A stretch of DNA of 64,000 bases, taken from a bacterium (GTDB lineage Bacteria; Zhuqueibacterota; QNDG01; DSAB01). Under the pieces are notes generated by a model. The model made no database searches and was not told where the DNA came from. It saw only the letters and a list, made by a program, of their open reading frames with translations. A program made the translations under genes and the position numbers. Position 1 is the stretch's first letter. Every line of letters starts with the position of its first letter. This document shows, one piece after another, positions 1 through 64,000 of the stretch. The stretch is taken from contig JAFGDT010000098.1 in the NCBI GenBank assembly GCA_016931965.1, positions 1 through 64,000 of the forward strand, read 5' to 3'.

Positions 1-396
1 AAATGGCTTCTAAATTTCAAAGAACGGTTGTTTTATAGATACAAAATAGCATTTTCTTGTTGATACGGACTTTTTCAGGAAGCCCTACTTAGAGAATATT
101 TTTAGAATGAATCTACTATTTTACACTTAATTTACCTTGAAATGAATAAGGGTATAAGGAGAATTTCACACTGACAAAAAGGATTAGAACAAACCAAACT
201 TTAAAAATTTATGTATGCAGGATTTGAATATACCAATAAAAACAGTAGTTAAAAAAACAGCATAGAAAAACCGTTTAAAAAATATTTTCGTTTTTCCAAT
301 ATTATTGATCTCTACACCTGTTTTCATGGATGAAATCAAATGAAAAAAAGAATATATCTTACATGTGAAAAGAAATAGTACTATTGCAGACCGACC
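1..396. other. gene-free AT-rich end of window
   Basis: I see no gene in this stretch. It is AT-rich with stops in all frames and lies downstream of the last minus-strand gene of the polysaccharide locus. An imperfect AT-rich inverted repeat sits near 268-300 (GAAAAACG and CGGTTTTTC on the minus strand). It could be a weak transcript end, but it does not meet the usual terminator pattern. Confidence 0.5.
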
Positions 397-3300
397 TCAA
401 TCTATGACCCGAATCACATCAACACCAGTAGGAGGACTTGGAGGTATTCTATCCTCAACAAATGTTTCATCAAATAAATAGTAATAGACCACGCTGCTAT
501 AATTTGCTACTACCTGACTTCCATGTCCTACTTCCAGTTCAGCATTGATACCCGTATTGAATATGGGAATATCCGAAAGCATAAATCGATAACATGAGAG
601 ATTCGGCCATCGCGTAATTGTCCCGTGCAGTGGATAAACAACCTCATCATATCCCCATGACTGATTGAAGAAATCTTCCGATCCCGTACCATTCCAACTC
701 GGTTCTAACTCACCATCAAAATAAATGATCTCATCGCCTTCCCATATCGCCCCATCTTCAATAGAATTATCCATGTTCACAATAACACCAACAAATTTAC
801 CCTTATTATTCATTTCCAATAATTGATAATTTTGATAACGCGTTGTCGGATATTCTTCATGATAATCAGCATGAAATCGGCCGAAACGACTGTCCAATTC
901 ACTCATTTCCCGATATGTTAAAGTTCCCCACATTCTGAAAGCTTCAGAATTTGCATTCTCTATAACAATCCGAGCTCGATCAGAAAAAGGCATCGGAAAG
1001 TAGCAATAAAATCGATCTTCACCAATCCCAATCGGAATACTGTTGAATAATTTTTTACCAAATCGCATTCCAAAGAAATCGGCGAGAGGGACATGAACAG
1101 CAGGTTCTATATTATAATCCCAATAGATTTTTAAATATGCACCATACAACATTTCCGAATCTTCCACATTAAAGTCTATCATCGTAATCATTCCACTTTC
1201 TTCAACATCAAACAAAGCGACTGATTCACCGGCCGGACAATTAACATCGAAATCAATATTATTTAAACTGAATATATCATATGGATCACTACCCGGATTA
1301 TTCCAAATGGACACAAAATTCTGAAGATCACTCATATCAGATTCATTAAGAGTCAAACCAAAATCATTCATCCCTTCACTTGTAGGAAAAGAGCGATAAT
1401 TAATATGATAATAAATTCCAGCTGTGCTACCCAACTCCACAGTAACTTCACACGACTGCGTATAAGGTATGGGTACATAACTAATATACGTTTTTTTAAT
1501 CCGTTGAGCCAAGGGAGGTACAAAATGTGCATAATTGCCGAAGAAGTCTTTCAATGGAACTTCAATTACCGGTATACTCTCATTATTGATATAAATTCTC
1601 AGAATGGTATCATCAAAAAAAACATGATCATCATCGAAATTCAGATTGGTCATCCAAATACGCGTGATACATCCTGGTCCATCCATTTGTGCTAAAATTT
1701 TACTCCCATCTGGTTTCGTTCCTAAATAATTTTCCCAATCAACATTTCCACCCGTTCTATCATAACTGGAAAACTGACCACTAGTCCCCTCAGGTTGGGC
1801 GGCCAACCATTCAAAATGGCCAAGTTGCCCATAAATATCATTGGCCTCATATTCTCCAAATTCATAGGGCTGTGGGGGCAAATAATCTGCGTTTTGAATA
1901 ACCACCATAACAACACTGTTGTTTTGTATCTGGATCCGCTTTGTGAACGTACCATCGAGAATCGTTTTCCACATTTCAGGTTCGGCCAATTCCAAATCAT
2001 CTCGACTCTTGATCTCATTCAGCTCTTCAACAGTCGGTTCTGTTGGTGATCCAAGATCTTTCCAAACAGTATATCCATTGCTGTGCGTTTCATCGATCTT
2101 ATACACCTGTACCAGACAGTCATCAAATGGTATTTGATTGATTGTTAAATCAACGGTTAATGTTTGACTATTTTCATTGTAAAAATCCTCTTCATCAAGG
2201 TGATAGAGAATGACTTCAACAGATTGATCTCCATTTTTAGTGGCAAATCCATGAACAGGATCTCCATAGACCGTACCGTTTAAACCGATCCGTTCCTCAT
2301 GCATCATTCCCAACATCTCATAGGTATTGAAAGCAGGCCTTTTCACTACACCATCAGCGGGAGGATTCCACTCATTGCCAAGGGCTGTAGCGATTCCAAA
2401 ATGTCCACCATAATTGGCTGGTGTGGGAAATGTCCAGAAACAGGTCACATCAGGTATGTATGCAATCCCTTTCTCGTCACCCAATTGAACAAACGCATCA
2501 ATTTCCTTGACAATCCAGGCAGGCACATAACGTGTGTTCAGCCAATTCTGAAGCGTAGTAGAGGGCCCTGTCTCGGTCAGAATGTACTCAATTTCATTCG
2601 AGACCATCTTATTATAAAAAGAGGGCGATGTCCAGTAAACGGCTTCAAGTGTCATGCTAACAAAATCAAGAATGCTATCGGTACCGCCATAATTATGCCT
2701 CGAAATAAAATCGATCCGGGTACCGATCTCTCCTGTAGCATAATTGACTTCCCCTTCAGCATGATCAATCCATTTGTTGATGAACAGATCGATATCACCG
2801 GCTATTGCAGGTCCTCCAATTTTGATGTTCGAATTTGCCGCTACAGCACCGTCAACTGCATAATCATAAAGCTTGAAATATTCCCTATGATCGCCCCGGC
2901 CCAGATAGTTGACCGTGTCCGGATGATCAACCCAGAAAAACCAGGGCAGATCGGGTTCGTTCCAAACTTCAAAATACCAGGTTTCCAGTTCCGCAGATCC
3001 GTATCGTTCAGTCAGGTGTTTAACGGTTTCATAGTTTAGATTACGCCACTTATCATAATCTTTGGGAGGCGAGACATTGGCATCATTCCAGTCATTACGA
3101 TTGTTCGGATCGGAAGCCAAATCATCCGGCATAAAGGTTAAAGTGATGATGGGCTTGAATCCCTTTGACAGGATATTATCGATGACATTGTCTACAATCG
3201 TCCAATTGTAAATCGGTTCGCCCTCGACCGTTTCACTATAAACGTGGCCTCCAACATCTTCATTCCATGCGGTTAATCTTTCAGCATATATACACGTCAT

Positions 3301-3558
3301 GCGAATATATTGAAAAGCGTTCTTATGAAGTCTTTCATTCAAATCACGCATCAGGTCATAAGTGGTTTGATTATGGGGTGCAAGAATCCCATCGTTAAAG
3401 GAATCCTGTCCCACATTGCCCCAAAAGTGATTCAGATTACCTAGACTCTGTGAAACATCCACCTGAATGGGAATAGGCGCCTGTGGAAATGTATGATAAC
3501 TGAATAAAAATATGAATACAAGAGATACAATGAAAATTTTTCCTGTCAGATTTTTCAT
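397..3558 (-). CDS. secreted GH39 - GH172 (DUF2961) two-domain glycoside hydrolase
   Basis: Predicted exported carbohydrate-active enzyme. The ORF-track start is a GTG followed directly by ATG; I prefer the ATG because a GGAG lies seven bases upstream of it. Residues about 5-25 form a signal peptide. Residues about 35-420 resemble a GH39 TIM barrel: VWNEPD carries the likely acid/base Glu (about 202) and ILTETG the likely nucleophile Glu (about 330). A beta-rich stretch follows. From about 595 the sequence matches DUF2961, now glycoside hydrolase family GH172 (SYDRTGGN, DGPGCITRIWM, and GTGSEDFF near 958). Known GH172 members act on alpha-fructofuranosides and D-arabinofuranosides; GH39 members are beta-xylosidases or iduronidases. 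The protein ends in a short PPSPPTGV tail like the start of an FN3 domain, also found on the secreted protein at 13205-15031. It may trim the polysaccharide made here, but its substrate cannot be read from the sequence. Confidence 0.8.
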   Translation of the reverse strand: MKNLTGKIFIVSLVFIFLFSYHTFPQAPIPIQVDVSQSLGNLNHFWGNVGQDSFNDGILAPHNQTTYDLMRDLNERLHKNAFQYIRMTCIYAERLTAWNEDVGGHVYSETVEGEPIYNWTIVDNVIDNILSKGFKPIITLTFMPDDLASDPNNRNDWNDANVSPPKDYDKWRNLNYETVKHLTERYGSAELETWYFEVWNEPDLPWFFWVDHPDTVNYLGRGDHREYFKLYDYAVDGAVAANSNIKIGGPAIAGDIDLFINKWIDHAEGEVNYATGEIGTRIDFISRHNYGGTDSILDFVSMTLEAVYWTSPSFYNKMVSNEIEYILTETGPSTTLQNWLNTRYVPAWIVKEIDAFVQLGDEKGIAYIPDVTCFWTFPTPANYGGHFGIATALGNEWNPPADGVVKRPAFNTYEMLGMMHEERIGLNGTVYGDPVHGFATKNGDQSVEVILYHLDEEDFYNENSQTLTVDLTINQIPFDDCLVQVYKIDETHSNGYTVWKDLGSPTEPTVEELNEIKSRDDLELAEPEMWKTILDGTFTKRIQIQNNSVVMVVIQNADYLPPQPYEFGEYEANDIYGQLGHFEWLAAQPEGTSGQFSSYDRTGGNVDWENYLGTKPDGSKILAQMDGPGCITRIWMTNLNFDDDHVFFDDTILRIYINNESIPVIEVPLKDFFGNYAHFVPPLAQRIKKTYISYVPIPYTQSCEVTVELGSTAGIYYHINYRSFPTSEGMNDFGLTLNESDMSDLQNFVSIWNNPGSDPYDIFSLNNIDFDVNCPAGESVALFDVEESGMITMIDFNVEDSEMLYGAYLKIYWDYNIEPAVHVPLADFFGMRFGKKLFNSIPIGIGEDRFYCYFPMPFSDRARIVIENANSEAFRMWGTLTYREMSELDSRFGRFHADYHEEYPTTRYQNYQLLEMNNKGKFVGVIVNMDNSIEDGAIWEGDEIIYFDGELEPSWNGTGSEDFFNQSWGYDEVVYPLHGTITRWPNLSCYRFMLSDIPIFNTGINAELEVGHGSQVVANYSSVVYYYLFDETFVEDRIPPSPPTGVDVIRVID

Positions 3559-3768
3559 CACCTGGCTCCAAACTTACAACTTTTGTATATAATATAACAC
3601 TTTTCGAATATTTAATCGCTATAATATTAATGAATATTATTCGATATTATTTGTTTACTCCAGGTAATTATTAAATGCAGAAACTATACCACAATTCTAT
3701 TCACCTCGAATAGTCGATTGATTATACCGGATTGTATAACCAGAATATAATAAATTTTTACCAGACAT

Positions 3769-5226
3769 TCAATGGGTGCCAGATCGGTTTTGCTTAATAT
3801 AAATATTAAACCATTCCTTAAAGAATGAGATATCATCATCAGAAAATATTTTTAATGCAAACAAACTGATAGAATAAATAAAAACTGAAAAAATAAAAAC
3901 AATAAATAAATTCCACGGTTTTAATAAATAAATAACACTCAACATAATAGTTCCGGCAATACTTAAACGAACTACCTTTTTGATTAATCTTTGTAATTGA
4001 AATTGAATAACATGCTTTGCAACATAACCATATTTTAAAACCAGCATAATCAAGAGGGATATTAAAGTGGCAATCGCTGCCCCAACATAACTATATTTAT
4101 TGAGAAATATAAAATTTAAAGTCACTTTAGATAACAATACGATCAATTGAATTCTAAGATCCAACTTTTGATGGTTACTGGCCAATAAAACATAACCCAA
4201 CAATTCATTAATCGCAAAAAAGAAGATTGCCCACATAAAAATGACCAATGCAGGAGCAGCATCTAAAAAATCACTTCCAAAAAATAATAAAACGATAGGT
4301 TCTGAATATACCATCACAAAGAGTGCAACTGCCAAATTAATGATGCAAAGATATTGAATGGATTTATTGCACACACGCTGAAAAGTGTCTTTCTGCTCAG
4401 AAAAGAGACGGGCCATAATCGGGAAAAAGGCCGTAAAAAAACTGATAATCAACATTTGACTAAACAAAAACAAACGATTAACAGTACCATATAATGCGAC
4501 ATCAACATCACCCTTCATTCTTTGCAGAATAACTGCATCAATGCGCCAAAACAGGGTAGCAATAATTGCAATAAATCCAATAATGTATGTTGTTTTCAAC
4601 AATTCTTTATTAAACCCAATATCAATTTCAATCTTCGGTTTTATGATTGATTTTCGAATAATAAAAAAATAGGCAATCGGATTAAAAAATCGGAACACGA
4701 CAAATACAATGACAAGAGCCAAAAGACCAAATCCTGAATAAACCAAAAAGATGCTAAGACCTGATCTTAAAACGGTTTCAATAATCCAAATCACGGCTAT
4801 GGATTGAATCTTTTCAAAACCAGCTAATATACCTTCAAAACATTCACCAAGAGCAGAAGCAATTAATGATATGCTTAATATATCAGCAGTGAGAATTACA
4901 TGAGATTCATACTGAAGTGTATGAACAACTCCAATCATCAGTAACATACTGAGTATAGAAAATGGAATAGCTATCACAATTCCACTACTCATATATTGAT
5001 TAACCAAATTTCTATTTTTTGATACATCTCTTGTAAGCGTATTCCGAAGGCCAAATCCACAAAAAACCTGAAAAATCACCAACAAATAGAATAGAGTTGT
5101 ATATTTTCCAAAATCTTCCGGACTCCATATACGAACGATGAAAAATACAAGTATCATTGAAAAAAGAGGTTGTATGCCTCTCGCTACAATAATTGCAAAA
5201 GTGTTTTTTATCAATCGATTAATCAT
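3769..5226 (-). CDS. Wzx-type polysaccharide flippase (first of three)
   Basis: Integral membrane protein of 485 residues with about 12-14 hydrophobic segments throughout, typical in length and pattern for the polysaccharide biosynthesis/MATE-like flippase family. Such proteins move undecaprenyl-diphosphate-linked oligosaccharides from the cytoplasmic to the periplasmic face of the inner membrane. The start IKNTFAIIVARGIQPLFSM and the charged GLRNTLTRDVSKN loop after the second helix resemble the other flippase at 31695-33143 (GLRDISVRNVAQ), so these two are closer to each other than to the one at 20227-21669. It follows the polymerase-like gene at 5412-6725 by about 185 bases with no gene between. 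The family call is firm; the transported glycan is unknown. Confidence 0.85.
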   Translation of the reverse strand: MINRLIKNTFAIIVARGIQPLFSMILVFFIVRIWSPEDFGKYTTLFYLLVIFQVFCGFGLRNTLTRDVSKNRNLVNQYMSSGIVIAIPFSILSMLLMIGVVHTLQYESHVILTADILSISLIASALGECFEGILAGFEKIQSIAVIWIIETVLRSGLSIFLVYSGFGLLALVIVFVVFRFFNPIAYFFIIRKSIIKPKIEIDIGFNKELLKTTYIIGFIAIIATLFWRIDAVILQRMKGDVDVALYGTVNRLFLFSQMLIISFFTAFFPIMARLFSEQKDTFQRVCNKSIQYLCIINLAVALFVMVYSEPIVLLFFGSDFLDAAPALVIFMWAIFFFAINELLGYVLLASNHQKLDLRIQLIVLLSKVTLNFIFLNKYSYVGAAIATLISLLIMLVLKYGYVAKHVIQFQLQRLIKKVVRLSIAGTIMLSVIYLLKPWNLFIVFIFSVFIYSISLFALKIFSDDDISFFKEWFNIYIKQNRSGTH

Positions 5227-5411
5227 ATCCCAATTTTACCAATTGAGTAATTCAGTATGGCTGAGACGTGGTGATTGATGTACCTGTCTTATCATTAAAT
5301 CTCAGCATGATAAAGGTTAAAACAGATTCACCTCAATTTGATTCTGTTTGTTTAAGAAACTTATTTATTTACGACGCGTTTTTGTGTATCCATCTAAGGA
5401 ATGATACATCT

Positions 5412-6725
5412 TTATGATGAATTTAAACGCTGATTCTTCATTCGATTCCACAGTTTTTCCGTGCCGATCATGATACCGGTGACTATCCAAAAATTCATCC
5501 GCACTTGATTTGCCCAAAACCAGTCTGGACCAACCCAAGAAGAAATGATAAATCCTATAATGGTTGCTAAACACGCGGATCCGAGATTCATGATAAAGAT
5601 ATTATCAATCCGCATTAATTTAATCGATTGAAAGATAAGATATAATAAAATCCATACGAAAAAAATAATACCCACGCCAATTTCAGCAGAAATAAGCAAA
5701 TAAAGATTATGAACCATATATCCCTCATATATATTAGAGCTATAATTACTCATGCCGATTCCGAAAGGAAGTGATGCTTTGATACGAGGAATCGCTTCCT
5801 GATTTAAAGCACTTCTCCCCTCCATTTGTTCATAAATATTGCTGGACTGTTCGAAATATTGATAATAAATACGGTCACCATATCGAAACATCGCAATACC
5901 GATCAATACCAGAAGAATAACCGATATTCCCAATAATACCTTTTTGATCCTCGTTCTTATCCTAAAAAGATCAACAACAAACGTGATAACCAATCCAACC
6001 ACCATCGCAAATTGCGAACCTCGATTTTGAGTCGTATAAAGGGCAAAGCCACCAAAAAGGAAAATGATCATGGTAATGATTGTCAATCCCCGTTTATTAT
6101 TGATTGCTGCAATGATTAAATACCGGAATACAAAAGGCAAAACAAACATTAAAAACATACCGAATTGATTTGGGTGTAGAAAAGTGCCGCACATTCTCCA
6201 CCATACCAAACGGGAAGATATTTCATCAATAATATGTATCTTAAAATCGATATCTCGATATTGAAACAAGGCAAGTATAACTTGAAAACTCAATGCTATC
6301 AATAAGGCATTCATCAAAAAGACGACATCTTTTGGTTTTTCAATTGTTGATATGATACAGACAATTAAAAAATAATCTAAACAAAAAGTTAATACACCTC
6401 CCAAAGCTGCTCCCCGATTCGCAGCTCCGAGGGCCGCGATAATTGCACATATGACCATTCCACTTAATGGAATAAGTAAACCAATAGCAAAACGATCCCT
6501 CAATCTTATATTGGAATGACTGACCAAACAGTACATGAAAAGAATCATGATAAGAATATGAGAAAAGCGGATATCTAGTTCGAAATAAGAAAGCCAGTAT
6601 CCTCCCTGCCATCCGGCCATCACGATAATCATTGCCATGATAAATCGTTTTGGATTCTTAATCAAAAAAATGACACTTAAAGCGATTAAACCCAAAACCA
6701 GAAAAAGAATAAATTCGATTGACAT
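5412..6725 (-). CDS. O-antigen polymerase/ligase-like membrane protein (Wzy/WaaL type)
   Basis: Polytopic membrane protein of 437 residues with about 11-12 predicted helices and a larger extracytoplasmic loop late in the protein (around IYEQMEGRSALNQEAIPRI). This is the layout of the O-antigen ligase/Wzy polymerase family, which joins lipid-linked repeat units or transfers glycan to an acceptor in the periplasm. HPNQFGMFL in the middle and NRGSQF near the Wzy_C-type region match family habits. It is the only clear member in the window, although three flippases are present. Polymerase and ligase cannot be separated from sequence alone; the Wzx/Wzc/Wza context favours polymerase. Confidence 0.8.
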   Translation of the reverse strand: MSIEFILFLVLGLIALSVIFLIKNPKRFIMAMIIVMAGWQGGYWLSYFELDIRFSHILIMILFMYCLVSHSNIRLRDRFAIGLLIPLSGMVICAIIAALGAANRGAALGGVLTFCLDYFLIVCIISTIEKPKDVVFLMNALLIALSFQVILALFQYRDIDFKIHIIDEISSRLVWWRMCGTFLHPNQFGMFLMFVLPFVFRYLIIAAINNKRGLTIITMIIFLFGGFALYTTQNRGSQFAMVVGLVITFVVDLFRIRTRIKKVLLGISVILLVLIGIAMFRYGDRIYYQYFEQSSNIYEQMEGRSALNQEAIPRIKASLPFGIGMSNYSSNIYEGYMVHNLYLLISAEIGVGIIFFVWILLYLIFQSIKLMRIDNIFIMNLGSACLATIIGFIISSWVGPDWFWANQVRMNFWIVTGIMIGTEKLWNRMKNQRLNSS

Positions 6726-6887
6726 AGCTGCCTATAATCATTTGATATTATTGTATATGACCAAAAAATGAACTTTTCTCCAGAAAATTCAAGAATATCT
6801 CTCTATTTCAGAAATCTAACTAAAAAAATAGGTCATGTCTTTAGGGCGATTCAAAATTCAATAAACACATAAAAAGAAATGACATTA

Positions 6888-8132
6888 TTACTTCTTGTTT
6901 AAGAGTTCATGATAAAAAGTCAATATTGTATCATAATTTTTTTCAATTGAAAAATGATATTCCGCTTTTTGTCTGGCGTTTCTGCCAAATTCATTAATTT
7001 TCTTAGGTTGAGAATAGAGCCATTCTATATTATGTGCAAGATCATCCACATTTCCAGGCTCGAACAAAAGACCATTGATGTGATCATCTATTAATTCCGG
7101 GATACCGCCAATATTCGCTCCAAGTGCAGGTGTACCCAGCGCAAATGATTCATAAATGACCAATGGGGAATTTTCAAACCATTCAGACGGAACCACCGTG
7201 AACCTCGCATTGGCTACCAATGCTTTTAATTGATCTTTCTGTAGATATCCAAAAAATGTGACATTGGACAATCCCAATTGTAATGCAAATGTTTCTAACT
7301 CCTTTTTCAGAGGACCTTCACCTACAATATACAAATCAATGGACCGATTTGAAATCTTCTTCATCGATCTCAATAGCGTATGAAGCCCCTTTTCTCCACT
7401 GAGCCGACCAAAATAGACAATATATTTTCCAAAATTCTCATTGTATATATAATCGGACAGCTTGATTGAATAGAATTGATGTCTTATTTTATTATCACAG
7501 ATCCCAGCTCTTTTTAATTTTGAACCCATAAAATGGCTAGGAACATGAAATAAATCAATATGATCATATACATTTAAAATTTTATGGATATAACTTTCAA
7601 AAGCAATGAGAGTACTTGCTGCATAAGAGCGCTTATGGCATCTTTCAGAAATGGCGTGATAAAATTGTCCGTTAATGCACTTCTCACAAATTTGATTCTT
7701 TTCTTCGATATAAAAACGATAATTTGGACAGATCATCTTGTATTGATGGACTGTCTGAATAATAGGTATGCCAAATTTTTTTAATGTAACCAATATTGAC
7801 GGAGAGATTTGATGATCAATGATGTGAAGATGAGCGATATCCGGTTTTGATGTTTCTATTAATGTCTGTAATTTCTTTTGTGCGTGTCTTGAATAGACCA
7901 CCCTGCTTATAATTCTAAAACTGTTCATCACTCTCACTGCAGGTGATTGAATATTAAATTCTATATTATTGACAAAAAATGTCGAATAAGATGTAGCATG
8001 ATTTTTCTCGTGTTTCATGGCGAAAGGAATAACATTATGTCCGTTGGCCTGTAATGTTTCGGTCAGTTCAAATAAGTACCGTTCTGCTCCACCTTTTACA
8101 AAATAATATTTATCAACCATTAATACTTTCAA
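6888..8132 (-). CDS. GT4 glycosyltransferase with Cys-rich insertion
   Basis: Cytoplasmic GT-B fold retaining glycosyltransferase. The N-terminus has the acceptor-domain pattern MVDKYYFVKGGAERY. The C-terminal Glycos_transf_1 domain shows YFGRLSGEKGLHTLL and the E-x7-E region WFENSPLVIYESFALG followed by GGIPELI. Between residues about 135 and 170 there is a cluster of four cysteines (CPNYRF, CEKC, ERC), known from a GT4 subgroup and perhaps a metal site. The start is TTG, overlapping the stop of the upstream GT4 gene (TTGA), which implies translational coupling; the conserved N-terminus supports that start over the internal ATG. Donor and acceptor sugars cannot be assigned. Confidence 0.88.
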   Translation of the reverse strand: MKVLMVDKYYFVKGGAERYLFELTETLQANGHNVIPFAMKHEKNHATSYSTFFVNNIEFNIQSPAVRVMNSFRIISRVVYSRHAQKKLQTLIETSKPDIAHLHIIDHQISPSILVTLKKFGIPIIQTVHQYKMICPNYRFYIEEKNQICEKCINGQFYHAISERCHKRSYAASTLIAFESYIHKILNVYDHIDLFHVPSHFMGSKLKRAGICDNKIRHQFYSIKLSDYIYNENFGKYIVYFGRLSGEKGLHTLLRSMKKISNRSIDLYIVGEGPLKKELETFALQLGLSNVTFFGYLQKDQLKALVANARFTVVPSEWFENSPLVIYESFALGTPALGANIGGIPELIDDHINGLLFEPGNVDDLAHNIEWLYSQPKKINEFGRNARQKAEYHFSIEKNYDTILTFYHELLNKK

Positions 8133-9253
8133 GAATATCTCTCAAATAATGATTCGAACGTCCGAACTTGTTTCTCAAGCGAAAAATGTTCCTCAACTCT
8201 TTTACGCCCGTTTTCTCCCATTTTTTTGGCGATATCGGGATTCTCAATTAAACGTTGTATGGATCGTGCCAATTCAGAAGAATTTTTCGCTGGTAACAAT
8301 ATTCCTGTTTTTTGATTAATAACAGCTTCCCTACTTCCATCAACATTGGTAGCAATAACCGGTATTCCAGTTGCCATTGCTTCTAATATCACATTGGGTA
8401 AGCCTTCGTATAAAGAAGGTAAGATAAAAATGTTAAAACATTTCAATAATTGTGGGATATCATTACGAAATCCAGTAAAAAGAAAATGTTCACTCAAATT
8501 TTTATTCTTGACTTCGTTTTCTAAAAAATCCCGGAGCTTACCATCTCCGACAATGACAAAAAATGCCTCCTTCTTTTTCTGAACGACTTTCTGAGCAGCT
8601 TCAATTAAATAGATATGTCCTTTTTGAGGATGCAATCTTCCAATCATACCGATAATATATTTCTGTTCACCAATTCCCAATTCTTGCCTGATTTGATTAT
8701 CCTTTTGATCACTGAACAAATTCAAATCAACACCATAGGGGATAATGATTATTTTTCCTGGATTCACACCCCTTTTATCGATAAGAAACTGAGCAGTAGC
8801 CTGGGAAACAGCAATGACTTTCGTACAATACTGAATGGCATACCGATAAGCCCACAAACGGCGTTGATAAAGCCACTCTGGTGAAGATATGGTTTCCCAT
8901 GAAAAGGAAGCTTTTACGCCGGCCAGCCGGCCGGCAATTAAACCGACAACATCGGCATAAAATAGTGTGGTCATGATAAGATCAATTTGTTGTGAACGAA
9001 TGTACTTTGCCAATTTAAAAATGAGCCCTATGTCTATCTTTTTGGTTCTAGGAATAACCTCTACTGAGATTCCAAAATTTTTTAAATTGTGGAACTGATC
9101 TTGAATTTCGTTACCCATATTTAAACTACAAACTGTGGTTTGAAACCGTTCACCGTCTAAATGCTTGACCAGCTCTAACAATTTCTTTTCTGCTCCCCCA
9201 AGGTGAAATCCTTCAATTAATTGCAATACTTTGATTTTTTTTCGTTTTCCCAC
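8129..9253 (-). CDS. GT4 glycosyltransferase
   Basis: GT-B fold glycosyltransferase of 374 residues, a normal family length. The N-terminal domain opens with KIKVLQLIEGFHLGGAEKKL. The donor domain holds IGMIGRLHPQKGH and LPSLYEGLPNVILEAMATG, with the two donor-binding Glu residues of GT4 and the following VDGSREAV. The start codon is GTG, supported by an AAGGAG a few bases upstream. It overlaps the next GT4 gene downstream by four bases and lies just after the frameshifted methyltransferase remnant. Likely role: one sugar-addition step on the lipid-linked repeat unit. Sugar specificity is unknown. Confidence 0.88.
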   Translation of the reverse strand: MGKRKKIKVLQLIEGFHLGGAEKKLLELVKHLDGERFQTTVCSLNMGNEIQDQFHNLKNFGISVEVIPRTKKIDIGLIFKLAKYIRSQQIDLIMTTLFYADVVGLIAGRLAGVKASFSWETISSPEWLYQRRLWAYRYAIQYCTKVIAVSQATAQFLIDKRGVNPGKIIIIPYGVDLNLFSDQKDNQIRQELGIGEQKYIIGMIGRLHPQKGHIYLIEAAQKVVQKKKEAFFVIVGDGKLRDFLENEVKNKNLSEHFLFTGFRNDIPQLLKCFNIFILPSLYEGLPNVILEAMATGIPVIATNVDGSREAVINQKTGILLPAKNSSELARSIQRLIENPDIAKKMGENGRKRVEEHFSLEKQVRTFESLFERYS

Positions 9254-9271
9254 AATTGCTCCTTCGACCGA

Positions 9272-10047
9272 TCATTTATCATTTTGTGCAACAATATGGA
9301 TTCCCGAACAAAAAAGCCACGGAGAAAAACATCTGCCGATTTTCAGAATAGTTTTCCCGATTGTATTCAATTCCCATATATCCCCATTCTTTTTCCTAAA
9401 AAAGAAGAAATCCCCATAAAGTCCTATGTGATTTTTATTATCTGCTTCAATATAATCATCAATGCCGATATAAATCGGTTTAAAACCGGTCTCTACCAAA
9501 AATGTCAGCAACTCATTCTTGTTATATCGATATTCTCAGAAAAAATCCTTCCCCCCACGCAAGCGTCTTAAAAGAAGTAGAGATTTCTCAACGGTTGGGT
9601 AATCATTCCTCTGAATAGACTTAAATAAGACACAGTAATAAAGGCCAAACCATTATTTTTCAATATGCGTTTTGTTTCCAGCAACGCTTTTTGTGGACAC
9701 TCGTGAAAATGCTCAATCACACTAAGTGAAATATAAATGTCAAAAGCATCATCCGGATATTCTAAATGATTCACATGCCCATAATATACAGGCAAATCCT
9801 TGTCATAGGATAATGTTTTTTGAATCTCTCTTTGATCATATTCAATACCAATAATATCATACCCTTTTCGTCTGAAATAACTCACCCAACCACCCAGTCC
9901 ACATCCAGCTTCAATAATTTTTAAATCTTCGGAAATAGAACGATCAAAAATCGAACGCAATGTTCTTGTTTCACAGCTTCTCGTTTCTCCACTGAGCATT
10001 CGATGGCTCCACATTTCCAAATCTTGTTCTTCGCTGTTTCTGAATGA
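9272..10047 (-). pseudogene. frameshifted class I SAM methyltransferase
   Basis: Two ORF-track fragments belong to one methyltransferase. The upstream piece (about 9568-10047) carries the SAM-binding motif IIEAGCGLGGWVSYF, the acidic strand end IIGIEYD, and SVIEHFHECPQKAL, all typical of Methyltransf_11/23. It stops after RNLYFF. The downstream piece (9272-9511, extended upstream in frame as EYRYNKNELLTFL) is the usual C-terminal part, ending CSGIHIVAQNDK. The two lie in different frames; closing the gap needs about two single-base changes near 9535-9570, where homopolymers (TTTT, GGGGGG, TTTTTT) occur. The 5' end also lacks an in-frame ATG and may be shifted again into the frame of the 61-residue ORF. 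Either a decayed gene or sequencing error in homopolymers. An intact gene would have added a methyl group, probably to a sugar. Confidence 0.75.
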
Positions 10048-10170
10048 TTAGAAGGTATAGCTCATGGTCTAAACCGATACACCTTTTTAAACAAAACCAA
10101 TTCTCAATAAACACTATTTTAAAAGTGCGTTCATATAAAGTGTGTCGTGAAACCAATCATACCACCAACA

Positions 10171-11361
10171 TCAATTCCTCTTTTCCAAAACATCCATCAG
10201 AATGGACTCAATGGTTTGAGCATGATGTTTCCACGTATATTTTTCTAAGATCGTTTTTCTGGCATTATTGCCTATTTTTTTTAGTAAATCGGGAGACTGG
10301 ATTAAGTTTACAACTTTATGAACGAGATCGTCCAAATCATTTGAATGAAACAAATAACCATTATATCCATCCTGTATGATCTCTTCTATTTGCCCCACAG
10401 CACTGGCAACAACAGCTTTTCCGCTTGCCATGTATTCAAAAACCTTCATGGGTGAAGGATACCACAGACTCATTTCAGGATAAGGAGCAATCACAATATC
10501 CATAACGGAAAGATACCGTGGTATTTGCCTATGCGGAACATATCCCTTTAAAATCACATGATCACGACATTTTAATTTTCGACTGAGTTGTTGTAATCGG
10601 ATTTTATCCGGACAACCACCCACAAACAGAAACTTCACGTTCCTATATCGAGAAAGTATTTGGGCGACCATTTCAACCATATTATTCAGCCATTTCCAAC
10701 CGGAACCGATCCATCCGATAATCAGTTCATCACCGATTCCCCACTTCTTGGTTAAACGAACATCCTTTGGGGCAGGAAAAAACGTATCCGGATCGGCACC
10801 ATTGGGAACAAAAAACATCTTATCCTCTGGAACTCCCTTTTGAAGAAAATAATCATATAGAACATTTGAAAGAACAAAAATTGCATCGGCATAATACAGA
10901 TTTTTCTGTTCGATATATTCAGCAAAGCAATTCAGGTGAAGATAGTCTTTGCCATAGTATGTATGATTTTCGTGGATAGGGGGATTATCAATCTCTACAA
11001 CAAACGGAATACCCATTTTTTGACATAACAAAACCGCAGAAAATCTCAGGAGTGAAAGTCTTGTAATGACAACATCCGGATCGATATTTTTGAGAATTTG
11101 ATTCTCTTCAATGAGATGTTTTACATTGGATAGCAGTAATTTCGGTTCATGATAATATCGTCTGAACATTTTTCGATACGGTGAATTGATTCTCCTTTCC
11201 AATGATTCTCGTCCTTTTCGAAGAGGTCGATGGCTGCGCCAAAAAAGATGGATTTCATGTCCCAATTGACGCAGTCCATTGAGAAATTCCTTTGCCTTGC
11301 AGACGGAACCAATCGAAATGCCATGTATATCCTCTAAATAGGAAAAATAAACAATCTTCAT
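10171..11361 (-). CDS. GT4 glycosyltransferase
   Basis: GT-B glycosyltransferase of 396 residues when started at the ATG giving MKIVYFSYLEDIHG. The first 41 codons of the ORF track overlap the carbamoyltransferase gene, encode no family-like sequence and are left out, which leaves a ten-base gap. The donor domain shows IIGWIGSGWKWLNNM, FVGGCPDKI and APYPEMSLWYPSPMKVFEYMASG, where the first conserved Glu of the E-x7-E pair falls in PEMS and the second in VFEYM. It is followed by the broken methyltransferase. Substrate unknown. Confidence 0.85.
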   Translation of the reverse strand: MKIVYFSYLEDIHGISIGSVCKAKEFLNGLRQLGHEIHLFWRSHRPLRKGRESLERRINSPYRKMFRRYYHEPKLLLSNVKHLIEENQILKNIDPDVVITRLSLLRFSAVLLCQKMGIPFVVEIDNPPIHENHTYYGKDYLHLNCFAEYIEQKNLYYADAIFVLSNVLYDYFLQKGVPEDKMFFVPNGADPDTFFPAPKDVRLTKKWGIGDELIIGWIGSGWKWLNNMVEMVAQILSRYRNVKFLFVGGCPDKIRLQQLSRKLKCRDHVILKGYVPHRQIPRYLSVMDIVIAPYPEMSLWYPSPMKVFEYMASGKAVVASAVGQIEEIIQDGYNGYLFHSNDLDDLVHKVVNLIQSPDLLKKIGNNARKTILEKYTWKHHAQTIESILMDVLEKRN

Positions 11362-11371
11362 AGGCAAATTT

Positions 11372-13099
11372 CTATTTCGAATCATCCAGAACGGCCAGAA
11401 ATGGACCGATAGCCAGATAATCCAGATGTCCCATCTTAAAGGCTCGAATAGCATCGCTGGGAGTACAAACAATAGGCTCTTCATGCATATTAAAACTGGT
11501 ATTAATAATACTGGGAATACCAGTCAAACGGTAATACTCTTTTAATATCTTATAATAACTCGGATTGGTTGCTTCGTCAATGAGCTGGGGTCGAGCTGTT
11601 CCGTCCACATGGACAGTTGCTGGCGACACTTTCTTCATGTATTCTGTACAATCAAAAGTAATCGTCATGAATTTAGCGGGATATTCCGCACCTTTTAAAT
11701 TGAGGTAGCATTCACCAGCATGCTCTGAGAGTGTAAGAGGTGCAAAAGGCATGAATTCGGTTCTTCCTAATTTTTTATTCAACCAGTCATTAACTGACGG
11801 ATCATTTGCTTGATAGAGAATGGACCGATTTCCCAGGGCTCTTGGACCAAATTCCATTCGACCGTTAAATCGGGCGATAATTTTTCCTTCAGCCAACAGG
11901 TGTGCAACTTTTATTTCTATATCTTCGCAATACGAATAGGAAATGTTTTCATTTATTAATGCTTGTTCAATTTGATCATCATTAAATGATGGCCCAAAAT
12001 AGACATCGGGCAATATATGGCCCGTATTCCCATTTTGTATAATATCCACATACAAAGCCGCACCGGACGAAATACCCCCATCCGTCATGTTTGGAAAAAT
12101 AAAAATGTTTTCAATGCCTTTAACTTCGAACACTCTTTGATTTAATTTCACATTGGCAAAGGAGCCACCGACCAGAAGGATGTTTTTCAATGGATATTTT
12201 TTTAAACAATTTTTTACCAATTCAGTAATCACTTCTTCGAACCGTCTCTGAAAAACTGCTGCGATATCCTCCCTGGGATACGTTTTTATCAATCGACGCA
12301 TCAGTGTATTCTTGTGGATTGGAATTCTGTGGTGCCACATTTTTCCCATCATAAAAGGCGCCCTGATTTGTAGACCCTCACAAAACAACATGTCCTTCAT
12401 AAGTGAATAGGCAGGTGAATTTGGATTGCCGTAAGCCGCCAATCCAAGTATTTTACCCTCGTGCCGGTTTGCCTTAAATCCCAGCCATTTTGTTAGACTT
12501 GCATAATAATGACCCAGCGAATGGGGAAAATAACTGCGGCTTATGACTTTGATATCCTTCCCTTCACCGATGCAAACCATGGTTGAAACGTAATCTCCCC
12601 AATAATCCGTAGAGACAATCAAACCTTTGTCAAATCCACTCGTAAAAAAAACAGAGGCGGCATGTGCAACATGATGTTCAACCCGTTGAAATTGAGCGTT
12701 GGGGAACATTTTCCTTAGTTTACGAATATCCTGATAATGTGAAATGCCAATCCTTAAATAGGTTTTTGAGAGAATATAAAAGGACATGACAAATTGTTTC
12801 ATGAATTCCAAGACACCGGGAAATTTTGCTTTTCCTTTTACAAAAACATTCAGTGGATAACGGGGGATAACATTAAATAAAAAATCTTTCAATTTGCTGA
12901 TCTCAGGGATAACCACAATATCAATATCCTCTGATTTCATACTGGCAATTTGGAGTGCTTCAAGCAATGATTTTTCCGGAAATCCAGCTTGATTCTTGAC
13001 GCGGGTCAGTCGCTCTTCATTGATTGCAGCGACTATTTTGCCATTCTGAACAATGGTCACACCGGCTTCATGTTCCTGACTAAAAGACAATACTGCCAT
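11372..13099 (-). CDS. NodU/CmcH-family O-carbamoyltransferase
   Basis: Predicted to transfer a carbamoyl group from carbamoyl phosphate, via carbamoyl-AMP, to a hydroxyl of a sugar or glycan. The N-terminal Kae1/HypF-like domain opens MAVLSFSQEHEAGVTIVQNG and contains NEERLTRVK, the metal-binding HHVAHAAS, and IVSTDYWGD. The C-terminal domain has MEFGPRALGNRSIL, MPFAPLTL, DGTARPQ and INTSFNMHEEPIV, all hallmarks of the family. Length (575) is normal. An AAGGAT precedes the ATG. It lies between a GT4 and the secreted 608-residue protein, so the acceptor is probably the local polysaccharide, although cytoplasmic carbamoyltransferases also act on nucleotide sugars. Confidence 0.9.
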   Translation of the reverse strand: MAVLSFSQEHEAGVTIVQNGKIVAAINEERLTRVKNQAGFPEKSLLEALQIASMKSEDIDIVVIPEISKLKDFLFNVIPRYPLNVFVKGKAKFPGVLEFMKQFVMSFYILSKTYLRIGISHYQDIRKLRKMFPNAQFQRVEHHVAHAASVFFTSGFDKGLIVSTDYWGDYVSTMVCIGEGKDIKVISRSYFPHSLGHYYASLTKWLGFKANRHEGKILGLAAYGNPNSPAYSLMKDMLFCEGLQIRAPFMMGKMWHHRIPIHKNTLMRRLIKTYPREDIAAVFQRRFEEVITELVKNCLKKYPLKNILLVGGSFANVKLNQRVFEVKGIENIFIFPNMTDGGISSGAALYVDIIQNGNTGHILPDVYFGPSFNDDQIEQALINENISYSYCEDIEIKVAHLLAEGKIIARFNGRMEFGPRALGNRSILYQANDPSVNDWLNKKLGRTEFMPFAPLTLSEHAGECYLNLKGAEYPAKFMTITFDCTEYMKKVSPATVHVDGTARPQLIDEATNPSYYKILKEYYRLTGIPSIINTSFNMHEEPIVCTPSDAIRAFKMGHLDYLAIGPFLAVLDDSK

Positions 13100-13204
13100 T
13101 CTGAATATCCTTATGCGATTCGAATAATCCTATCCTGCCTTCCTGATAACCAGATATCAGAAAATTGAATCCTATTTAAGTTTGAGAAAATATGAAAAAA
13201 TCTC

Positions 13205-15031
13205 TCAATTCGATTCCGTGGGTGCTACGGTAACTCCCTGAGGAGGACTGGGGGATTCCGTATCCACATTCACTTCACTGGTATAGGTCCAATTATATAA
13301 ATCGTAAAAAAGTCTCTGACCATGCCATTTAACAGTAAATTCCCTTTCTCTGTTCCATTCGACAATCATTTGGCCGTTGTACGCTTCCGTTTCCATTCTA
13401 TTAAATGGAAATTGCCACAAAGGTTGATAATTAACAAATGTTTGTTCTACTTGTAATTCATTATCCCACCATGCAGCAATAACGTCTCCTTTACTCGTTT
13501 GATAGGCAGTGTAGTTGTTGATAAATCCGGCATTATAAAGGCAAGCGTCTCGAAATGCCCCATAGGTTGGATAATCTACACCAATGATTGCCACTTCTAT
13601 CGCCGATACAGCTGTTTCCATATACACACATACAGCTACATTGCCTTCTCTAAAAAAACGCCGCCCTTCAATTGTTTCATCAATATCAAATAAATTTCCT
13701 GTATCGTCTCCATCTTCATAAACGGCAAAATACATACCTGTATCACTGATGTGAAGACAAGGATCATTAAGTTTGATAAATATTACATTTTGATATTGAA
13801 AACCATTCATGCCCAATGTCATTACACCAAAATAATCATTCAGCGTTTCTATGATTTGACCTTCATCATTATATATTCTCGGTATATTATTAATCCAAAA
13901 TCGTATACCAAAATCAGATGTACTTGATTTTATATTGAGTGTCCAGTGCCTTGTTGACCCTCCAAGATTATAATACTTTGTGACATAAGTCCACTTGCCA
14001 TACTCGCCTGGTAAGAAACCCGCTCTATTATTCTCTTTGTGAAGATGCCAGTAATTATCCGGCTCATCATCCAGTATACCCAAATCTTCGATCAACTCAG
14101 GCACTCGGTATGTACTAACATAAGCATTATAAAACTGCCCATCACGACGCCCTTGTGGATCTGGTCCAATACCCCAGTAAATCCAATGATAGATCTGAGG
14201 ATGGCCTACCAAAAACATATAACCATAGAATCGACCAATATGTCCACCGTGTAAATTTGCACTTACATCCAGAATTGAGTCCAGTAATATAAAGTCAAGC
14301 ATTATTTTGGCCTTCCGCTTCATTTCAGGATCGTAAGCGAAATCATACAAGGTATATAGCGACTCAATAAATGTTCGGGTATATTGCGAATCCAATTCTT
14401 CATTTCCATCTCCAGCTGTGGTCAATATTTCGAACATCCAGTAAAGCCAATCCCGGGAAAGCTGCAATGAATTATAGACATATGTGAGAATATATTCACG
14501 ACCCTCGTAAGTGAATTGATCAAGTTGTGAACGAAGATTTATTGAAGGATCGAAAGGGACTGCACCATATTGAACAGTCACATCCGGTTGATTTTGTGAC
14601 CAGAGATAACGAACAACAAAATCATACATACGATTATTCAATGTACCGTTATGAAATCCCCACCTGCTGCGGATGAACTCATCAAATTGTCCCTCGACAA
14701 GACTACGTTGGGTAGGATCGATTCGATCCCCGTACTGATACAGGACCCGAATCCAATTCAGTAAAGTTTGATCCCAACTTTCCCTCCAAGCGGTCGTTCT
14801 CCATTCTTCGAGCAACTCATAAATATCATTGGCTCTTGCCGGGTCATTGTTTTCCAACCAAGCCCATATTGCACTGTTACTTTCCATTTGAGATCCACTG
14901 ACATATAGATAATCATATCTCCTATCATCAAAACTTTGAGCTGAACCTTGGGCTATCATAATTGAGAACATAAACAAGATAAAAAATATTCTTGCATATA
15001 GAAAAAACGATTTTTGATTATTCCTATTCAT
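13205..15031 (-). CDS. secreted protein of unknown function, Trp/Tyr-rich, alpha-toroid-like
   Basis: I do not recognise a family. An N-terminal signal peptide (ARIFFILFMFSIMIAQGSAQS) indicates export. Residues about 35-330 are helical and rich in Trp and Tyr (SRDWLYWMFEILTT, WIYWGIG), and include SANLHGGHIGRFYGYMF. Residues about 345-590 look beta-rich. An alpha/alpha toroid followed by a beta-sandwich is the layout of several polysaccharide lyases, so a lyase or glycan-binding role is possible, but I see no decisive catalytic signature. The C-terminus ends with ESPSPPQGVTV, the same truncated FN3-like tail as the GH39-GH172 protein. A strong AAAAGGAGT (15042-15050) sits ten bases before the ATG. 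Setting in the polysaccharide locus suggests a role on its extracellular product. Confidence 0.65.
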   Translation of the reverse strand: MNRNNQKSFFLYARIFFILFMFSIMIAQGSAQSFDDRRYDYLYVSGSQMESNSAIWAWLENNDPARANDIYELLEEWRTTAWRESWDQTLLNWIRVLYQYGDRIDPTQRSLVEGQFDEFIRSRWGFHNGTLNNRMYDFVVRYLWSQNQPDVTVQYGAVPFDPSINLRSQLDQFTYEGREYILTYVYNSLQLSRDWLYWMFEILTTAGDGNEELDSQYTRTFIESLYTLYDFAYDPEMKRKAKIMLDFILLDSILDVSANLHGGHIGRFYGYMFLVGHPQIYHWIYWGIGPDPQGRRDGQFYNAYVSTYRVPELIEDLGILDDEPDNYWHLHKENNRAGFLPGEYGKWTYVTKYYNLGGSTRHWTLNIKSSTSDFGIRFWINNIPRIYNDEGQIIETLNDYFGVMTLGMNGFQYQNVIFIKLNDPCLHISDTGMYFAVYEDGDDTGNLFDIDETIEGRRFFREGNVAVCVYMETAVSAIEVAIIGVDYPTYGAFRDACLYNAGFINNYTAYQTSKGDVIAAWWDNELQVEQTFVNYQPLWQFPFNRMETEAYNGQMIVEWNREREFTVKWHGQRLFYDLYNWTYTSEVNVDTESPSPPQGVTVAPTESN

Positions 15032-15153
15032 TTAGAATCAACTCCTTTTAAAAATATGTATTGAACTTTTTATTGTATATTTATTCCTTTATTAAATAAC
15101 ACGTAAAATTTGAACTATAATCCCCTCGATATATTTATTCATAATACCAAATC

Positions 15154-16872
15154 CTATCCTTTAGGATCCATTTTAAAAACTCTTACACCCAGCCCCTCAT
15201 TTTTTTTGTCTTCGTAAATGAGTTTAAGAACCGCCGGCACTTTCTCATTATCAAATAAAAATCTTAAATTTGGATATTTTCCCAAATACCTCTCTGAAAC
15301 CACCATATATTCCACATTTCGATGATTTGCATAGGCCAATATACGGTCAAAATGATCGTTATCAGGGAAAGTGACACCTTTTCTAACATGATAACTCCCA
15401 GCATAAAAATCGACCGATTTGTTGTAACTCATTAGAATCGGTTCATGCGTTACATGCTCTTTTAACCATAAGCCAGCTTTTTTGAGTTCAACAGCATCTT
15501 CCCAAAAATCGACCGAATATTCACTTCTCGATACAACCTTACCCAATTCTGGTATGTAACAAAATAGTGATATAAATCCAATAACAAAGAAAAAAGCAAT
15601 AACATGCAGTTCACTTTGCTTTAATGTAATTGATTTTTTTTGAATCCAAGAATTTACGCCTCGTTTTAGCCAAACAGTCAGTTCATGAGCCCCATGTCCC
15701 ATCCATACAAAACAAATTACCAAACCGGGCAATAAATAACGATCATTGATATGAAATAATGGAACCATCACAAACCAAAACAGACCTACAAATGAAAGTA
15801 AATAAAAATAAATTTCAATCTCCTTAATAGGCAGAGCAAACGAAAAAAAGCCTAAAACAAGAAGGCTTAATAGGACAAATCCAAAAAGCTGTGGAATGGC
15901 ATATTTTGTGATTCGATAAAAATTTGTAATATATTTTTTAACAATCAACGATAAGTCTATGGAACTTGTCTCTTGACGATTTTCACCAACAATCTTTAAA
16001 AAATTGCCTTCATGATAAATGGCATCAATGGGATTTATTGTATTGTTATCTGATAAAGTATCAAGATTGATTTCTTCGTTATTAAACAATTGCGCTTCAA
16101 ATTGCTGATTCGCATATATTTTGGAACTGATAGTCCAACGGCCTGTTTCCTGATGAAGATACAATAAATAAGGAGTGGCAATAAAAATAAAGCCAACCAC
16201 TCCAAGACCGATGCTTAACAATCGCCTATTCTTTGATTTTGTATGATCAAAAATAACCAGTATTCCAAAAAAAAGGATAAAAATAACAAAATATCCGATA
16301 CCTTCCGGTTTTGTTAAATAGGAAAAACCAAAGAAGATACCGGTGATGATTGAGAGCTTCAATGAATTTTTCCTGAGTGTTTTCCATCCAAAATAGATAC
16401 CCATCATAACAAAGAAAATGAGTGTGGGTTCAGCCAGTGTTGTGGTTGTAGAAAAAGCCAAAGGGGAATAAAATGTCAGTAAACCGACCGCCCAGAAACC
16501 GCTCACACGACAAAAAAGTTCCTTGGTAAAAAGATAAACAGGAATAAGAATCAAAATTCCACAAATCAAAGTAACAATTCTACCGGCGAGTTCAAAATTC
16601 GGAATCACGAATGAAAACAAAGCGATACAAATTGAGTAGAAGGGAGACCAATACGGATGTAATGCTTGAAGAATCTGACCTTTAGAAAATAATACGGCCA
16701 GTTGAAGATAATGAGGTTCATCCCAACCGATAGTAAAATGGTATCTCATTAAAAACAATCTAAAAACAAGGGCCAAAACGGTAAAACCGAACAATGTAAG
16801 ATGCTCGTTATTTAGTCTATTTTTCACTTTTAACAAATTCACTCTTAAACTCTTACACGCTATCCGCCTCAT
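15154..16872 (-). CDS. ArnT/PMT-like GT-C membrane glycosyltransferase
   Basis: Polytopic protein of 572 residues with about 11-12 transmembrane helices and a C-terminal soluble domain. The first extracytoplasmic loop has the acidic signature IGWDEPHYLQLA expected of GT-C enzymes, followed by HPYWSPFYS; the PMT_2/ArnT families use polyprenyl-phosphate sugars as donors on the periplasmic side. The C-terminal part (from about 450) carries ELKKAGLWLKEH and MVVSERYLG, common in these proteins. No good ribosome-binding site precedes the first ATG, so the true start may be a little further in. It probably adds a side sugar after flipping. Confidence 0.8.
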   Translation of the reverse strand: MRRIACKSLRVNLLKVKNRLNNEHLTLFGFTVLALVFRLFLMRYHFTIGWDEPHYLQLAVLFSKGQILQALHPYWSPFYSICIALFSFVIPNFELAGRIVTLICGILILIPVYLFTKELFCRVSGFWAVGLLTFYSPLAFSTTTTLAEPTLIFFVMMGIYFGWKTLRKNSLKLSIITGIFFGFSYLTKPEGIGYFVIFILFFGILVIFDHTKSKNRRLLSIGLGVVGFIFIATPYLLYLHQETGRWTISSKIYANQQFEAQLFNNEEINLDTLSDNNTINPIDAIYHEGNFLKIVGENRQETSSIDLSLIVKKYITNFYRITKYAIPQLFGFVLLSLLVLGFFSFALPIKEIEIYFYLLSFVGLFWFVMVPLFHINDRYLLPGLVICFVWMGHGAHELTVWLKRGVNSWIQKKSITLKQSELHVIAFFFVIGFISLFCYIPELGKVVSRSEYSVDFWEDAVELKKAGLWLKEHVTHEPILMSYNKSVDFYAGSYHVRKGVTFPDNDHFDRILAYANHRNVEYMVVSERYLGKYPNLRFLFDNEKVPAVLKLIYEDKKNEGLGVRVFKMDPKG

Positions 16873-17079
16873 GAAAAGGAGCTTTTTGTTTAATAGTCAT
16901 CGTGGTCATTTTCTTTAATCCGAGCAAAAATATCCAATAATTTAAAGCAATTTCTATGCCATATAGTTATTCTTCACTTAATTCCCGACCTATCATCAAA
17001 CAGGACAAAAACAACCATATAATACAATACCCAACCCCTGATCCAATATCATCTATACACCTGAAATAAATTACCCTTA

Positions 17080-17130
17080 AGATATGGTTTTACATCTATA
17101 TTCGACTGTCAATATGATGGTTCCATATCT
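17080..17130. repeat. 8-bp inverted repeat (AGATATGG...CCATATCT)
   Basis: A perfect 8-base inverted repeat with arms at 17080-17087 and 17123-17130, lying just downstream of the SDR gene in an unusually long gap (about 270 bases) for this locus. It could be a large stem-loop in the 3' end of that transcript or a binding site. There is no U-tract, so I do not call it a terminator. It may be chance in AT-rich DNA. Confidence 0.25.
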
Positions 17131-17145
17131 ATATCCTACACCCAC

Positions 17146-18135
17146 TTACCAATAGTAATTCCTATGCTCACGATAATAGGCTATTGTTCTTTTTAAACCA
17201 TCCTCAAAATGAACACAAGGATTCCATCCAATTTTATTCTGTATTTTTTGATAATCTGCAATATAGTGACCTATTTCAATCCGTTTTCTCTCTGCAGGCC
17301 AAGGTAAAAATACAATTTTTCCTGAACCGGCAATTTTTGCAACGCACTCCACCATTTCTCTAAATGAAACAGGCTCTCCACTACCTAAATTATATGTCTC
17401 TCCATCAGTCTCTTGTTGACAGCCCACCCTTAAAAATGCATCTGTAACATCATCGACATAATTATAATCACGTAGTTGTGATCCGTCACCGTATATGGGG
17501 ATTTCTTCATTATCCAGAGCCAATCGAATGATCCAATTTTGTATGCCATACTTTGAATGTTTCATTTGATGTCTGGGACCGTACGTATTGGTTAAACGCA
17601 ATGTCGTTGTTCTCAATCCATATACTTTATGGTATATCTGATGATAGAGTTCACCGACATGCTTGTTTGCACCATATATATCAACAGGATGAATGGGAGC
17701 CTCCTCACTCACTGGAATAGATTCTACTTTCCCATACTGGGCTCGACTCCCCGCATAGACTATTTTTGCATCGGGATTTACATCTCTGCATGCCTCCAGG
17801 AATATCAAATTACCACGACAATTGATATCAACGTCATAGAGAGGATCCGTCATACTATCTATATGACTGGTTTGATTGCCGATATGAAATATCACCTCTT
17901 GACCTTTAACAAGCTTTTTCATGGCCTTTTCATCACGGATATCATTATAGTGGATATCGATCTTATCCTTAATCTCTTTGATATTATATAGATTCCCGCC
18001 GTAAAGGGGTATCATGGGGTCAATCACAGTCACTTTGGCTCGCAAACGAACCAATTCAATAGCCAGATTACTGCCCAAGAATCCCAATCCACCCGTGATC
18101 GCTATCTTCTTATTTTGATAATATGTTGTAACCAT
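17146..18135 (-). CDS. NAD-dependent nucleotide-sugar epimerase/dehydratase (extended SDR)
   Basis: Rossmann-fold enzyme acting on a nucleotide sugar in the cytoplasm. It has the cofactor motif ITGGLGFLGSNLA, a conserved Asp at VTVIDPM, and the catalytic YxxxK in DIYGANKHVGE, followed by NTYGPRHQM and RDYNYVDDV. This pattern fits the UDP-glucose 4-epimerase/dTDP-glucose dehydratase group, but the exact reaction is not fixed. I start at the internal ATG giving MVTTYYQNKK, ten residues before the glycine motif; the ORF-track start adds 19 residues of non-family sequence and has no better ribosome site. Downstream of the DUF1972 glycosyltransferase and rfbD, so it may help make a donor for this block. 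Confidence 0.82.
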   Translation of the reverse strand: MVTTYYQNKKIAITGGLGFLGSNLAIELVRLRAKVTVIDPMIPLYGGNLYNIKEIKDKIDIHYNDIRDEKAMKKLVKGQEVIFHIGNQTSHIDSMTDPLYDVDINCRGNLIFLEACRDVNPDAKIVYAGSRAQYGKVESIPVSEEAPIHPVDIYGANKHVGELYHQIYHKVYGLRTTTLRLTNTYGPRHQMKHSKYGIQNWIIRLALDNEEIPIYGDGSQLRDYNYVDDVTDAFLRVGCQQETDGETYNLGSGEPVSFREMVECVAKIAGSGKIVFLPWPAERKRIEIGHYIADYQKIQNKIGWNPCVHFEDGLKRTIAYYREHRNYYW

Positions 18136-18234
18136 CTTCTTATTTCTTTCAATATTTTTACTTAACCGAGTATAACATTGATTTGAATCCATTTTTCTTA
18201 TATGACAATTTTGTTTCGATTTTTTTATTTCAGA

Positions 18235-19368
18235 TTAAAAGGAATCTCGGTAGCATTGGACTTCTTTATTAATCCAACGGAAAAACAGTTCATGATCCTC
18301 CCCAACCTTATCCCAGGTGTAATAATCTTGTATTCTTCGAATATATTTTTTTGGCAACACTTTCCGATAATAAGCATAATCCTCAGTGACTTGAATCAGT
18401 TTTGCCCGTAGGTTTCCCTCTTCTTTATTCCATAAGAGACCATCATTATTTAATACCTCTCTGTTAAAACGAACATCATGTGCTAGAATCACATTGCCGC
18501 ATGCCATTGCTTGCAATAATGAAGGATTGGTACCGCCTACTTCATGACCATGAATATAAACAAATGCATGTAAAAAGATTTGTTCGATATGCCCTTCTGT
18601 ATAAACAGGACCCAGAAAGATGATCCGTTTGTCATGGGTACCCATGAGTTTTTGTAAATAGCTGCTTTTGTAATTGGCTCCTCCAACAATAACCAGTTTT
18701 TTAGGAATCGTCGTTTTTTCAAATTCACGAATAATGATATCAATGTTATTTTCCGGTTCAATCCGACAGACCACCAGAAAATAATCGTGTGATTTCAAAC
18801 CATACTGATCCAATATACTTTCATCTCTTTCAGTGACAATTTCACCACCACTTGTTAGAAATGCCGTCTCAATATGATAATTTTCGAGATAATATTTTTT
18901 CAGTTCCTTTGAATCTGAGACCAAATAATATCCAATTTTGCGAGCAATGGCGTAATTCAATTTTAAAAAACATCTCGCAACTACTCCCCACTTCCGCCTG
19001 ACCCAATCCAATCCATCGGTGTTGATAATGAGTGTTCTTCTCAACAGATAGTGAAGCCAATAGACAATTGTACTCCGGCATCCCAGAATATAATAGATAT
19101 TAAATTTTTTAAGAATAAATAAAGCATAGAGACTGCTCAACAATTCATGAACAAATGTCTCTGTGGTTTTCCCATAGATTGTGGGTAAATAAATAAGCCT
19201 TACGCCTTTATACCATTTGGGTTTTGTTTTATCAGAGTATTTGGGTTGACAAAAAACCACCACGTCATGTCCCTTTTCGGCGAGACGAGGTGCTAAATGG
19301 GTAACAAAGGTATCAAATCCTCCCCACTTTGCTGGTATGCCTCGAGCTCCAAATATAGCTATTCTCAT
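18235..19368 (-). CDS. DUF1972-type GT4 glycosyltransferase (rhamnosyltransferase-like)
   Basis: GT-B enzyme of 377 residues. The N-terminus MRIAIFGARGIPAKWGGFDTF and the following HLAPRLAEKGHDVVVFCQ are diagnostic of the DUF1972 family, many members of which are annotated as rhamnosyltransferases. The donor domain is present (FLVVCRIEPENNIDII; TNPSLLQAMACGNVILA). It overlaps rfbD by four bases, and rfbD makes dTDP-L-rhamnose, so rhamnose transfer is a reasonable inference but not shown. Confidence 0.85.
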   Translation of the reverse strand: MRIAIFGARGIPAKWGGFDTFVTHLAPRLAEKGHDVVVFCQPKYSDKTKPKWYKGVRLIYLPTIYGKTTETFVHELLSSLYALFILKKFNIYYILGCRSTIVYWLHYLLRRTLIINTDGLDWVRRKWGVVARCFLKLNYAIARKIGYYLVSDSKELKKYYLENYHIETAFLTSGGEIVTERDESILDQYGLKSHDYFLVVCRIEPENNIDIIIREFEKTTIPKKLVIVGGANYKSSYLQKLMGTHDKRIIFLGPVYTEGHIEQIFLHAFVYIHGHEVGGTNPSLLQAMACGNVILAHDVRFNREVLNNDGLLWNKEEGNLRAKLIQVTEDYAYYRKVLPKKYIRRIQDYYTWDKVGEDHELFFRWINKEVQCYRDSF

Positions 19369-20225
19369 AACTCCTCAACGTCGACTGATGATACAAATGC
19401 TTCCAGGGCAATATCCCAATTCTTCATGATATTGAGTTTCAGGGCTTTCAATTTATGATTTTCAAGAACGGAGTATGTGGGTCTTCTGACAGATGTGGGG
19501 AAAAAAGAAACAGGTACAGGTTTGACAACCACATGCATGCCCAGTATGTCAAATATCTTTTGAGCAAACTCATACCAAGAACAGTGACCTTCATTGGTTA
19601 CATGATAGAGACCCTTCAGATGATGTTTTAACATCACATCCAATTGACGACAAATTTCAACAGTCGATGTGGGTGTTAATATTTCGTCGGAGACGACCCG
19701 AATCTCATTCCCGGCCCGAACCTGTCTCATCATGGAGTTGATGAAATTCCCCCCCTTACCAATACACCTATGTCTTCCATAAATACCGGACACACGAAGG
19801 ATAAGATAATTCTCCATTTCATTGGACAACAGATATTCCCCTGCCAATTTTGTGAGACCGTATATGTTTAATGGGTGTGGATGATCATCTTCAATATAAG
19901 GTGATTGTTTTTTGCCATCAAATACATAATCGGTACTGATATGAACAAGTTTTGCATGGATCTTTTGCGAACATTGAGCAAGATATTTCACGCCAAGCGA
20001 ATTCACTTCAAATGAGCGCACCGGTTGTTTTTCACACACATCCACCTTATGGAATGCGGCTGTATTGATGATAATGCTCGGTTGATGTGTGTCTAATGCC
20101 CTTGTAACAGACTGAATATCTGAAACATCAATATCATTTTCTGTTAAACAGATTAGGTCATACTGCGTCTTAAAATGATCCACCAAATCGGTACCCAATT
20201 GTCCATTGGCACCAATAATCATCAT
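19365..20225 (-). CDS. rfbD: dTDP-4-dehydrorhamnose reductase
   Basis: Last enzyme of dTDP-L-rhamnose synthesis, reducing dTDP-4-keto-L-rhamnose with NAD(P)H. It shows the nucleotide-binding MIIGANGQLGTDLV, the family motif HISTDYVFDG, and the catalytic YxxxK in IYGLTKLAGEYLL, followed by RVSGIYG. I start at the ATG one base after the stop of the upstream flippase; the ORF-track extension of 20 residues overlaps that gene. Length (286) is normal. RmlA, RmlB and RmlC are not in this window and must lie elsewhere, unless the SDR at 17146-18135 covers the dehydratase step. Confidence 0.88.
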   Translation of the reverse strand: MMIIGANGQLGTDLVDHFKTQYDLICLTENDIDVSDIQSVTRALDTHQPSIIINTAAFHKVDVCEKQPVRSFEVNSLGVKYLAQCSQKIHAKLVHISTDYVFDGKKQSPYIEDDHPHPLNIYGLTKLAGEYLLSNEMENYLILRVSGIYGRHRCIGKGGNFINSMMRQVRAGNEIRVVSDEILTPTSTVEICRQLDVMLKHHLKGLYHVTNEGHCSWYEFAQKIFDILGMHVVVKPVPVSFFPTSVRRPTYSVLENHKLKALKLNIMKNWDIALEAFVSSVDVEEL

Positions 20226-20226
20226 C

Positions 20227-21669
20227 CTAATCTGTTGCGACGGTTTCAATGTTTTCGACACCTCTAAATAATTTGAGAATATCATCCATACTGATCTCTT
20301 TTGTGATGACGAGTATCACACCATAAATGATAAAATGAATAAAAATCATAAAGAGAACATTCAGACCATGAACAACAAACACTTTAGAACTGATCCACAC
20401 GAAAATCCCCGCAATAGCGACACGCAGTAAAGTTCCAGTTTGAATAAAAACGCGAAATCGATTGAGTACCCAAAGGAATGATATTAAGAATCCTATCCCG
20501 GTAGCTATTGTTGTGGCTACAGCTCCACCCACAGCTCCATATTTGGGGACCAATATGATATTGAGCAATACATCAACAACGATTGCACCCGTGACAATAG
20601 ATGCAGAAACAAATGGACGATGATCCGCATTAATGACGGTTGTTAAAAGAAACAGAAAAGCTAAAAATATAACACCCCATATCAAAATGGATAAAATTGC
20701 GCTTGCAGATTCAAAAAGAGATGAATAGAGTATTTGAATAATATCTTTACTGTAAACGGTAATCAATATGCCAGCAAGCACCGAAAAGAGCAATAAAATC
20801 CGACAAGCTGACTGAATGGTACTTTTTACTTCTTTCAGGGAATGAGAGGCCAACTGATTTGATACTGTAGGCAAAACGACAGCTGTAGGAACCAGCACAA
20901 AAAAATAGGGAACACGCGCAATATTGGCAGCCGCAAAAAAAAATCCGCTTACATCCTTACCGAGATAAAAGGTAACGGTCCAAAAATCGACATAAAGGAT
21001 CAGATTGATAGCCAACGAAAAAATCAGCGCGGGAAAAGCAAATCGAATGAGTTGTTTTTGATCATAAAACGAACATTTTTTCTTATTTTCTATAAAGAAA
21101 TATCCGACGACGGAGCCTGCTATAGAAGCCGCAGATATGGCCAAAAAAATGGAAATCAAAGAGCGAAAGAGAAGGATACATATAAAAATGAATGCCAATT
21201 TACTGAAACTATACGTGATGAGCAGCAAAGCCTGTCGACCAAAGTGACGCAATCCATTTTGAAAGGAAACATAGAGATAAAAAATGCCATAAAAAAGAAT
21301 ATTAATAAATGCCACCCGGAAGTATAGAATTAATCTGTCATTATTAAATAACTTGGCCAATAGGGGTGCAGTAAAAAAAGAAAGTACGAACAGAAGACCG
21401 ATTACGATGCATTGAATGAAACCAGCAGTCCGTAATATGGAATAGGCATTTTCTTCATCCGAAGCGACAAACTTCTGGACTGCATAAGGCACTCCTGTAA
21501 TGATAAATATTTCGAGCCACAGCAGTATGGACATCACAAGACCATAGATACCGTACATTTGAGGTCCTAAATATCGCCCCAGTCCCACATTGATGAGATA
21601 GCCTGTTATAATCCAAACGCCCCAGGCCATCACGAGATATATAACACTCCGTTTAAAACCCAAATTCAT
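20227..21669 (-). CDS. Wzx-type polysaccharide flippase (second of three)
   Basis: Membrane protein of 480 residues with about 12-14 hydrophobic segments. The start GFKRSVIYLVMAWGVWIITGYLINVGLGRYLGPQMYGIYG is typical of the polysaccharide-biosynthesis flippase family, as is the C-terminal polysaccharide-synthase-like half (VPKYGAVGGAVATTIATG). It is translationally linked on both sides: four bases overlap with the GT-C gene upstream and one base separates it from rfbD. It probably flips the lipid-linked oligosaccharide assembled by neighbouring rhamnosyl and other transferases. Confidence 0.88.
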   Translation of the reverse strand: MNLGFKRSVIYLVMAWGVWIITGYLINVGLGRYLGPQMYGIYGLVMSILLWLEIFIITGVPYAVQKFVASDEENAYSILRTAGFIQCIVIGLLFVLSFFTAPLLAKLFNNDRLILYFRVAFINILFYGIFYLYVSFQNGLRHFGRQALLLITYSFSKLAFIFICILLFRSLISIFLAISAASIAGSVVGYFFIENKKKCSFYDQKQLIRFAFPALIFSLAINLILYVDFWTVTFYLGKDVSGFFFAAANIARVPYFFVLVPTAVVLPTVSNQLASHSLKEVKSTIQSACRILLLFSVLAGILITVYSKDIIQILYSSLFESASAILSILIWGVIFLAFLFLLTTVINADHRPFVSASIVTGAIVVDVLLNIILVPKYGAVGGAVATTIATGIGFLISFLWVLNRFRVFIQTGTLLRVAIAGIFVWISSKVFVVHGLNVLFMIFIHFIIYGVILVITKEISMDDILKLFRGVENIETVATD

Positions 21670-23354
21670 GTCCCATTTTCAACCATCCACCGATAGATAA
21701 ATATGGACCCGTTTTCTGTTTCTAACGGTTCCTCAAACGAATTCAATATAAATGTTTTTATATCTTCTGGGATATAATTGACATGGTTAAGATCATATTC
21801 CCCTACAAGAATATACCCATGAGGATTCGTGTTGATAATTTCTTCCAATTCGTTTAATGACTGAATGATAACTGTACCGGAATAGATATCAATTTCCCTG
21901 CCGGTATCACCATAATATTGTTCCTCTCGACTTTGGATTAAACTGGCCCAATTCAATACATAGTCGGAATGCAACCCATAATAAAGGGCCACCTGAGGAA
22001 GACTGGATATGATCACATCATCGGCCTGTTTATGATCAATCACCCTCTTTGAAGCCTCACGCCATTCTTGTGTGGTAACAGCCGAATTATTCGCACCATC
22101 CTTGTAAAATGGAATGTTGAGTGTAATCCGGAACCATGGAGAGATCACGAACACCAAAAACAAGAGCGTAACGATCGCCTGTTTCATCCATTCTCGTTTA
22201 AGTAATAGATGATTTCTTAAAACAATAAATTCACTTTCTAAAAGATTGACAAATCCAAAAGCTGAAATCGTAAGGAATAAAGGATAGACAAATAAGATAT
22301 ACGTTGGTACCCTATGCGTGAATAAAAAGGAAAGCAGAAACAAAGGACAGATAAAAAGCCAGAACGGAATCCATCCCAATTTGTTTTGATGAGAAAAAAG
22401 TTGAAAAGACCCTATAAAAAAAAATGCGGCTATTGGAAATCTCTGAGAAGAGATCAAAAACTCAAAAAGAAAGAGTTTGTTCTGCGCGGAAGATTCACCT
22501 GTCGCCCAAGAAGGTGTATAGGAAAGAAAATAATGAATAGCATCCTGTAAATAGGGAAAAACAATCCAGATAAAACCCAAACCCAACACCATAGAAAACA
22601 TCATAATGCTATATTTGTTAATCACTTTTTTTAGATTCTTTTCCTCGAAAAAATGAAGAAACGCAAACCATGCAAAATAGAAAAAGACACCTGCCATGAG
22701 AAATAGTATAAGACGGTGAATATAAAGATAGGATATTCCAAAAACAAGTATACTCATAACCATCCAAAATGGAGAAATATGCCATTCTCTCAAACACAAC
22801 CCCAACCGTTGAAAAGGGGACTTCTTACTCGTTTGGGATTCCACTAGTTTCCTATTGCCTGTATTGGCTTCAAATGCACGGATAAATGCATACATAAAAA
22901 CCAGTGTGGAACATTGAAGCAGGGTATACATCTTGGCCGTACGCGACCACCCAACTTCAAAATGAGAAAAAGTAACCAGAAACGCCGTCAACAAGCCGAC
23001 CTTTTTACTAAATATTCTGGCGGCAACAAAATAGGATAAAAGAATGGATAAAAATCCAAAGAATGCCGCAGGAAAGCGGACAGTCTGCTCGCTGACACCC
23101 AATCCTTTAAAAACAAAAGCTGTTAGATAAGTATAAACAAGACCCCTATGATAGGGGAAGCCGGATGGCAAAGTCAACGTACCGTTTGATAACCAATCTT
23201 GGGCCGCATACAACGCATTTGTTTCATCTACCCAGAGACTCTGTGTCCCCAAATTCCAGAAACGAAGAAAAACACCGCATCCACAGAGGATAATCAATGT
23301 CACGATAATTCCCCATTTCGAGATTAAAGGATTATGTTTTTCATCATTCTGCAT
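21666..23354 (-). CDS. ArnT/PMT-like GT-C membrane glycosyltransferase
   Basis: Polytopic enzyme with about 12 helices. The first loop has the acidic signature SLWVDETNALYAAQ, followed by PYHRGLVYTYLTAFVF, the pattern of PMT_2 (GT39/83-like) proteins that use polyprenyl-phosphate sugars outside the membrane. A C-terminal extracytoplasmic portion from about 430 includes SLPQVALYYGLHSDYVLNW. I start at the ninth codon of the ORF (ATG giving MQNDEKHNP) because TTTTTGGAG lies six bases upstream, whereas the first ATG has no ribosome site. The stop overlaps the next flippase start by four bases. Confidence 0.82.
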   Translation of the reverse strand: MQNDEKHNPLISKWGIIVTLIILCGCGVFLRFWNLGTQSLWVDETNALYAAQDWLSNGTLTLPSGFPYHRGLVYTYLTAFVFKGLGVSEQTVRFPAAFFGFLSILLSYFVAARIFSKKVGLLTAFLVTFSHFEVGWSRTAKMYTLLQCSTLVFMYAFIRAFEANTGNRKLVESQTSKKSPFQRLGLCLREWHISPFWMVMSILVFGISYLYIHRLILFLMAGVFFYFAWFAFLHFFEEKNLKKVINKYSIMMFSMVLGLGFIWIVFPYLQDAIHYFLSYTPSWATGESSAQNKLFLFEFLISSQRFPIAAFFFIGSFQLFSHQNKLGWIPFWLFICPLFLLSFLFTHRVPTYILFVYPLFLTISAFGFVNLLESEFIVLRNHLLLKREWMKQAIVTLLFLVFVISPWFRITLNIPFYKDGANNSAVTTQEWREASKRVIDHKQADDVIISSLPQVALYYGLHSDYVLNWASLIQSREEQYYGDTGREIDIYSGTVIIQSLNELEEIINTNPHGYILVGEYDLNHVNYIPEDIKTFILNSFEEPLETENGSIFIYRWMVENGT

Positions 23355-23404
23355 GACTATCTCCAAAAACACATCCATTAAATGATATATATTGATCTAT
23401 ATCA

Positions 23405-24520
23405 TTAAACCAATGTTTCAGAAACATCACAGATTTTCTCCATATTCTGAGCCCAATTGCAAAAACGAGTCACATACCGTCTACCGTTTCTGCCGAGCGA
23501 TCGGCAAAGTTGTTCATCCCCTAACAATTTTAAAACAGCCCTGGCCAAATCCTCCGCATTTCCACTTTCAAATATAATGCCGGCCTGACTTTCCTCAACT
23601 TGTTCCAAAGTGCCATCCAAATTAGGAACGACAAAAGGCAATTCAGAAGCCATATACTCGTAGGATCGAAGTGGAGAAGAGAAATCTGTCGCAGAGCCTT
23701 TAAGGCTCGTAATTAAACCCACTTTTGACTGTGCAAGCACTTTGGGAATTTCAAAATGATCAATCCACCCACAAAATACAAAATGGTGCATCAAATGAAG
23801 ATCCTTAACAAGTTGGACCAGTTGGTCCACTCCTTTTCCTTCTCCCACAAGCATAAAAACAGAATCGGGATATAGTTTGACAATCTCTTTCGCTGCAAGT
23901 GGAATGAGTTGCATACCATCATTGACTTCCATACCCCCTGTGAATGTAATGTACTTTCTATTTTGTTTTATTGGACGGAAATGTTCAATATCAACACCGT
24001 TTGCAACAATCACGGTATGGTCTATTCCATTTCGGCTGCACCATCTTTTTGAACTTTTTGATGTCACAACCGTGACTGTGCTCTGGCGAGCGATATACTT
24101 TTCCATGATCATGCCAAGATGATGGACAAACCAATTTCGAGAATATCCAGTCAGTAAATCGTGCATATCATAAATAAGAGGAATACCTTTGAGCTTACTG
24201 ATGAGTATACTGGGCAATCCCGCAACAGCATTTTGAGCATAAATCAAATCATATTTTTTAAATAATAATTTGATAAACATGCGTATCATCATAAATAAAT
24301 AAACAACTTCCTTAAATCGAATGAACCGCGACAACCTTCCGATGCTCATCATATCAATTTGACCAAACTCCTTTTCAAAGCTGTCATAAGAAAGAATCGG
24401 TGCAATAACGGATACACGGTACTTTCTCTTAATAAAGGCTTTGGCCACCCAATATACTCTGATTCCTCCTCCCCCTTTTAATGGCCAAAATGTATCATGA
24501 GAAACAATAATGACGTGCAT
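23405..24520 (-). CDS. GT4 glycosyltransferase
   Basis: GT-B glycosyltransferase of 371 residues. N-terminal acceptor domain: MHVIIVSHDTFWPLKGGGGIRV, with YDLIYAQNAVAGLPS. Donor domain: ITFTGGMEVNDGMQLIP, MLVGEGKGVDQL, and the segment SPLRSYEYMASELPFVVPN, in which the usual E-x7-E is reduced to its second Glu (the first Glu position is taken up by the STDFSSPLR stretch). It sits between a GT2 gene and a GT-C gene in the same run. Confidence 0.83.
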   Translation of the reverse strand: MHVIIVSHDTFWPLKGGGGIRVYWVAKAFIKRKYRVSVIAPILSYDSFEKEFGQIDMMSIGRLSRFIRFKEVVYLFMMIRMFIKLLFKKYDLIYAQNAVAGLPSILISKLKGIPLIYDMHDLLTGYSRNWFVHHLGMIMEKYIARQSTVTVVTSKSSKRWCSRNGIDHTVIVANGVDIEHFRPIKQNRKYITFTGGMEVNDGMQLIPLAAKEIVKLYPDSVFMLVGEGKGVDQLVQLVKDLHLMHHFVFCGWIDHFEIPKVLAQSKVGLITSLKGSATDFSSPLRSYEYMASELPFVVPNLDGTLEQVEESQAGIIFESGNAEDLARAVLKLLGDEQLCRSLGRNGRRYVTRFCNWAQNMEKICDVSETLV

Positions 24521-24545
24521 TCCCTGTCTGTCTCTTTCTATATGT

Positions 24546-25505
24546 TCATTTATTTTTATTGTTGGTCCTGAAAAGTTCCATTTTCTTTATTCGATGTAAA
24601 ACATCTTCAATTAACCGTCTGTTGGCGGCGTTAATGTCTGCAAGAAGGCCAATCATGCCGACTTGAAAACCCACAATCATCAGAATGGCTGCAAGAATCA
24701 AAGATTGTATATGACCGGCTCCTTGACCGTTGAAAAAGAAATAGAGATACCGCACAGAGAGAAGAAAGCCGATACCGAAGATCACCGCACCCATCATGAG
24801 AAATATTTTCAATGGCTCATAAAGTGTATAAATTCTCACAATAGTAGCCGTGGAACGTTTGATATAGGAAAAAATATTGACAAAAAGCCGTGACGATCGA
24901 AGGACTTGATTGGTTCGGACCGGAACATGCGTGATGGCAATGTTTTTTTTGCCGGCTTGGATGACCGTTTCCAGAGTGTAGGTAAACCGGGAAATGACAT
25001 TCAGACGAAGCGCTGCCTCTTTGCTAAAGGCACGAAAACCACTTGTTGCATCAGGCACACGTGTTCCTGACAAATGTCGAATGACCCAACTGCCTAATGT
25101 TTGTAACCGTTTCTTTATAAATGAAAAATGCCTGATTTCCTTTACATTTCGATCTCCTATAACCATGTCTGCCTCACCCGATAAAATGGGTTGGATCAAT
25201 TTTTGGATGTCCTCACCTTTGTATTGATTATCACCATCCGTATTAACAATAATATCTGCACCCAACCGTAGCGATGCATCAAGCCCAACCATAAAACATT
25301 CGGCCAGTCCTTTATGATTGGTTAATTCAATAATATGATCTGCACCGTGTTGTCTTGCCACCTGCACAGTATTGTCTGTACTGCCGTCATCGATCACGAG
25401 TACTTCCACCTCGTCGATTCCTTGATAATGTCTCGGAATTTCGCGGAGTGTAATTGGTAATGTTTTTTCTTCATTCAAACAGGGAATTTGTATAATGAGT
25501 TTCAC
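24546..25505 (-). CDS. GT2 glycosyltransferase, DPM1/GtrB-like with C-terminal membrane helices
   Basis: GT-A enzyme of 319 residues with two C-terminal transmembrane helices, the layout of polyprenyl-phosphate glycosyltransferases (dolichol-phosphate mannose synthase, GtrB). Motifs: LIIQIPCLNEE, VLVIDDGSTDNTV, the metal-binding VNTDGDNQY, and ATSGFRAF. Such an enzyme would make polyprenyl-phosphate sugars that the GT-C transferases here need. I start at a GTG 21 codons into the ORF because AAGGGAG lies a few bases upstream of it and it falls after the previous gene's stop. First of a run of three related GT2 genes. Confidence 0.87.
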   Translation of the reverse strand: MKLIIQIPCLNEEKTLPITLREIPRHYQGIDEVEVLVIDDGSTDNTVQVARQHGADHIIELTNHKGLAECFMVGLDASLRLGADIIVNTDGDNQYKGEDIQKLIQPILSGEADMVIGDRNVKEIRHFSFIKKRLQTLGSWVIRHLSGTRVPDATSGFRAFSKEAALRLNVISRFTYTLETVIQAGKKNIAITHVPVRTNQVLRSSRLFVNIFSYIKRSTATIVRIYTLYEPLKIFLMMGAVIFGIGFLLSVRYLYFFFNGQGAGHIQSLILAAILMIVGFQVGMIGLLADINAANRRLIEDVLHRIKKMELFRTNNKNK

Positions 25506-25511
25506 AAAACC

Positions 25512-25520
25512 ACTCCCTTC
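25512..25520 (-). promoter_or_regulatory. ribosome-binding site deciding a GTG start
   Basis: GAAGGGAGT on the minus strand overlaps the end of the upstream GT2 gene and sits about seven bases before the GTG at 25505. It supports the shorter start over the ATG at 25526 and the ORF-track start at 25568. Confidence 0.7.
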
Positions 25521-26487
25521 ATTCATTGATAATTTCTTCAATATTGTATTCCTCGATTTCTCCGGCATGGGTAAAAATAATCATTTCACCTAAAAGTCCA
25601 ATAGAAATCATTTGAATGCCGACGACCAAAAGCAGTGCTCCCAATACCAGTAAAGGACGTCCCGCAATAGGACCCATCTGCAATATGCGATAAATAAAGA
25701 GGTAGCCTTCGATTCCGAGACCCAAAACAACAAAGACAGATCCCAAAAAACCCAGGAAATGAATGGGCCTTTTGGAATAGCGAGAAAGGAAAAAAACGGT
25801 AATGATATCCAAAAGACGCTTCAGGTATTCCCGAGGATATTTTGAGCTTCGAAATGAACCGGGCAATTGTTCGATCTTTTTTTCTGTAACGCGATACCCT
25901 TGTTGTTTCGCCAGTACAGGAATAAAACTGTAGAGATCCCCATAAAAAGAGATATTTTCAAGAACAGAACGGTACGTAATGATGATGCCACTGTTAATAT
26001 CATGAAGTCTGACTTTGGATATTCGACTGACCAGCCAGTTAAACATCCTTGATATCCATCGGTTCAATATTGAATCTCTTCTGGGATATCGCCATCCGAC
26101 AACAAGATCATATCCTTGATCAAGGATCTTCAAAAATTCTGGGATTTCATCGGGATTGGCACGAACCCTGCCGCTAAAATAAACAATCCGATCATAGTGT
26201 GAGTATTTCAGTCCAGCATCCAGAGCAGAAGCTTCTCCAAACATGGATCTGAGTCGGATGATTCGAACACGCTTATCCTTTTTCGCCAGAGTGACAAGTC
26301 GCTCATGGGTTGAATCCGTGCTGCCATCGTCAATAAATACAAGTTCAAAACAGTCTCCCATTTTTTCCATGGAATGAATAATCGCTTCATATAATTTTTC
26401 CAGACTTTCCGCGAAATTGTATAAGGCCACAATCAATGAAATGGGAGTCGATTGAACGGCTTTGCTTCGGATATTCCTTTTATTCAT
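25519..26487 (-). CDS. GT2-like membrane protein with degenerate DxD motif
   Basis: Paralogue of the GT2 gene immediately upstream, 322 residues with two C-terminal helices. It keeps the nucleotide-binding region LVFIDDGSTDSTHE but the metal-binding site, IVITMDGDMQNDP in the upstream gene, reads IVYFSGRVRANP here: both Asp residues are replaced. The late HD motif is also altered (LHDINSGIIIT). The protein is otherwise full length and in frame, so it looks maintained. It may be an inactive partner of its neighbours, an enzyme with unusual metal use, or a flippase-type helper. I start at the ATG giving MNKRNIRSKA, which has CGGAG six bases upstream and overlaps the previous gene by eight bases. 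Confidence 0.82.
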   Translation of the reverse strand: MNKRNIRSKAVQSTPISLIVALYNFAESLEKLYEAIIHSMEKMGDCFELVFIDDGSTDSTHERLVTLAKKDKRVRIIRLRSMFGEASALDAGLKYSHYDRIVYFSGRVRANPDEIPEFLKILDQGYDLVVGWRYPRRDSILNRWISRMFNWLVSRISKVRLHDINSGIIITYRSVLENISFYGDLYSFIPVLAKQQGYRVTEKKIEQLPGSFRSSKYPREYLKRLLDIITVFFLSRYSKRPIHFLGFLGSVFVVLGLGIEGYLFIYRILQMGPIAGRPLLVLGALLLVVGIQMISIGLLGEMIIFTHAGEIEEYNIEEIINE

Positions 26488-27454
26488 CACGATCTCCGTT
26501 TTGATATGATAAACAGGATGCAATGGGATGACCTTCCCTTCGCCCTCCAGTTCTGACAATCAGACTGGCAACCAGACCCATAAACATAAATTGAAAACCC
26601 GTGACCCACAATAAAAAAAATAGAGTGACAAGAACATTGAGATCATCAAGAGCTGTTTTTTCAATAAAAAGATAGTAACCTATCCAGATCGATTCCAGTA
26701 AACCCAGCAAAAAGAACCAAACTCCCACTTTCCCAAAAAAACGGAACGGATTTTTTAAATATTTAATAAACAGGTTAAGACTCGAAAGATCCATCAGAAC
26801 CCGAAATGTCCGATTGAGATTATATTTTGATTTCCCGTATACTCTCGGCCGATGGCTCACAACTATTTCTGAAATCCTGGCCCCTTCGATTTTCGACAAG
26901 GCTGGAATAAACCGATGAAGTTCACCATAAAGTCGAAGCCGTCGAATGACCTCTTTCCGAAAAGCCTTGAGTGCACAACCTGTATCATGAAGTTGAAGTT
27001 CCGTCACTGAACAGATCAACCGATTGGCGATTCTTGAAGGAATTTTTCTTAAAAAGAGTTTATCCTTCCGATCTTTTCGCCACCCACTCACTACATCATA
27101 TCCTTTTCCAATCTCTTCCAATAACCGCGTTATATCCCGTGGGTCGTTTTGCATATCTCCATCCATGGTGATAACAATATCACCTCGGCTGATTTTAAAA
27201 CCAGCGGCCATTGCGGCTGATTGTCCAAAATTTTTTCGTAAACAAATGACACGAACAGATGAATCATGCTGAGCCAATTCCCTTAACAGAGAACGAGTGC
27301 CATCTCGACTGCCATCGTCAACAAAGATAATCTCATGTGTTTTTTTTAGTCCACTTACAACCTCTTTTATTTCATGGTATAATTGAGATACATTTTCATA
27401 TTCGTCATACAATGGGACAACAATCGACAGAAATATTTTGCTTTGGGTTATCAT
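26480..27454 (-). CDS. GT2 glycosyltransferase, DPM1/GtrB-like with C-terminal membrane helices
   Basis: GT-A polyprenyl-phosphate glycosyltransferase-like enzyme of 324 residues. Motifs: LSIVVPLYDEYENV, EIIFVDDGSRDGT, the intact DxD in VITMDGDMQNDP, LHDTGCALKAF, and two C-terminal helices ending LVASLIVRTGGRR. I begin at the ATG giving MITQSKIFLS, which overlaps the stop of the DUF457 gene by four bases; the ORF-track start adds 15 residues inside that gene. It overlaps the DxD-less paralogue by eight bases, so the two are probably made together. Confidence 0.87.
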   Translation of the reverse strand: MITQSKIFLSIVVPLYDEYENVSQLYHEIKEVVSGLKKTHEIIFVDDGSRDGTRSLLRELAQHDSSVRVICLRKNFGQSAAMAAGFKISRGDIVITMDGDMQNDPRDITRLLEEIGKGYDVVSGWRKDRKDKLFLRKIPSRIANRLICSVTELQLHDTGCALKAFRKEVIRRLRLYGELHRFIPALSKIEGARISEIVVSHRPRVYGKSKYNLNRTFRVLMDLSSLNLFIKYLKNPFRFFGKVGVWFFLLGLLESIWIGYYLFIEKTALDDLNVLVTLFFLLWVTGFQFMFMGLVASLIVRTGGRREGHPIASCLSYQNGDRDE

Positions 27455-28017
27455 AAGCCAATCACCATCTGGTTTCTTTGCAGTCGATTTTTTAACCACA
27501 AAAAAATAAGTATTGGGCTCAGTATCGCAATCTCAATAAGAATAGCATACATATTGTGCCAACAAACAAGGCTCTGAACAAATGTGCTGTTTGCAGAACT
27601 TTTATGAACTTCCCAGAAAAGAGAAACCGGTGCAATATAATGATTCTCACTGAAGGGCCAGAACAGTTGTATCCCTTTTACTATATTTGTATCCATTGCA
27701 AAAAAATCCAAGATGAGATGAGACAATAGGACCAAAGATATGATCCATCCCATGCCAAAACCATTTCTTCCCGTTAACAATCGATATCCAAATCCACCTA
27801 ATACCCCACCAAAAATACAGAAAGTTAAACTATGAGTCCAAAGATGATGATATAAATTGGGATTACCCACAAAATACCCAAAGATAAGATCAATATCTGG
27901 CAGATTTCCAACCACGATGGCCATGAGGAATAAAGAACCATATTGACGAATCCAGGTTGGTCGAGTTGCATAAACGACCGAACACGCGGCAAGAGAATGT
28001 CCAATAGGAGTGCACAT
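27451..28017 (-). CDS. DUF457 (YdjM-type) membrane-bound metal-dependent hydrolase
   Basis: Small membrane protein of 188 residues. The start MCTPIGHSLAACSVVYAT, GNLPDIDLIFGY, HHLWTHSLTF and HLILDFFAMDTN carry the conserved His and Asp residues of the DUF457/YdjM family, described as inner-membrane metal-dependent hydrolases related to phospholipase C-like folds. About five helices. The substrate is unknown for most members. Coupled by a four-base overlap to the GT2 gene downstream, which hints at work on a membrane-embedded lipid-linked sugar. Confidence 0.82.
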   Translation of the reverse strand: MCTPIGHSLAACSVVYATRPTWIRQYGSLFLMAIVVGNLPDIDLIFGYFVGNPNLYHHLWTHSLTFCIFGGVLGGFGYRLLTGRNGFGMGWIISLVLLSHLILDFFAMDTNIVKGIQLFWPFSENHYIAPVSLFWEVHKSSANSTFVQSLVCWHNMYAILIEIAILSPILIFLWLKNRLQRNQMVIGL

Positions 28018-28059
28018 AACTTTATAAATCGTGACCGATCTGTTGAATAGATCGTTTTC

Positions 28060-30738
28060 CTATTTTAACAACAATATTTTTAAAGTTTTCATCGAATCTC
28101 TATACATAATGGTCATCAAATAAAGACCACTGGCGACAGGTATTCCATCATCGTCTATTCCATCCCATTTTACCGAATGATGTCCTGCAGTCAACGGTTC
28201 ATCCAGCAAATGGTGCACAATAGACCCTTTTTCATTAAAAACAAGAATTTGTACCGTACCTTCATAAGGAACATCCAATTGAACAGTCGTAGAATTGTTA
28301 AAAGGATTGGGATAATTGTTATCTACAACAAACATCGGCTCTTTATTCTGTACCATTCCGCTTTCAAAAAGAACAACCGTTCCGCTCACCATTTGCTCAT
28401 TTAACTGCAACCGTTTCAACCGTATGGATCCGTTATTCTGAACAGGATCATGAATTCTGAACTGAATTGAAACAAACTGACCTGTATCTTCCGATGGTTC
28501 AATACGAAATCCGCCAATGCGTAGTCGTCCATTATCCAAAGATGAAAAAACCTGAAATGGTTTATCATTCTCACCTTTTTGAATGGATAAAAAATCAAAT
28601 GCAGCTTGATCAAATTCTAAAGTCAAATCGAATGACAGAAAAGGAAAACCATCACGAACACAAAAGTAGAGTGTGAGTGTATCTTTATTAATATAGAGTG
28701 ATTTATTCCAAACATCAGAGAGTGCTTCAGAATCGCTTGTTTTGGGCAATGCTGGATCCCAGCTTCCATCAATGTCACCAATAATTATGGCTTCAAAATC
28801 TTGTTCATTATAACTTTGCTGGATGTTAGGATAGTATCGATTCTCCGGTTCAAAAATCCAATCACCAACATGTACTCCTGCACTGATGGACAGACCAACG
28901 GCATATCGGGCGATTTGCACAGCGTCGTACATCGTTATATTTTCATTTTGATCTCCATCAGCTGCTCTTTTCTGATCAGTAGTGAATGATTCTAATCCAA
29001 CAGTATAACGGGCAACGAGAGCTGCATCAAAGGAAGTAATCGTTATTTCATTGAAATCTTCACCTGCTGGTTTTGAAGGTGTAACGGTAATATCCCCTCC
29101 GGGAACGACATTTAACAGATAATGAGCCGACCCGTCGGTTTGAGTCGTTGGATTTCCATTGATTGACATTATGACGTCGGAAACGGGAATATCGGCATGA
29201 TACAAAACGGAGCCTTCTATCGTCCGATAAATCACTTCACCAAGGAAAAGATAAACTTTTCCAGACCAATAGAATCTGTCACTATTGTATGGTGCTGAAA
29301 TTAAAAAATCGACAGCCCCATCTTGATTATAATCTCCTGCATCACTAACAGAAAATCCAGCCAGGTCTCCCCCACGTTCTCCATAAAAATAATCTCCAAC
29401 ATAGGACAGGTTAACCACACTTTGCCAGTTACTGCCCTTGCCTTTGATCATGTATACTTTACCAACATCCTCAATATATGAATCTTTATGCCAGGCACCA
29501 ATTAAGATATCAGAATATCCATCGGAATTGAAATCAAAATTTCCAGCAATAGAATACCCTGCTTGATCATTTTTTTCTTCACCCACAAACGTAACATCTG
29601 CATTCGATAAATCCATATGCGTCCATCCTGAACTTTTTCCAAAAATCAGATAGACCGCCCCTTTCCCTTGATCATAAAAAATATTGGATATCAAAATATC
29701 ATCATATCCATCTCCATTAGCATCGCCGGCTGGCCCAACCCTCGAACCGGCAGGAACATCAATATCCTGACTAGAAAAAATCACATTGGCATTGGCCAAA
29801 TCATAATTCGTACCCCAGTTGATACTTGTCCTGCCAAACAACAAGTATATTTCTCCCAAAGCAAGTGAACTGATGGCCATATCCGGGATATGGTCACCAT
29901 TCACATCACCCACTCCTGCAAAACCCCAACCCAATCCAGCCCCTTCAACATTTCTGCGGAAAATGGCATCAGCTGAGGACACGGGTATATGTTTCTGCCA
30001 TCCACTCGGTTTCCCCTTAAACAAATAAACGGCACCACCATCATTTACCAGGTCGTCATTAAGATCAGCACTGATCATAAACTCATCGCATCCATCAGCA
30101 TTCAAATCCCCAATGATATCAACTCCCCATCCGGCTCGATCCTGATATGCTTTCCCATCGAAAATAACATCTGCAGAATCGTTTAAAATAAAATTATTAC
30201 CCCAGTCCGCATTTTGCTTTCCAAAAATCAAATATACATAACCCGGATTTCCCTCAGCCCCTCCAGACGGAGCCCCAATAAAAATATCGTCATATCCATC
30301 ACCATTCACATCACCCTTATGCCCGGACGAAGACCCTGCTGTATCATAAGGATCCCGCCCCCGGAAAATAGCATCAGCACGGTAAGTCAATATGGTATTC
30401 AAATACAAATCACCCGAGTTTCCCAGAATCAAATAATTGGCCCCCCTATCTTGATTCCAGTGACCCGCAGATATCATAAAATCATCAAATTCATCTCCAT
30501 TCACATCCCCTACACCAGTTACAGCATATCCTATTCTTTCCCAGCTATTTGTTCCAAGATAACTTGCAGAGGGTGTAAACACAGTGTTTATAACCCCCGG
30601 CAATTCAGTATTCTTGAAGATACTTTGTAGTTCATTCTTCCCAGATAGCTCTTGAGAAATCCCTTCTTTTATCCCGCTAATGAATAAAAAGAAGACCATT
30701 AATATCAAGAAGAGCCATTTTTGATTTTTAATTTTCAT
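28060..30738 (-). CDS. secreted FG-GAP beta-propeller / dockerin-like / cohesin-like protein with T9SS sorting domain
   Basis: Exported modular protein of 892 residues. The start is the ATG giving MKIKNQKWLFLIL, with GAGAAGG before it and a clear signal peptide; the 51 extra residues in the ORF track overlap the upstream GT2. After the signal come seven FG-GAP-like repeats with calcium-loop patterns (DVNGDGYDDIFIG, DANGDGYDDILIS, DYNQDGAVDFLIS), enough for one seven-bladed propeller. Next are a carboxypeptidase-regulatory-like beta-sandwich (about 490-545), two dockerin-like helices (ITSFDAALVARYTVGL and ITMYDAVQIARYAVGL) and a cohesin-like beta domain (about 680-790). The last 85 residues are a type A T9SS sorting domain (NNYPNPFNNST to KTLKILLLK). 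Expected location: cell surface or secreted. The ligand is unknown. Confidence 0.87.
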   Translation of the reverse strand: MKIKNQKWLFLILMVFFLFISGIKEGISQELSGKNELQSIFKNTELPGVINTVFTPSASYLGTNSWERIGYAVTGVGDVNGDEFDDFMISAGHWNQDRGANYLILGNSGDLYLNTILTYRADAIFRGRDPYDTAGSSSGHKGDVNGDGYDDIFIGAPSGGAEGNPGYVYLIFGKQNADWGNNFILNDSADVIFDGKAYQDRAGWGVDIIGDLNADGCDEFMISADLNDDLVNDGGAVYLFKGKPSGWQKHIPVSSADAIFRRNVEGAGLGWGFAGVGDVNGDHIPDMAISSLALGEIYLLFGRTSINWGTNYDLANANVIFSSQDIDVPAGSRVGPAGDANGDGYDDILISNIFYDQGKGAVYLIFGKSSGWTHMDLSNADVTFVGEEKNDQAGYSIAGNFDFNSDGYSDILIGAWHKDSYIEDVGKVYMIKGKGSNWQSVVNLSYVGDYFYGERGGDLAGFSVSDAGDYNQDGAVDFLISAPYNSDRFYWSGKVYLFLGEVIYRTIEGSVLYHADIPVSDVIMSINGNPTTQTDGSAHYLLNVVPGGDITVTPSKPAGEDFNEITITSFDAALVARYTVGLESFTTDQKRAADGDQNENITMYDAVQIARYAVGLSISAGVHVGDWIFEPENRYYPNIQQSYNEQDFEAIIIGDIDGSWDPALPKTSDSEALSDVWNKSLYINKDTLTLYFCVRDGFPFLSFDLTLEFDQAAFDFLSIQKGENDKPFQVFSSLDNGRLRIGGFRIEPSEDTGQFVSIQFRIHDPVQNNGSIRLKRLQLNEQMVSGTVVLFESGMVQNKEPMFVVDNNYPNPFNNSTTVQLDVPYEGTVQILVFNEKGSIVHHLLDEPLTAGHHSVKWDGIDDDGIPVASGLYLMTIMYRDSMKTLKILLLK

Positions 30739-31669
30739 TTGCCTTCTCACTTCTGTATAATAATTCCATTGCTTTCCGATCATTTTGAAACAACCCGGCA
30801 AAAAAACCATGCAGTTTCCCCAAAACCCCTCCACAATTTTTATAGAGTATGAGATTCCGAATAAACATGTAGGGCAATCCGGCGAAAACAAAAAACAGAT
30901 ATTTTACCCAATTGAGGGGTGTTGCATATTTTTTCATAAACCGAACCGCATTCCGCGTGGCCAGATATTTTTTCCGATACGAAAATTGTTCCTCAGTGGC
31001 ATGTGGTTTGTGCCATACTTTTGCCAGAGGACAAAAAACAATTTTAAATCCCGCATTCTTAACACGAACACTTAAATCCGTATCTTCAAACCAGTATCCA
31101 ATATAACCGGGATCGAAAAGTCCGACACGTTCCAACACCTTTCGATTCAACAAAATCGCGCCTCCCCATAAATGATCTACTTCTTCAATCCGGTTAAACT
31201 GTCCAACGTCCTTCTCATTCACACCGCGTCCCCGAGTGACATTCTGAGTAAAATCAATAATTCCACCAGCAGAAAGGATGATATCCGGTTTGCTGTAATC
31301 ATACATGATCGTCCCAACGAGACCGGCCTCAGAATCATTATCCGCAACACCGATTAATTCGGTTAGCGAGGAGGGATCAACAACAATGTCATTGTCAACC
31401 ATGTAAATATAATCCACTCCGAATTCCAATGCTTTCCGAAGGCCGATATTTTTACCCTCTATGGCACCATAATTTTCATCATTAACAATTAAAGTAACAT
31501 CTGGAAATTTATCTCTGACCGCTTCCACTGACCCATCTGTTGAAGCGTTATCTACTAAAATGATCTCTTGAACAGGATAATCCAATTTCTGAATATGTAG
31601 TATACAATCTAGAACCATTTCTTTTCGGTTCCAGTTTAATATGACGACAATGACTTTCTTTTCTCTCAA
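30728..31669 (-). CDS. GT2 glycosyltransferase (rhamnosyltransferase-like)
   Basis: GT-A inverting glycosyltransferase of 313 residues without membrane anchor helices of the DPM type. Motifs: VIVILNWNRKEMVLDCI, EIILVDNASTDGS, NYGAIEGKNIGL, the DxD in YMVDNDIVV, and WGGAILLNRKVLERVGLFD with GYWFEDTDLSVRV carrying the catalytic ED. This subgroup is often annotated as rhamnosyltransferase. Its 3' end overlaps the start of the FG-GAP protein gene by eleven bases, an unusual coupling of a cytoplasmic transferase with a secreted protein. Confidence 0.88.
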   Translation of the reverse strand: MREKKVIVVILNWNRKEMVLDCILHIQKLDYPVQEIILVDNASTDGSVEAVRDKFPDVTLIVNDENYGAIEGKNIGLRKALEFGVDYIYMVDNDIVVDPSSLTELIGVADNDSEAGLVGTIMYDYSKPDIILSAGGIIDFTQNVTRGRGVNEKDVGQFNRIEEVDHLWGGAILLNRKVLERVGLFDPGYIGYWFEDTDLSVRVKNAGFKIVFCPLAKVWHKPHATEEQFSYRKKYLATRNAVRFMKKYATPLNWVKYLFFVFAGLPYMFIRNLILYKNCGGVLGKLHGFFAGLFQNDRKAMELLYRSEKANEN

Positions 31670-31694
31670 TCTATCAACACCCTTTGATTATTGG

Positions 31695-33143
31695 TCAAGT
31701 CAATCCATTCCTTTTTAAAATTGTGTTTTGGAAAAATATTTTAAGTTCATGATCATCGAAGGTCTTCAATGTAAACAACGATAGAATATATATTAATCCT
31801 AAACAGAAGAGAACGACTGCAAAAGGTATATGGCTCAATAAAAGTACATAATAAACAAAATATGCAAATCCACCAGCCAGTATGGGTTTAAGAATAATCG
31901 TATGAATAGGCATCCCTTTGAAGTGTTTAAAAAGATAGTAAAAAGCGATAGCAAATATGAGCAATTCACCCAAAACTGTGGTTACCGAGGAACCATAATA
32001 TCCATAATATTTGATGAGTATCAAATTCATTATGATCTTGAATGCCAATCCTGCAGAACCCAATAGCAATATGATCTTTTGACGGTTCATAGATATCAAT
32101 GTCGCATTCAACATCCAATTCGCAAATTGAAATACAATACCGATAAATAAAATCTTTAAAACCAATACTGCAGGAAGATATTCATCTCCATAAAAAAATC
32201 CAAGAAAATAATGGGAAAGAATAATACCATAAATGGATATTGGAATTCCGATGACAAACATATATTTGATAGAACGGATAGCCAATCTTTTATGATGATC
32301 AATATTCTCTGTAAACAATTCCGACAATCGAGGAAGAAGAACCAGCCAGAAAATAGTGGGTAAAATGGTAACCCCTTCATAAATTTTAAATGCGGAATTA
32401 TACATGCCGACATCACCAATACTGCGCATCAATGATAACATAACCGTATCAATATATGAATAAATGGTCAGCACAACGAAAAACAATCCAAGTGGAAAAG
32501 CTTCCAACTGGAGTTTTTTCATAAAATGAAAATCCAAGTTCAACCTAAAAGGTATGATTTTCCAACGGAGTATAACAAGTATTAATAAAAAGTCAACCAA
32601 GCGTACCGCTGTAAAACAAATAGCCAAGGGGAAAACAGCCCGATATTGAAATAAAACCGCCAATCCGATACCCAATAAACAGAACCGTTCAATAAAAACC
32701 AAAACAGTATCCCAGGCAAACCGGTTATGAACCTGTAAGAAAATACGCATCGTATACTTTAAACTTTTTAAGAAGGCCGACGGAGCCAGTATGTATACGA
32801 CCAATTGGGTGTTTGAATCATATCCCAACAAATGAACAACTCCAATCAACGCAAGCATCACAAAAAAAGAAAGAAGAATTTTCCAAATCAGTAGATTGCC
32901 AATGTATTTTTCTGTCAGATTTTTCTGCTGAGCAACATTACGTACACTGATATCACGAAGACCAAAATCGGTAAACATTTCAAAGATCGTGGCAATATGC
33001 AAAGCCAGCATAAACATACCATATTTTTCTGATCCCAAATAGCGGCCCATAAATGTCATCAAAATGAACAGAAAAAAAGTTGTCAGCACGGATATGCTTG
33101 AATAAAAAAGATTATTGACAATGTTGTATTTATGTTCTTTCAT
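31695..33143 (-). CDS. Wzx-type polysaccharide flippase (third of three)
   Basis: Membrane protein of 482 residues with about 12-14 helices. The N-terminus TTFFLFILMTFMGRYLGSEKYGMF and FGLRDISVRNVAQ are typical of polysaccharide flippases, and the pattern is close to the flippase at 3769-5226. It lies 16 bases after a GT-C-like membrane protein. With two other flippases in the locus it suggests that more than one lipid-linked oligosaccharide is moved, or that the locus grew by addition of modules. Confidence 0.86.
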   Translation of the reverse strand: MKEHKYNIVNNLFYSSISVLTTFFLFILMTFMGRYLGSEKYGMFMLALHIATIFEMFTDFGLRDISVRNVAQQKNLTEKYIGNLLIWKILLSFFVMLALIGVVHLLGYDSNTQLVVYILAPSAFLKSLKYTMRIFLQVHNRFAWDTVLVFIERFCLLGIGLAVLFQYRAVFPLAICFTAVRLVDFLLILVILRWKIIPFRLNLDFHFMKKLQLEAFPLGLFFVVLTIYSYIDTVMLSLMRSIGDVGMYNSAFKIYEGVTILPTIFWLVLLPRLSELFTENIDHHKRLAIRSIKYMFVIGIPISIYGIILSHYFLGFFYGDEYLPAVLVLKILFIGIVFQFANWMLNATLISMNRQKIILLLGSAGLAFKIIMNLILIKYYGYYGSSVTTVLGELLIFAIAFYYLFKHFKGMPIHTIILKPILAGGFAYFVYYVLLLSHIPFAVVLFCLGLIYILSLFTLKTFDDHELKIFFQNTILKRNGLT

Positions 33144-33159
33144 TAAATCTTCGTTTCAA

Positions 33160-34479
33160 TCAATTCTTTATATTATTTTTTACCATGACATTTTTATCGC
33201 CTTTCTGAGCAACATATGAATTTATGATATCCGAAAAAATAAACAAATATATAAACCATAAAAGCATCACATAAAACTGCAGTTTAAGTTCAGGCATAAA
33301 AATATAATCTGATTCCAGTAACAATAATAGGATAAAATAAATTAGAGGTAAAGGGATCAGGAAAACAGGATGAAGATTGAGCTTTTTACCAATTCCCCGA
33401 AAACCAGTCACAAACATGGGGATCATAACCGGAAATGCCAGTATTAATAATCTTTCCACATTCATACCAAATAAAATCTGAGTATAGACCAAAATTAAAA
33501 AAGGACAGCTGAGAATGAGAAAGACAACATTTTCTCGAGGTACAATAAATAATAGAAGAATAAAAGTTCCCCAAACACCAAAGGAATAACGTTTCAAATC
33601 TGATAATGTTATGTTTTTTAAACGGGGGATACCAATGATTTTTAATAAGTCCTGCAGTTCATGGGTTCTGTTCGTATCCACATCGTCAGAAAGAACATGG
33701 ACAACGGATACTTCATAAGGTATCTGACTTAAATAGGTTTGATCATTATTTAAAGGAGGTAAAAATAGTCGAAGCCCCAATAAAATAACAATACCAGGGA
33801 TCCCAATGATAAAAGTCTTGAAAACTAATTTTGGATTAAATAGTCTTTCTGTACGAAAAGTATAATACAATGGTAAAATAAATAATACAGATTCTTTGGC
33901 TAACAATCCAACAGCCAGGATGATTGAAGTAACCACAGGACGATCCTGGAGTATAAATAAAAAAGCCAATGTCAGAAATACATAAGAAAATGCATCGACA
34001 TGCCATGTGGCAAATACATTAAATCGGGTAGCAAATCCAATTGCAAAGAAAACAACCATACCTAAAAAACAGTACCAATAATGAAAACGTAATGCTTTCA
34101 AAATATAAAACATCAATATCCCTGTGACCACAACAGACAAACCTGTTACTATACAGAAACCAGTAAAATATTCAAAGGGTAAAATTGTAACGATCAAGGG
34201 CTGTAAGATCCGGTAACAAAAAGGCGCTATACGCAGCTGAAATGGATATTTTGCCATATAAAGATATTTATGCAAATCATACGGTAAATCATGTGGCCTT
34301 TGAAAACTTGGATGCTCATAATTCAATAAAGGTGTTTTCATGTAAAGCAGACCAACAAATAACAAAGAGACGGCACAAACAAAACAGAACATGAAATACT
34401 TATTATTTTCAAAATGATACTGAAGCTTTTTTAAATATCGACTTGATTTCTTAATACTATCTTCTATTATACAACACAT
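33160..34479 (-). CDS. polytopic membrane protein, GT-C-like
   Basis: Membrane protein of 439 residues with about ten to eleven helices. I do not recognise a precise family. Features that resemble GT-C glycosyltransferases (DUF2029/PMT-like) are an N-terminal helix, a first extracytoplasmic loop with charged residues (HPSFQRPHDLPYDLHKYL), FNVFATWHVDAFSYVFLTLAF, and LLAKESVLFILPLYY, which recalls the K-E motif of that group. An extracytoplasmic loop near 245-290 separates the last helices. A periplasmic polyprenyl-phosphate-dependent glycosyltransferase is the most likely role; a second, divergent polymerase for the adjacent flippase is an alternative. Confidence 0.6.
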   Translation of the reverse strand: MCCIIEDSIKKSSRYLKKLQYHFENNKYFMFCFVCAVSLLFVGLLYMKTPLLNYEHPSFQRPHDLPYDLHKYLYMAKYPFQLRIAPFCYRILQPLIVTILPFEYFTGFCIVTGLSVVVTGILMFYILKALRFHYWYCFLGMVVFFAIGFATRFNVFATWHVDAFSYVFLTLAFLFILQDRPVVTSIILAVGLLAKESVLFILPLYYTFRTERLFNPKLVFKTFIIGIPGIVILLGLRLFLPPLNNDQTYLSQIPYEVSVVHVLSDDVDTNRTHELQDLLKIIGIPRLKNITLSDLKRYSFGVWGTFILLLFIVPRENVVFLILSCPFLILVYTQILFGMNVERLLILAFPVMIPMFVTGFRGIGKKLNLHPVFLIPLPLIYFILLLLLESDYIFMPELKLQFYVMLLWFIYLFIFSDIINSYVAQKGDKNVMVKNNIKN

Positions 34480-34533
34480 CTTACCTGTCTTTTCTCCAAT
34501 GTCATCGACTAATTTTCTAATTAATTCTCATAT

Positions 34534-34560
34534 ATTATATTTTTACAATCGTACTTACAA
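34534..34560 (-). promoter_or_regulatory. possible promoter upstream of the GT-C-like gene
   Basis: A perfect TATAAT (34534-34539, minus strand) with TTGTAA upstream (34555-34560), but the spacer is only 15 bases, shorter than the usual 17. It lies in a 106-base gap before the gene at 33160-34479. Weak evidence in AT-rich DNA. Confidence 0.22.
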
Positions 34561-34585
34561 TACATTCATTTTTGATATTTACTGC

Positions 34586-35683
34586 CTAGTAATTATGACC
34601 CCATAATAACCGTCTCAAACCTTTATTATAATAAACTTTCAACAGTGATGACCTATGACTACCTGGCAATCTATATACAAAATCGCCATTCACCCTTCTC
34701 AAATAAATACAACTTCCATCTAACGAACCAAAAGCAAGATCCTTTTCGATGCCTCCAAAAACCAACCGATAACCACTTTTACATAATAAATGGTTCGATA
34801 TTTCGCTTCGTTCAGAATAAGGATACGAAAATGCTATCACTTCTTTACCTGGTAATTTTTCTTCAATGATTTTTTTTGACTGTTTTATCTCTTTTTCGAT
34901 GCGTTTTGTTTGACCCTTGGTTGTCTCATATTTATGGTCGAGTGACATACCATTTAAAATCATACGAACAGCTTTTTTCAGTCGGCTTCGCCAAAAAGGA
35001 TTTTTAAAAAATTTCTCCTCTCCTCGATTTTTAACATAGTCAATGCAAAATGTTTCAACTGCTTTGTTACCAAAATATTTTTTCGATCCGGCTAAAGATG
35101 AAGCATGTTGATAAATGGGCATTCCCAATGGTGGCAATTGTTTTTCAAAACCAGCAGGACCATTATTCAATAATGGAAATTGCCAACGATGATAAAAATG
35201 ATATGTTGGATGAAAAAAATCAACAATTTTTGGAGATATATAAATTCTTCCGTGTGTATAAGAATGCGCTTGAAAATCGATCACTCCGCTTTGATGCATC
35301 TCCTGAGCTTGACTCCAGTTAATCACACCTTCCTCCCCAATCCAATAAGGAGCAATAAAAGCGACTGCCTGAAATTGATAGGATCGAAGCAATGGATAGG
35401 CCACTGAATACAAATCATCCAATCCGTCATCAAACGTCATAACAATATCCTTGACAGACGGATTTTTGCCTTGAACCAAACAGTCACCCAATTGCATGAT
35501 ATTCAGCGTCTGATATCCATTATCTTTCAAATATCGAAGCTGATCTTCAAATACTTTTCGATCAATACGATGGTATAAAAATACAGGGATCTCATCACCC
35601 ATTTGATTCTTCGTAACATAATCGGGATAACTTCCCGTAATCATGTCTTTAAACATTTGATAAAATTCTGTAATCAATGCCAT
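34586..35683 (-). CDS. polysaccharide deacetylase (NodB/CE4)
   Basis: CE4 esterase-like protein that removes N- or O-acetyl groups from glycans. Catalytic motifs are visible: the TFDDG motif in DIVMTFDDGLDD (about 100) with the metal-binding second Asp, and the H-x3-H motif in FQAHSYTHGRI. A later motif is SYPYSER. The start MALITEFYQMF shows no clear signal peptide, so it may act in the cytoplasm or leave by an unrecognised route. Residues about 175-280 form an insertion larger than in minimal NodB domains. It lies directly downstream of the cysteine-less asparagine synthase paralogue. Confidence 0.87.
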   Translation of the reverse strand: MALITEFYQMFKDMITGSYPDYVTKNQMGDEIPVFLYHRIDRKVFEDQLRYLKDNGYQTLNIMQLGDCLVQGKNPSVKDIVMTFDDGLDDLYSVAYPLLRSYQFQAVAFIAPYWIGEEGVINWSQAQEMHQSGVIDFQAHSYTHGRIYISPKIVDFFHPTYHFYHRWQFPLLNNGPAGFEKQLPPLGMPIYQHASSLAGSKKYFGNKAVETFCIDYVKNRGEEKFFKNPFWRSRLKKAVRMILNGMSLDHKYETTKGQTKRIEKEIKQSKKIIEEKLPGKEVIAFSYPYSERSEISNHLLCKSGYRLVFGGIEKDLAFGSLDGSCIYLRRVNGDFVYRLPGSHRSSLLKVYYNKGLRRLLWGHNY

Positions 35684-35723
35684 TTTATTAATAAACGACC
35701 AACTCCTTTATGAAAATCTAACA

Positions 35724-37589
35724 TCATGAATGGTCCAAGTGTTCTCTTAACCACAGCTCCAAAACCAGCAGAGCCCAGAGTCGATGAGAATGATTATCTC
35801 TCTTAGTCAGATGTTCACTGATCATTTGCGAAACACCTTTTGAATCAAACAATCCTCGTCTGTTCAGATTCTTCTCCGACAAAATATCGACAATATAATC
35901 TTGAACGGCTTTGTTACTCCTCATCCAATTTTTCATGGGAATGCTATGACCCAATTTGTCTTTCCGAAAAACAATCTCTTTCGGTAGAATATGCCGCATC
36001 GTTTGTTTTAATATATATTTTGTCTCAGATTGATTCCGGATCTTCAATTTGGGATGTATGGTTGCTCCGAATTCCACCAACGGATAATCCAACAAAGGAA
36101 ATCGAGATTCAATACCGTAGTATCGAATCAAATCCATTCGCCTCAAATAAAATCCAACCACAGTGAGGTAATCACTATACAAGGATTTGTTCAATAGATG
36201 GGTTCCGTTTGACTCTTGATTGATTTCAGCAATGGGCTGATAGAGTTCTTCATCCTTTATACCAGTACCAAATTCTTTGTTTAAAATAGAAATCAATTGA
36301 TCCGGCAAATAATAAATTCTCCAGCGATGGCTAAAAAGAGAGGCAGGAAAACGGACACTCTGGGAAAATCGTTTCCACTTCACCCTGAAATCTTTCTTTT
36401 TATCGGAATCCTTCAGTTTTGAGCCCATCAAAAGAAACGGATTTTTAATAAAACTTGGAATATGTTCGATCCATTGCCCTGCTTGATCTGCAAGATAAAC
36501 CGGATGCCCTCCGAACAGTTCATCCCCACCATCACCTGTTAAGACATAAGAAACCTTGTTATGTGCATCCTCTCCCAAGAGTTCAGTCGCAATGTTGATG
36601 CCCAAATCACAAAAGGGTTCATCCATCCTTTTGACCAGTTCTGCAATGCGTTTCACTTGTTCTGAACCATATTCGACAAGAGAATGATTCGTCTGATAAA
36701 AATCGGAAACAATTCGAGCATATTTTGATTCATCGTAAGAAACACCACGACACCGATAGGAAAAGGTATACAGCGGTGTATCAACATATTTTTGCGCAAA
36801 AGACAAAACAGTGCTGGAATCCATCCCCCCACTCAAAAAAACACCCGAGCGGCCATTAGAGTCCATCCGAATTTTAACTGCTTCATCGATCTTTTCTCTG
36901 AGTTGCTCACTGATCTCGCCTTCATCTTGATCAAGAATATTGGCAAAGGATAATTTCCAGTATCTTTTAATCGTTGATGATTCCTTACAATATAGAAACA
37001 GATGACCTGGACGAAGTTTCATCACATTGAGAAAAAAGGTATAAAAGGCGGGATTATAACAATAAAATAAAAACTGACAAACAGCCTGAATGTTGAGCTC
37101 TCTTTTAACCCCCGGATATTGTAATAGAGCCATAAGGGAGGTACTGAATACGATCTTCTCAGAATCTTCCAAATAATAGAGAGGTTCTATTCCGATATGA
37201 TCCCGGGCCAGGATCAACAGATGACGCTTATGATGATATAAGGCAAAAGCAAATTTACCCCGAAGTTTTCCAACAAATCCTTCTCCGTATCTTAAATAAA
37301 GGAGAAGAACCAGTTGAGCAGGATTTTTATCTGTGAATTTCTCCCCCAACGATTTTTGCATATCCTTAAAATTATAGATTTTTCCCTCAAAAACAACAGA
37401 CATCCGATTGGAATGATCCTGTAAAAAACAACTCTCTCCATGGTAGTTGTTATGCCAGATAAAACCCAAATTCCGATAACAATGAACATCTTTTTTTCCC
37501 GCAACCACTTCCCCGGATTTCATGATGGAAAACATTTCGTTTTCTGAAACGATCCTGGATATCTTTTTATAAATAATACCGCTAATCAT
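35724..37589 (-). CDS. asparagine synthase-like protein lacking the glutaminase active site
   Basis: A 621-residue AsnB-family protein. The C-terminal ATP-pyrophosphatase/synthetase domain is intact: VFLSGGMDSSTVLSF (PP-loop) and TGDGGDELFGGHPVY. The N-terminal domain should start Met-Cys, the Cys being the glutaminase nucleophile, but reads MISGIIYKK. Other glutamine-binding positions are also lost: FNGEIYN becomes FEGKIYN and the TDTE motif becomes KNPAQ. So it cannot release ammonia from glutamine in the normal way. It could use free ammonia or another amine nucleophile, as beta-lactam and carbapenam synthetases of the same superfamily do. The intact paralogue is at 45837-47726. It overlaps the DUF2304 gene by eight bases. 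Confidence 0.87.
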   Translation of the reverse strand: MISGIIYKKISRIVSENEMFSIMKSGEVVAGKKDVHCYRNLGFIWHNNYHGESCFLQDHSNRMSVVFEGKIYNFKDMQKSLGEKFTDKNPAQLVLLLYLRYGEGFVGKLRGKFAFALYHHKRHLLILARDHIGIEPLYYLEDSEKIVFSTSLMALLQYPGVKRELNIQAVCQFLFYCYNPAFYTFFLNVMKLRPGHLFLYCKESSTIKRYWKLSFANILDQDEGEISEQLREKIDEAVKIRMDSNGRSGVFLSGGMDSSTVLSFAQKYVDTPLYTFSYRCRGVSYDESKYARIVSDFYQTNHSLVEYGSEQVKRIAELVKRMDEPFCDLGINIATELLGEDAHNKVSYVLTGDGGDELFGGHPVYLADQAGQWIEHIPSFIKNPFLLMGSKLKDSDKKKDFRVKWKRFSQSVRFPASLFSHRWRIYYLPDQLISILNKEFGTGIKDEELYQPIAEINQESNGTHLLNKSLYSDYLTVVGFYLRRMDLIRYYGIESRFPLLDYPLVEFGATIHPKLKIRNQSETKYILKQTMRHILPKEIVFRKDKLGHSIPMKNWMRSNKAVQDYIVDILSEKNLNRRGLFDSKGVSQMISEHLTKRDNHSHRLWALLVLELWLREHLDHS

Positions 37590-37989
37590 TTTGCTGATTT
37601 TCTACTTTCTTGTCATTCGATTTGGAATGATTTTTCCCCGATACAATTGTCTTATCTTTGATGGCCTGTTTCAGCAAAGACAATTCCTGTACCAATGTTT
37701 TAAGCTGATCTTTCAACCTGGTCATTTCCAAAGAAAAGTGCAATAATATGAGCAGAACAAAAACAATGGCCACCAGAAAAAATAGTGCCGGAGGATATTC
37801 AATCCCAATTGAATGAGCAACTCGATCGCCCAAACTCTGCCAGATGGACATAATGAGAATGATTAGACTGACGCCCAACCATAATATGGAGTATTCAATT
37901 TTCATCCTTCGCTTGCGAATAAGATTCAAAACAATAAAGAAGAGAAAAAAGGCGATAATCGCTACAATAATTCTTCCTTTTAAAGGCAT
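37582..37989 (-). CDS. DUF2304 small membrane protein
   Basis: 135-residue protein with three hydrophobic segments (about 5-22, 33-50, 65-88) and a charged C-terminal tail with coiled-coil potential (EMTRLKDQLKTLVQELSLLKQ). MKIEYSILWLGVSLIILIMSIW is typical of DUF2304, a family of unknown function regularly found beside DPM1-like GT2 genes, as here. One base is shared with the GT2 gene upstream and eight bases overlap with the gene downstream. It may anchor or assist the GT2. Confidence 0.85.
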   Translation of the reverse strand: MPLKGRIIVAIIAFFLFFIVLNLIRKRRMKIEYSILWLGVSLIILIMSIWQSLGDRVAHSIGIEYPPALFFLVAIVFVLLILLHFSLEMTRLKDQLKTLVQELSLLKQAIKDKTIVSGKNHSKSNDKKVENQQND

Positions 37990-38726
37990 TAGATTTTTTT
38001 CCTCAAAAATGTTCTGTGTTGTCCAAACAAAACAGAAAAAATCGAAAGCATCATTTTAACCATGTAGTACAAAGGCCGCAATCCGCTGTGCATCGACTTC
38101 CCCGTTTGACTTTCATACATTACCACAGGAATTTCGACGATTTTAAACCCTAAATTGTACAATAAAAGAATCATATCGGCATCAGGATAATCAGGGGGAT
38201 AATAATTGCTCTTGGCAAAAAAATCAATGACATTTTTATGAAGGGCTTGAAAACCCGATGTCGGATCTGTAAATCTTTTTCTAATAAAGAGCAAAATCAA
38301 AAATTGAAAGAAACGCATACCTATTCGTCTCGTTAGAGCTACACGATAATGTCGATGACCGCCTAAAAATCTGGATCCGATGACAACATCATAACCATCC
38401 TTTTCTATTTTAACAATAAAATCAGAAATATATTGGGGATCGTGTTGCCCATCGCCATCTATTTGAACAACTGCATCACAATGATGATTATGGGCATATT
38501 TATAACCGGTCTGAAGAGCGGCGCCATAACCCAAATGGACAATCAAAGGAATAACAGTTGCACCGGCATCCCGGGCTTTTATGATGGTCCGATCATCCGA
38601 ACCATCGTCAATAACCACAACCTCATCAATGATATCCATCGATCGAATTTTTTGGACCACTTCGGCGATTTTCGCTTCTTCATTAAAAGCAGGAATAATG
38701 GTGATATATTTTTTCTTTAACATCAT
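37989..38726 (-). CDS. GT2 glycosyltransferase, dolichol-phosphate mannosyltransferase-like
   Basis: GT-A enzyme of about 245 residues without the long membrane tail of the DPM1/GtrB group. Motifs: YITIIPAFNEEAKIAEVV, EVVVIDDGSDDRT, the DxD in AVVQIDGDGQHDP, GSRFLGG, and DPTSGFQAL. It probably charges a polyprenyl phosphate, or a similar acceptor, with a sugar. I start at the paired ATG giving MMLKKKYITI, four bases after the upstream stop; the ORF-track start lies inside the upstream gene. It forms a tight pair with the DUF2304 gene. Confidence 0.88.
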   Translation of the reverse strand: MMLKKKYITIIPAFNEEAKIAEVVQKIRSMDIIDEVVVIDDGSDDRTIIKARDAGATVIPLIVHLGYGAALQTGYKYAHNHHCDAVVQIDGDGQHDPQYISDFIVKIEKDGYDVVIGSRFLGGHRHYRVALTRRIGMRFFQFLILLFIRKRFTDPTSGFQALHKNVIDFFAKSNYYPPDYPDADMILLLYNLGFKIVEIPVVMYESQTGKSMHSGLRPLYYMVKMMLSIFSVLFGQHRTFLRKKI

Positions 38727-38730
38727 TTGA

Positions 38731-40299
38731 TCATGATAAAAAACGGTAAATTTGTATATTTCCAAATTCTTCTAAGAGATTAAAATGAGCACCGTATTTC
38801 TGTAAAACCGGTATCATGCAAACACGATGAAAATAGCGCGAAGAGTTAATGACCAGAATGGAGTCTGGAAACTGTTGAATATATTGATATACTTTTTCAA
38901 TATTTCGAAATATGGGAGACGGAGTGACCGACAATCCTGTTTCTAACGCATACCAGCGGGCATCATCTGCAATGATGATTTCACGGGTGTTCACGTTTTC
39001 CTTTAACCAGACAACAGCTGAATAATTGGGGGCAAATGCAAGTTTTTCGCTATGAGAAGAAAATTTATACCGATAGATTTCAATGGCTGCCTGAAATAGA
39101 TTAATGATGAAAATAGAAATCAATAAAACAGTGATGACCGATTTGCACAGCGTTCTGTTTTGAATAATCTTTTGGATAACTGCTGAAATGCCGATAACCA
39201 TATAATATACGAGGAAAATGGCCACAGGCATGAGGTAGCGATAAACCTCATAATGAAACCAGATAACCATCATGATTGCCAGATAAAATAAGACATAATA
39301 TTCAATAACGGATCGATGGCGGATCATTCGATTTAAAAAACCGATTGATATTAACAAAGTCATGATGATACCCAGAACAACGATCAGTGGATTAACGATA
39401 CGACCGAGCCTGGGATATCGATAATCCAGATATTCATACCAAGATCTCCCAAAAACAGTGTGAGGAATCCGTTCGATGAAGGCTCTTGCATTATCAGGTA
39501 TGCGATAAACAATATCTTTGAAAGTGGCCTGTCCCTCCTCCTGATAATAGAGATCTTTTGATAGAAATTGCTCCTTGTAACCGGGACCTGTTTCTGGTTG
39601 CACGATAAATAAAACAGTTTGATACAAAAGAAATGGGACGGTTAAGAGAAGAATTATCGAACGAATCTTATGGAATATTTTCATCTTATGCACATGACTG
39701 AATACAATATCAACCGTAACAGCCAAAATAAGTGCAATGGCAATAAATCTGAACGAGAGTAGTACGCCTAATAAAATACCTGTCAAAATAAGAGGTCCTG
39801 TTTTTATGGATTCTTGATGTTTTTCAATGCACCGACAGATAATGATGAGGCTTAACAATAGATAGGGCCATTCCGAATAAATGACTTTCGAATACACAAT
39901 TGTCGTCATAGAAAAATAATAGATCCCCGTTATGAAAAAACTCAGCCAAAAGTCGTCCAATCTATTTTGCATGATTCGGAACAAAACCACCCCCGATACC
40001 AAACCCAATAAAACAACAAGCATTTTTAAAATAAGTAAATCCCTACCAAACAGATAAAGGAACGGTACCAGCATTAGAGGCCAACCCGGTGATGTGTTTT
40101 TGGGAATGTAATCTACATCTTCGTTGTAGACAAAATTCGGATCATTGTAGGAATGATTGACAAGAATCGATTGGGCATGGAGAATGAAATGGGCATCATC
40201 ATCCATGCGTGTCCAATCACTGTCTAATTGAACGCACTGTATAATCGCCCAAAAAATACATAACAGAACAAGGGGTTGTCTATTCATTATTTTTTTCAT
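38731..40299 (-). CDS. ArnT/PMT-like GT-C membrane glycosyltransferase
   Basis: Polytopic protein of 522 residues with about 11-12 helices. The first extracytoplasmic loop contains DWTRMDDDAHFILHAQ with the acidic catalytic-type residues, followed by NTSPGWPLMLVPFLYLFG; these fit PMT_2-type GT-C enzymes. The C-terminal soluble part has FAPNYSAVVWLKENVNTREII. The next gene, a dolichol-phosphate-type GT2, could supply its polyprenyl-phosphate sugar donor. The start could be the first ATG or the fourth codon downstream (MNRQPLVLL). Confidence 0.8.
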   Translation of the reverse strand: MKKIMNRQPLVLLCIFWAIIQCVQLDSDWTRMDDDAHFILHAQSILVNHSYNDPNFVYNEDVDYIPKNTSPGWPLMLVPFLYLFGRDLLILKMLVVLLGLVSGVVLFRIMQNRLDDFWLSFFITGIYYFSMTTIVYSKVIYSEWPYLLLSLIIICRCIEKHQESIKTGPLILTGILLGVLLSFRFIAIALILAVTVDIVFSHVHKMKIFHKIRSIILLLTVPFLLYQTVLFIVQPETGPGYKEQFLSKDLYYQEEGQATFKDIVYRIPDNARAFIERIPHTVFGRSWYEYLDYRYPRLGRIVNPLIVVLGIIMTLLISIGFLNRMIRHRSVIEYYVLFYLAIMMVIWFHYEVYRYLMPVAIFLVYYMVIGISAVIQKIIQNRTLCKSVITVLLISIFIINLFQAAIEIYRYKFSSHSEKLAFAPNYSAVVWLKENVNTREIIIADDARWYALETGLSVTPSPIFRNIEKVYQYIQQFPDSILVINSSRYFHRVCMIPVLQKYGAHFNLLEEFGNIQIYRFLS

Positions 40300-40342
40300 A
40301 ATGACTCATCAAAATGTACAACAATCAAATTCCATGCCTATT

Positions 40343-42232
40343 TTAATATGTATCTATGCGTTCTTTTAGTGCTGATAATCGTTTTCCCCAACCATATTCA
40401 TCTTTGATCATCTCAAAATCACAAGTGTCGACCTGTGAATCATGTTGTAATGCTTCACAAATCATTTTTGGAAAATGTTGAATATTACAGACAGTAAGAC
40501 GACTGTAATGTTTAGATATTCCTCGGGCGCCGGCCTCTGTGGAAATAATGCGTTTTCCACAGGCCAATGATTCGATAACCTTAGTCGGCATACCCCACCC
40601 TTTCAATATGGGCGAAATCACCAAATCAGCCTTTCGAATATAAGGGAGTATCGATTCGACAAAACCCGTAAATTCAAAATTCGGATGTGCCAAATGAAGA
40701 GGTGGATTGGCACCAACGAACTGAAATTTGGTGTTTGGCATCCGACGAATAACTTCATCCACTATGTGTTCATGGATTACTTTAACTGCATCTCTATTGG
40801 TTATGATATTATAATTCCCAAAAAAGAGTACAATTTTCGGATCGTTTTGATAAGGTTCATAAAACGGGTGATAAACCGTCTCATCAAATCCCTGCGGAAC
40901 CAGCACAATCTTGTCATGGGGAACCCATTTCGAATAGAATTGTGCATCGTTTTCTGAAATAGCCACCAACATATAAGAATTCTTGCATCCTTTTTTTTCA
41001 ACCCAATGGACATACGGAATGAGAGGCAATCTTCTAAAATCAGACTTCGCTTTTCCCAGATATTGTCGATATTCAATATTATGGGAGCTATAAATAAAGG
41101 GAATCCCAAACTTTTTCGAAAGCGTGTATCCGTATCGAGCACCCAACCCATAATCAGCAAATATGAAATCGTACTTTTTCTCTTTCAATAGATTACTAGC
41201 CGCTCGAAATAAATCCTTGCTGAAAAAGAAATAACCCAATTGGGTAAACGGAATGCGTATTTTGTTATCGATGCCCTGAATGCGATTTGCAAATTTCTTT
41301 TCCAGATTAGAATCACCCGGATGCCCGGATCCGGTCATATATATCAAATCCATATAATAATACCGTGCAAGATAGTTGATAAACTCGGCTCCCCTCACAC
41401 CGGCTCCCGTAAAGGGTACATGGGGATCATACACAGAAATATAAAGAAGGCGCTTCTTTTCAGGATTTTCCTTTGGTGATAGAGATTCGATCATTCCCGT
41501 TCTTCGCTTTTTGATCACTTTAATCGGCACACCCGCCGCAATGGCATAATCGGGAATATTTTTATTCACGACCGAACCGGCACCGATTACAACGCTCTTC
41601 CCAATTGCGACACCATCAAAGACTGAAACATGGGCCCCCAACCATCCGCCGGATCCGACCTGTATCCCCTTTGAAGATCGCTTCTGATAAAGAACCGGTA
41701 CTTCGGGATCATCAAAATGATGGGTCCCCCCGACAAGGTAACAATAGGCCGCCAAGAGCACATCCGCTTCTATTTTCACCTCGCTGGCAGAAAAAATGAG
41801 ACAATTCGAACTGATGTTCACATTATCCTTGAGTATGATATCACCATTTTTGCAGTTTAAAATGGATCCTCTGCCGAGAAACACGCCATTCCCGATAAAA
41901 ATACCCCGATTGTCCGATCCTTTGGCATCAAGCACACACTGGTCATCAATCACAACATTATCACCGATAACTATTTTTTGGGGATGTCGTAACACGACGC
42001 CCAACCCAAAACTGACATTCCGGCCAACCTTGCCCAACAGCACCGGATAAAGCTTGCTCCTGAGAAAAAGGCCGAGTGCCCCCGGCACCCAGCTCGCACA
42101 CAGCATGATTAATTCATATTTAAAAAGTTTGAAAAATCCTTTTTCACCCAGAATAAGCTCCTGGTATTTTTTTAGCTTACCCCCCTTTTTTAAAAATTCT
42201 TTCTGAATTTCGATTGTATCGTTTTTAATCAT
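40343..42232 (-). CDS. hexapeptide acyltransferase - GT4 glycosyltransferase fusion
   Basis: One 629-residue reading frame holds two enzymes. Residues about 1-245 are a left-handed beta-helix acyltransferase: hexapeptide-repeat segments (KIVIGDNVVIDDQCV, IFIGNGVFLGRGS), VGGTHHFDD with the likely catalytic His, and the closing IAAGVPIKVIKKR. Residues about 258-629 are a GT-B glycosyltransferase: LYISVYDPHVPFTGAGVRG, VLFFGNYNIITNRDAV, KGWGMPTKVIESLACGKRII. The join (about 246-257) is a short charged linker with an internal Met (TGMIESLSP), so a separate translation start inside the gene is possible. Such a fusion would let one polypeptide add and acetylate a sugar. Both halves look complete. 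Confidence 0.88.
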   Translation of the reverse strand: MIKNDTIEIQKEFLKKGGKLKKYQELILGEKGFFKLFKYELIMLCASWVPGALGLFLRSKLYPVLLGKVGRNVSFGLGVVLRHPQKIVIGDNVVIDDQCVLDAKGSDNRGIFIGNGVFLGRGSILNCKNGDIILKDNVNISSNCLIFSASEVKIEADVLLAAYCYLVGGTHHFDDPEVPVLYQKRSSKGIQVGSGGWLGAHVSVFDGVAIGKSVVIGAGSVVNKNIPDYAIAAGVPIKVIKKRRTGMIESLSPKENPEKKRLLYISVYDPHVPFTGAGVRGAEFINYLARYYYMDLIYMTGSGHPGDSNLEKKFANRIQGIDNKIRIPFTQLGYFFFSKDLFRAASNLLKEKKYDFIFADYGLGARYGYTLSKKFGIPFIYSSHNIEYRQYLGKAKSDFRRLPLIPYVHWVEKKGCKNSYMLVAISENDAQFYSKWVPHDKIVLVPQGFDETVYHPFYEPYQNDPKIVLFFGNYNIITNRDAVKVIHEHIVDEVIRRMPNTKFQFVGANPPLHLAHPNFEFTGFVESILPYIRKADLVISPILKGWGMPTKVIESLACGKRIISTEAGARGISKHYSRLTVCNIQHFPKMICEALQHDSQVDTCDFEMIKDEYGWGKRLSALKERIDTY

Positions 42233-42238
42233 TTTTCC

Positions 42239-43225
42239 TTAGCCTAAAAGTCCCTGTTCTCGATACCATTCCGCAGTCCGCTTGATGCCGGTATATAAAT
42301 CGATTTTGGGTTGATATCCCAATATTTGCTTCGCTTTATCAATACTGAAAGCGCGATCTTTCATGAAGAAATCAACCCGCCGCCGATAGAGAGGCGGATT
42401 GATCCTGATAGGTCTGCACAAAAATTCACAGAGAGCACCAGCCAGCCATACAGGCCAGATAGGAATATGCTGTCTCGAAAGGGGCTTGCCCAGCACATCG
42501 GCGATTATCTGGACAAGTTCCTGCAATGTGGTGTACTGTTCCCCCGCCAATGTAAATATTTCTCCTTCAATCCCCGGTGTAAGCCCGACCAATAAAATAC
42601 CATCGATCAAATCATCGATATAGGTGAGATGGTATAACACTTCGCCCGACCCGAACATGCGAAATTGCCCCTGATTGATATAGCGGAAAAGCTTCAGAAA
42701 TCGCATATCACCAGGACCATAAATACCCACCGGCCGAAAAACAATACCAGGCAATCCTTCATTCTTGAAAAAATGTAACGCAAGAAGCTCACCCTCCATC
42801 TTGGATCGCTGGTAATGATCGCCAGGACGATAGGGTGCACCTTCATCGGCGGGAGGATTTCTGATTTCCCCCTGAACACCAACAGTGCTGCAGTGAACAA
42901 ATCGCTTGACATTTGCATCACGCGAAACTTCCAATAAATTTTTCGTCCCTTCTACATTCACATCCCAGAATGTTTTTTTCGGAATGTTCTCCTCTCGATA
43001 AACAGCAGCGATATGATAGACCAGATCAACATCCTGGACAGCGGGAATCAGAGACTGTTTATCTCTCAAATCGCCTGTAATCACCTGGATTCCTGATTTT
43101 TCTAAATCTGCTGTATCGAATCCCTGAAGTGTCAAACCCCGGACAGCATGTCCTTCTCGTATAAGGCGTCGGCAGAGATGACCACCCGTATAACCGGTAA
43201 CCCCTGTTACCAATACAGTGTCCAT
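42239..43225 (-). CDS. NAD(P)-dependent SDR epimerase/reductase (dihydroflavonol reductase-like)
   Basis: Extended SDR of 328 residues: cofactor motif VTGVTGYTGGHLC, STVGVQG, and the catalytic YxxxK in HYQRSKMEGELLAL, followed by RPVGIYGPGDMRF. The pattern resembles the 4-dihydromethyltrisporate/dihydroflavonol reductase-like branch rather than GalE. Six bases separate it from the acyltransferase-GT fusion and it follows the GlpD-like gene by a few bases. A role in modifying a nucleotide sugar or a lipid-linked keto-sugar is likely. Confidence 0.85.
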   Translation of the reverse strand: MDTVLVTGVTGYTGGHLCRRLIREGHAVRGLTLQGFDTADLEKSGIQVITGDLRDKQSLIPAVQDVDLVYHIAAVYREENIPKKTFWDVNVEGTKNLLEVSRDANVKRFVHCSTVGVQGEIRNPPADEGAPYRPGDHYQRSKMEGELLALHFFKNEGLPGIVFRPVGIYGPGDMRFLKLFRYINQGQFRMFGSGEVLYHLTYIDDLIDGILLVGLTPGIEGEIFTLAGEQYTTLQELVQIIADVLGKPLSRQHIPIWPVWLAGALCEFLCRPIRINPPLYRRRVDFFMKDRAFSIDKAKQILGYQPKIDLYTGIKRTAEWYREQGLLG

Positions 43226-43228
43226 CAG

Positions 43229-44926
43229 CTATTCCTTTGAAGCACCGTGTGGTACATAAATGGCATTTACTTCTTCAATCTCCCGTTTTATCCTCTCTTG
43301 ATTCCATCCATATTCTTGAGCCATGATTTCAGCACAGGCCTGAATGGATTCTTTTCCCGGACGTTGCCCCGAACCCAGATCCGTTCGACGCAGGACGACG
43401 TCCGCCAGTTTTTGAGCCATTTCTTCTCGAACACCATGAATAACCTCAGCTATGAGCAATTCCTTCGAACCGGGGATCAGGCTGGATAAATCGGGCTTTT
43501 CACGACCGTACTGGAGTATGCGTGGATATTCTGATCCGTAGTTGTAAACGAGATGATCAATCACTTCAGCACTCAAACGATCCGAATGCTGGCGATGCGC
43601 CTCCTTTTTAAAGTCATTGAAAAGTTCGATATCACTCCCGATAAGATGCGTTTCATGGGATCGAGATCGTCTTCCCTTTTTGCCTAATTTCTGCAAAACC
43701 AGACCGATTGCCTTTTCAGAAACATCTCTGGCCGTTGTAAATTTCACACCGATCAGACTGATCAAACCCTCTATACCGTCCTCTCTGTGGTGATCGATGA
43801 TCCGATAATGTTTTGTAAGTTTGACTTCACCTGTTTTTGGATCCACACCATCCATGGGAAGAAACCCCTTGTGGTAATATTCAATCTCTTCCCGACGAAT
43901 CGAAGCATTTGGGAACGCTTTTTTAATCTCGTCCAAAAATATCTGAATTTCACTCTCTTGTATACTGCTTTCATCAGGACTCCCATCGTAAGGAAGATGT
44001 TTTGTCCCGATTAACGTAAATTGGCGCCACGGGGAAAAGAACAAAATACGGGTTCCATTGTACATTGTCTGATTCGCACGTTGAAATTGAAATCGGTTGG
44101 GCAAGCCCACGGCACAACCTGAAAACAACCGACGACGTACAATCAGATTCATGGCTGTGGAAAGTTGAAAACGCTTTCCCCTTGAATCAGGAGTAATCGG
44201 ATACAACATTTGATCAACCCATCCCCCACAACAATTGAGTACCATTTTTGATTTTATTTCGAACTTCTGACCGGTTAAGACATCACAAACCCGAATCCCA
44301 ACTACTTTTTGATTTTTCATCAGAAATCCGGCTGCTTTCACATAATTGGCTACACTGGCTCCTTCCCTGGCAGCAGAGAGTATAAAAGAAATCAACAATC
44401 GGTCTGAATTGTACATCTGGGCATCATACCACAAGGCGCCGCCATTAAAGCGATGGCTATCAATTTGGGGGATCCATTCTCGACATTGATTGAAGGAAAG
44501 GACTTTACCTTCTGGAATCCGCTTCTCTGGATCGGCCAGATGGTTGCGATCAAAACCAATAAGATCATTCATCCACATCGCCATTCGCATGATTCCCTTC
44601 CCCTTCATTATATGGCCGTAGGTCGGCATGAGACAGGGAAGCGGATGCACAAGATGCGGCGCTATGGTCATCAATATCCGACGCTCCCTGATGGATTCAC
44701 GCATACGTTTAATATCCAGTTGTTGCAGATATCGTAGACCACCGTGAATCGTTTTGAGACTGTTCGCCGATGTCCCTCCCCCAAAATCACCCTTGTCGAT
44801 CAAGGCCACAGAAAGCCCGCGAAGAACCGCATCCCATGCGGCAGTGGCACCATAGATACCACCACCCACAATGACGAGATCATAAATCCGATCGGATAAT
44901 TTCTCAAGTTCTCTTTTCACGAACAC
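43229..44926 (-). CDS. FAD-dependent glycerol-3-phosphate dehydrogenase-like protein (GlpD/GlpA family)
   Basis: Flavoprotein of 565 residues. The FAD-binding motif LVIVGGGIYGATAAWDAVLRG, DKGDFGGGTSANSLKTIHGGLRYLQ and the C-terminal DAO_C-type helical domain (about 400-530) place it in the GlpD/GlpA family, which oxidises sn-glycerol 3-phosphate to dihydroxyacetone phosphate and feeds electrons to quinone. No glpF, glpK or glpR lies nearby; instead it is packed between an SDR and a methyltransferase in the polysaccharide locus. It may serve a glycerol-phosphate decoration, or may have been recruited to oxidise another substrate. The family call is firm and the role is inference. Confidence 0.87.
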   Translation of the reverse strand: MFVKRELEKLSDRIYDLVIVGGGIYGATAAWDAVLRGLSVALIDKGDFGGGTSANSLKTIHGGLRYLQQLDIKRMRESIRERRILMTIAPHLVHPLPCLMPTYGHIMKGKGIMRMAMWMNDLIGFDRNHLADPEKRIPEGKVLSFNQCREWIPQIDSHRFNGGALWYDAQMYNSDRLLISFILSAAREGASVANYVKAAGFLMKNQKVVGIRVCDVLTGQKFEIKSKMVLNCCGGWVDQMLYPITPDSRGKRFQLSTAMNLIVRRRLFSGCAVGLPNRFQFQRANQTMYNGTRILFFSPWRQFTLIGTKHLPYDGSPDESSIQESEIQIFLDEIKKAFPNASIRREEIEYYHKGFLPMDGVDPKTGEVKLTKHYRIIDHHREDGIEGLISLIGVKFTTARDVSEKAIGLVLQKLGKKGRRSRSHETHLIGSDIELFNDFKKEAHRQHSDRLSAEVIDHLVYNYGSEYPRILQYGREKPDLSSLIPGSKELLIAEVIHGVREEMAQKLADVVLRRTDLGSGQRPGKESIQACAEIMAQEYGWNQERIKREIEEVNAIYVPHGASKE

Positions 44927-44937
44927 CTTTCTTGCAT

Positions 44938-45744
44938 TTAGCGAAAAGCTATAGCCATAATATGCCAGCCTGTTTTTCGAACCAGGGGTTTCGGAATCCT
45001 ATTAAATATCCCGACAAAAATAGAATTAAAAAGAAATCCCTTCAATCCATGATGAAGACGCGATTGAACGGGAAATCGTTCTGGAACAATTTGAACATCA
45101 GAAAAAGCCGACAACATATTTTTAAATTCGCCGATTGAATATTTTTTTAAAACTGGGGCATCTTCGTGTTCCAGTCCCACTTTAAAAAATTTTGACATGA
45201 TATTGAGCCATCCCTTGCGGTTATAAACCATACCAATAAACGTCCCGCCGGGTTTCAGTACGCGATATGCCTCTTCGATCATCCGTGAAGTATCTGCTGT
45301 GTATTGCAAAACACCGTGAGCATAAACCACATCAAAAGAATGGTCTGCAAATTCCAAGTTCTCACCATTCATGACCCGAAGATCTGCTTTTAGGTGATTC
45401 CATTTGAAATTCTTTTTAGCCAGATCGATGGCTGTCTCCGAAAGATCCACACCGGTAACCCAAGCATCTCCCCGAGCAAAACGCACCAAATCGAGTCCAA
45501 CACCACAACCGATTTCCAATACTTTTTTCCCACGATATCCTGAAAAATCGACAACTCTGGGGAGATAACGCAATTTATCAAAACGATATTCATCCAAATC
45601 TTGAAAAAATCCTTCTGTGCCAACGGAATGCTGCGCAATTTCCAAATCGTGTATATGGTCGTTCCAATACTGCTTAATTTTTGTGATCATCTCTTGTTGT
45701 TTCAGGTCGCCAGACTCATCTTTCATTGGTTCAAATCCACTCAT
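44938..45744 (-). CDS. class I SAM-dependent methyltransferase
   Basis: Cytoplasmic Methyltransf_11-type enzyme of 268 residues. Motif I KVLEIGCGVGLDLVRFA, the acidic residue in VTGVDLSETAIDLA, FDVVYAHGVLQYTADTSRMIEEAYRVLKPGG. A C-terminal extension (FFKVGLEHEDAPVLKKYSI) is common in the branch that methylates glycans or quinones. Eleven bases upstream of the GlpD-like gene. Start codon lacks a clear ribosome site; MKDESGD seven codons in is an alternative. Confidence 0.88.
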   Translation of the reverse strand: MSGFEPMKDESGDLKQQEMITKIKQYWNDHIHDLEIAQHSVGTEGFFQDLDEYRFDKLRYLPRVVDFSGYRGKKVLEIGCGVGLDLVRFARGDAWVTGVDLSETAIDLAKKNFKWNHLKADLRVMNGENLEFADHSFDVVYAHGVLQYTADTSRMIEEAYRVLKPGGTFIGMVYNRKGWLNIMSKFFKVGLEHEDAPVLKKYSIGEFKNMLSAFSDVQIVPERFPVQSRLHHGLKGFLFNSIFVGIFNRIPKPLVRKTGWHIMAIAFR

Positions 45745-45836
45745 TATGAAAATGACTATAAAATTCTATTGAATAAAACTTTAAATTTAATAATTTATTC
45801 TATTATATACAAGCTTTAATAAGTTTTATCCCTGTT

Positions 45837-47726
45837 TCATCTGTCTTTACCGTAAAGGTCATACCACTGTTCAAACACAATCAATGCCCAGAGTTGATGA
45901 CTGTGATTTTCTTTTCCTTTAAGATGTTCGTCGATAAGATGTGAAACATACTCCGAATTGAAAAATCCCTGCTTTTCAATCCTGTTTGGACTGAGGAGAT
46001 CCAGCATCATCGGTTTTAAATCGTTGCGTATCCAGTTTTTGATGGGGATGCTAAATCCTTGTTTGTCTCGATTCTTCACCTCTCTGGGCAGATGGTCCCA
46101 GAATGTCTTTTTCAATAATATTTTTGAATCACCCCCTTTTAATTTCAAATCGGGCGGTAGAGTAAATGTGAACTCTACCACCCGATGATCCAAATAGGGG
46201 ACTCTGGCCTCCAACGAGTTCGCCATAGACATTCTGTCTACTTTCACCAAAATATCATCAACCAGATAGGTGTTCACATCAATGTATCCGGTTCGTGTGA
46301 CATCATCCTGCCCGTCAACCATTGAACTGTATTGAAAAATAAAATCATATGGATCCGTCTGCCTGATGGTCTCCAGAACATGATCCGAAAAGAGATTCTG
46401 CCTTTCAAGCTCTTGAAGAAACACCATCCAGCGGGCATGATAAAGCGACTTCGGCAAACGGGTTCCCTGAATAAAACGTTTATAACTGTTGATCACTCCC
46501 TTTTTTTTATCTGTTGGAGGCAACCGTTTTGCCAATAATTCAAAGATCCTGCTTTTCACGATTTTGGGCAACCGGTGATAAAATCGACGATCAAAACAAT
46601 GCGCCCGATAGGTGTCATATCCTGCAAACAGCTCATCACCGCCATCACCGGAAAGGACAACGGTGACAAAATCGCGGGCCATCTTTGAAACGAGGTAGGT
46701 GGGAAAGATGGAAAAGTCACCAAAAGGCTCGTCAAATTGTTTGATTAATTTTTCAGTGAGATCGAGTGCTTTGGCCTCAATGGTAAATTCATGATGGTCC
46801 GTATTGTATTTTCGGGCCACGGCGCGTGCATAGGTTAACTCGTTGTATGACGATTCCTTAAAACCGATTGAAAATGTTTTAACAGGCTCTTTGACGAGAC
46901 CTGCCATCAATGAAACAATGATGGATGAATCGATACCACCTGACAGAAAAGCACCCAACGGCACATCCGATACCAGCCGAAGACGCACCGAATCTTCGAG
47001 CAGCTCAAATAACCGGAGACGGGCTTCATGCTCATCCCATGGAATCACCTGGGGAGACAATCTCCAATAAGGCTTTATCTGGACTTGGCCCTCATGCCAG
47101 GAAAGCCAATGTCCCGGTGGTAATTTTCGTATGTGTTTAAAAATAGATCTCGGAGAGGGGATATACTCAAAGGTCAAATAATTATTCAACGCTAGCAAAT
47201 CGATATCTCGATGGATGTTCGGAGCCTGAAGAATGGCTTTAATTTCTGAACCAAATACGAATTTTTCTTCATCCTGATAATAGTAGAGGGGCTTGATACC
47301 GAGACGGTCCCGAGCAAGAAAAAGTTTCTTTTGATGATGATCCCATAAACCAAATCCGAACATACCGTTCAACTTTTCACAAATACGGATCCCCCAACGC
47401 TCATATCCATGAAGGATCGATTCTGTATCACTTTTCGTACGAAACATATGCCCTGATTTCTCAAGCTCGGCTCGCAGTTCCCTATAATTATAGATTTCAC
47501 CATTGAACACAATCCATATCGATTCATCTTCATTACTGAGAGGTTGATGCCCACCTGTCAAATCAATAATGGACAGACGGCGCATGCCAAGACCGACATG
47601 ATTTAAAATCACCTGTCCTTCATCATCCGGTCCCCGATGAACCAGAGTATGGCACATCTTTTTTAGAATAGATGCTTCAGGCTGTCTGATTCCATCTCGA
47701 TAGAGTATACCACAGATACCACACAT
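45837..47726 (-). CDS. asnB: asparagine synthase (glutamine-hydrolysing), exopolysaccharide-type
   Basis: Full-length AsnB-family amidotransferase of 629 residues. The N-terminus begins MCGICGILYRDG with the glutaminase Cys2; RLSIIDLTGG, FNGEIYNY and KSDTES give the other glutamine-binding residues. The synthetase domain has FLSGGIDSSIIVSL (PP-loop) and LSGDGGDELFAGYDTY. In polysaccharide and exosortase loci such proteins are thought to amidate a sugar carboxylate rather than make free asparagine. The upstream epimerase is UDP-glucuronate-type, so a uronic acid amide is a plausible product (inference). Only two bases lie between it and the GT4 gene upstream. Confidence 0.9.
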   Translation of the reverse strand: MCGICGILYRDGIRQPEASILKKMCHTLVHRGPDDEGQVILNHVGLGMRRLSIIDLTGGHQPLSNEDESIWIVFNGEIYNYRELRAELEKSGHMFRTKSDTESILHGYERWGIRICEKLNGMFGFGLWDHHQKKLFLARDRLGIKPLYYYQDEEKFVFGSEIKAILQAPNIHRDIDLLALNNYLTFEYIPSPRSIFKHIRKLPPGHWLSWHEGQVQIKPYWRLSPQVIPWDEHEARLRLFELLEDSVRLRLVSDVPLGAFLSGGIDSSIIVSLMAGLVKEPVKTFSIGFKESSYNELTYARAVARKYNTDHHEFTIEAKALDLTEKLIKQFDEPFGDFSIFPTYLVSKMARDFVTVVLSGDGGDELFAGYDTYRAHCFDRRFYHRLPKIVKSRIFELLAKRLPPTDKKKGVINSYKRFIQGTRLPKSLYHARWMVFLQELERQNLFSDHVLETIRQTDPYDFIFQYSSMVDGQDDVTRTGYIDVNTYLVDDILVKVDRMSMANSLEARVPYLDHRVVEFTFTLPPDLKLKGGDSKILLKKTFWDHLPREVKNRDKQGFSIPIKNWIRNDLKPMMLDLLSPNRIEKQGFFNSEYVSHLIDEHLKGKENHSHQLWALIVFEQWYDLYGKDR

Positions 47727-47727
47727 C

Positions 47728-48906
47728 CTATGCCATCCTCACCATCACCCGGTGGAGAGCCATGTTCATTTTTTCAACATAAGCCCGATAACTGTAATTC
47801 TCTTTGACCCATTGCGCACTTCTCTTTCCGAGACGTTTAGCCTGTTTTTTGTCTGTTGCCGCTGAAATAATGCCTGCAGCAAGCTGCTCGGGTGTCGGGT
47901 CGACAAGTACAGCCACTTGATCATTCAAAACCTGAGTGTGTGTCCGCAGACGGGTAGCCACAATTGGAACTCCAGAGCGTAAATAAGAATAAATTTTAAG
48001 TGGGGTGTTCGTACCTGCGATTCTGGGAGAGACCAACACATCTGCACAACGAATATAACTGTTGACTTCTTCGGGTGGAACCTGTCCCGTAAAGAAAATG
48101 GCATCTTCTATTTGGGATTTTATTTTCACGATATTTTGATAATGGGCAATCTGCTCTGGATGTCCGCCTACAAAAAGAAAGACTGCCGATTTTACCTTTT
48201 GAATCACACTCTCAACACTTTCAATCATCAGATCAAGACCCTGATAGGGTTCGAATGTACCGGTGTAAAGGATAACCTTTTTCCCCTGTAAATTGAGATC
48301 TTGAGATATTTGAGTTGATATATCCTTTTCACCAAAAATCATTCCATAATCGATGATATTCTCAATCAAGATTAAGTATTTGTATGAAAAGCGCTTTTTG
48401 ACGTATCGATAAAGATCAGGACATATCGTCAGAACGCAATCTGCATATTTCAAAACGTTTTTCTCAAGCATCTCAAATACGCGAATCACAATCTTCGATC
48501 GGGTAAATTGAAAATTGGATAACTGCTGCGGAAGACTGGAATGCATATCATAAAGATGCGGTTTTTTAAAAATCCGTGAGATGACCATACCCCAAAAGCC
48601 AGCCTCTTCGTGTGTATGAATGAGATCATAATGGTTTCTTGAGAGACAAACGACCGTTTTAATAATCAAACAAAAATCCAGTGGAATTTTTTTCAGTGAT
48701 GGACCAATTTTTATCTTACCAATGCCTGGGATTCTGTGTATTCTGTATATTCGCAAACCCGGAAGCTTAACATCTCTACCAATCGGATAGGTGAGTAAAT
48801 CGACACGGTGTCCCATATCTGAAAAAGCCTTTAAGCGACCTACTACGCTTAAAGGCGTGCCACGAGGTTCGAAAATTGGCTCCGGAGCAATCATCAATAT
48901 CTTCAT
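47728..48906 (-). CDS. GT4 glycosyltransferase
   Basis: GT-B enzyme of about 392 residues. The N-terminal domain opens MKILMIAPEPIFEPRGTPLSVVGRL, with DLIHTHEEAGFWG; the donor domain shows ILYTGTFEPYQGLDLMIES, FVGGHPEQI, and SPRIAGTNTPLKIYSYLRSGVPIVAT, in which the E-x7-E pair is not obvious. I prefer the ATG that begins MKILMIAPEP, four codons into the ORF, because family members start there; neither ATG has a strong ribosome site. Confidence 0.86.
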   Translation of the reverse strand: MKILMIAPEPIFEPRGTPLSVVGRLKAFSDMGHRVDLLTYPIGRDVKLPGLRIYRIHRIPGIGKIKIGPSLKKIPLDFCLIIKTVVCLSRNHYDLIHTHEEAGFWGMVISRIFKKPHLYDMHSSLPQQLSNFQFTRSKIVIRVFEMLEKNVLKYADCVLTICPDLYRYVKKRFSYKYLILIENIIDYGMIFGEKDISTQISQDLNLQGKKVILYTGTFEPYQGLDLMIESVESVIQKVKSAVFLFVGGHPEQIAHYQNIVKIKSQIEDAIFFTGQVPPEEVNSYIRCADVLVSPRIAGTNTPLKIYSYLRSGVPIVATRLRTHTQVLNDQVAVLVDPTPEQLAAGIISAATDKKQAKRLGKRSAQWVKENYSYRAYVEKMNMALHRVMVRMA

Positions 48907-48924
48907 TGAATCATCCACAACACC

Positions 48925-48945
48925 AAAAAACGGTTTATGTAACCG
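48925..48945 (-). terminator. small hairpin with U-tract, possible weak terminator or attenuator
   Basis: On the minus strand, CGGTT-acata-AACCG is followed directly by six Ts. The stem has only five pairs (three G-C), so it is weak. It lies about 20-30 bases before the start of the GT4 gene and downstream of the WbaP-type gene, where partial termination could separate export and initiation genes from the rest. Confidence 0.35.
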
Positions 48946-48960
48946 GAATCATTTTTCTTG

Positions 48961-49134
48961 TTACAGTTCATCCCTTTTTCTCCCCAATAGTACTGGTTCA
49001 TTCTGCAACGCATGTGAGTCAAGATCTCCAGATAAACTTACCACAGAAATACGATCATCTCCTAACAAACTGGATAACAAATGGATGCGTTGAATCGTCT
49101 TTCCAACTTGACTATAAACAAAGAATCCACTCAT
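48961..49134 (-). CDS. short ORF of unknown function (57 residues), doubtful
   Basis: Too short for the ORF track. It would begin MSGFFVYSQVGKTIQ and end RKRDEL, with amphipathic segments (IHLLSSLLGDDRISVVSLSG). No ribosome-binding site is visible before the ATG, and the frame upstream is open apart from two stops. It could be a real small protein, the 3' remnant of a decayed gene, or chance. I recognise no family. Confidence 0.2.
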   Translation of the reverse strand: MSGFFVYSQVGKTIQRIHLLSSLLGDDRISVVSLSGDLDSHALQNEPVLLGRKRDEL

Positions 49135-49342
49135 TATTGTTATCTTTTTGATTCTTATAGTATTTCATTTCACCTTTGAATCTGAATTGTCTATCCATTT
49201 TTACATCTCTTTAATCACTTCTCCATTTACGAAATATCTGAATGAAGATCCATCAATAAATAAAATTCACTCGAAAAACAGTGTTGCACAAAGTATACCC
49301 CCCTGCCCAAATGGAAAATGAATGTAACAACTGAATGGAGTT

Positions 49343-50800
49343 TTAGGCAGCACCATAACCCGTTAAAACAACAAAAACGGTACGGACAAGTATTTTAAAA
49401 TCCAACCACAGAGAAAAATGATCAATATACCAGAGATCCATCTCCATCCATTGCTCAAAATCAATTTTATTCCTTCCGCTGACTTGCCAGATACAGGTTA
49501 ATCCCGGTTTCATGCTGAGACGTCTCCGCTGCCAAGTTTCATACATTTCAACTTCATCGGAAAGAGGCGGACGTGGACCCACCAAACTCATATCACCCTT
49601 GAGAACATTGAAAATTTGAGGATATTCATCAATGCTGAACCTTCGCATAAATCTACCAAATCGAGTCACTCGAGGATCCCTTTTCATTTTAAAGACAGGT
49701 CCATTCATTTCATTTTGTCTTTTTAATTCTTTTTTTCTGACTTCCGATCCAACATACATAGATCGAAATTTATATAATGTAAATTTTCTTCCGTTGAGTC
49801 CACAACGTGTTTGACGGAAAAAGATGGGTCCCCTGGAAGTTATTTTGACGCCTATAGAAGCAATTAAAAAAACAGGAAACAACAGAATCAGGAATAGTGT
49901 AGCAATAAAAATATCAAAAATCCTTTTAAAAAACAATTGCCATTCTTTGGCCATAGAAGTCTGAAACATGATGAGAGGAATTCCCGCAAATTCAGACTGA
50001 CGAATTCGAGCCAATTTCGGTTTAAATAAATCAACTGAAATGGCTGTATCGATCCCCTCTCTCTCACAGTGATTGATCGCTTCTTCGATTCGATTCAGCC
50101 ACATTCTTGGAACCACGAAAATCACCCGATCAATTACAAATTCACGGAGGATCCGAGGAATATCTCTAATACGACCAATCACTTCATAATCCATAATACT
50201 TTTACCCAATAATTTTGGATCATCATCGATCAAACCAATAATTTTCAATCCCCAGTTCGAATGCGCTTTAACAAGATTAATAAATTCTTGGGCCCGCTTT
50301 CCTGTTCCAACGATAAGCATATTAACAAGACTGTATCCCTGCCGAAATGTATAATCCAAAAACCACCGCCATAAAGCTTTCTCAATACCCAGGCATATCA
50401 CTCCTGTTATTGCAAAAACGGCGACGTAAAGTCTACTCGTCAAGGTCATTTTGAGAAGAAAAACGACATATCCCAAAACAATAACCGACACGATACATGT
50501 CCGAAATACTTTCCAAAGAATTTCAAGAAAAATTTTAGTTCGAAATCCTACATAAACACCATCAATTGACATTAAACTGATCCACACAGGAATCGTAATC
50601 AGAACGAGCCAAATATGATTCTCTAAAAAATATAGAGCCCCATCCAATGATATTTGTGTGGCATATGCCATGCCTCCCGTTGTCAAGAATGGTCTTATCA
50701 AAAGGGTAATAAAATAGGCGATGATAAAAGATATCATAATCATAATAACATCTGTTATTTTCATCAAACGAATAAAAAATATTTCTTTCTCTCGAACCAT
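49343..50800 (-). CDS. WbaP-type polyprenyl-phosphate phosphoglycosyltransferase (initiating enzyme)
   Basis: Initiates repeat-unit assembly by transferring a sugar-1-phosphate from a nucleotide sugar to undecaprenyl phosphate at the inner membrane. Four N-terminal helices (about residues 10-130) are followed by a CoA-binding_3/Rossmann-like domain (about 140-260), then a re-entrant helix (KRIFDIFIATLFLILLFPVF) and the catalytic domain with KFRSMYVGS, the catalytic-type DEYPQIFNVLKGDMSLVGPRP, and KPGLTCIWQVSGRN. The start is the ATG giving MVREKEIFF, three bases after the epimerase stop with AAGGGTG upstream; the 12-residue ORF-track extension is dropped. The sugar cannot be read, though Gal, Glc or GlcA-type donors are common. 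Confidence 0.92.
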   Translation of the reverse strand: MVREKEIFFIRLMKITDVIMIMISFIIAYFITLLIRPFLTTGGMAYATQISLDGALYFLENHIWLVLITIPVWISLMSIDGVYVGFRTKIFLEILWKVFRTCIVSVIVLGYVVFLLKMTLTSRLYVAVFAITGVICLGIEKALWRWFLDYTFRQGYSLVNMLIVGTGKRAQEFINLVKAHSNWGLKIIGLIDDDPKLLGKSIMDYEVIGRIRDIPRILREFVIDRVIFVVPRMWLNRIEEAINHCEREGIDTAISVDLFKPKLARIRQSEFAGIPLIMFQTSMAKEWQLFFKRIFDIFIATLFLILLFPVFLIASIGVKITSRGPIFFRQTRCGLNGRKFTLYKFRSMYVGSEVRKKELKRQNEMNGPVFKMKRDPRVTRFGRFMRRFSIDEYPQIFNVLKGDMSLVGPRPPLSDEVEMYETWQRRRLSMKPGLTCIWQVSGRNKIDFEQWMEMDLWYIDHFSLWLDFKILVRTVFVVLTGYGAA

Positions 50801-50802
50801 AC

Positions 50803-51762
50803 TTACACCCTTGAATCCGATTCCTGAACATACCACTCAATAAATTTCTCAATGCCTTTTTGAATAGACACTTTTGGATAAAAATCCAATTCGGCTTTGG
50901 CTTTTTGAATATCTGCATATGTAACAGGGACATCACCTGGTTGATCGGGAAGTGATTTTATTTTGGCATTTTTACCTAATGCATTTTCCAGCAGACGAAC
51001 AAGATGTTTCAATTCAATTGTTTGCGACTCACCCAAATTATAAATATGATATCCTTTACACCTGTCAATTGCGTTTTCTATACCATCCACAATGTCTGTT
51101 ATATAGGTATAATCTCTACGACTTGTCCCATTTCCAAAAAAGGGAATTTCTTTTTCTTCTGAAATGAGTCTTGTAAATGTATATATCGCCATATCGGGTC
51201 GCTGTCTCGGACCATAAACAGTAAAAAATCGAAGACAGGTTACTGAAATAGAATAAAGATAAAAATAAGTGTATGCCAATAATTCACCAGCTCTTTTTGT
51301 AGATGCATAGGGCGAAATAGGGCAATCTACGGAATCATCCTCACTGAAGGGAACTTTGCTATTTTTACCGTAAACAGAGGAAGATGAAGCAAAAATAAAT
51401 TTAGAAACTTGGAATTGTGAGCTCATTTCTAATAGATTTAAAGTACCTTCGACATTGACTTTTTGGTAAAGATGAGGTTGTTGAATAGACGGACGAACAC
51501 CCGCTCTGGCAGCCAAATGAACGATAGCATCAAAATGCGTATTTTTGAACAGATCTTGAAGAAGTTTTTTGTCTAAAATATCCCCCTCGACCAACCGATA
51601 ATTCGGATGTCTTGACACTGTAACAATATTTAGACGTTTTATTCTTGGATCATAATACGAATTAAAATTATCTAAACAAACAACATCATCACCTCTTTCA
51701 ATCAAACGTTCACAAAGAAAAGATCCGATAAAACCGGCTCCGCCAGTGGCAAGAACACGCAT
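50803..51762 (-). CDS. UDP-glucuronate 4-epimerase-like SDR
   Basis: Extended SDR of 319 residues. Cofactor motif VLATGGAGFIGSFLCERL, FASSSSVYGKN, catalytic YxxxK in SPYASTKRAGELLAY, and RFFTVYGPRQRPDMAI. The late segment LPDQPGDVPVTYADIQKAK is characteristic of UDP-glucuronate epimerases (CapI/GAE group), which make UDP-galacturonate from UDP-glucuronate. GGAAT precedes the ATG. It sits between wzc and the initiating transferase, so its product may be a main building block. A GalE-like activity remains possible. Confidence 0.87.
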   Translation of the reverse strand: MRVLATGGAGFIGSFLCERLIERGDDVVCLDNFNSYYDPRIKRLNIVTVSRHPNYRLVEGDILDKKLLQDLFKNTHFDAIVHLAARAGVRPSIQQPHLYQKVNVEGTLNLLEMSSQFQVSKFIFASSSSVYGKNSKVPFSEDDSVDCPISPYASTKRAGELLAYTYFYLYSISVTCLRFFTVYGPRQRPDMAIYTFTRLISEEKEIPFFGNGTSRRDYTYITDIVDGIENAIDRCKGYHIYNLGESQTIELKHLVRLLENALGKNAKIKSLPDQPGDVPVTYADIQKAKAELDFYPKVSIQKGIEKFIEWYVQESDSRV

Positions 51763-51772
51763 GATTTATTCC

Positions 51773-54079
51773 TTAATATCGATAGTAGCTATAACCCTCA
51801 TGAGCAACCTCAACGCCAGCGCAATTGAGAATCGCACCGATCACTTTTGCTTCCACATTTTGAAATAGCTCCAATTTCCGTTTTATATCTTCTCTGTGCG
51901 ATTTACCGGCTCTGATTAAAACAGCAACGCCATCAACAAGGGTCCCCAAAATGATAGCATCCGTAGCAGCCAAGAGAGGTGGAGTATCAAAAATAACAAA
52001 ATCATATCGCTTGGTTATTCCCTCGATAAATCTTTTCATTCTGATCGAACCCAAAAGCTCAGATGGATTGGGTATAAGAGAACCACACGTAATTAAAGAT
52101 AGATTCGGGATATAGGTTTCATTGATAACATTATCAAAAGATACAACACCAGTGAGATAATTGGTAAAACCCGGTTTCTTGGGGCAATTAAAACTGTTGT
52201 GCAATACGCCACGTCTCAGATCTGCATCAATCAAAAGAGTTTTTGATTTCTGTTGGGCCATTGTAATAGCCAAATTCGCCGCAGTAAATGATTTACCCTC
52301 TCCGGGTGAAACACTTCCAATAGCAATAGACCGAATAGGACCAATATTCTTTGAAAAAATAAGATTTGTACGTAATGACCGGTAAGCCTCACCCACAGGT
52401 GTTGGGGAATAATCATGCGTCACAATTTGTGAACTGATACTCTTCGCCTTCTCAGAATCCTGAAGTTCATAATCATCAAATTTGACTTTGGGAATAACAC
52501 CCAACAGAGGCAGTTTCAAGTAACGTTTTACATCCTGGTGTGTTCTGATCCTTTTATCTGCTATCTCCCAGATAACGGCCATCACAATCCCGAGGAGAAA
52601 TCCCAATACAGCTCCCATAAAGGCTTTGGTGATTTTATCTCCGGTTCGCGGAGCCGAAGGAGGTAAAGCTGGATCAATGACGTATGCATTTTCTGAAATA
52701 ACAGCCTCAGACAGCTCAGCTTCTGTAAATTGCCTGAGATACAAATTGTATATATCCTCATTGACTCTCCTCTGCCTTTCAAGTTTAATCAATTTCAAAT
52801 CCTCTTCAGGAAACGTATCCAATTCTTTTTGAAGTTCTTCCATCTGATCTTCGATTTGAGTAATCTGTCTATCCAATTCTATTAATTTATTCTTCGCCAA
52901 TGATACAATCCTATCTTCAAGAAATAACAATCTCGCATTACTTTCAATAACTTCTGGGTTCGTTTCTGGCAAATCTCTGTCCCAACGCAATCCTCTTATG
53001 AATTGCCTTTCATCTTCATATTGTTGTCTGATCAATTCCATATCGGAATCACCATCAAAAACCTCATTTTGAGCGATTTGTCTATATACATAAGGCGCAT
53101 CGATATCCATATTAAAATCGGCGGATGTAAAATCCATCAGTCCCAAACAAAAAATCAATTCATTGCGGAAAGTAGCCAATCTTGTACTGTCACCATGTAT
53201 TGCATTTAATCGATTGATTGTATCCTGTGTTTCTTGGTCAAGTCCCATTAAGTGTTCATTTCTGAAAGCTTTCAGTTGGCTGTCGTATTTATCGAGCTCT
53301 TGTTGCACCACTCTTAATTGATTTTCTAGAAAATTACTAAAAGCACGACTATTTTCATCCCTCATTTCAGAACTTTTCTCTATTAAGATTTCGGCCAACA
53401 TATTTACAGTTTGAGCCAAAAGTACTGGATCTCGATCCGCTAAGTAGATACCAATTTGATTATTTAAAGGTGGATTTGACCAAATACTTAATCTCGACTG
53501 AAGCGATCGTGAAGTCGATTGAAAGTGATGAATCCTAAAAGTCACATCTGTGTGATTGATCACTGCGTTTGGATTTAAGGAGAAAGAAAATCCATTGTAA
53601 GATACAGTATCTTCAATAAAGCGTTCAACTTGGAGGCTGTCCAACAGATCTGATTCAAAATACAAGGCACAGATGTTCGTAGGATAAAAACGCAATGTAT
53701 AAGTTCCTGGCACGGGTTCTTTCGTTGTCGAAAAGATTTTAAAAACATCCTGTCGGTTAATGAATGGTTGATCTTCCTGCTGAATCAACTCAACCGCCAA
53801 TCCGAGTGTTGCAGTCACCTCTTCGGCAAATGTACGGCTCTGCAACCGTGCAATACGGCTTTGTACAAGACTTTCCGGAACACCCCCAATATTTTCAAAG
53901 TGGATAATTACCTCGGTATCATAAATGGGTGGTTGTCTTTTCAAATAAAGAACCCATGGAATAGTAATCCCTAAAAAAGCAATTCCAATTAACCACCACC
54001 TCCGAATGATTCCCTTTAAATATCGAGAAAAATCAATACTTTCTTCACTTTCAACCGGATCTTCAAAAAAATTATCCAT
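51773..54079 (-). CDS. wzc: Wzc-type polysaccharide co-polymerase with BY-kinase domain
   Basis: Inner-membrane chain-length regulator and tyrosine autokinase of 768 residues. The N-terminal Wzz domain has its first helix at about 29-48 (WWLIGIAFLGITIPWVLYL). A long periplasmic part includes coiled-coil stretches (about 235-275 and 385-440). The second helix lies near 490-510 after the proline-rich PALPPSAPRTGDK. The cytoplasmic kinase has Walker A SVSPGEGKSFTAANL, Walker A' LLIDADLRRG and Walker B-type FVIFDTPPLL, and ends in a tyrosine cluster GYSYYRY for autophosphorylation. An AGGAG sits five bases before the ATG. It follows wza by about 40 bases. No partner phosphatase (Wzb) gene is in the window. 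Confidence 0.93.
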   Translation of the reverse strand: MDNFFEDPVESEESIDFSRYLKGIIRRWWLIGIAFLGITIPWVLYLKRQPPIYDTEVIIHFENIGGVPESLVQSRIARLQSRTFAEEVTATLGLAVELIQQEDQPFINRQDVFKIFSTTKEPVPGTYTLRFYPTNICALYFESDLLDSLQVERFIEDTVSYNGFSFSLNPNAVINHTDVTFRIHHFQSTSRSLQSRLSIWSNPPLNNQIGIYLADRDPVLLAQTVNMLAEILIEKSSEMRDENSRAFSNFLENQLRVVQQELDKYDSQLKAFRNEHLMGLDQETQDTINRLNAIHGDSTRLATFRNELIFCLGLMDFTSADFNMDIDAPYVYRQIAQNEVFDGDSDMELIRQQYEDERQFIRGLRWDRDLPETNPEVIESNARLLFLEDRIVSLAKNKLIELDRQITQIEDQMEELQKELDTFPEEDLKLIKLERQRRVNEDIYNLYLRQFTEAELSEAVISENAYVIDPALPPSAPRTGDKITKAFMGAVLGFLLGIVMAVIWEIADKRIRTHQDVKRYLKLPLLGVIPKVKFDDYELQDSEKAKSISSQIVTHDYSPTPVGEAYRSLRTNLIFSKNIGPIRSIAIGSVSPGEGKSFTAANLAITMAQQKSKTLLIDADLRRGVLHNSFNCPKKPGFTNYLTGVVSFDNVINETYIPNLSLITCGSLIPNPSELLGSIRMKRFIEGITKRYDFVIFDTPPLLAATDAIILGTLVDGVAVLIRAGKSHREDIKRKLELFQNVEAKVIGAILNCAGVEVAHEGYSYYRY

Positions 54080-54119
54080 TCCAACTCCTCATAATGTATC
54101 CAAACGGGACAACGGTTGA

Positions 54120-54833
54120 TCACCAATATCCTGATCTCAATCTAAGATAAAGCAAAACCATTGAGGCAAGAAGATTGATGATATTGATATAAAAATAGAA
54201 ATCCATCCGACCCTGAGCAGGAGCAATAATTTGATCCCCCGATTCTATACCTGCATCTTCGAGTGAATACCCTTCCTCGAAGCTTTCCAGCAGATTTTTT
54301 TTCACAACCTTACCCCCTCTTTCCACCACCATACCTGATAAGTCACAATTGTACGTCGGCCCACCAGCCAATGTAACCAGATCATGAAGCGAAGCGGATG
54401 GATCAATACGATAAGCTCCTGGTCTTTGAAAAGCACCCTGCATCGTCACCCGAATCAGGGGGCGAACACTGACATAGAGATTTTTCATGTATGCTTCAAG
54501 TTTCTCCCTCAGGCTTTGCATCAGCTCAACCTCCGTTAATCCGCTCACCCGTACTTCTCCAATAAGTGGCATAATAATATAACCCCTTGAATCAATTCCA
54601 TAATCACCGCTCAGGATATCATTACCCACCGCTTCCAGATCCAATTTCATGACCTGGATCCTAACAGCATCTCCTGGTCGAAAAATAGTCAACGTCTTGG
54701 CGGTATTACTCCATTGATAATCGGTCGTCAATTGTGCATTCAACAGTGATGAAAATGATCCTCCTAACAGAAATTGACCTATGATAAAATATTTAAAAAC
54801 AATCCGCATGATGTTACATTTAGGAACAGACAT
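54120..54833 (-). CDS. wza: Wza-type outer-membrane polysaccharide export protein
   Basis: Export channel subunit of 237 residues. A hydrophobic N-terminal segment (IVFKYFIIGQFLLGGSFSSLLNAQ) is a signal peptide without an obvious lipobox Cys. A Poly_export domain (IFRPGDAVRIQVMKL to LTEVELMQSL) is followed by one SLBB domain (VRVTMQGAFQRPGAYRIDPSASLHDLVTLAGG), and a C-terminal hydrophobic helix (INIINLLASMVLLYLRL) could cross the outer membrane. It is shorter than E. coli Wza and has one SLBB instead of two. GGAAGGGA seven bases upstream supports the first ATG. First gene of the export block after the terminator. Confidence 0.88.
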   Translation of the reverse strand: MSVPKCNIMRIVFKYFIIGQFLLGGSFSSLLNAQLTTDYQWSNTAKTLTIFRPGDAVRIQVMKLDLEAVGNDILSGDYGIDSRGYIIMPLIGEVRVSGLTEVELMQSLREKLEAYMKNLYVSVRPLIRVTMQGAFQRPGAYRIDPSASLHDLVTLAGGPTYNCDLSGMVVERGGKVVKKNLLESFEEGYSLEDAGIESGDQIIAPAQGRMDFYFYINIINLLASMVLLYLRLRSGYW

Positions 54834-54855
54834 TCATAAATCCCTTCCGTGTTTA

Positions 54856-54861
54856 ATTATA
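54856..54861 (-). promoter_or_regulatory. possible -10 element of the wza operon
   Basis: A consensus TATAAT lies about 25 bases before the wza start and 60 bases beyond the terminator of the upstream block, where a promoter is needed. The best -35 match (TTGCAA) is 22 bases away, too far for a standard promoter, so the element is uncertain. Confidence 0.35.
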
Positions 54862-54922
54862 ATTACACAAATCCATTAAATTATTGCAAATAATATACCA
54901 TGAAAAGACACCCTAATTCTAT

Positions 54923-54953
54923 AAAAAAACATCCGTTGAACTCACCGGATGTT
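54923..54953 (-). terminator. rho-independent terminator after the STAS-HTH gene
   Basis: On the minus strand AACATCCG and CGGATGTT form a perfect eight-base stem around a ten-base loop, followed at once by seven Ts. It lies 36 bases after the stop of the STAS-HTH gene. It marks the end of the transcript from the mre/lgt/TPR/GT5 block and the start of the export operon. Confidence 0.88.
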
Positions 54954-54988
54954 ATGATCATTCCTGTTCCTAATTCACCACTTCTCAT

Positions 54989-55693
54989 TTAACGAGAACG
55001 ATAAAAACGATACCGTTTTCCCTTCGTTTCGAGATTCAACTTTTTAAGGAGCGAATACATTCGAAACCAACCAATCTGAACCAAACCATATTTTTTCGTT
55101 CTTAATTGTTCACAAATCCCCTTGGTCCCCCAAAATGGATTCTCGATAACAATCATTTTGATTTTTTCCATTAATGGCAAATCTTTTAATGGAATCGTTG
55201 GATTTGATGAATGGGTGTTTGTCCTCTTCTGCGCGTATTTGAGAGCAGTGACAGCTTGGATATTTGAAAAATCTGAAGGTTCTTTTTTAATTGGTTGTCT
55301 TAATTCAAAATCTATATTTGAGATATCAATTCCACGGATAATGTCAAACTCGTCTATAGCCTCTTCTATCGAATCGTAATAGTTGAGAATTTTATTAAAT
55401 TCCAACATTTCAAATACTTCAAAGACTTCATAACTCATTTGAACGATCTTTAAATCCCCTCCCCGATCCTTGATATTTTTTATCTCACTCACAAAAACAC
55501 CCCACCCTGCACTACTGATATAGGTAACCCCTCCGAGATCTGCAATAATGAGGTATTTTTTTTCCTTTATTAGTTTCTCAATAACTCTTGCCAATTCCTG
55601 GCAAGTTGTTGTATCCACATATCCTAAAATCGTTATCAAAGCAATATCAAATCGTGCACCGACATCATTGACTGAGATCTTAATTCCCTGCAT
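54989..55693 (-). CDS. STAS-domain protein fused to a transposase-type helix-turn-helix
   Basis: 234-residue cytoplasmic protein. Residues about 5-110 are a STAS domain of the anti-sigma-factor-antagonist type: IADLGGVTYISSAGWGVFVSEI contains the conserved Ser pair region where SpoIIAA-like proteins are phosphorylated. A linker (about 115-165) follows. Residues about 170-234 (LPLMEKIKMIVIENPFWGTKGICEQLRTKKYGLV) resemble the helix-turn-helix found before the integrase core of IS3-family transposases, but no integrase core follows and the gene ends YRFYRSR. So it looks like a phospho-switch joined to a DNA-binding domain of transposon origin. No anti-sigma kinase lies nearby. Position before the wza operon suggests it may control it; this is inference. 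Confidence 0.8.
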   Translation of the reverse strand: MQGIKISVNDVGARFDIALITILGYVDTTTCQELARVIEKLIKEKKYLIIADLGGVTYISSAGWGVFVSEIKNIKDRGGDLKIVQMSYEVFEVFEMLEFNKILNYYDSIEEAIDEFDIIRGIDISNIDFELRQPIKKEPSDFSNIQAVTALKYAQKRTNTHSSNPTIPLKDLPLMEKIKMIVIENPFWGTKGICEQLRTKKYGLVQIGWFRMYSLLKKLNLETKGKRYRFYRSR

Positions 55694-55751
55694 GAATATC
55701 CTTTATTGATCAAAAATAAACAACCTATGATTAAAAGAAATTGATTACAAT

Positions 55752-57239
55752 TTATTTTTTCCTTGAAATGCATTTACTGTATAATTGAATATACTTCTTT
55801 GATGAAATATTCCATGAAAAATCTTCTCGCATACCGTTTTTCATAATTTTAAACCATAGCTTTTTATTTGAATAGGTGGCTACAGCTCGTTTAACGGCTC
55901 TTAAAACATCACTGCCATTGAAACGGTTAAAAACAAAACCTGTTCCCTTCCCAGTTTCTGGATGAAACGTCTTTATTGAATTGTATTCCTCTCCCTTTGA
56001 ATATACAATAGGGACACTACCATATTTTAGACAAGACAATTGATCTAATCCATGTGTATCATATTTTGAAGGAACAAGAACAATATCTGCCCCTGCTTTA
56101 ATAAGATGGGCTGTTGAAAGATCATAAACCAGATCAATTCCCAATCGATCACTATATTTTTTCTTGACCTGCTTAAAAAACTGATAATAGGCTTTAATCT
56201 CTTGTCCGATAAGAATTAAAACAATATTCATCTCCATCAACTTGCCAATGATCTTTTTCATGAGTGCCAAGCCTTCATCATCTATTATATTGGAGATAAT
56301 AGCGAGTACAGCCGTCTCCTCAGAATAAGGAATATGATATTTTTCTAAAAGAGCACGTTTATTCTGTTGTTTACTGCCAATGTCTTTAATACCATACTTA
56401 AAGGGTATCAAATTATCGACTTCAGGATTCCAAACACTATAATCGATTCCACTTGAAATACTGTAATATTTTTCACGACGGGAATTGAGTACTTCCTCCA
56501 TGTTATACTTGTTATTTTTGTTCGGCTGATGCGGTGTGCTATACTTGTTGCTCACGATATTAACTGCATCGGCATAAACAATTCCCGCTTTTAAAAAACT
56601 GCAGTGCCCATGAAATTCAATACCACTTCCTGGAAAAACAAAATTTCCATTGACACCCATATACGACAGACAATTTGGATGAAAGTTCCCCTGAGAATTA
56701 AAATTATGGACGGTAAAAAGTGAGGAAGTATGATGAAAAAAGGGATTGTCCTTATTCATTGTTTTGAGAAAAAAGGGTATCAAACCGGACTGCCAATCAT
56801 TACAGTGAATGACATCAGGTTGCCATTGCAGTTTCGTCAACGTTTCCAAAACACCCTTGGAAAAAAGAATAAATCGACGGTCATTATCTTGATAATCTTT
56901 CCCGTTTTTATTATCCACATAGAGGCCATCCCTAAAAAAAAATGGTTTATAATCAATAAAATATATTTGCACTTTCGAATTTGGAAGAAAAGCCGATTTT
57001 ACATTGATGCGGACGGTCTCATCTCCCAGAGGGACATCAATATCTTGAAGTCGAATCACATCGCGAAGAACATACTTGCGCTCATTCACAATTCGATATT
57101 GTGGTGTAATGACGCGCACATCATGTCCCAAATCCTTTAAGGCTTTTGGAAGCGCTCCTCCCACATTTCCCAGCTCGCCCGTATTGGTAAATGGAGCGAC
57201 CTCTGAAAAGACCATTAATATTTTGAGCATACTCTTCAT
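55752..57239 (-). CDS. GT5 glycogen/starch synthase-like protein with altered donor site
   Basis: 495-residue protein that aligns along its whole length with GlgA: KILMVFSEVAPF, GGALPKALKDLGHDVRV, DVIHCNDWQSGLIP, TVHNFNSQGNF, SSGIDYSVWNPEVD, LVPSKYDTHGLDQLSCLKYGSVP and EDFSW. Yet residues known in GlgA to bind ADP-glucose or catalyse are changed: the KTGGL loop reads NTGEL (Asn19, Glu22), the SRLTxQKG region reads SNIIDDEG (Arg to Asn, Lys to Glu), the FEPCGL Glu is Asp with Cys to His, and the later TGGL is SKGEE. This makes classical glycogen synthesis unlikely. It may be a pseudoenzyme or use another donor. GAGGGG upstream supports the first ATG. Next gene: STAS-HTH. Confidence 0.85.
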   Translation of the reverse strand: MKSMLKILMVFSEVAPFTNTGELGNVGGALPKALKDLGHDVRVITPQYRIVNERKYVLRDVIRLQDIDVPLGDETVRINVKSAFLPNSKVQIYFIDYKPFFFRDGLYVDNKNGKDYQDNDRRFILFSKGVLETLTKLQWQPDVIHCNDWQSGLIPFFLKTMNKDNPFFHHTSSLFTVHNFNSQGNFHPNCLSYMGVNGNFVFPGSGIEFHGHCSFLKAGIVYADAVNIVSNKYSTPHQPNKNNKYNMEEVLNSRREKYYSISSGIDYSVWNPEVDNLIPFKYGIKDIGSKQQNKRALLEKYHIPYSEETAVLAIISNIIDDEGLALMKKIIGKLMEMNIVLILIGQEIKAYYQFFKQVKKKYSDRLGIDLVYDLSTAHLIKAGADIVLVPSKYDTHGLDQLSCLKYGSVPIVYSKGEEYNSIKTFHPETGKGTGFVFNRFNGSDVLRAVKRAVATYSNKKLWFKIMKNGMREDFSWNISSKKYIQLYSKCISRKK

Positions 57240-57303
57240 AAATTCCCCTCAAATGACCCTATCGATATACTGTAAAATAAAGAAGGCGCCACCCACCCCA
57301 ATC

Positions 57304-58122
57304 TCACTGCAGTTCCGATATATACCGGTTGGCCTGACTAACATATTCACTTGTGGGATAATTATCAATTAGCTTCTGAAACTCTCTTATTGCTCTTTCA
57401 TTATCGTTTAAGCGGGCATAACAGAGTCCCAACTTTAACTGAGCATCAGCATCTTTATTCGAATTGGAAAAAGAAAACACTTTTTCAAAAGAAACAATGG
57501 CCTGTTGATATTGTCCCAAACCGTAATAGCATTCCCCAATCCAATATTGACAGTTATCCGAAAGGGTATGCCTGCTGTTTACGGTTAAAAGATCTTCAAA
57601 TTGCTGAATGGCTTCTCTGTAATTACGAGAATTATATTCTTTAAGAGCAATATTATAGCGATCGGTAAACGTCGTTGCTTGTAATACGGGCTCTACACTT
57701 TCTCGAGATTGGGTTGTGCTTTGTGTAGTCCCTTGTTGTCCTGAAGAAGACACACTTTCTCTTTGAGCTGTCGTTCCTGCGAGACTTGACTCTTGCGCTT
57801 GAAGCACTTCTTGTTCACTTTCCAATTGCTGAATCTTCGATTCAATACTGGATCTATCTGTTGCTGTTTGTTGATTGGTGGCTGGTTTGGTTTCTTCTGT
57901 GACTCCCAATAATCTCAAAACGTCATCTTCTGCGATCGTTTCTTCCTCTGTGGTTCTTGCCTTTGTATCTGTCAATCCAAGGAGCTCATCAATATCTGCT
58001 ACACTTTCTACTTCTGTTTCCTGCTGTGTTGTACTTCCCGTTGTAGCACATCCGATAAACCATATTAGACTGCATGTAATAAAGCTCATAAAAAATAAAC
58101 GCATATATTTCATTGTATCCAT
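57304..58122 (-). CDS. TPR-repeat lipoprotein (YbgF/CpoB-like)
   Basis: Predicted outer- or inner-membrane lipoprotein of 272 residues. I start at the ATG giving MDTMKYMRLF, because the six codons before it (ATGAGAGGAGAAGGG) are themselves the ribosome-binding site. Signal peptide with a lipobox-like WFIGC at Cys25. Residues about 30-155 are low-complexity, acidic then Gln/Ser/Thr-rich. Residues about 160-272 hold three TPR units (RDYREAIQQFEDLL-like, GQYQQAIVSFEKVFS, NDNERAIREFQKLI), as in CpoB/YbgF, which coordinates peptidoglycan synthesis with outer-membrane constriction in other bacteria. Neighbouring lgt would lipidate it. Confidence 0.83.
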   Translation of the reverse strand: MDTMKYMRLFFMSFITCSLIWFIGCATTGSTTQQETEVESVADIDELLGLTDTKARTTEEETIAEDDVLRLLGVTEETKPATNQQTATDRSSIESKIQQLESEQEVLQAQESSLAGTTAQRESVSSSGQQGTTQSTTQSRESVEPVLQATTFTDRYNIALKEYNSRNYREAIQQFEDLLTVNSRHTLSDNCQYWIGECYYGLGQYQQAIVSFEKVFSFSNSNKDADAQLKLGLCYARLNDNERAIREFQKLIDNYPTSEYVSQANRYISELQ

Positions 58123-58130
58123 GGCCCCTT

Positions 58131-58135
58131 CTCCT
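58131..58135 (-). promoter_or_regulatory. ribosome-binding site deciding the TPR lipoprotein start
   Basis: AGGAG eight bases before the ATG at 58122; it lies inside the first codons of the longer ORF-track reading, so that reading is rejected. Confidence 0.7.
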
Positions 58136-58191
58136 CTCATTCTTAAATCTGAAGATTTGATCCTTTAATGTATTGAAAATAATTGAAAAAA

Positions 58192-59007
58192 TCAAGATTT
58201 TTTCAAACCTAATGATCTATCTTTTTTCAATTTGATAAATAAAATAAGCCCAATCAAAAACATGAAAAAAGAAATCAACTGATTGAACGTTAATGTTAAT
58301 CCTATAAAGCGAAATGTAACCGAAGCTTCATAATAACGAACAAAATCGACTGCAAAACGGAATATCCCATAAAGTATAAAAAATAGGGAAGATAAAAGGC
58401 CATCTACACGGGGTTTTCTATCAAACAAGAGAAGAGCGCATAAAATAATCAAACCGTAAAGTGAAGAATATAACTGGGTAGGATGAATGGGTTGAGAAGG
58501 AAAAGTCACTCCTGCCGGACTTCTTAAGGGAAAAACAACAGCCCAAGGTAAATCACATGTTTTGCCATAACAACATCCGGCCAAAAAACAACCAATGCGG
58601 GTTAAGAAAATGCCAAGAGCAAACGAAGGTGCAAAGACATCAAAAAGTCGTAAAACCGGAATTTTTTTTCTTCGACAATATAGAAAAATAGCCAAAAGAG
58701 CCAGGACAACACCACCCAACATCGATGTTCCCCCAATGCCAATCTCTCCCGAGCTCTGGATAGGATTAAATGTATCGGTCCAATGTCCCCGAAATTCATC
58801 CACATGTGTCACAACATAAAGTAATCGAGACCCAACAATGGCACAAATAACCACGATGATAGACACATCCATCACATGGTTACGCTCAAGATTTCGTTTC
58901 TTAACCCGATATATGGACCAATAGATCCCTATCAAAAAGGAAAGGGCCAACATAAGACCATAGGAGTGAATCTGAAATCTGCCAAAACTGATCAATGTGG
59001 GATACAT
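58192..59007 (-). CDS. lgt: prolipoprotein diacylglyceryl transferase
   Basis: Inner-membrane enzyme that transfers diacylglycerol from phosphatidylglycerol to the lipobox Cys of prolipoproteins. 271 residues with seven predicted helices. Family motifs: FQIHSYGLMLALSFL, and RIGCFLAGCCYGKTCDLPWAVVFP followed by HPTQLYSSL; the invariant Arg and the GCFLAGCC signature region are present. I start at the second ATG (MYPTLISFG) because AGGGAGGAA lies ten bases before it and only one or two bases before the first ATG. Between rodA and the TPR lipoprotein gene. Confidence 0.93.
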   Translation of the reverse strand: MYPTLISFGRFQIHSYGLMLALSFLIGIYWSIYRVKKRNLERNHVMDVSIIVVICAIVGSRLLYVVTHVDEFRGHWTDTFNPIQSSGEIGIGGTSMLGGVVLALLAIFLYCRRKKIPVLRLFDVFAPSFALGIFLTRIGCFLAGCCYGKTCDLPWAVVFPLRSPAGVTFPSQPIHPTQLYSSLYGLIILCALLLFDRKPRVDGLLSSLFFILYGIFRFAVDFVRYYEASVTFRFIGLTLTFNQLISFFMFLIGLILFIKLKKDRSLGLKKS

Positions 59008-59016
59008 AATTATCAT

Positions 59017-59025
59017 TCCTCCCTA
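59017..59025 (-). promoter_or_regulatory. ribosome-binding site deciding the lgt start
   Basis: AGGGAGGAA on the minus strand. Its spacing fits the ATG at 59007 and is too short for the ATG at 59016. Confidence 0.7.
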
Positions 59026-59033
59026 TAATGAGA

Positions 59034-60266
59034 TTAATACTTATACCGCTGACTGGATACATTCATGGCCAAACCCATGAGGATTAAAGTCATGAAAAGT
59101 GAAGATCCTCCATAACTTAGAAAAGGAAGAGGCAATCCTGTGATGGGCACAAGCCCAACCGTCATACCAATATTCACAAAAAATTGAAAAGCAAGAATAG
59201 AAACAGATCCAGTGACCACCAAACCAGCGAAATCATTTCGTGCTGTTCTTGCTATGTGGAGCAGATGATAAAAGAGAAATAAAAACAATGTCAAAGCCAC
59301 CATAACACCAAGAAATCCAAACTCTTCCCCAAAAACAGAAAAAATAAAATCTGTATGTTGCTCCGGCAAAAAGCGAAGTTGAGTTTGCGACCCTTGCATA
59401 AAACCTTTACCCAAAATATTTCCCGAACCGATGGCCACTCTGGATTGAATGGCTTGATATGCCGCTCCGTGAGGATCCGTCTTTATCCCTAAAAAAATGA
59501 GAATACGTTGCTGTTGATACGGCTCAAACGTTGACCACACAACAGGTGCCAGTAAACCTAAAAAAAGACTGATACCTGTGATACATAACCTTTTCCACCA
59601 TCGAATTTTTTTAATAAAGAATCCTGCCCATAATATAACCAAAAAACCAATAAAACTGAAAAGATGAAAACCCGATACCAAAGCAAAAAAAGGAACAAAC
59701 AGATAAAATATGATTTTCCATGTAATACCTGCCCATACGACCATAAAAACAAAAATGGCAAAAAATACAGATGCGGTACCTACGTCAGGTTGTTTTAAAA
59801 TCAAAAGAACAGGCAAAATGATCAAACTCAAAGCAATGAGAAACTGTCTCCAATTTAAATGACCCTCCTTTTTTTGAGATAAATAATGTGCAAGTGCAAG
59901 CACTGTGGCCACTTTTGACAATTCAGAGGGCTGAAATTGGAAACTTCCAAAGGAAATCCAGCGATGAACCTGTCCGGACGAAGCAAACAGAACAACCAAC
60001 AAAAGAACAAGAGAGAATAGGTACCCTATATATGCACCCCGAAAGAACAACTGAAACGGTATGAATAAAATAATAATAAATAGAATAAATCCCAAACAAA
60101 ACCATACAATTTGTTTCTCGAAATCCGTAGACAGAGAAACTGTTTCTCTACCTGCCATAATGCTGTAGAGACAGAGAAATCCGATAAAAAGAAGAGACAA
60201 CATCTCTAATAAGAGAACGTAATCCAACGATAAATTTTTTAACCGACTGATATACTGTCTCTTCAT
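59034..60266 (-). CDS. rodA: RodA, SEDS peptidoglycan glycosyltransferase
   Basis: Ten-helix SEDS-family glycan polymerase of 410 residues that builds side-wall peptidoglycan from lipid II together with PBP2. Motifs: VHRWISFGSFQFQPSELSKV, LKQPDVGTASVFF (containing the catalytic-type Asp of SEDS proteins), LPEQHTDFIFSVFGEEFG and GLPLPFLSYGGSSL. It overlaps mrdA by four bases (ATGA). Belongs to the elongasome with MreBCD. Confidence 0.94.
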   Translation of the reverse strand: MKRQYISRLKNLSLDYVLLLEMLSLLFIGFLCLYSIMAGRETVSLSTDFEKQIVWFCLGFILFIIILFIPFQLFFRGAYIGYLFSLVLLLVVLFASSGQVHRWISFGSFQFQPSELSKVATVLALAHYLSQKKEGHLNWRQFLIALSLIILPVLLILKQPDVGTASVFFAIFVFMVVWAGITWKIIFYLFVPFFALVSGFHLFSFIGFLVILWAGFFIKKIRWWKRLCITGISLFLGLLAPVVWSTFEPYQQQRILIFLGIKTDPHGAAYQAIQSRVAIGSGNILGKGFMQGSQTQLRFLPEQHTDFIFSVFGEEFGFLGVMVALTLFLFLFYHLLHIARTARNDFAGLVVTGSVSILAFQFFVNIGMTVGLVPITGLPLPFLSYGGSSLFMTLILMGLAMNVSSQRYKY

Positions 60267-62035
60267 AGAATAACCGATTTTCTAAAGAACCGTCGAATGA
60301 TTTCACCCGCAATCGGAGCAGCCACTCCTCCCCCGCTTCCTCCATTCTCAACAACCAATGCAATCACAATTGCCGGATTATCCAGTGGTGCAAACCCGAT
60401 GAACCAGGCATGATCTTCACCGTGGGGATTCTGTGCTGTTCCTGTTTTACCGCAGATTTCGATATCCGAAGACCATGCAGCCCTTCCCGTTCCTCCTAAC
60501 TGATTAACCACCTGCCACATACCTTCTTTTAACTGTTGAAACACCGGTTTGGAGATTCCATTGACATGATTCATTTGAATGGGCTCTTTATTCCAATTCC
60601 CGGACCGATCCTGAATTGCCTGAACAACATGAGGTGTCGGATATTTTCCCTCCATACCGATAATCGTCGCCAAAATCGCCATCTGCATCGGTGTTACGAG
60701 CAAATCACCTTGACCGATCGATAGATTGACAACCATTCCCTTCCCCCACAATCCCCGACCATACTTTTCATCCAAATAGTTCCGATTCGGTAAAAGCCCT
60801 TCGTTCTCGCCGTCTAAATCGATCTGCGTTATTCTTCCAAATCCCAAATAACTGCTCAATCGCACCCATCGATCTACACCTACCTGCAATCCCAGTTGAT
60901 AAAAAAAAACGTTACACGACTCTCGGATAGCATCGAGAATATTTATCGATCCATGACCTTCGGGTCGCCAGCAGGGAAACATACGCGTTCCAAGCCAAAA
61001 TGTACCTCCACAAAATAATTCCTTTTGGGTATCGATTAGACCTGCTTCAAGTGCCGATGCAGCCGTAACCAGTTTATAGGTTGAACCGGGTGGAAGCTGA
61101 GCTTGTATCGTTCGGTTCAGAAGAGGTTTATCAGGATCGCTGCTCAGATTATCCCACGCTTTTTTTGATAATCCCCGGGCAAAGGGTTCCAGACTATAAT
61201 CCGGCTTGCTGACCATTGTGAGGATTTCACCATTTTGAGGATCGAGTACAATAATCGCACCTTTCTGATCATTTAGGAGATCTTCCGCCAATCTTTGAAG
61301 ATCCATATCCAAACCCAGTCTGATATTGGTTCCCGAAATGGGTTGGATATCTCTTTTCCCATTAAAATTTCCAACTTCTCTGCCATGAACATCTACTTCA
61401 TGGTATTGATATCCCCTCTCCCCCCGAAGAATCGAATCATACCACTTCTCCACACCCGTCTTCCCGATCATATCACCCATTTTATAACCATTCCCATTCA
61501 GCACATTCAATTCTGATTCATTGATTTCACTCAAATACCCAATGAGATGACTGGCTCGAATATCCGTTGGATAGGTTCTTACCGGTTCGTGTTGATAAAA
61601 AACACCGGGCAAATCAAGCCTGGATTCCTCTATTTTAGACAGTGTTTCAAAATCCACGTCCCGCATAATACGAAGCGGTGTGAATAAGCCCGTTCCGGCT
61701 TGCAAAATGCGTTCCTTTATGTCTTGATCTGATAAACCCGTGATAGAGGAAATGCGTTCCACCATCTCTGGATGTTTATTCAACTCATAAGGAATGACGA
61801 AAAGAGAATAACTGGGACGATTATCCACAAGAATCCGATTGTATCGGTCAAAAATGAGCCCCCGATTGGCCGCAACCGATACCTGCCGCACACGATTACG
61901 ATCCGACCAAGCCTCATAGATCGAACCACTCAGCACCTGTAACTGGAAAAAGCGCACGGACAGGATAATAAACAAGAAAATGATAATTCCCTTCAGGATG
62001 CGTTCCCGATTATGTCGATAAATATAGAAAGACAC
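60263..62035 (-). CDS. mrdA: penicillin-binding protein 2 (peptidoglycan transpeptidase)
   Basis: Class B PBP of 590 residues. N-terminal signal anchor (GIIIFLFIILSVRFFQLQVL), dimerisation domain with RGLIFDRYNRILVDNRPSYSL, and the transpeptidase domain with the active-site SxxK in PPGSTYKLVTAAS, SxN in RESCNVFFYQLG, and KTG in CGKTGTAQNPHGEDHAWFIGF. The start is GTG, sharing one base with the mreD stop, with AAGGATC upstream. Partner of RodA. Confidence 0.94.
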   Translation of the reverse strand: MSFYIYRHNRERILKGIIIFLFIILSVRFFQLQVLSGSIYEAWSDRNRVRQVSVAANRGLIFDRYNRILVDNRPSYSLFVIPYELNKHPEMVERISSITGLSDQDIKERILQAGTGLFTPLRIMRDVDFETLSKIEESRLDLPGVFYQHEPVRTYPTDIRASHLIGYLSEINESELNVLNGNGYKMGDMIGKTGVEKWYDSILRGERGYQYHEVDVHGREVGNFNGKRDIQPISGTNIRLGLDMDLQRLAEDLLNDQKGAIIVLDPQNGEILTMVSKPDYSLEPFARGLSKKAWDNLSSDPDKPLLNRTIQAQLPPGSTYKLVTAASALEAGLIDTQKELFCGGTFWLGTRMFPCWRPEGHGSINILDAIRESCNVFFYQLGLQVGVDRWVRLSSYLGFGRITQIDLDGENEGLLPNRNYLDEKYGRGLWGKGMVVNLSIGQGDLLVTPMQMAILATIIGMEGKYPTPHVVQAIQDRSGNWNKEPIQMNHVNGISKPVFQQLKEGMWQVVNQLGGTGRAAWSSDIEICGKTGTAQNPHGEDHAWFIGFAPLDNPAIVIALVVENGGSGGGVAAPIAGEIIRRFFRKSVIL

Positions 62036-62550
62036 TATGAAGATCCTTTGTTATACTTCTTTTTCAAAAAACCGGTGATACTTCTAATCAAAATACTACA
62101 AAAAACGGTGTAGAAAACCGAAGGTATTCCATATCGTAAAGCCAATTTGAAAAAACTGCCAGCCGCATTTTGACTCACGACAACCAGATAAATGATCTGA
62201 TGGACCAGTGATGCGATGAAGATGTTAATCCCGAAAATGACCATATTTTGATGATAATGGCTCCATGGAAACGAACAGGATAGATAACAAGCTATGGATC
62301 GTGATAAAGCAAAAACACCCAGCAAACCACCCTCCATTAGATCTTGTGATAAGCCACCTACAAACCCTAATAGGACACCCTGATAACGGCTTTTTTGTAT
62401 GCACCAGGAAACCATGAAAATGAGTACCAAATCAGGGGCAATTTCCTTCACCTGAATAAGTGTCACAAAACTGGACTGAACGATAATAAGCACAACAACA
62501 ATGAATAATGCTTTATAAAAATCCACAAAATCCCTACTGTTCATGCTCAT
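62035..62550 (-). CDS. mreD: rod shape-determining protein MreD
   Basis: 171-residue membrane protein with about five helices. IAPDLVLIFMVSWCIQKSRYQGVLLGFVGG and the short DLMEGGLLGVFALSRSIACYL region are typical of MreD. It overlaps the end of mreC by 17 bases and shares one base with mrdA. Poorly conserved family, so context carries much of the call. Confidence 0.88.
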   Translation of the reverse strand: MSMNSRDFVDFYKALFIVVVLIIVQSSFVTLIQVKEIAPDLVLIFMVSWCIQKSRYQGVLLGFVGGLSQDLMEGGLLGVFALSRSIACYLSCSFPWSHYHQNMVIFGINIFIASLVHQIIYLVVVSQNAAGSFFKLALRYGIPSVFYTVFCSILIRSITGFLKKKYNKGSS

Positions 62551-63343
62551 CGGAAACTGTTTCTTTTAATACCAAAACCTCTTCAAGCGTATTGAAATCG
62601 ACTTCAAGCTGAAGCCTGACCTCTTGAAAAAGATCTTCTTCCTCGTGTGATACCCAATAGATTCTTCCAATCGGCAATCCCTGCGGATAAATCTGACTGT
62701 ATCCAGAAGTTACAACCAAATCTCCTGTCTGCACATCGGCTCTTTGGTGAACGCCCTCTAAAACACAAACGTTGCTATAGAGCCAGCGCACAATACCCAG
62801 GACGCGACTTCTCTGCACCCTTCCACTGATTCTGAAATTGGGATCGGTTACAATTTGACCGATTGATGTGGTCCTACTTACAGAAATCACTTTTCCAACA
62901 ATCCCTTTATCGGTCATCAATACCATATTGTCTTGGCATCCATTTTCAAAACCCACGTTCAGATAGACCGATCCGGGTATCCCCGTTGATCCCATACCAA
63001 CAACCCTGGCCGGAATAAAAAGGTATTGATTTCTTTCCTGAAAATCCAGGAGCCTTCTCAAACGGCTGTTTTCACCTATCATATCTTGAACCTGGAACTG
63101 TTGCATGGCTATTTTACCCAATTCCACCATCAGACGTTCATTTTCTTTTCGGATGATCAATGATCGGGGTAGCCAGGAGATGCCGTCATGAATTCGACCC
63201 ACCCATCCGGTTACCCGGATTTTTATCGATTGGATGGGAGATGTCTGATCGATTGCCATCAGAAAAATGGAAAAAACAATCGCTGCAATCAAAAGGCAGC
63301 GATCTTTATACTTTTTCCATTTTCGGGTCAGTTTAACCGACAT
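62534..63343 (-). CDS. mreC: rod shape-determining protein MreC
   Basis: 269-residue inner-membrane protein with a cytoplasmic N-terminus, one helix (CLLIAAIVFSIFLMAIDQ), a short coiled coil (IRKENERLMVELGKIAMQQ) and the periplasmic beta-barrel domain (FIPARVVGMGSTGIPGSVYLNVG, GIVGKVISVSRTTSIGQIV, VVTSGYSQIYPQGLPIGRI). Bridges MreB to PBP2/RodA. Two bases after mreB. Confidence 0.92.
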   Translation of the reverse strand: MSVKLTRKWKKYKDRCLLIAAIVFSIFLMAIDQTSPIQSIKIRVTGWVGRIHDGISWLPRSLIIRKENERLMVELGKIAMQQFQVQDMIGENSRLRRLLDFQERNQYLFIPARVVGMGSTGIPGSVYLNVGFENGCQDNMVLMTDKGIVGKVISVSRTTSIGQIVTDPNFRISGRVQRSRVLGIVRWLYSNVCVLEGVHQRADVQTGDLVVTSGYSQIYPQGLPIGRIYWVSHEEEDLFQEVRLQLEVDFNTLEEVLVLKETVSDEHEQ

Positions 63344-63345
63344 GG

Positions 63346-64000
63346 CTATATTCGCGCTTTAAGATTTAATACTTTCTTATATTGATCGATATCTTCTAAA
63401 ACCTTACCCACACCCCGAACAACCGCTGTTAAAGGATCTTCTGCTAAATTGACCGGTAAATTCGTCTCTTTTCGGAGCCGTTCATCCAATCCTTTCAATA
63501 GAGAACCTCCCCCAGTTAATATGATTCCCCTTTCTAAAATATCGGAGGAAAGTTCTGGAGGCGTGCGTTCCAAAGCCAATAGTACAGCCTCAACAATCGC
63601 TCTGACAGGTTCCTCTACAGCATCTTGAATATGCTCGGATGTAGCCTCCACTGTACGGGGTATCCCCGTGATGATGTCTCGGCCTCGAACTGGAATGATG
63701 CGGCTGTCCTGAAAGGGTCTTGTGGATCCGAATCGGATTTTGAGTTCCTCGGATGAGATTTCACCCAACAGAAGATTGTGTTTCCGTTTAAAGTACTGGA
63801 TAATGGATTCATTCATTTCATCCCCGGCGATGCGGATAGAGATTTTTGTAACGATGCCCGACATGGCCACAACCGCAATTTCAGTAGTTCCCCCTCCGAT
63901 ATCCACAATCATACTGCCCAAAGGTTCGTGAATAGGCAAACCGACACCGATGGCAGCAGCCATCGGTTCCTCCACAAGATAAACGTCACGCGCGCCTGCA
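63346..64000 (-). CDS. mreB: MreB actin-like cell-shape protein, 3' part
   Basis: C-terminal about 217 codons; the gene runs off the right edge of the window. The ORF track starts at an internal GTG, but the frame is open to position 64000 and reads AGARDVYLVEEPMAAAIG, an internal MreB sequence. Motifs: VDIGGGTTEIAVVAMSG (phosphate-binding loop), NESIIQYFKRKHNLLLGE and LTGGGSLLKGLDERL (adenosine motif). Head of the elongasome operon. Confidence 0.95.
   Translation of the reverse strand, partial: AGARDVYLVEEPMAAAIGVGLPIHEPLGSMIVDIGGGTTEIAVVAMSGIVTKISIRIAGDEMNESIIQYFKRKHNLLLGEISSEELKIRFGSTRPFQDSRIIPVRGRDIITGIPRTVEATSEHIQDAVEEPVRAIVEAVLLALERTPPELSSDILERGIILTGGGSLLKGLDERLRKETNLPVNLAEDPLTAVVRGVGKVLEDIDQYKKVLNLKARI

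Follow-up and report, generated by a model that had tools for sequence, protein, structure and literature searches.

Two described systems come close to the protein considered here. CapS is a STAS-wHTH repressor, and its phosphorylation by the GHKL kinase CapK breaks the dimer and releases CapS from DNA (PMC13373217, June 2026). In Vibrio fischeri, the first gene of a sigma-54-activated polysaccharide locus codes for the STAS protein SypA, which is active when unphosphorylated; the enzyme SypE combines a kinase and a phosphatase activity (PMC4517449). SypA controls biofilm formation, by a mechanism and through an output that are unknown (PMC4517449). The control of surface polysaccharides by sigma-54 is a known theme (PMC3162934).

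The window, i.e., the whole stretch of 64,000 nucleotides that was analysed, belongs to a genome of the Zhuqueibacterota, the present name of candidate division KSB1 (PMC11683472). It encodes a STAS-HTH protein, hereafter copy A (Table 1), which is a two-domain protein and not a single-domain STAS protein. The first-pass annotation knew of no standard named family with this architecture, for which CapS and CapK now provide a precedent (PMC13373217, June 2026). A further correction is that copy A is one of a conserved pair, A and B, with a candidate kinase/phosphatase encoded elsewhere. Relative to CapS and SypA, what is new is the HTH class, its occurrence in the enzyme as well as the substrate, the physiology and a conservation that spans the phylum.

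Table 1. Features of the copy A locus (positions in the window)
Feature	Position	Strand	Basis or remark
STAS-HTH protein copy A	54989..55693	-	234 aa, ATG start, range including the stop codon
STAS domain, residues 1-118	55340..55693	-	Pfam/NCBIfam match, SpoIIAA fold match
Disordered linker, residues 123-165	55199..55327	-	predicted, pLDDT < 50
HTH_21-like C-terminal domain, residues 174-234	54992..55174	-	hhalign, AlphaFold, conservation, charge
GlgA-like glycosyltransferase, immediately upstream	55752..57239	-	Glyco_transf_5; conserved
Wza-like polysaccharide export protein, first gene downstream	54120..54833	-	Poly_export + SLBB
Wzc-like chain-length/ATPase protein	51773..54079	-	Wzz + AAA_31; conserved order
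NAD epimerase (GalE-like) and sugar-1-phosphate transferase (WcaJ-like)	49343..51762	-	families; conserved order
Sigma-54-type promoter TGGTATATTATTTGC (GG-N10-GC), for wza	54886..54900	-	conserved in all sampled loci of the window's order
Likely intrinsic terminator after copy A, ACATCCG..CGGATGT stem and T-run	54923..54952	-	read from sequence

Copy A resembles CapS in the order of its domains (STAS, then HTH), in its conserved STAS serine, which in CapS is GHKL-phosphorylated, and in its position at the promoter of the operon that it would control. The HTH of CapS, however, is winged and MarR/ArsR-like, whereas that of copy A is wingless and HTH_21-like, with four helices and no predicted strands. 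CapS adjoins CapK (HTH-STAS-GHKL) at immune operons, whereas copy A adjoins polysaccharide genes; no kinase of the CapK type is adjacent to it, its neighbours being glgA-like and wza. The linker of copy A is long, and the gene of its candidate enzyme, which includes a phosphatase as well, lies elsewhere. As for SypA and SypE, the likeness lies in a STAS protein at a sigma-54 polysaccharide locus, here by promoter consensus and gene order only. SypE has a candidate counterpart here, an enzyme whose kinase and phosphatase domains are read from the sequence and whose gene adjoins B. SypA is a lone STAS domain, whereas copy A has an output-like domain fused to it, and SypE is a response regulator, whereas the enzyme here is membrane-bound, with a HAMP domain and additional HTH and TPR parts.

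The N-terminal half had been read as an anti-sigma-antagonist STAS domain, and this assignment holds. Residues 16-112 match STAS in the Pfam scan (PF01740, E=8e-16), the NCBIfam model TIGR00377 matches above its cut-off, and the closest folds are those of SpoIIAA, RsbV and other anti-sigma factor antagonists, in a search with the full copy A model whose matches are dominated by the STAS domain. Ser60 and Ser61 of the SSAGWG motif are invariant, both in the aligned A and B proteins (51/51) and in the A proteins (71/71). With SSAGWG aligned to DSSGLG of SpoIIAA, Ser61 occupies what we take to be the place of the phosphorylated Ser58, and it is the predicted phospho-acceptor of copy A. While the STAS fold and this serine are shared with SpoIIAA and RsbV, copy A differs from them in its extra HTH domain and in its setting, as neither A nor B was seen to have a separate sigma/anti-sigma pair next to it.

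The C-terminal domain had been likened to the HTH of IS3 transposases. Pfam finds no HTH family in the window protein by itself, and the HTH claim therefore rests on profiles. Paralogue B of the same genome scores 27.1 bits against HTH_21 (PF13276; E=5e-6, cut-off 28.1), and 29.7 bits in a second scan. A profile of 55 C-terminal domains (A and B) matched 16 HTH_21 domains of the same phylum with an hhalign probability of 95% (E=4e-8, the hhalign E-values being those of single comparisons), and the equivalent domain of the enzyme with 98.5%. Ten controls with shuffled columns reached at most 0.5% for A and B; shuffling in the comparison with the enzyme domain gave at most 1.5%. Judged by these profiles, the C-terminal domain shares its ancestry with the DNA-binding domains of transposases, namely HTH_21 of IS3. 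The family searches that had been proposed thus recovered the STAS half in copy A and the HTH in paralogue B, not in copy A alone. AlphaFold2 models the domain as four helices with a mean pLDDT of 92 and no beta wing, i.e., as a predicted HTH-like helical domain, in line with the first-pass annotation. Its PDB matches in Foldseek are weak (E > 1) and mostly HTH regulators. UXS1_N Pfam matches in nine family members were judged spurious.

The last 62 residues of copy A carry a net charge of +11 (mean 11.0 across 71 A proteins), and the STAS part is acidic, with a net charge of about -10. The last helix, KRYRFYRSR, is nearly invariant; R227, R229, R232, S233 and R234 are absolutely invariant in the 71 A proteins, the invariant tail reaches the stop codon in all 71 A loci, and a tail of the RFYRSR type is conserved throughout. 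Helix 3, the usual reading helix, varies among orthologues and keeps mainly a hydrophobic core and a few basic positions. This variability, set against the near-invariant last helix, is the chief ground for caution on site-specific DNA reading.

In most loci of the phylum that were read, copy A lies between a cell-shape and envelope block (mreC, mreD, mrdA, rodA, lgt, TPR, glgA-like) and the wza, wzc, epimerase and sugar transferase genes. In a second phylum, wza and wzc also follow copy A directly. The earlier observation that no integrase core or other IS remains are present was confirmed: Pfam scans found no DDE integrase core in copy A, whose ORF stops after the HTH, and neither an integrase core nor an IS remnant adjoins it, its glgA-like and wza neighbours keeping their order phylum-wide. 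Compared with the IS3 and IS481 transposases (HTH_21, HTH_23), copy A has a homologous C-terminal domain, and the two HTH units of the enzyme stand in transposase order, but copy A lacks the DDE core and holds a fixed chromosomal place. PADLOC returned no defence match for A or B.

At E <= 1e-20, the STAS-HTH protein occurs in 81 of 82 genomes of the Zhuqueibacterota, in nearly all of them as two copies. It also occurs in 40/40 genomes of the second phylum, where A and B were both present in the genomes read. A tree built from the STAS part groups the A copies of the two phyla in one supported clade (95/83); the duplication into A and B therefore predates the split of the two phyla. A few other genomes carry STAS-HTH or STAS-only relatives, some of them beside a kinase/phosphatase. 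Three loci of other phyla (L200, L201 and L202) have a STAS-only relative, which adjoins a shorter relative of the kinase/phosphatase in L201 and L202; such proteins perhaps represent the state before the HTH was gained. Plasmid spread was rejected, as no STAS-HTH match was found among 72,556 plasmids. The conservation in two phyla beside polysaccharide genes suggests an ancient surface-polysaccharide regulator and not a jumping-gene leftover.

In an initial set of loci, a strict sigma-54 site was found between A and wza in 15 of 33, against 0.05 expected. Of 71 A loci, 54 carry a strict site, situated either a short distance upstream of A or downstream of it, ahead of wza; in the remaining 17, the site has a small mismatch and lies upstream of A. 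A sigma-54-type site thus lies within 381 bp of A in all 71, and the strict pattern occurred in 1/71 loci in the reverse-strand control. In the second phylum, the five loci examined yielded no sigma-54 site near copy A. RpoN is encoded in 76 of the 82 genomes of the phylum, the window's genome included, which also has 15 sigma-54 activators. A second sigma-54-type site, TGGCATAGAAATTGC, is located at 16947-16961 (-) of the window, about 75 bp before the ORF 15154-16872; a count of two in 64 kb exceeds the chance expectation only mildly. As for the terminator after copy A, its loop is too long for the terminator scanner; the stem (54929-54952 in the window) is near-constant in most related loci of the order (GCATCCG..CGGATGC), and loop lengths differ.

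Fifty loci have the site before A, and in 37 of them at least one copy of TGTTTC-N8-ACA lies upstream of the promoter (0.12 expected). This palindromic element is often tandem, with copies 18 bp apart, and stands about 80-200 bp before the sigma-54 site (e.g., L059, L061, L148); it is absent from the window and its order. It is probably the enhancer site of a sigma-54 activator (enhancer-binding protein). The element was also considered as the site of copy A and rejected, since the window's order lacks it and helix 3 of copy A does not, by eye, distinguish loci that have it from those that do not; binding by an enhancer-binding protein is the simpler assumption.

Copy B lies immediately after a membrane enzyme of about 1,170-1,480 aa, and this adjacency is conserved in both phyla. 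The enzyme comprises an N-terminal RsbW-type HATPase, two transmembrane segments, a HAMP domain, a SpoIIE phosphatase, two HTH units and TPRs. The nucleotide-binding and metal-binding motifs of its kinase and phosphatase are conserved in 21 copies. Residues 670-780 can be aligned to the N-terminal HTH region of transposases, namely to the beginning of IS481 (E=1.9e-13) and to IS3 models; A, B and the enzyme therefore have one transposase-type domain in common, and the transposase origin first proposed for the C-terminal domain is strengthened. In one example (L009:7794-11309, minus strand), the HTH pair follows the order of IS481/IS3 N-termini and precedes an acidic stretch and the TPRs. A defence role of the enzyme was dismissed, a single weak DrmC match (E=0.0014, over the HTH) being taken as HTH likeness. 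We infer that the enzyme is the most likely kinase/phosphatase for copy A; it is a candidate, its gene adjoining B and not A.

With marginally better than even confidence, copy A is regarded as a kinase/phosphatase-switched DNA-binding regulator of the adjacent sigma-54-driven polysaccharide operon. Its STAS domain would be the switch: the enzyme, or another RsbW-type kinase, would phosphorylate Ser61, and the SpoIIE phosphatase domain would dephosphorylate it. The phosphorylation state probably alters STAS-STAS pairing and, in turn, DNA binding, as in CapS. The HTH_21-like domain, presumably taken long ago from a transposase, would be the output and may bind nucleic acid at the sigma-54 promoter or close to it, either activating or repressing the operon. 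Support comes from the fixation of A and B in two phyla, A by wza-wzc and B by the enzyme, as well as from the basic C-terminal domain and its homologue in the enzyme, the conserved kinase and phosphatase motifs, the invariant Ser61, the sigma-54 sites, the presence of RpoN and the CapS and SypA/SypE precedents. The model is weakened by the variable helix 3, which is not what a regulator specific for one conserved site typically shows, by the kinase gene adjoining B, by the weak Foldseek matches of the C-terminal domain, by the absence of the TGTTTC-N8-ACA element as a binding site in the window's order and by the five second-phylum loci without a sigma-54 site. A broader proposal is made tentatively, short of even confidence: a signalling system of two phyla in which the membrane kinase/phosphatase and both of its STAS substrates incorporate a domesticated transposase DNA-binding module, the STAS-HTH proteins acting directly on sigma-54-promoter DNA as their phosphorylation state dictates and so switching surface polysaccharide on or off.

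The variable recognition helix, next to a tail that is invariant to the stop codon in 71/71 loci, would also fit a SypA-like protein switch. The C-terminal domain would then be a protein-docking module, with the enzyme's homologous domain, sigma-54, an enhancer-binding protein or the export machinery as partner, and polysaccharide control would not involve DNA binding. The occurrence of a homologous domain in the partner enzyme favours such docking, and SypA itself acts on biofilm by an unknown mechanism (PMC4517449). We nevertheless consider it rather unlikely, given that the domain is strongly basic and homologous to transposase DNA-binding domains and that the enzyme keeps both transposase-type HTH units in line.

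Ordinary partner switching, in which A and B would antagonise an anti-sigma factor and the C-terminal domain would serve just to localise them, agrees with the SpoIIAA/RsbV type of the STAS domain and with the separate RsbW-like kinases and STAS proteins that the window's genome also encodes. It is improbable all the same, as no separate anti-sigma/sigma pair was seen next to either copy and the promoter at A is of the sigma-54 type, which, to our knowledge, is not controlled by RsbW-type anti-sigma factors. The likeness to HTH_21 could in principle stem from an IS3 fragment that was fused in frame by chance or recently. This explanation, which the first-pass annotation had weighed as a fusion limited to one strain, has a negligible probability: the fusion is present in 81/82 genomes of the phylum, two paralogous fusions extend across two phyla with fixed gene neighbours, and strong transposase-type HTH_21 matches occur in only 18/82 genomes. 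Distribution and synteny rule it out.

Under the preferred reading as a DNA-binding regulator, enzyme and substrate of a single signalling circuit would both carry a domesticated transposase DNA-binding domain. The deeply conserved STAS switch with its attached output-like domain makes STAS control of polysaccharide genes testable, and copy A is a candidate surface-polysaccharide regulator for mostly uncultured phyla.

Further kinase-like genes were seen in single loci. L063 and L070 each encode a diverged second copy of the kinase-phosphatase, of 811 and 866 aa, a few genes downstream of copy B. A 278-aa protein (L087:1051-1887, plus strand), whose C-terminal part is an RsbW-type ATPase and whose N-terminus is weakly STAS-like, recalls the STAS-GHKL kinases CapK and VapK, and its gene precedes that of a membrane sensor-like protein.
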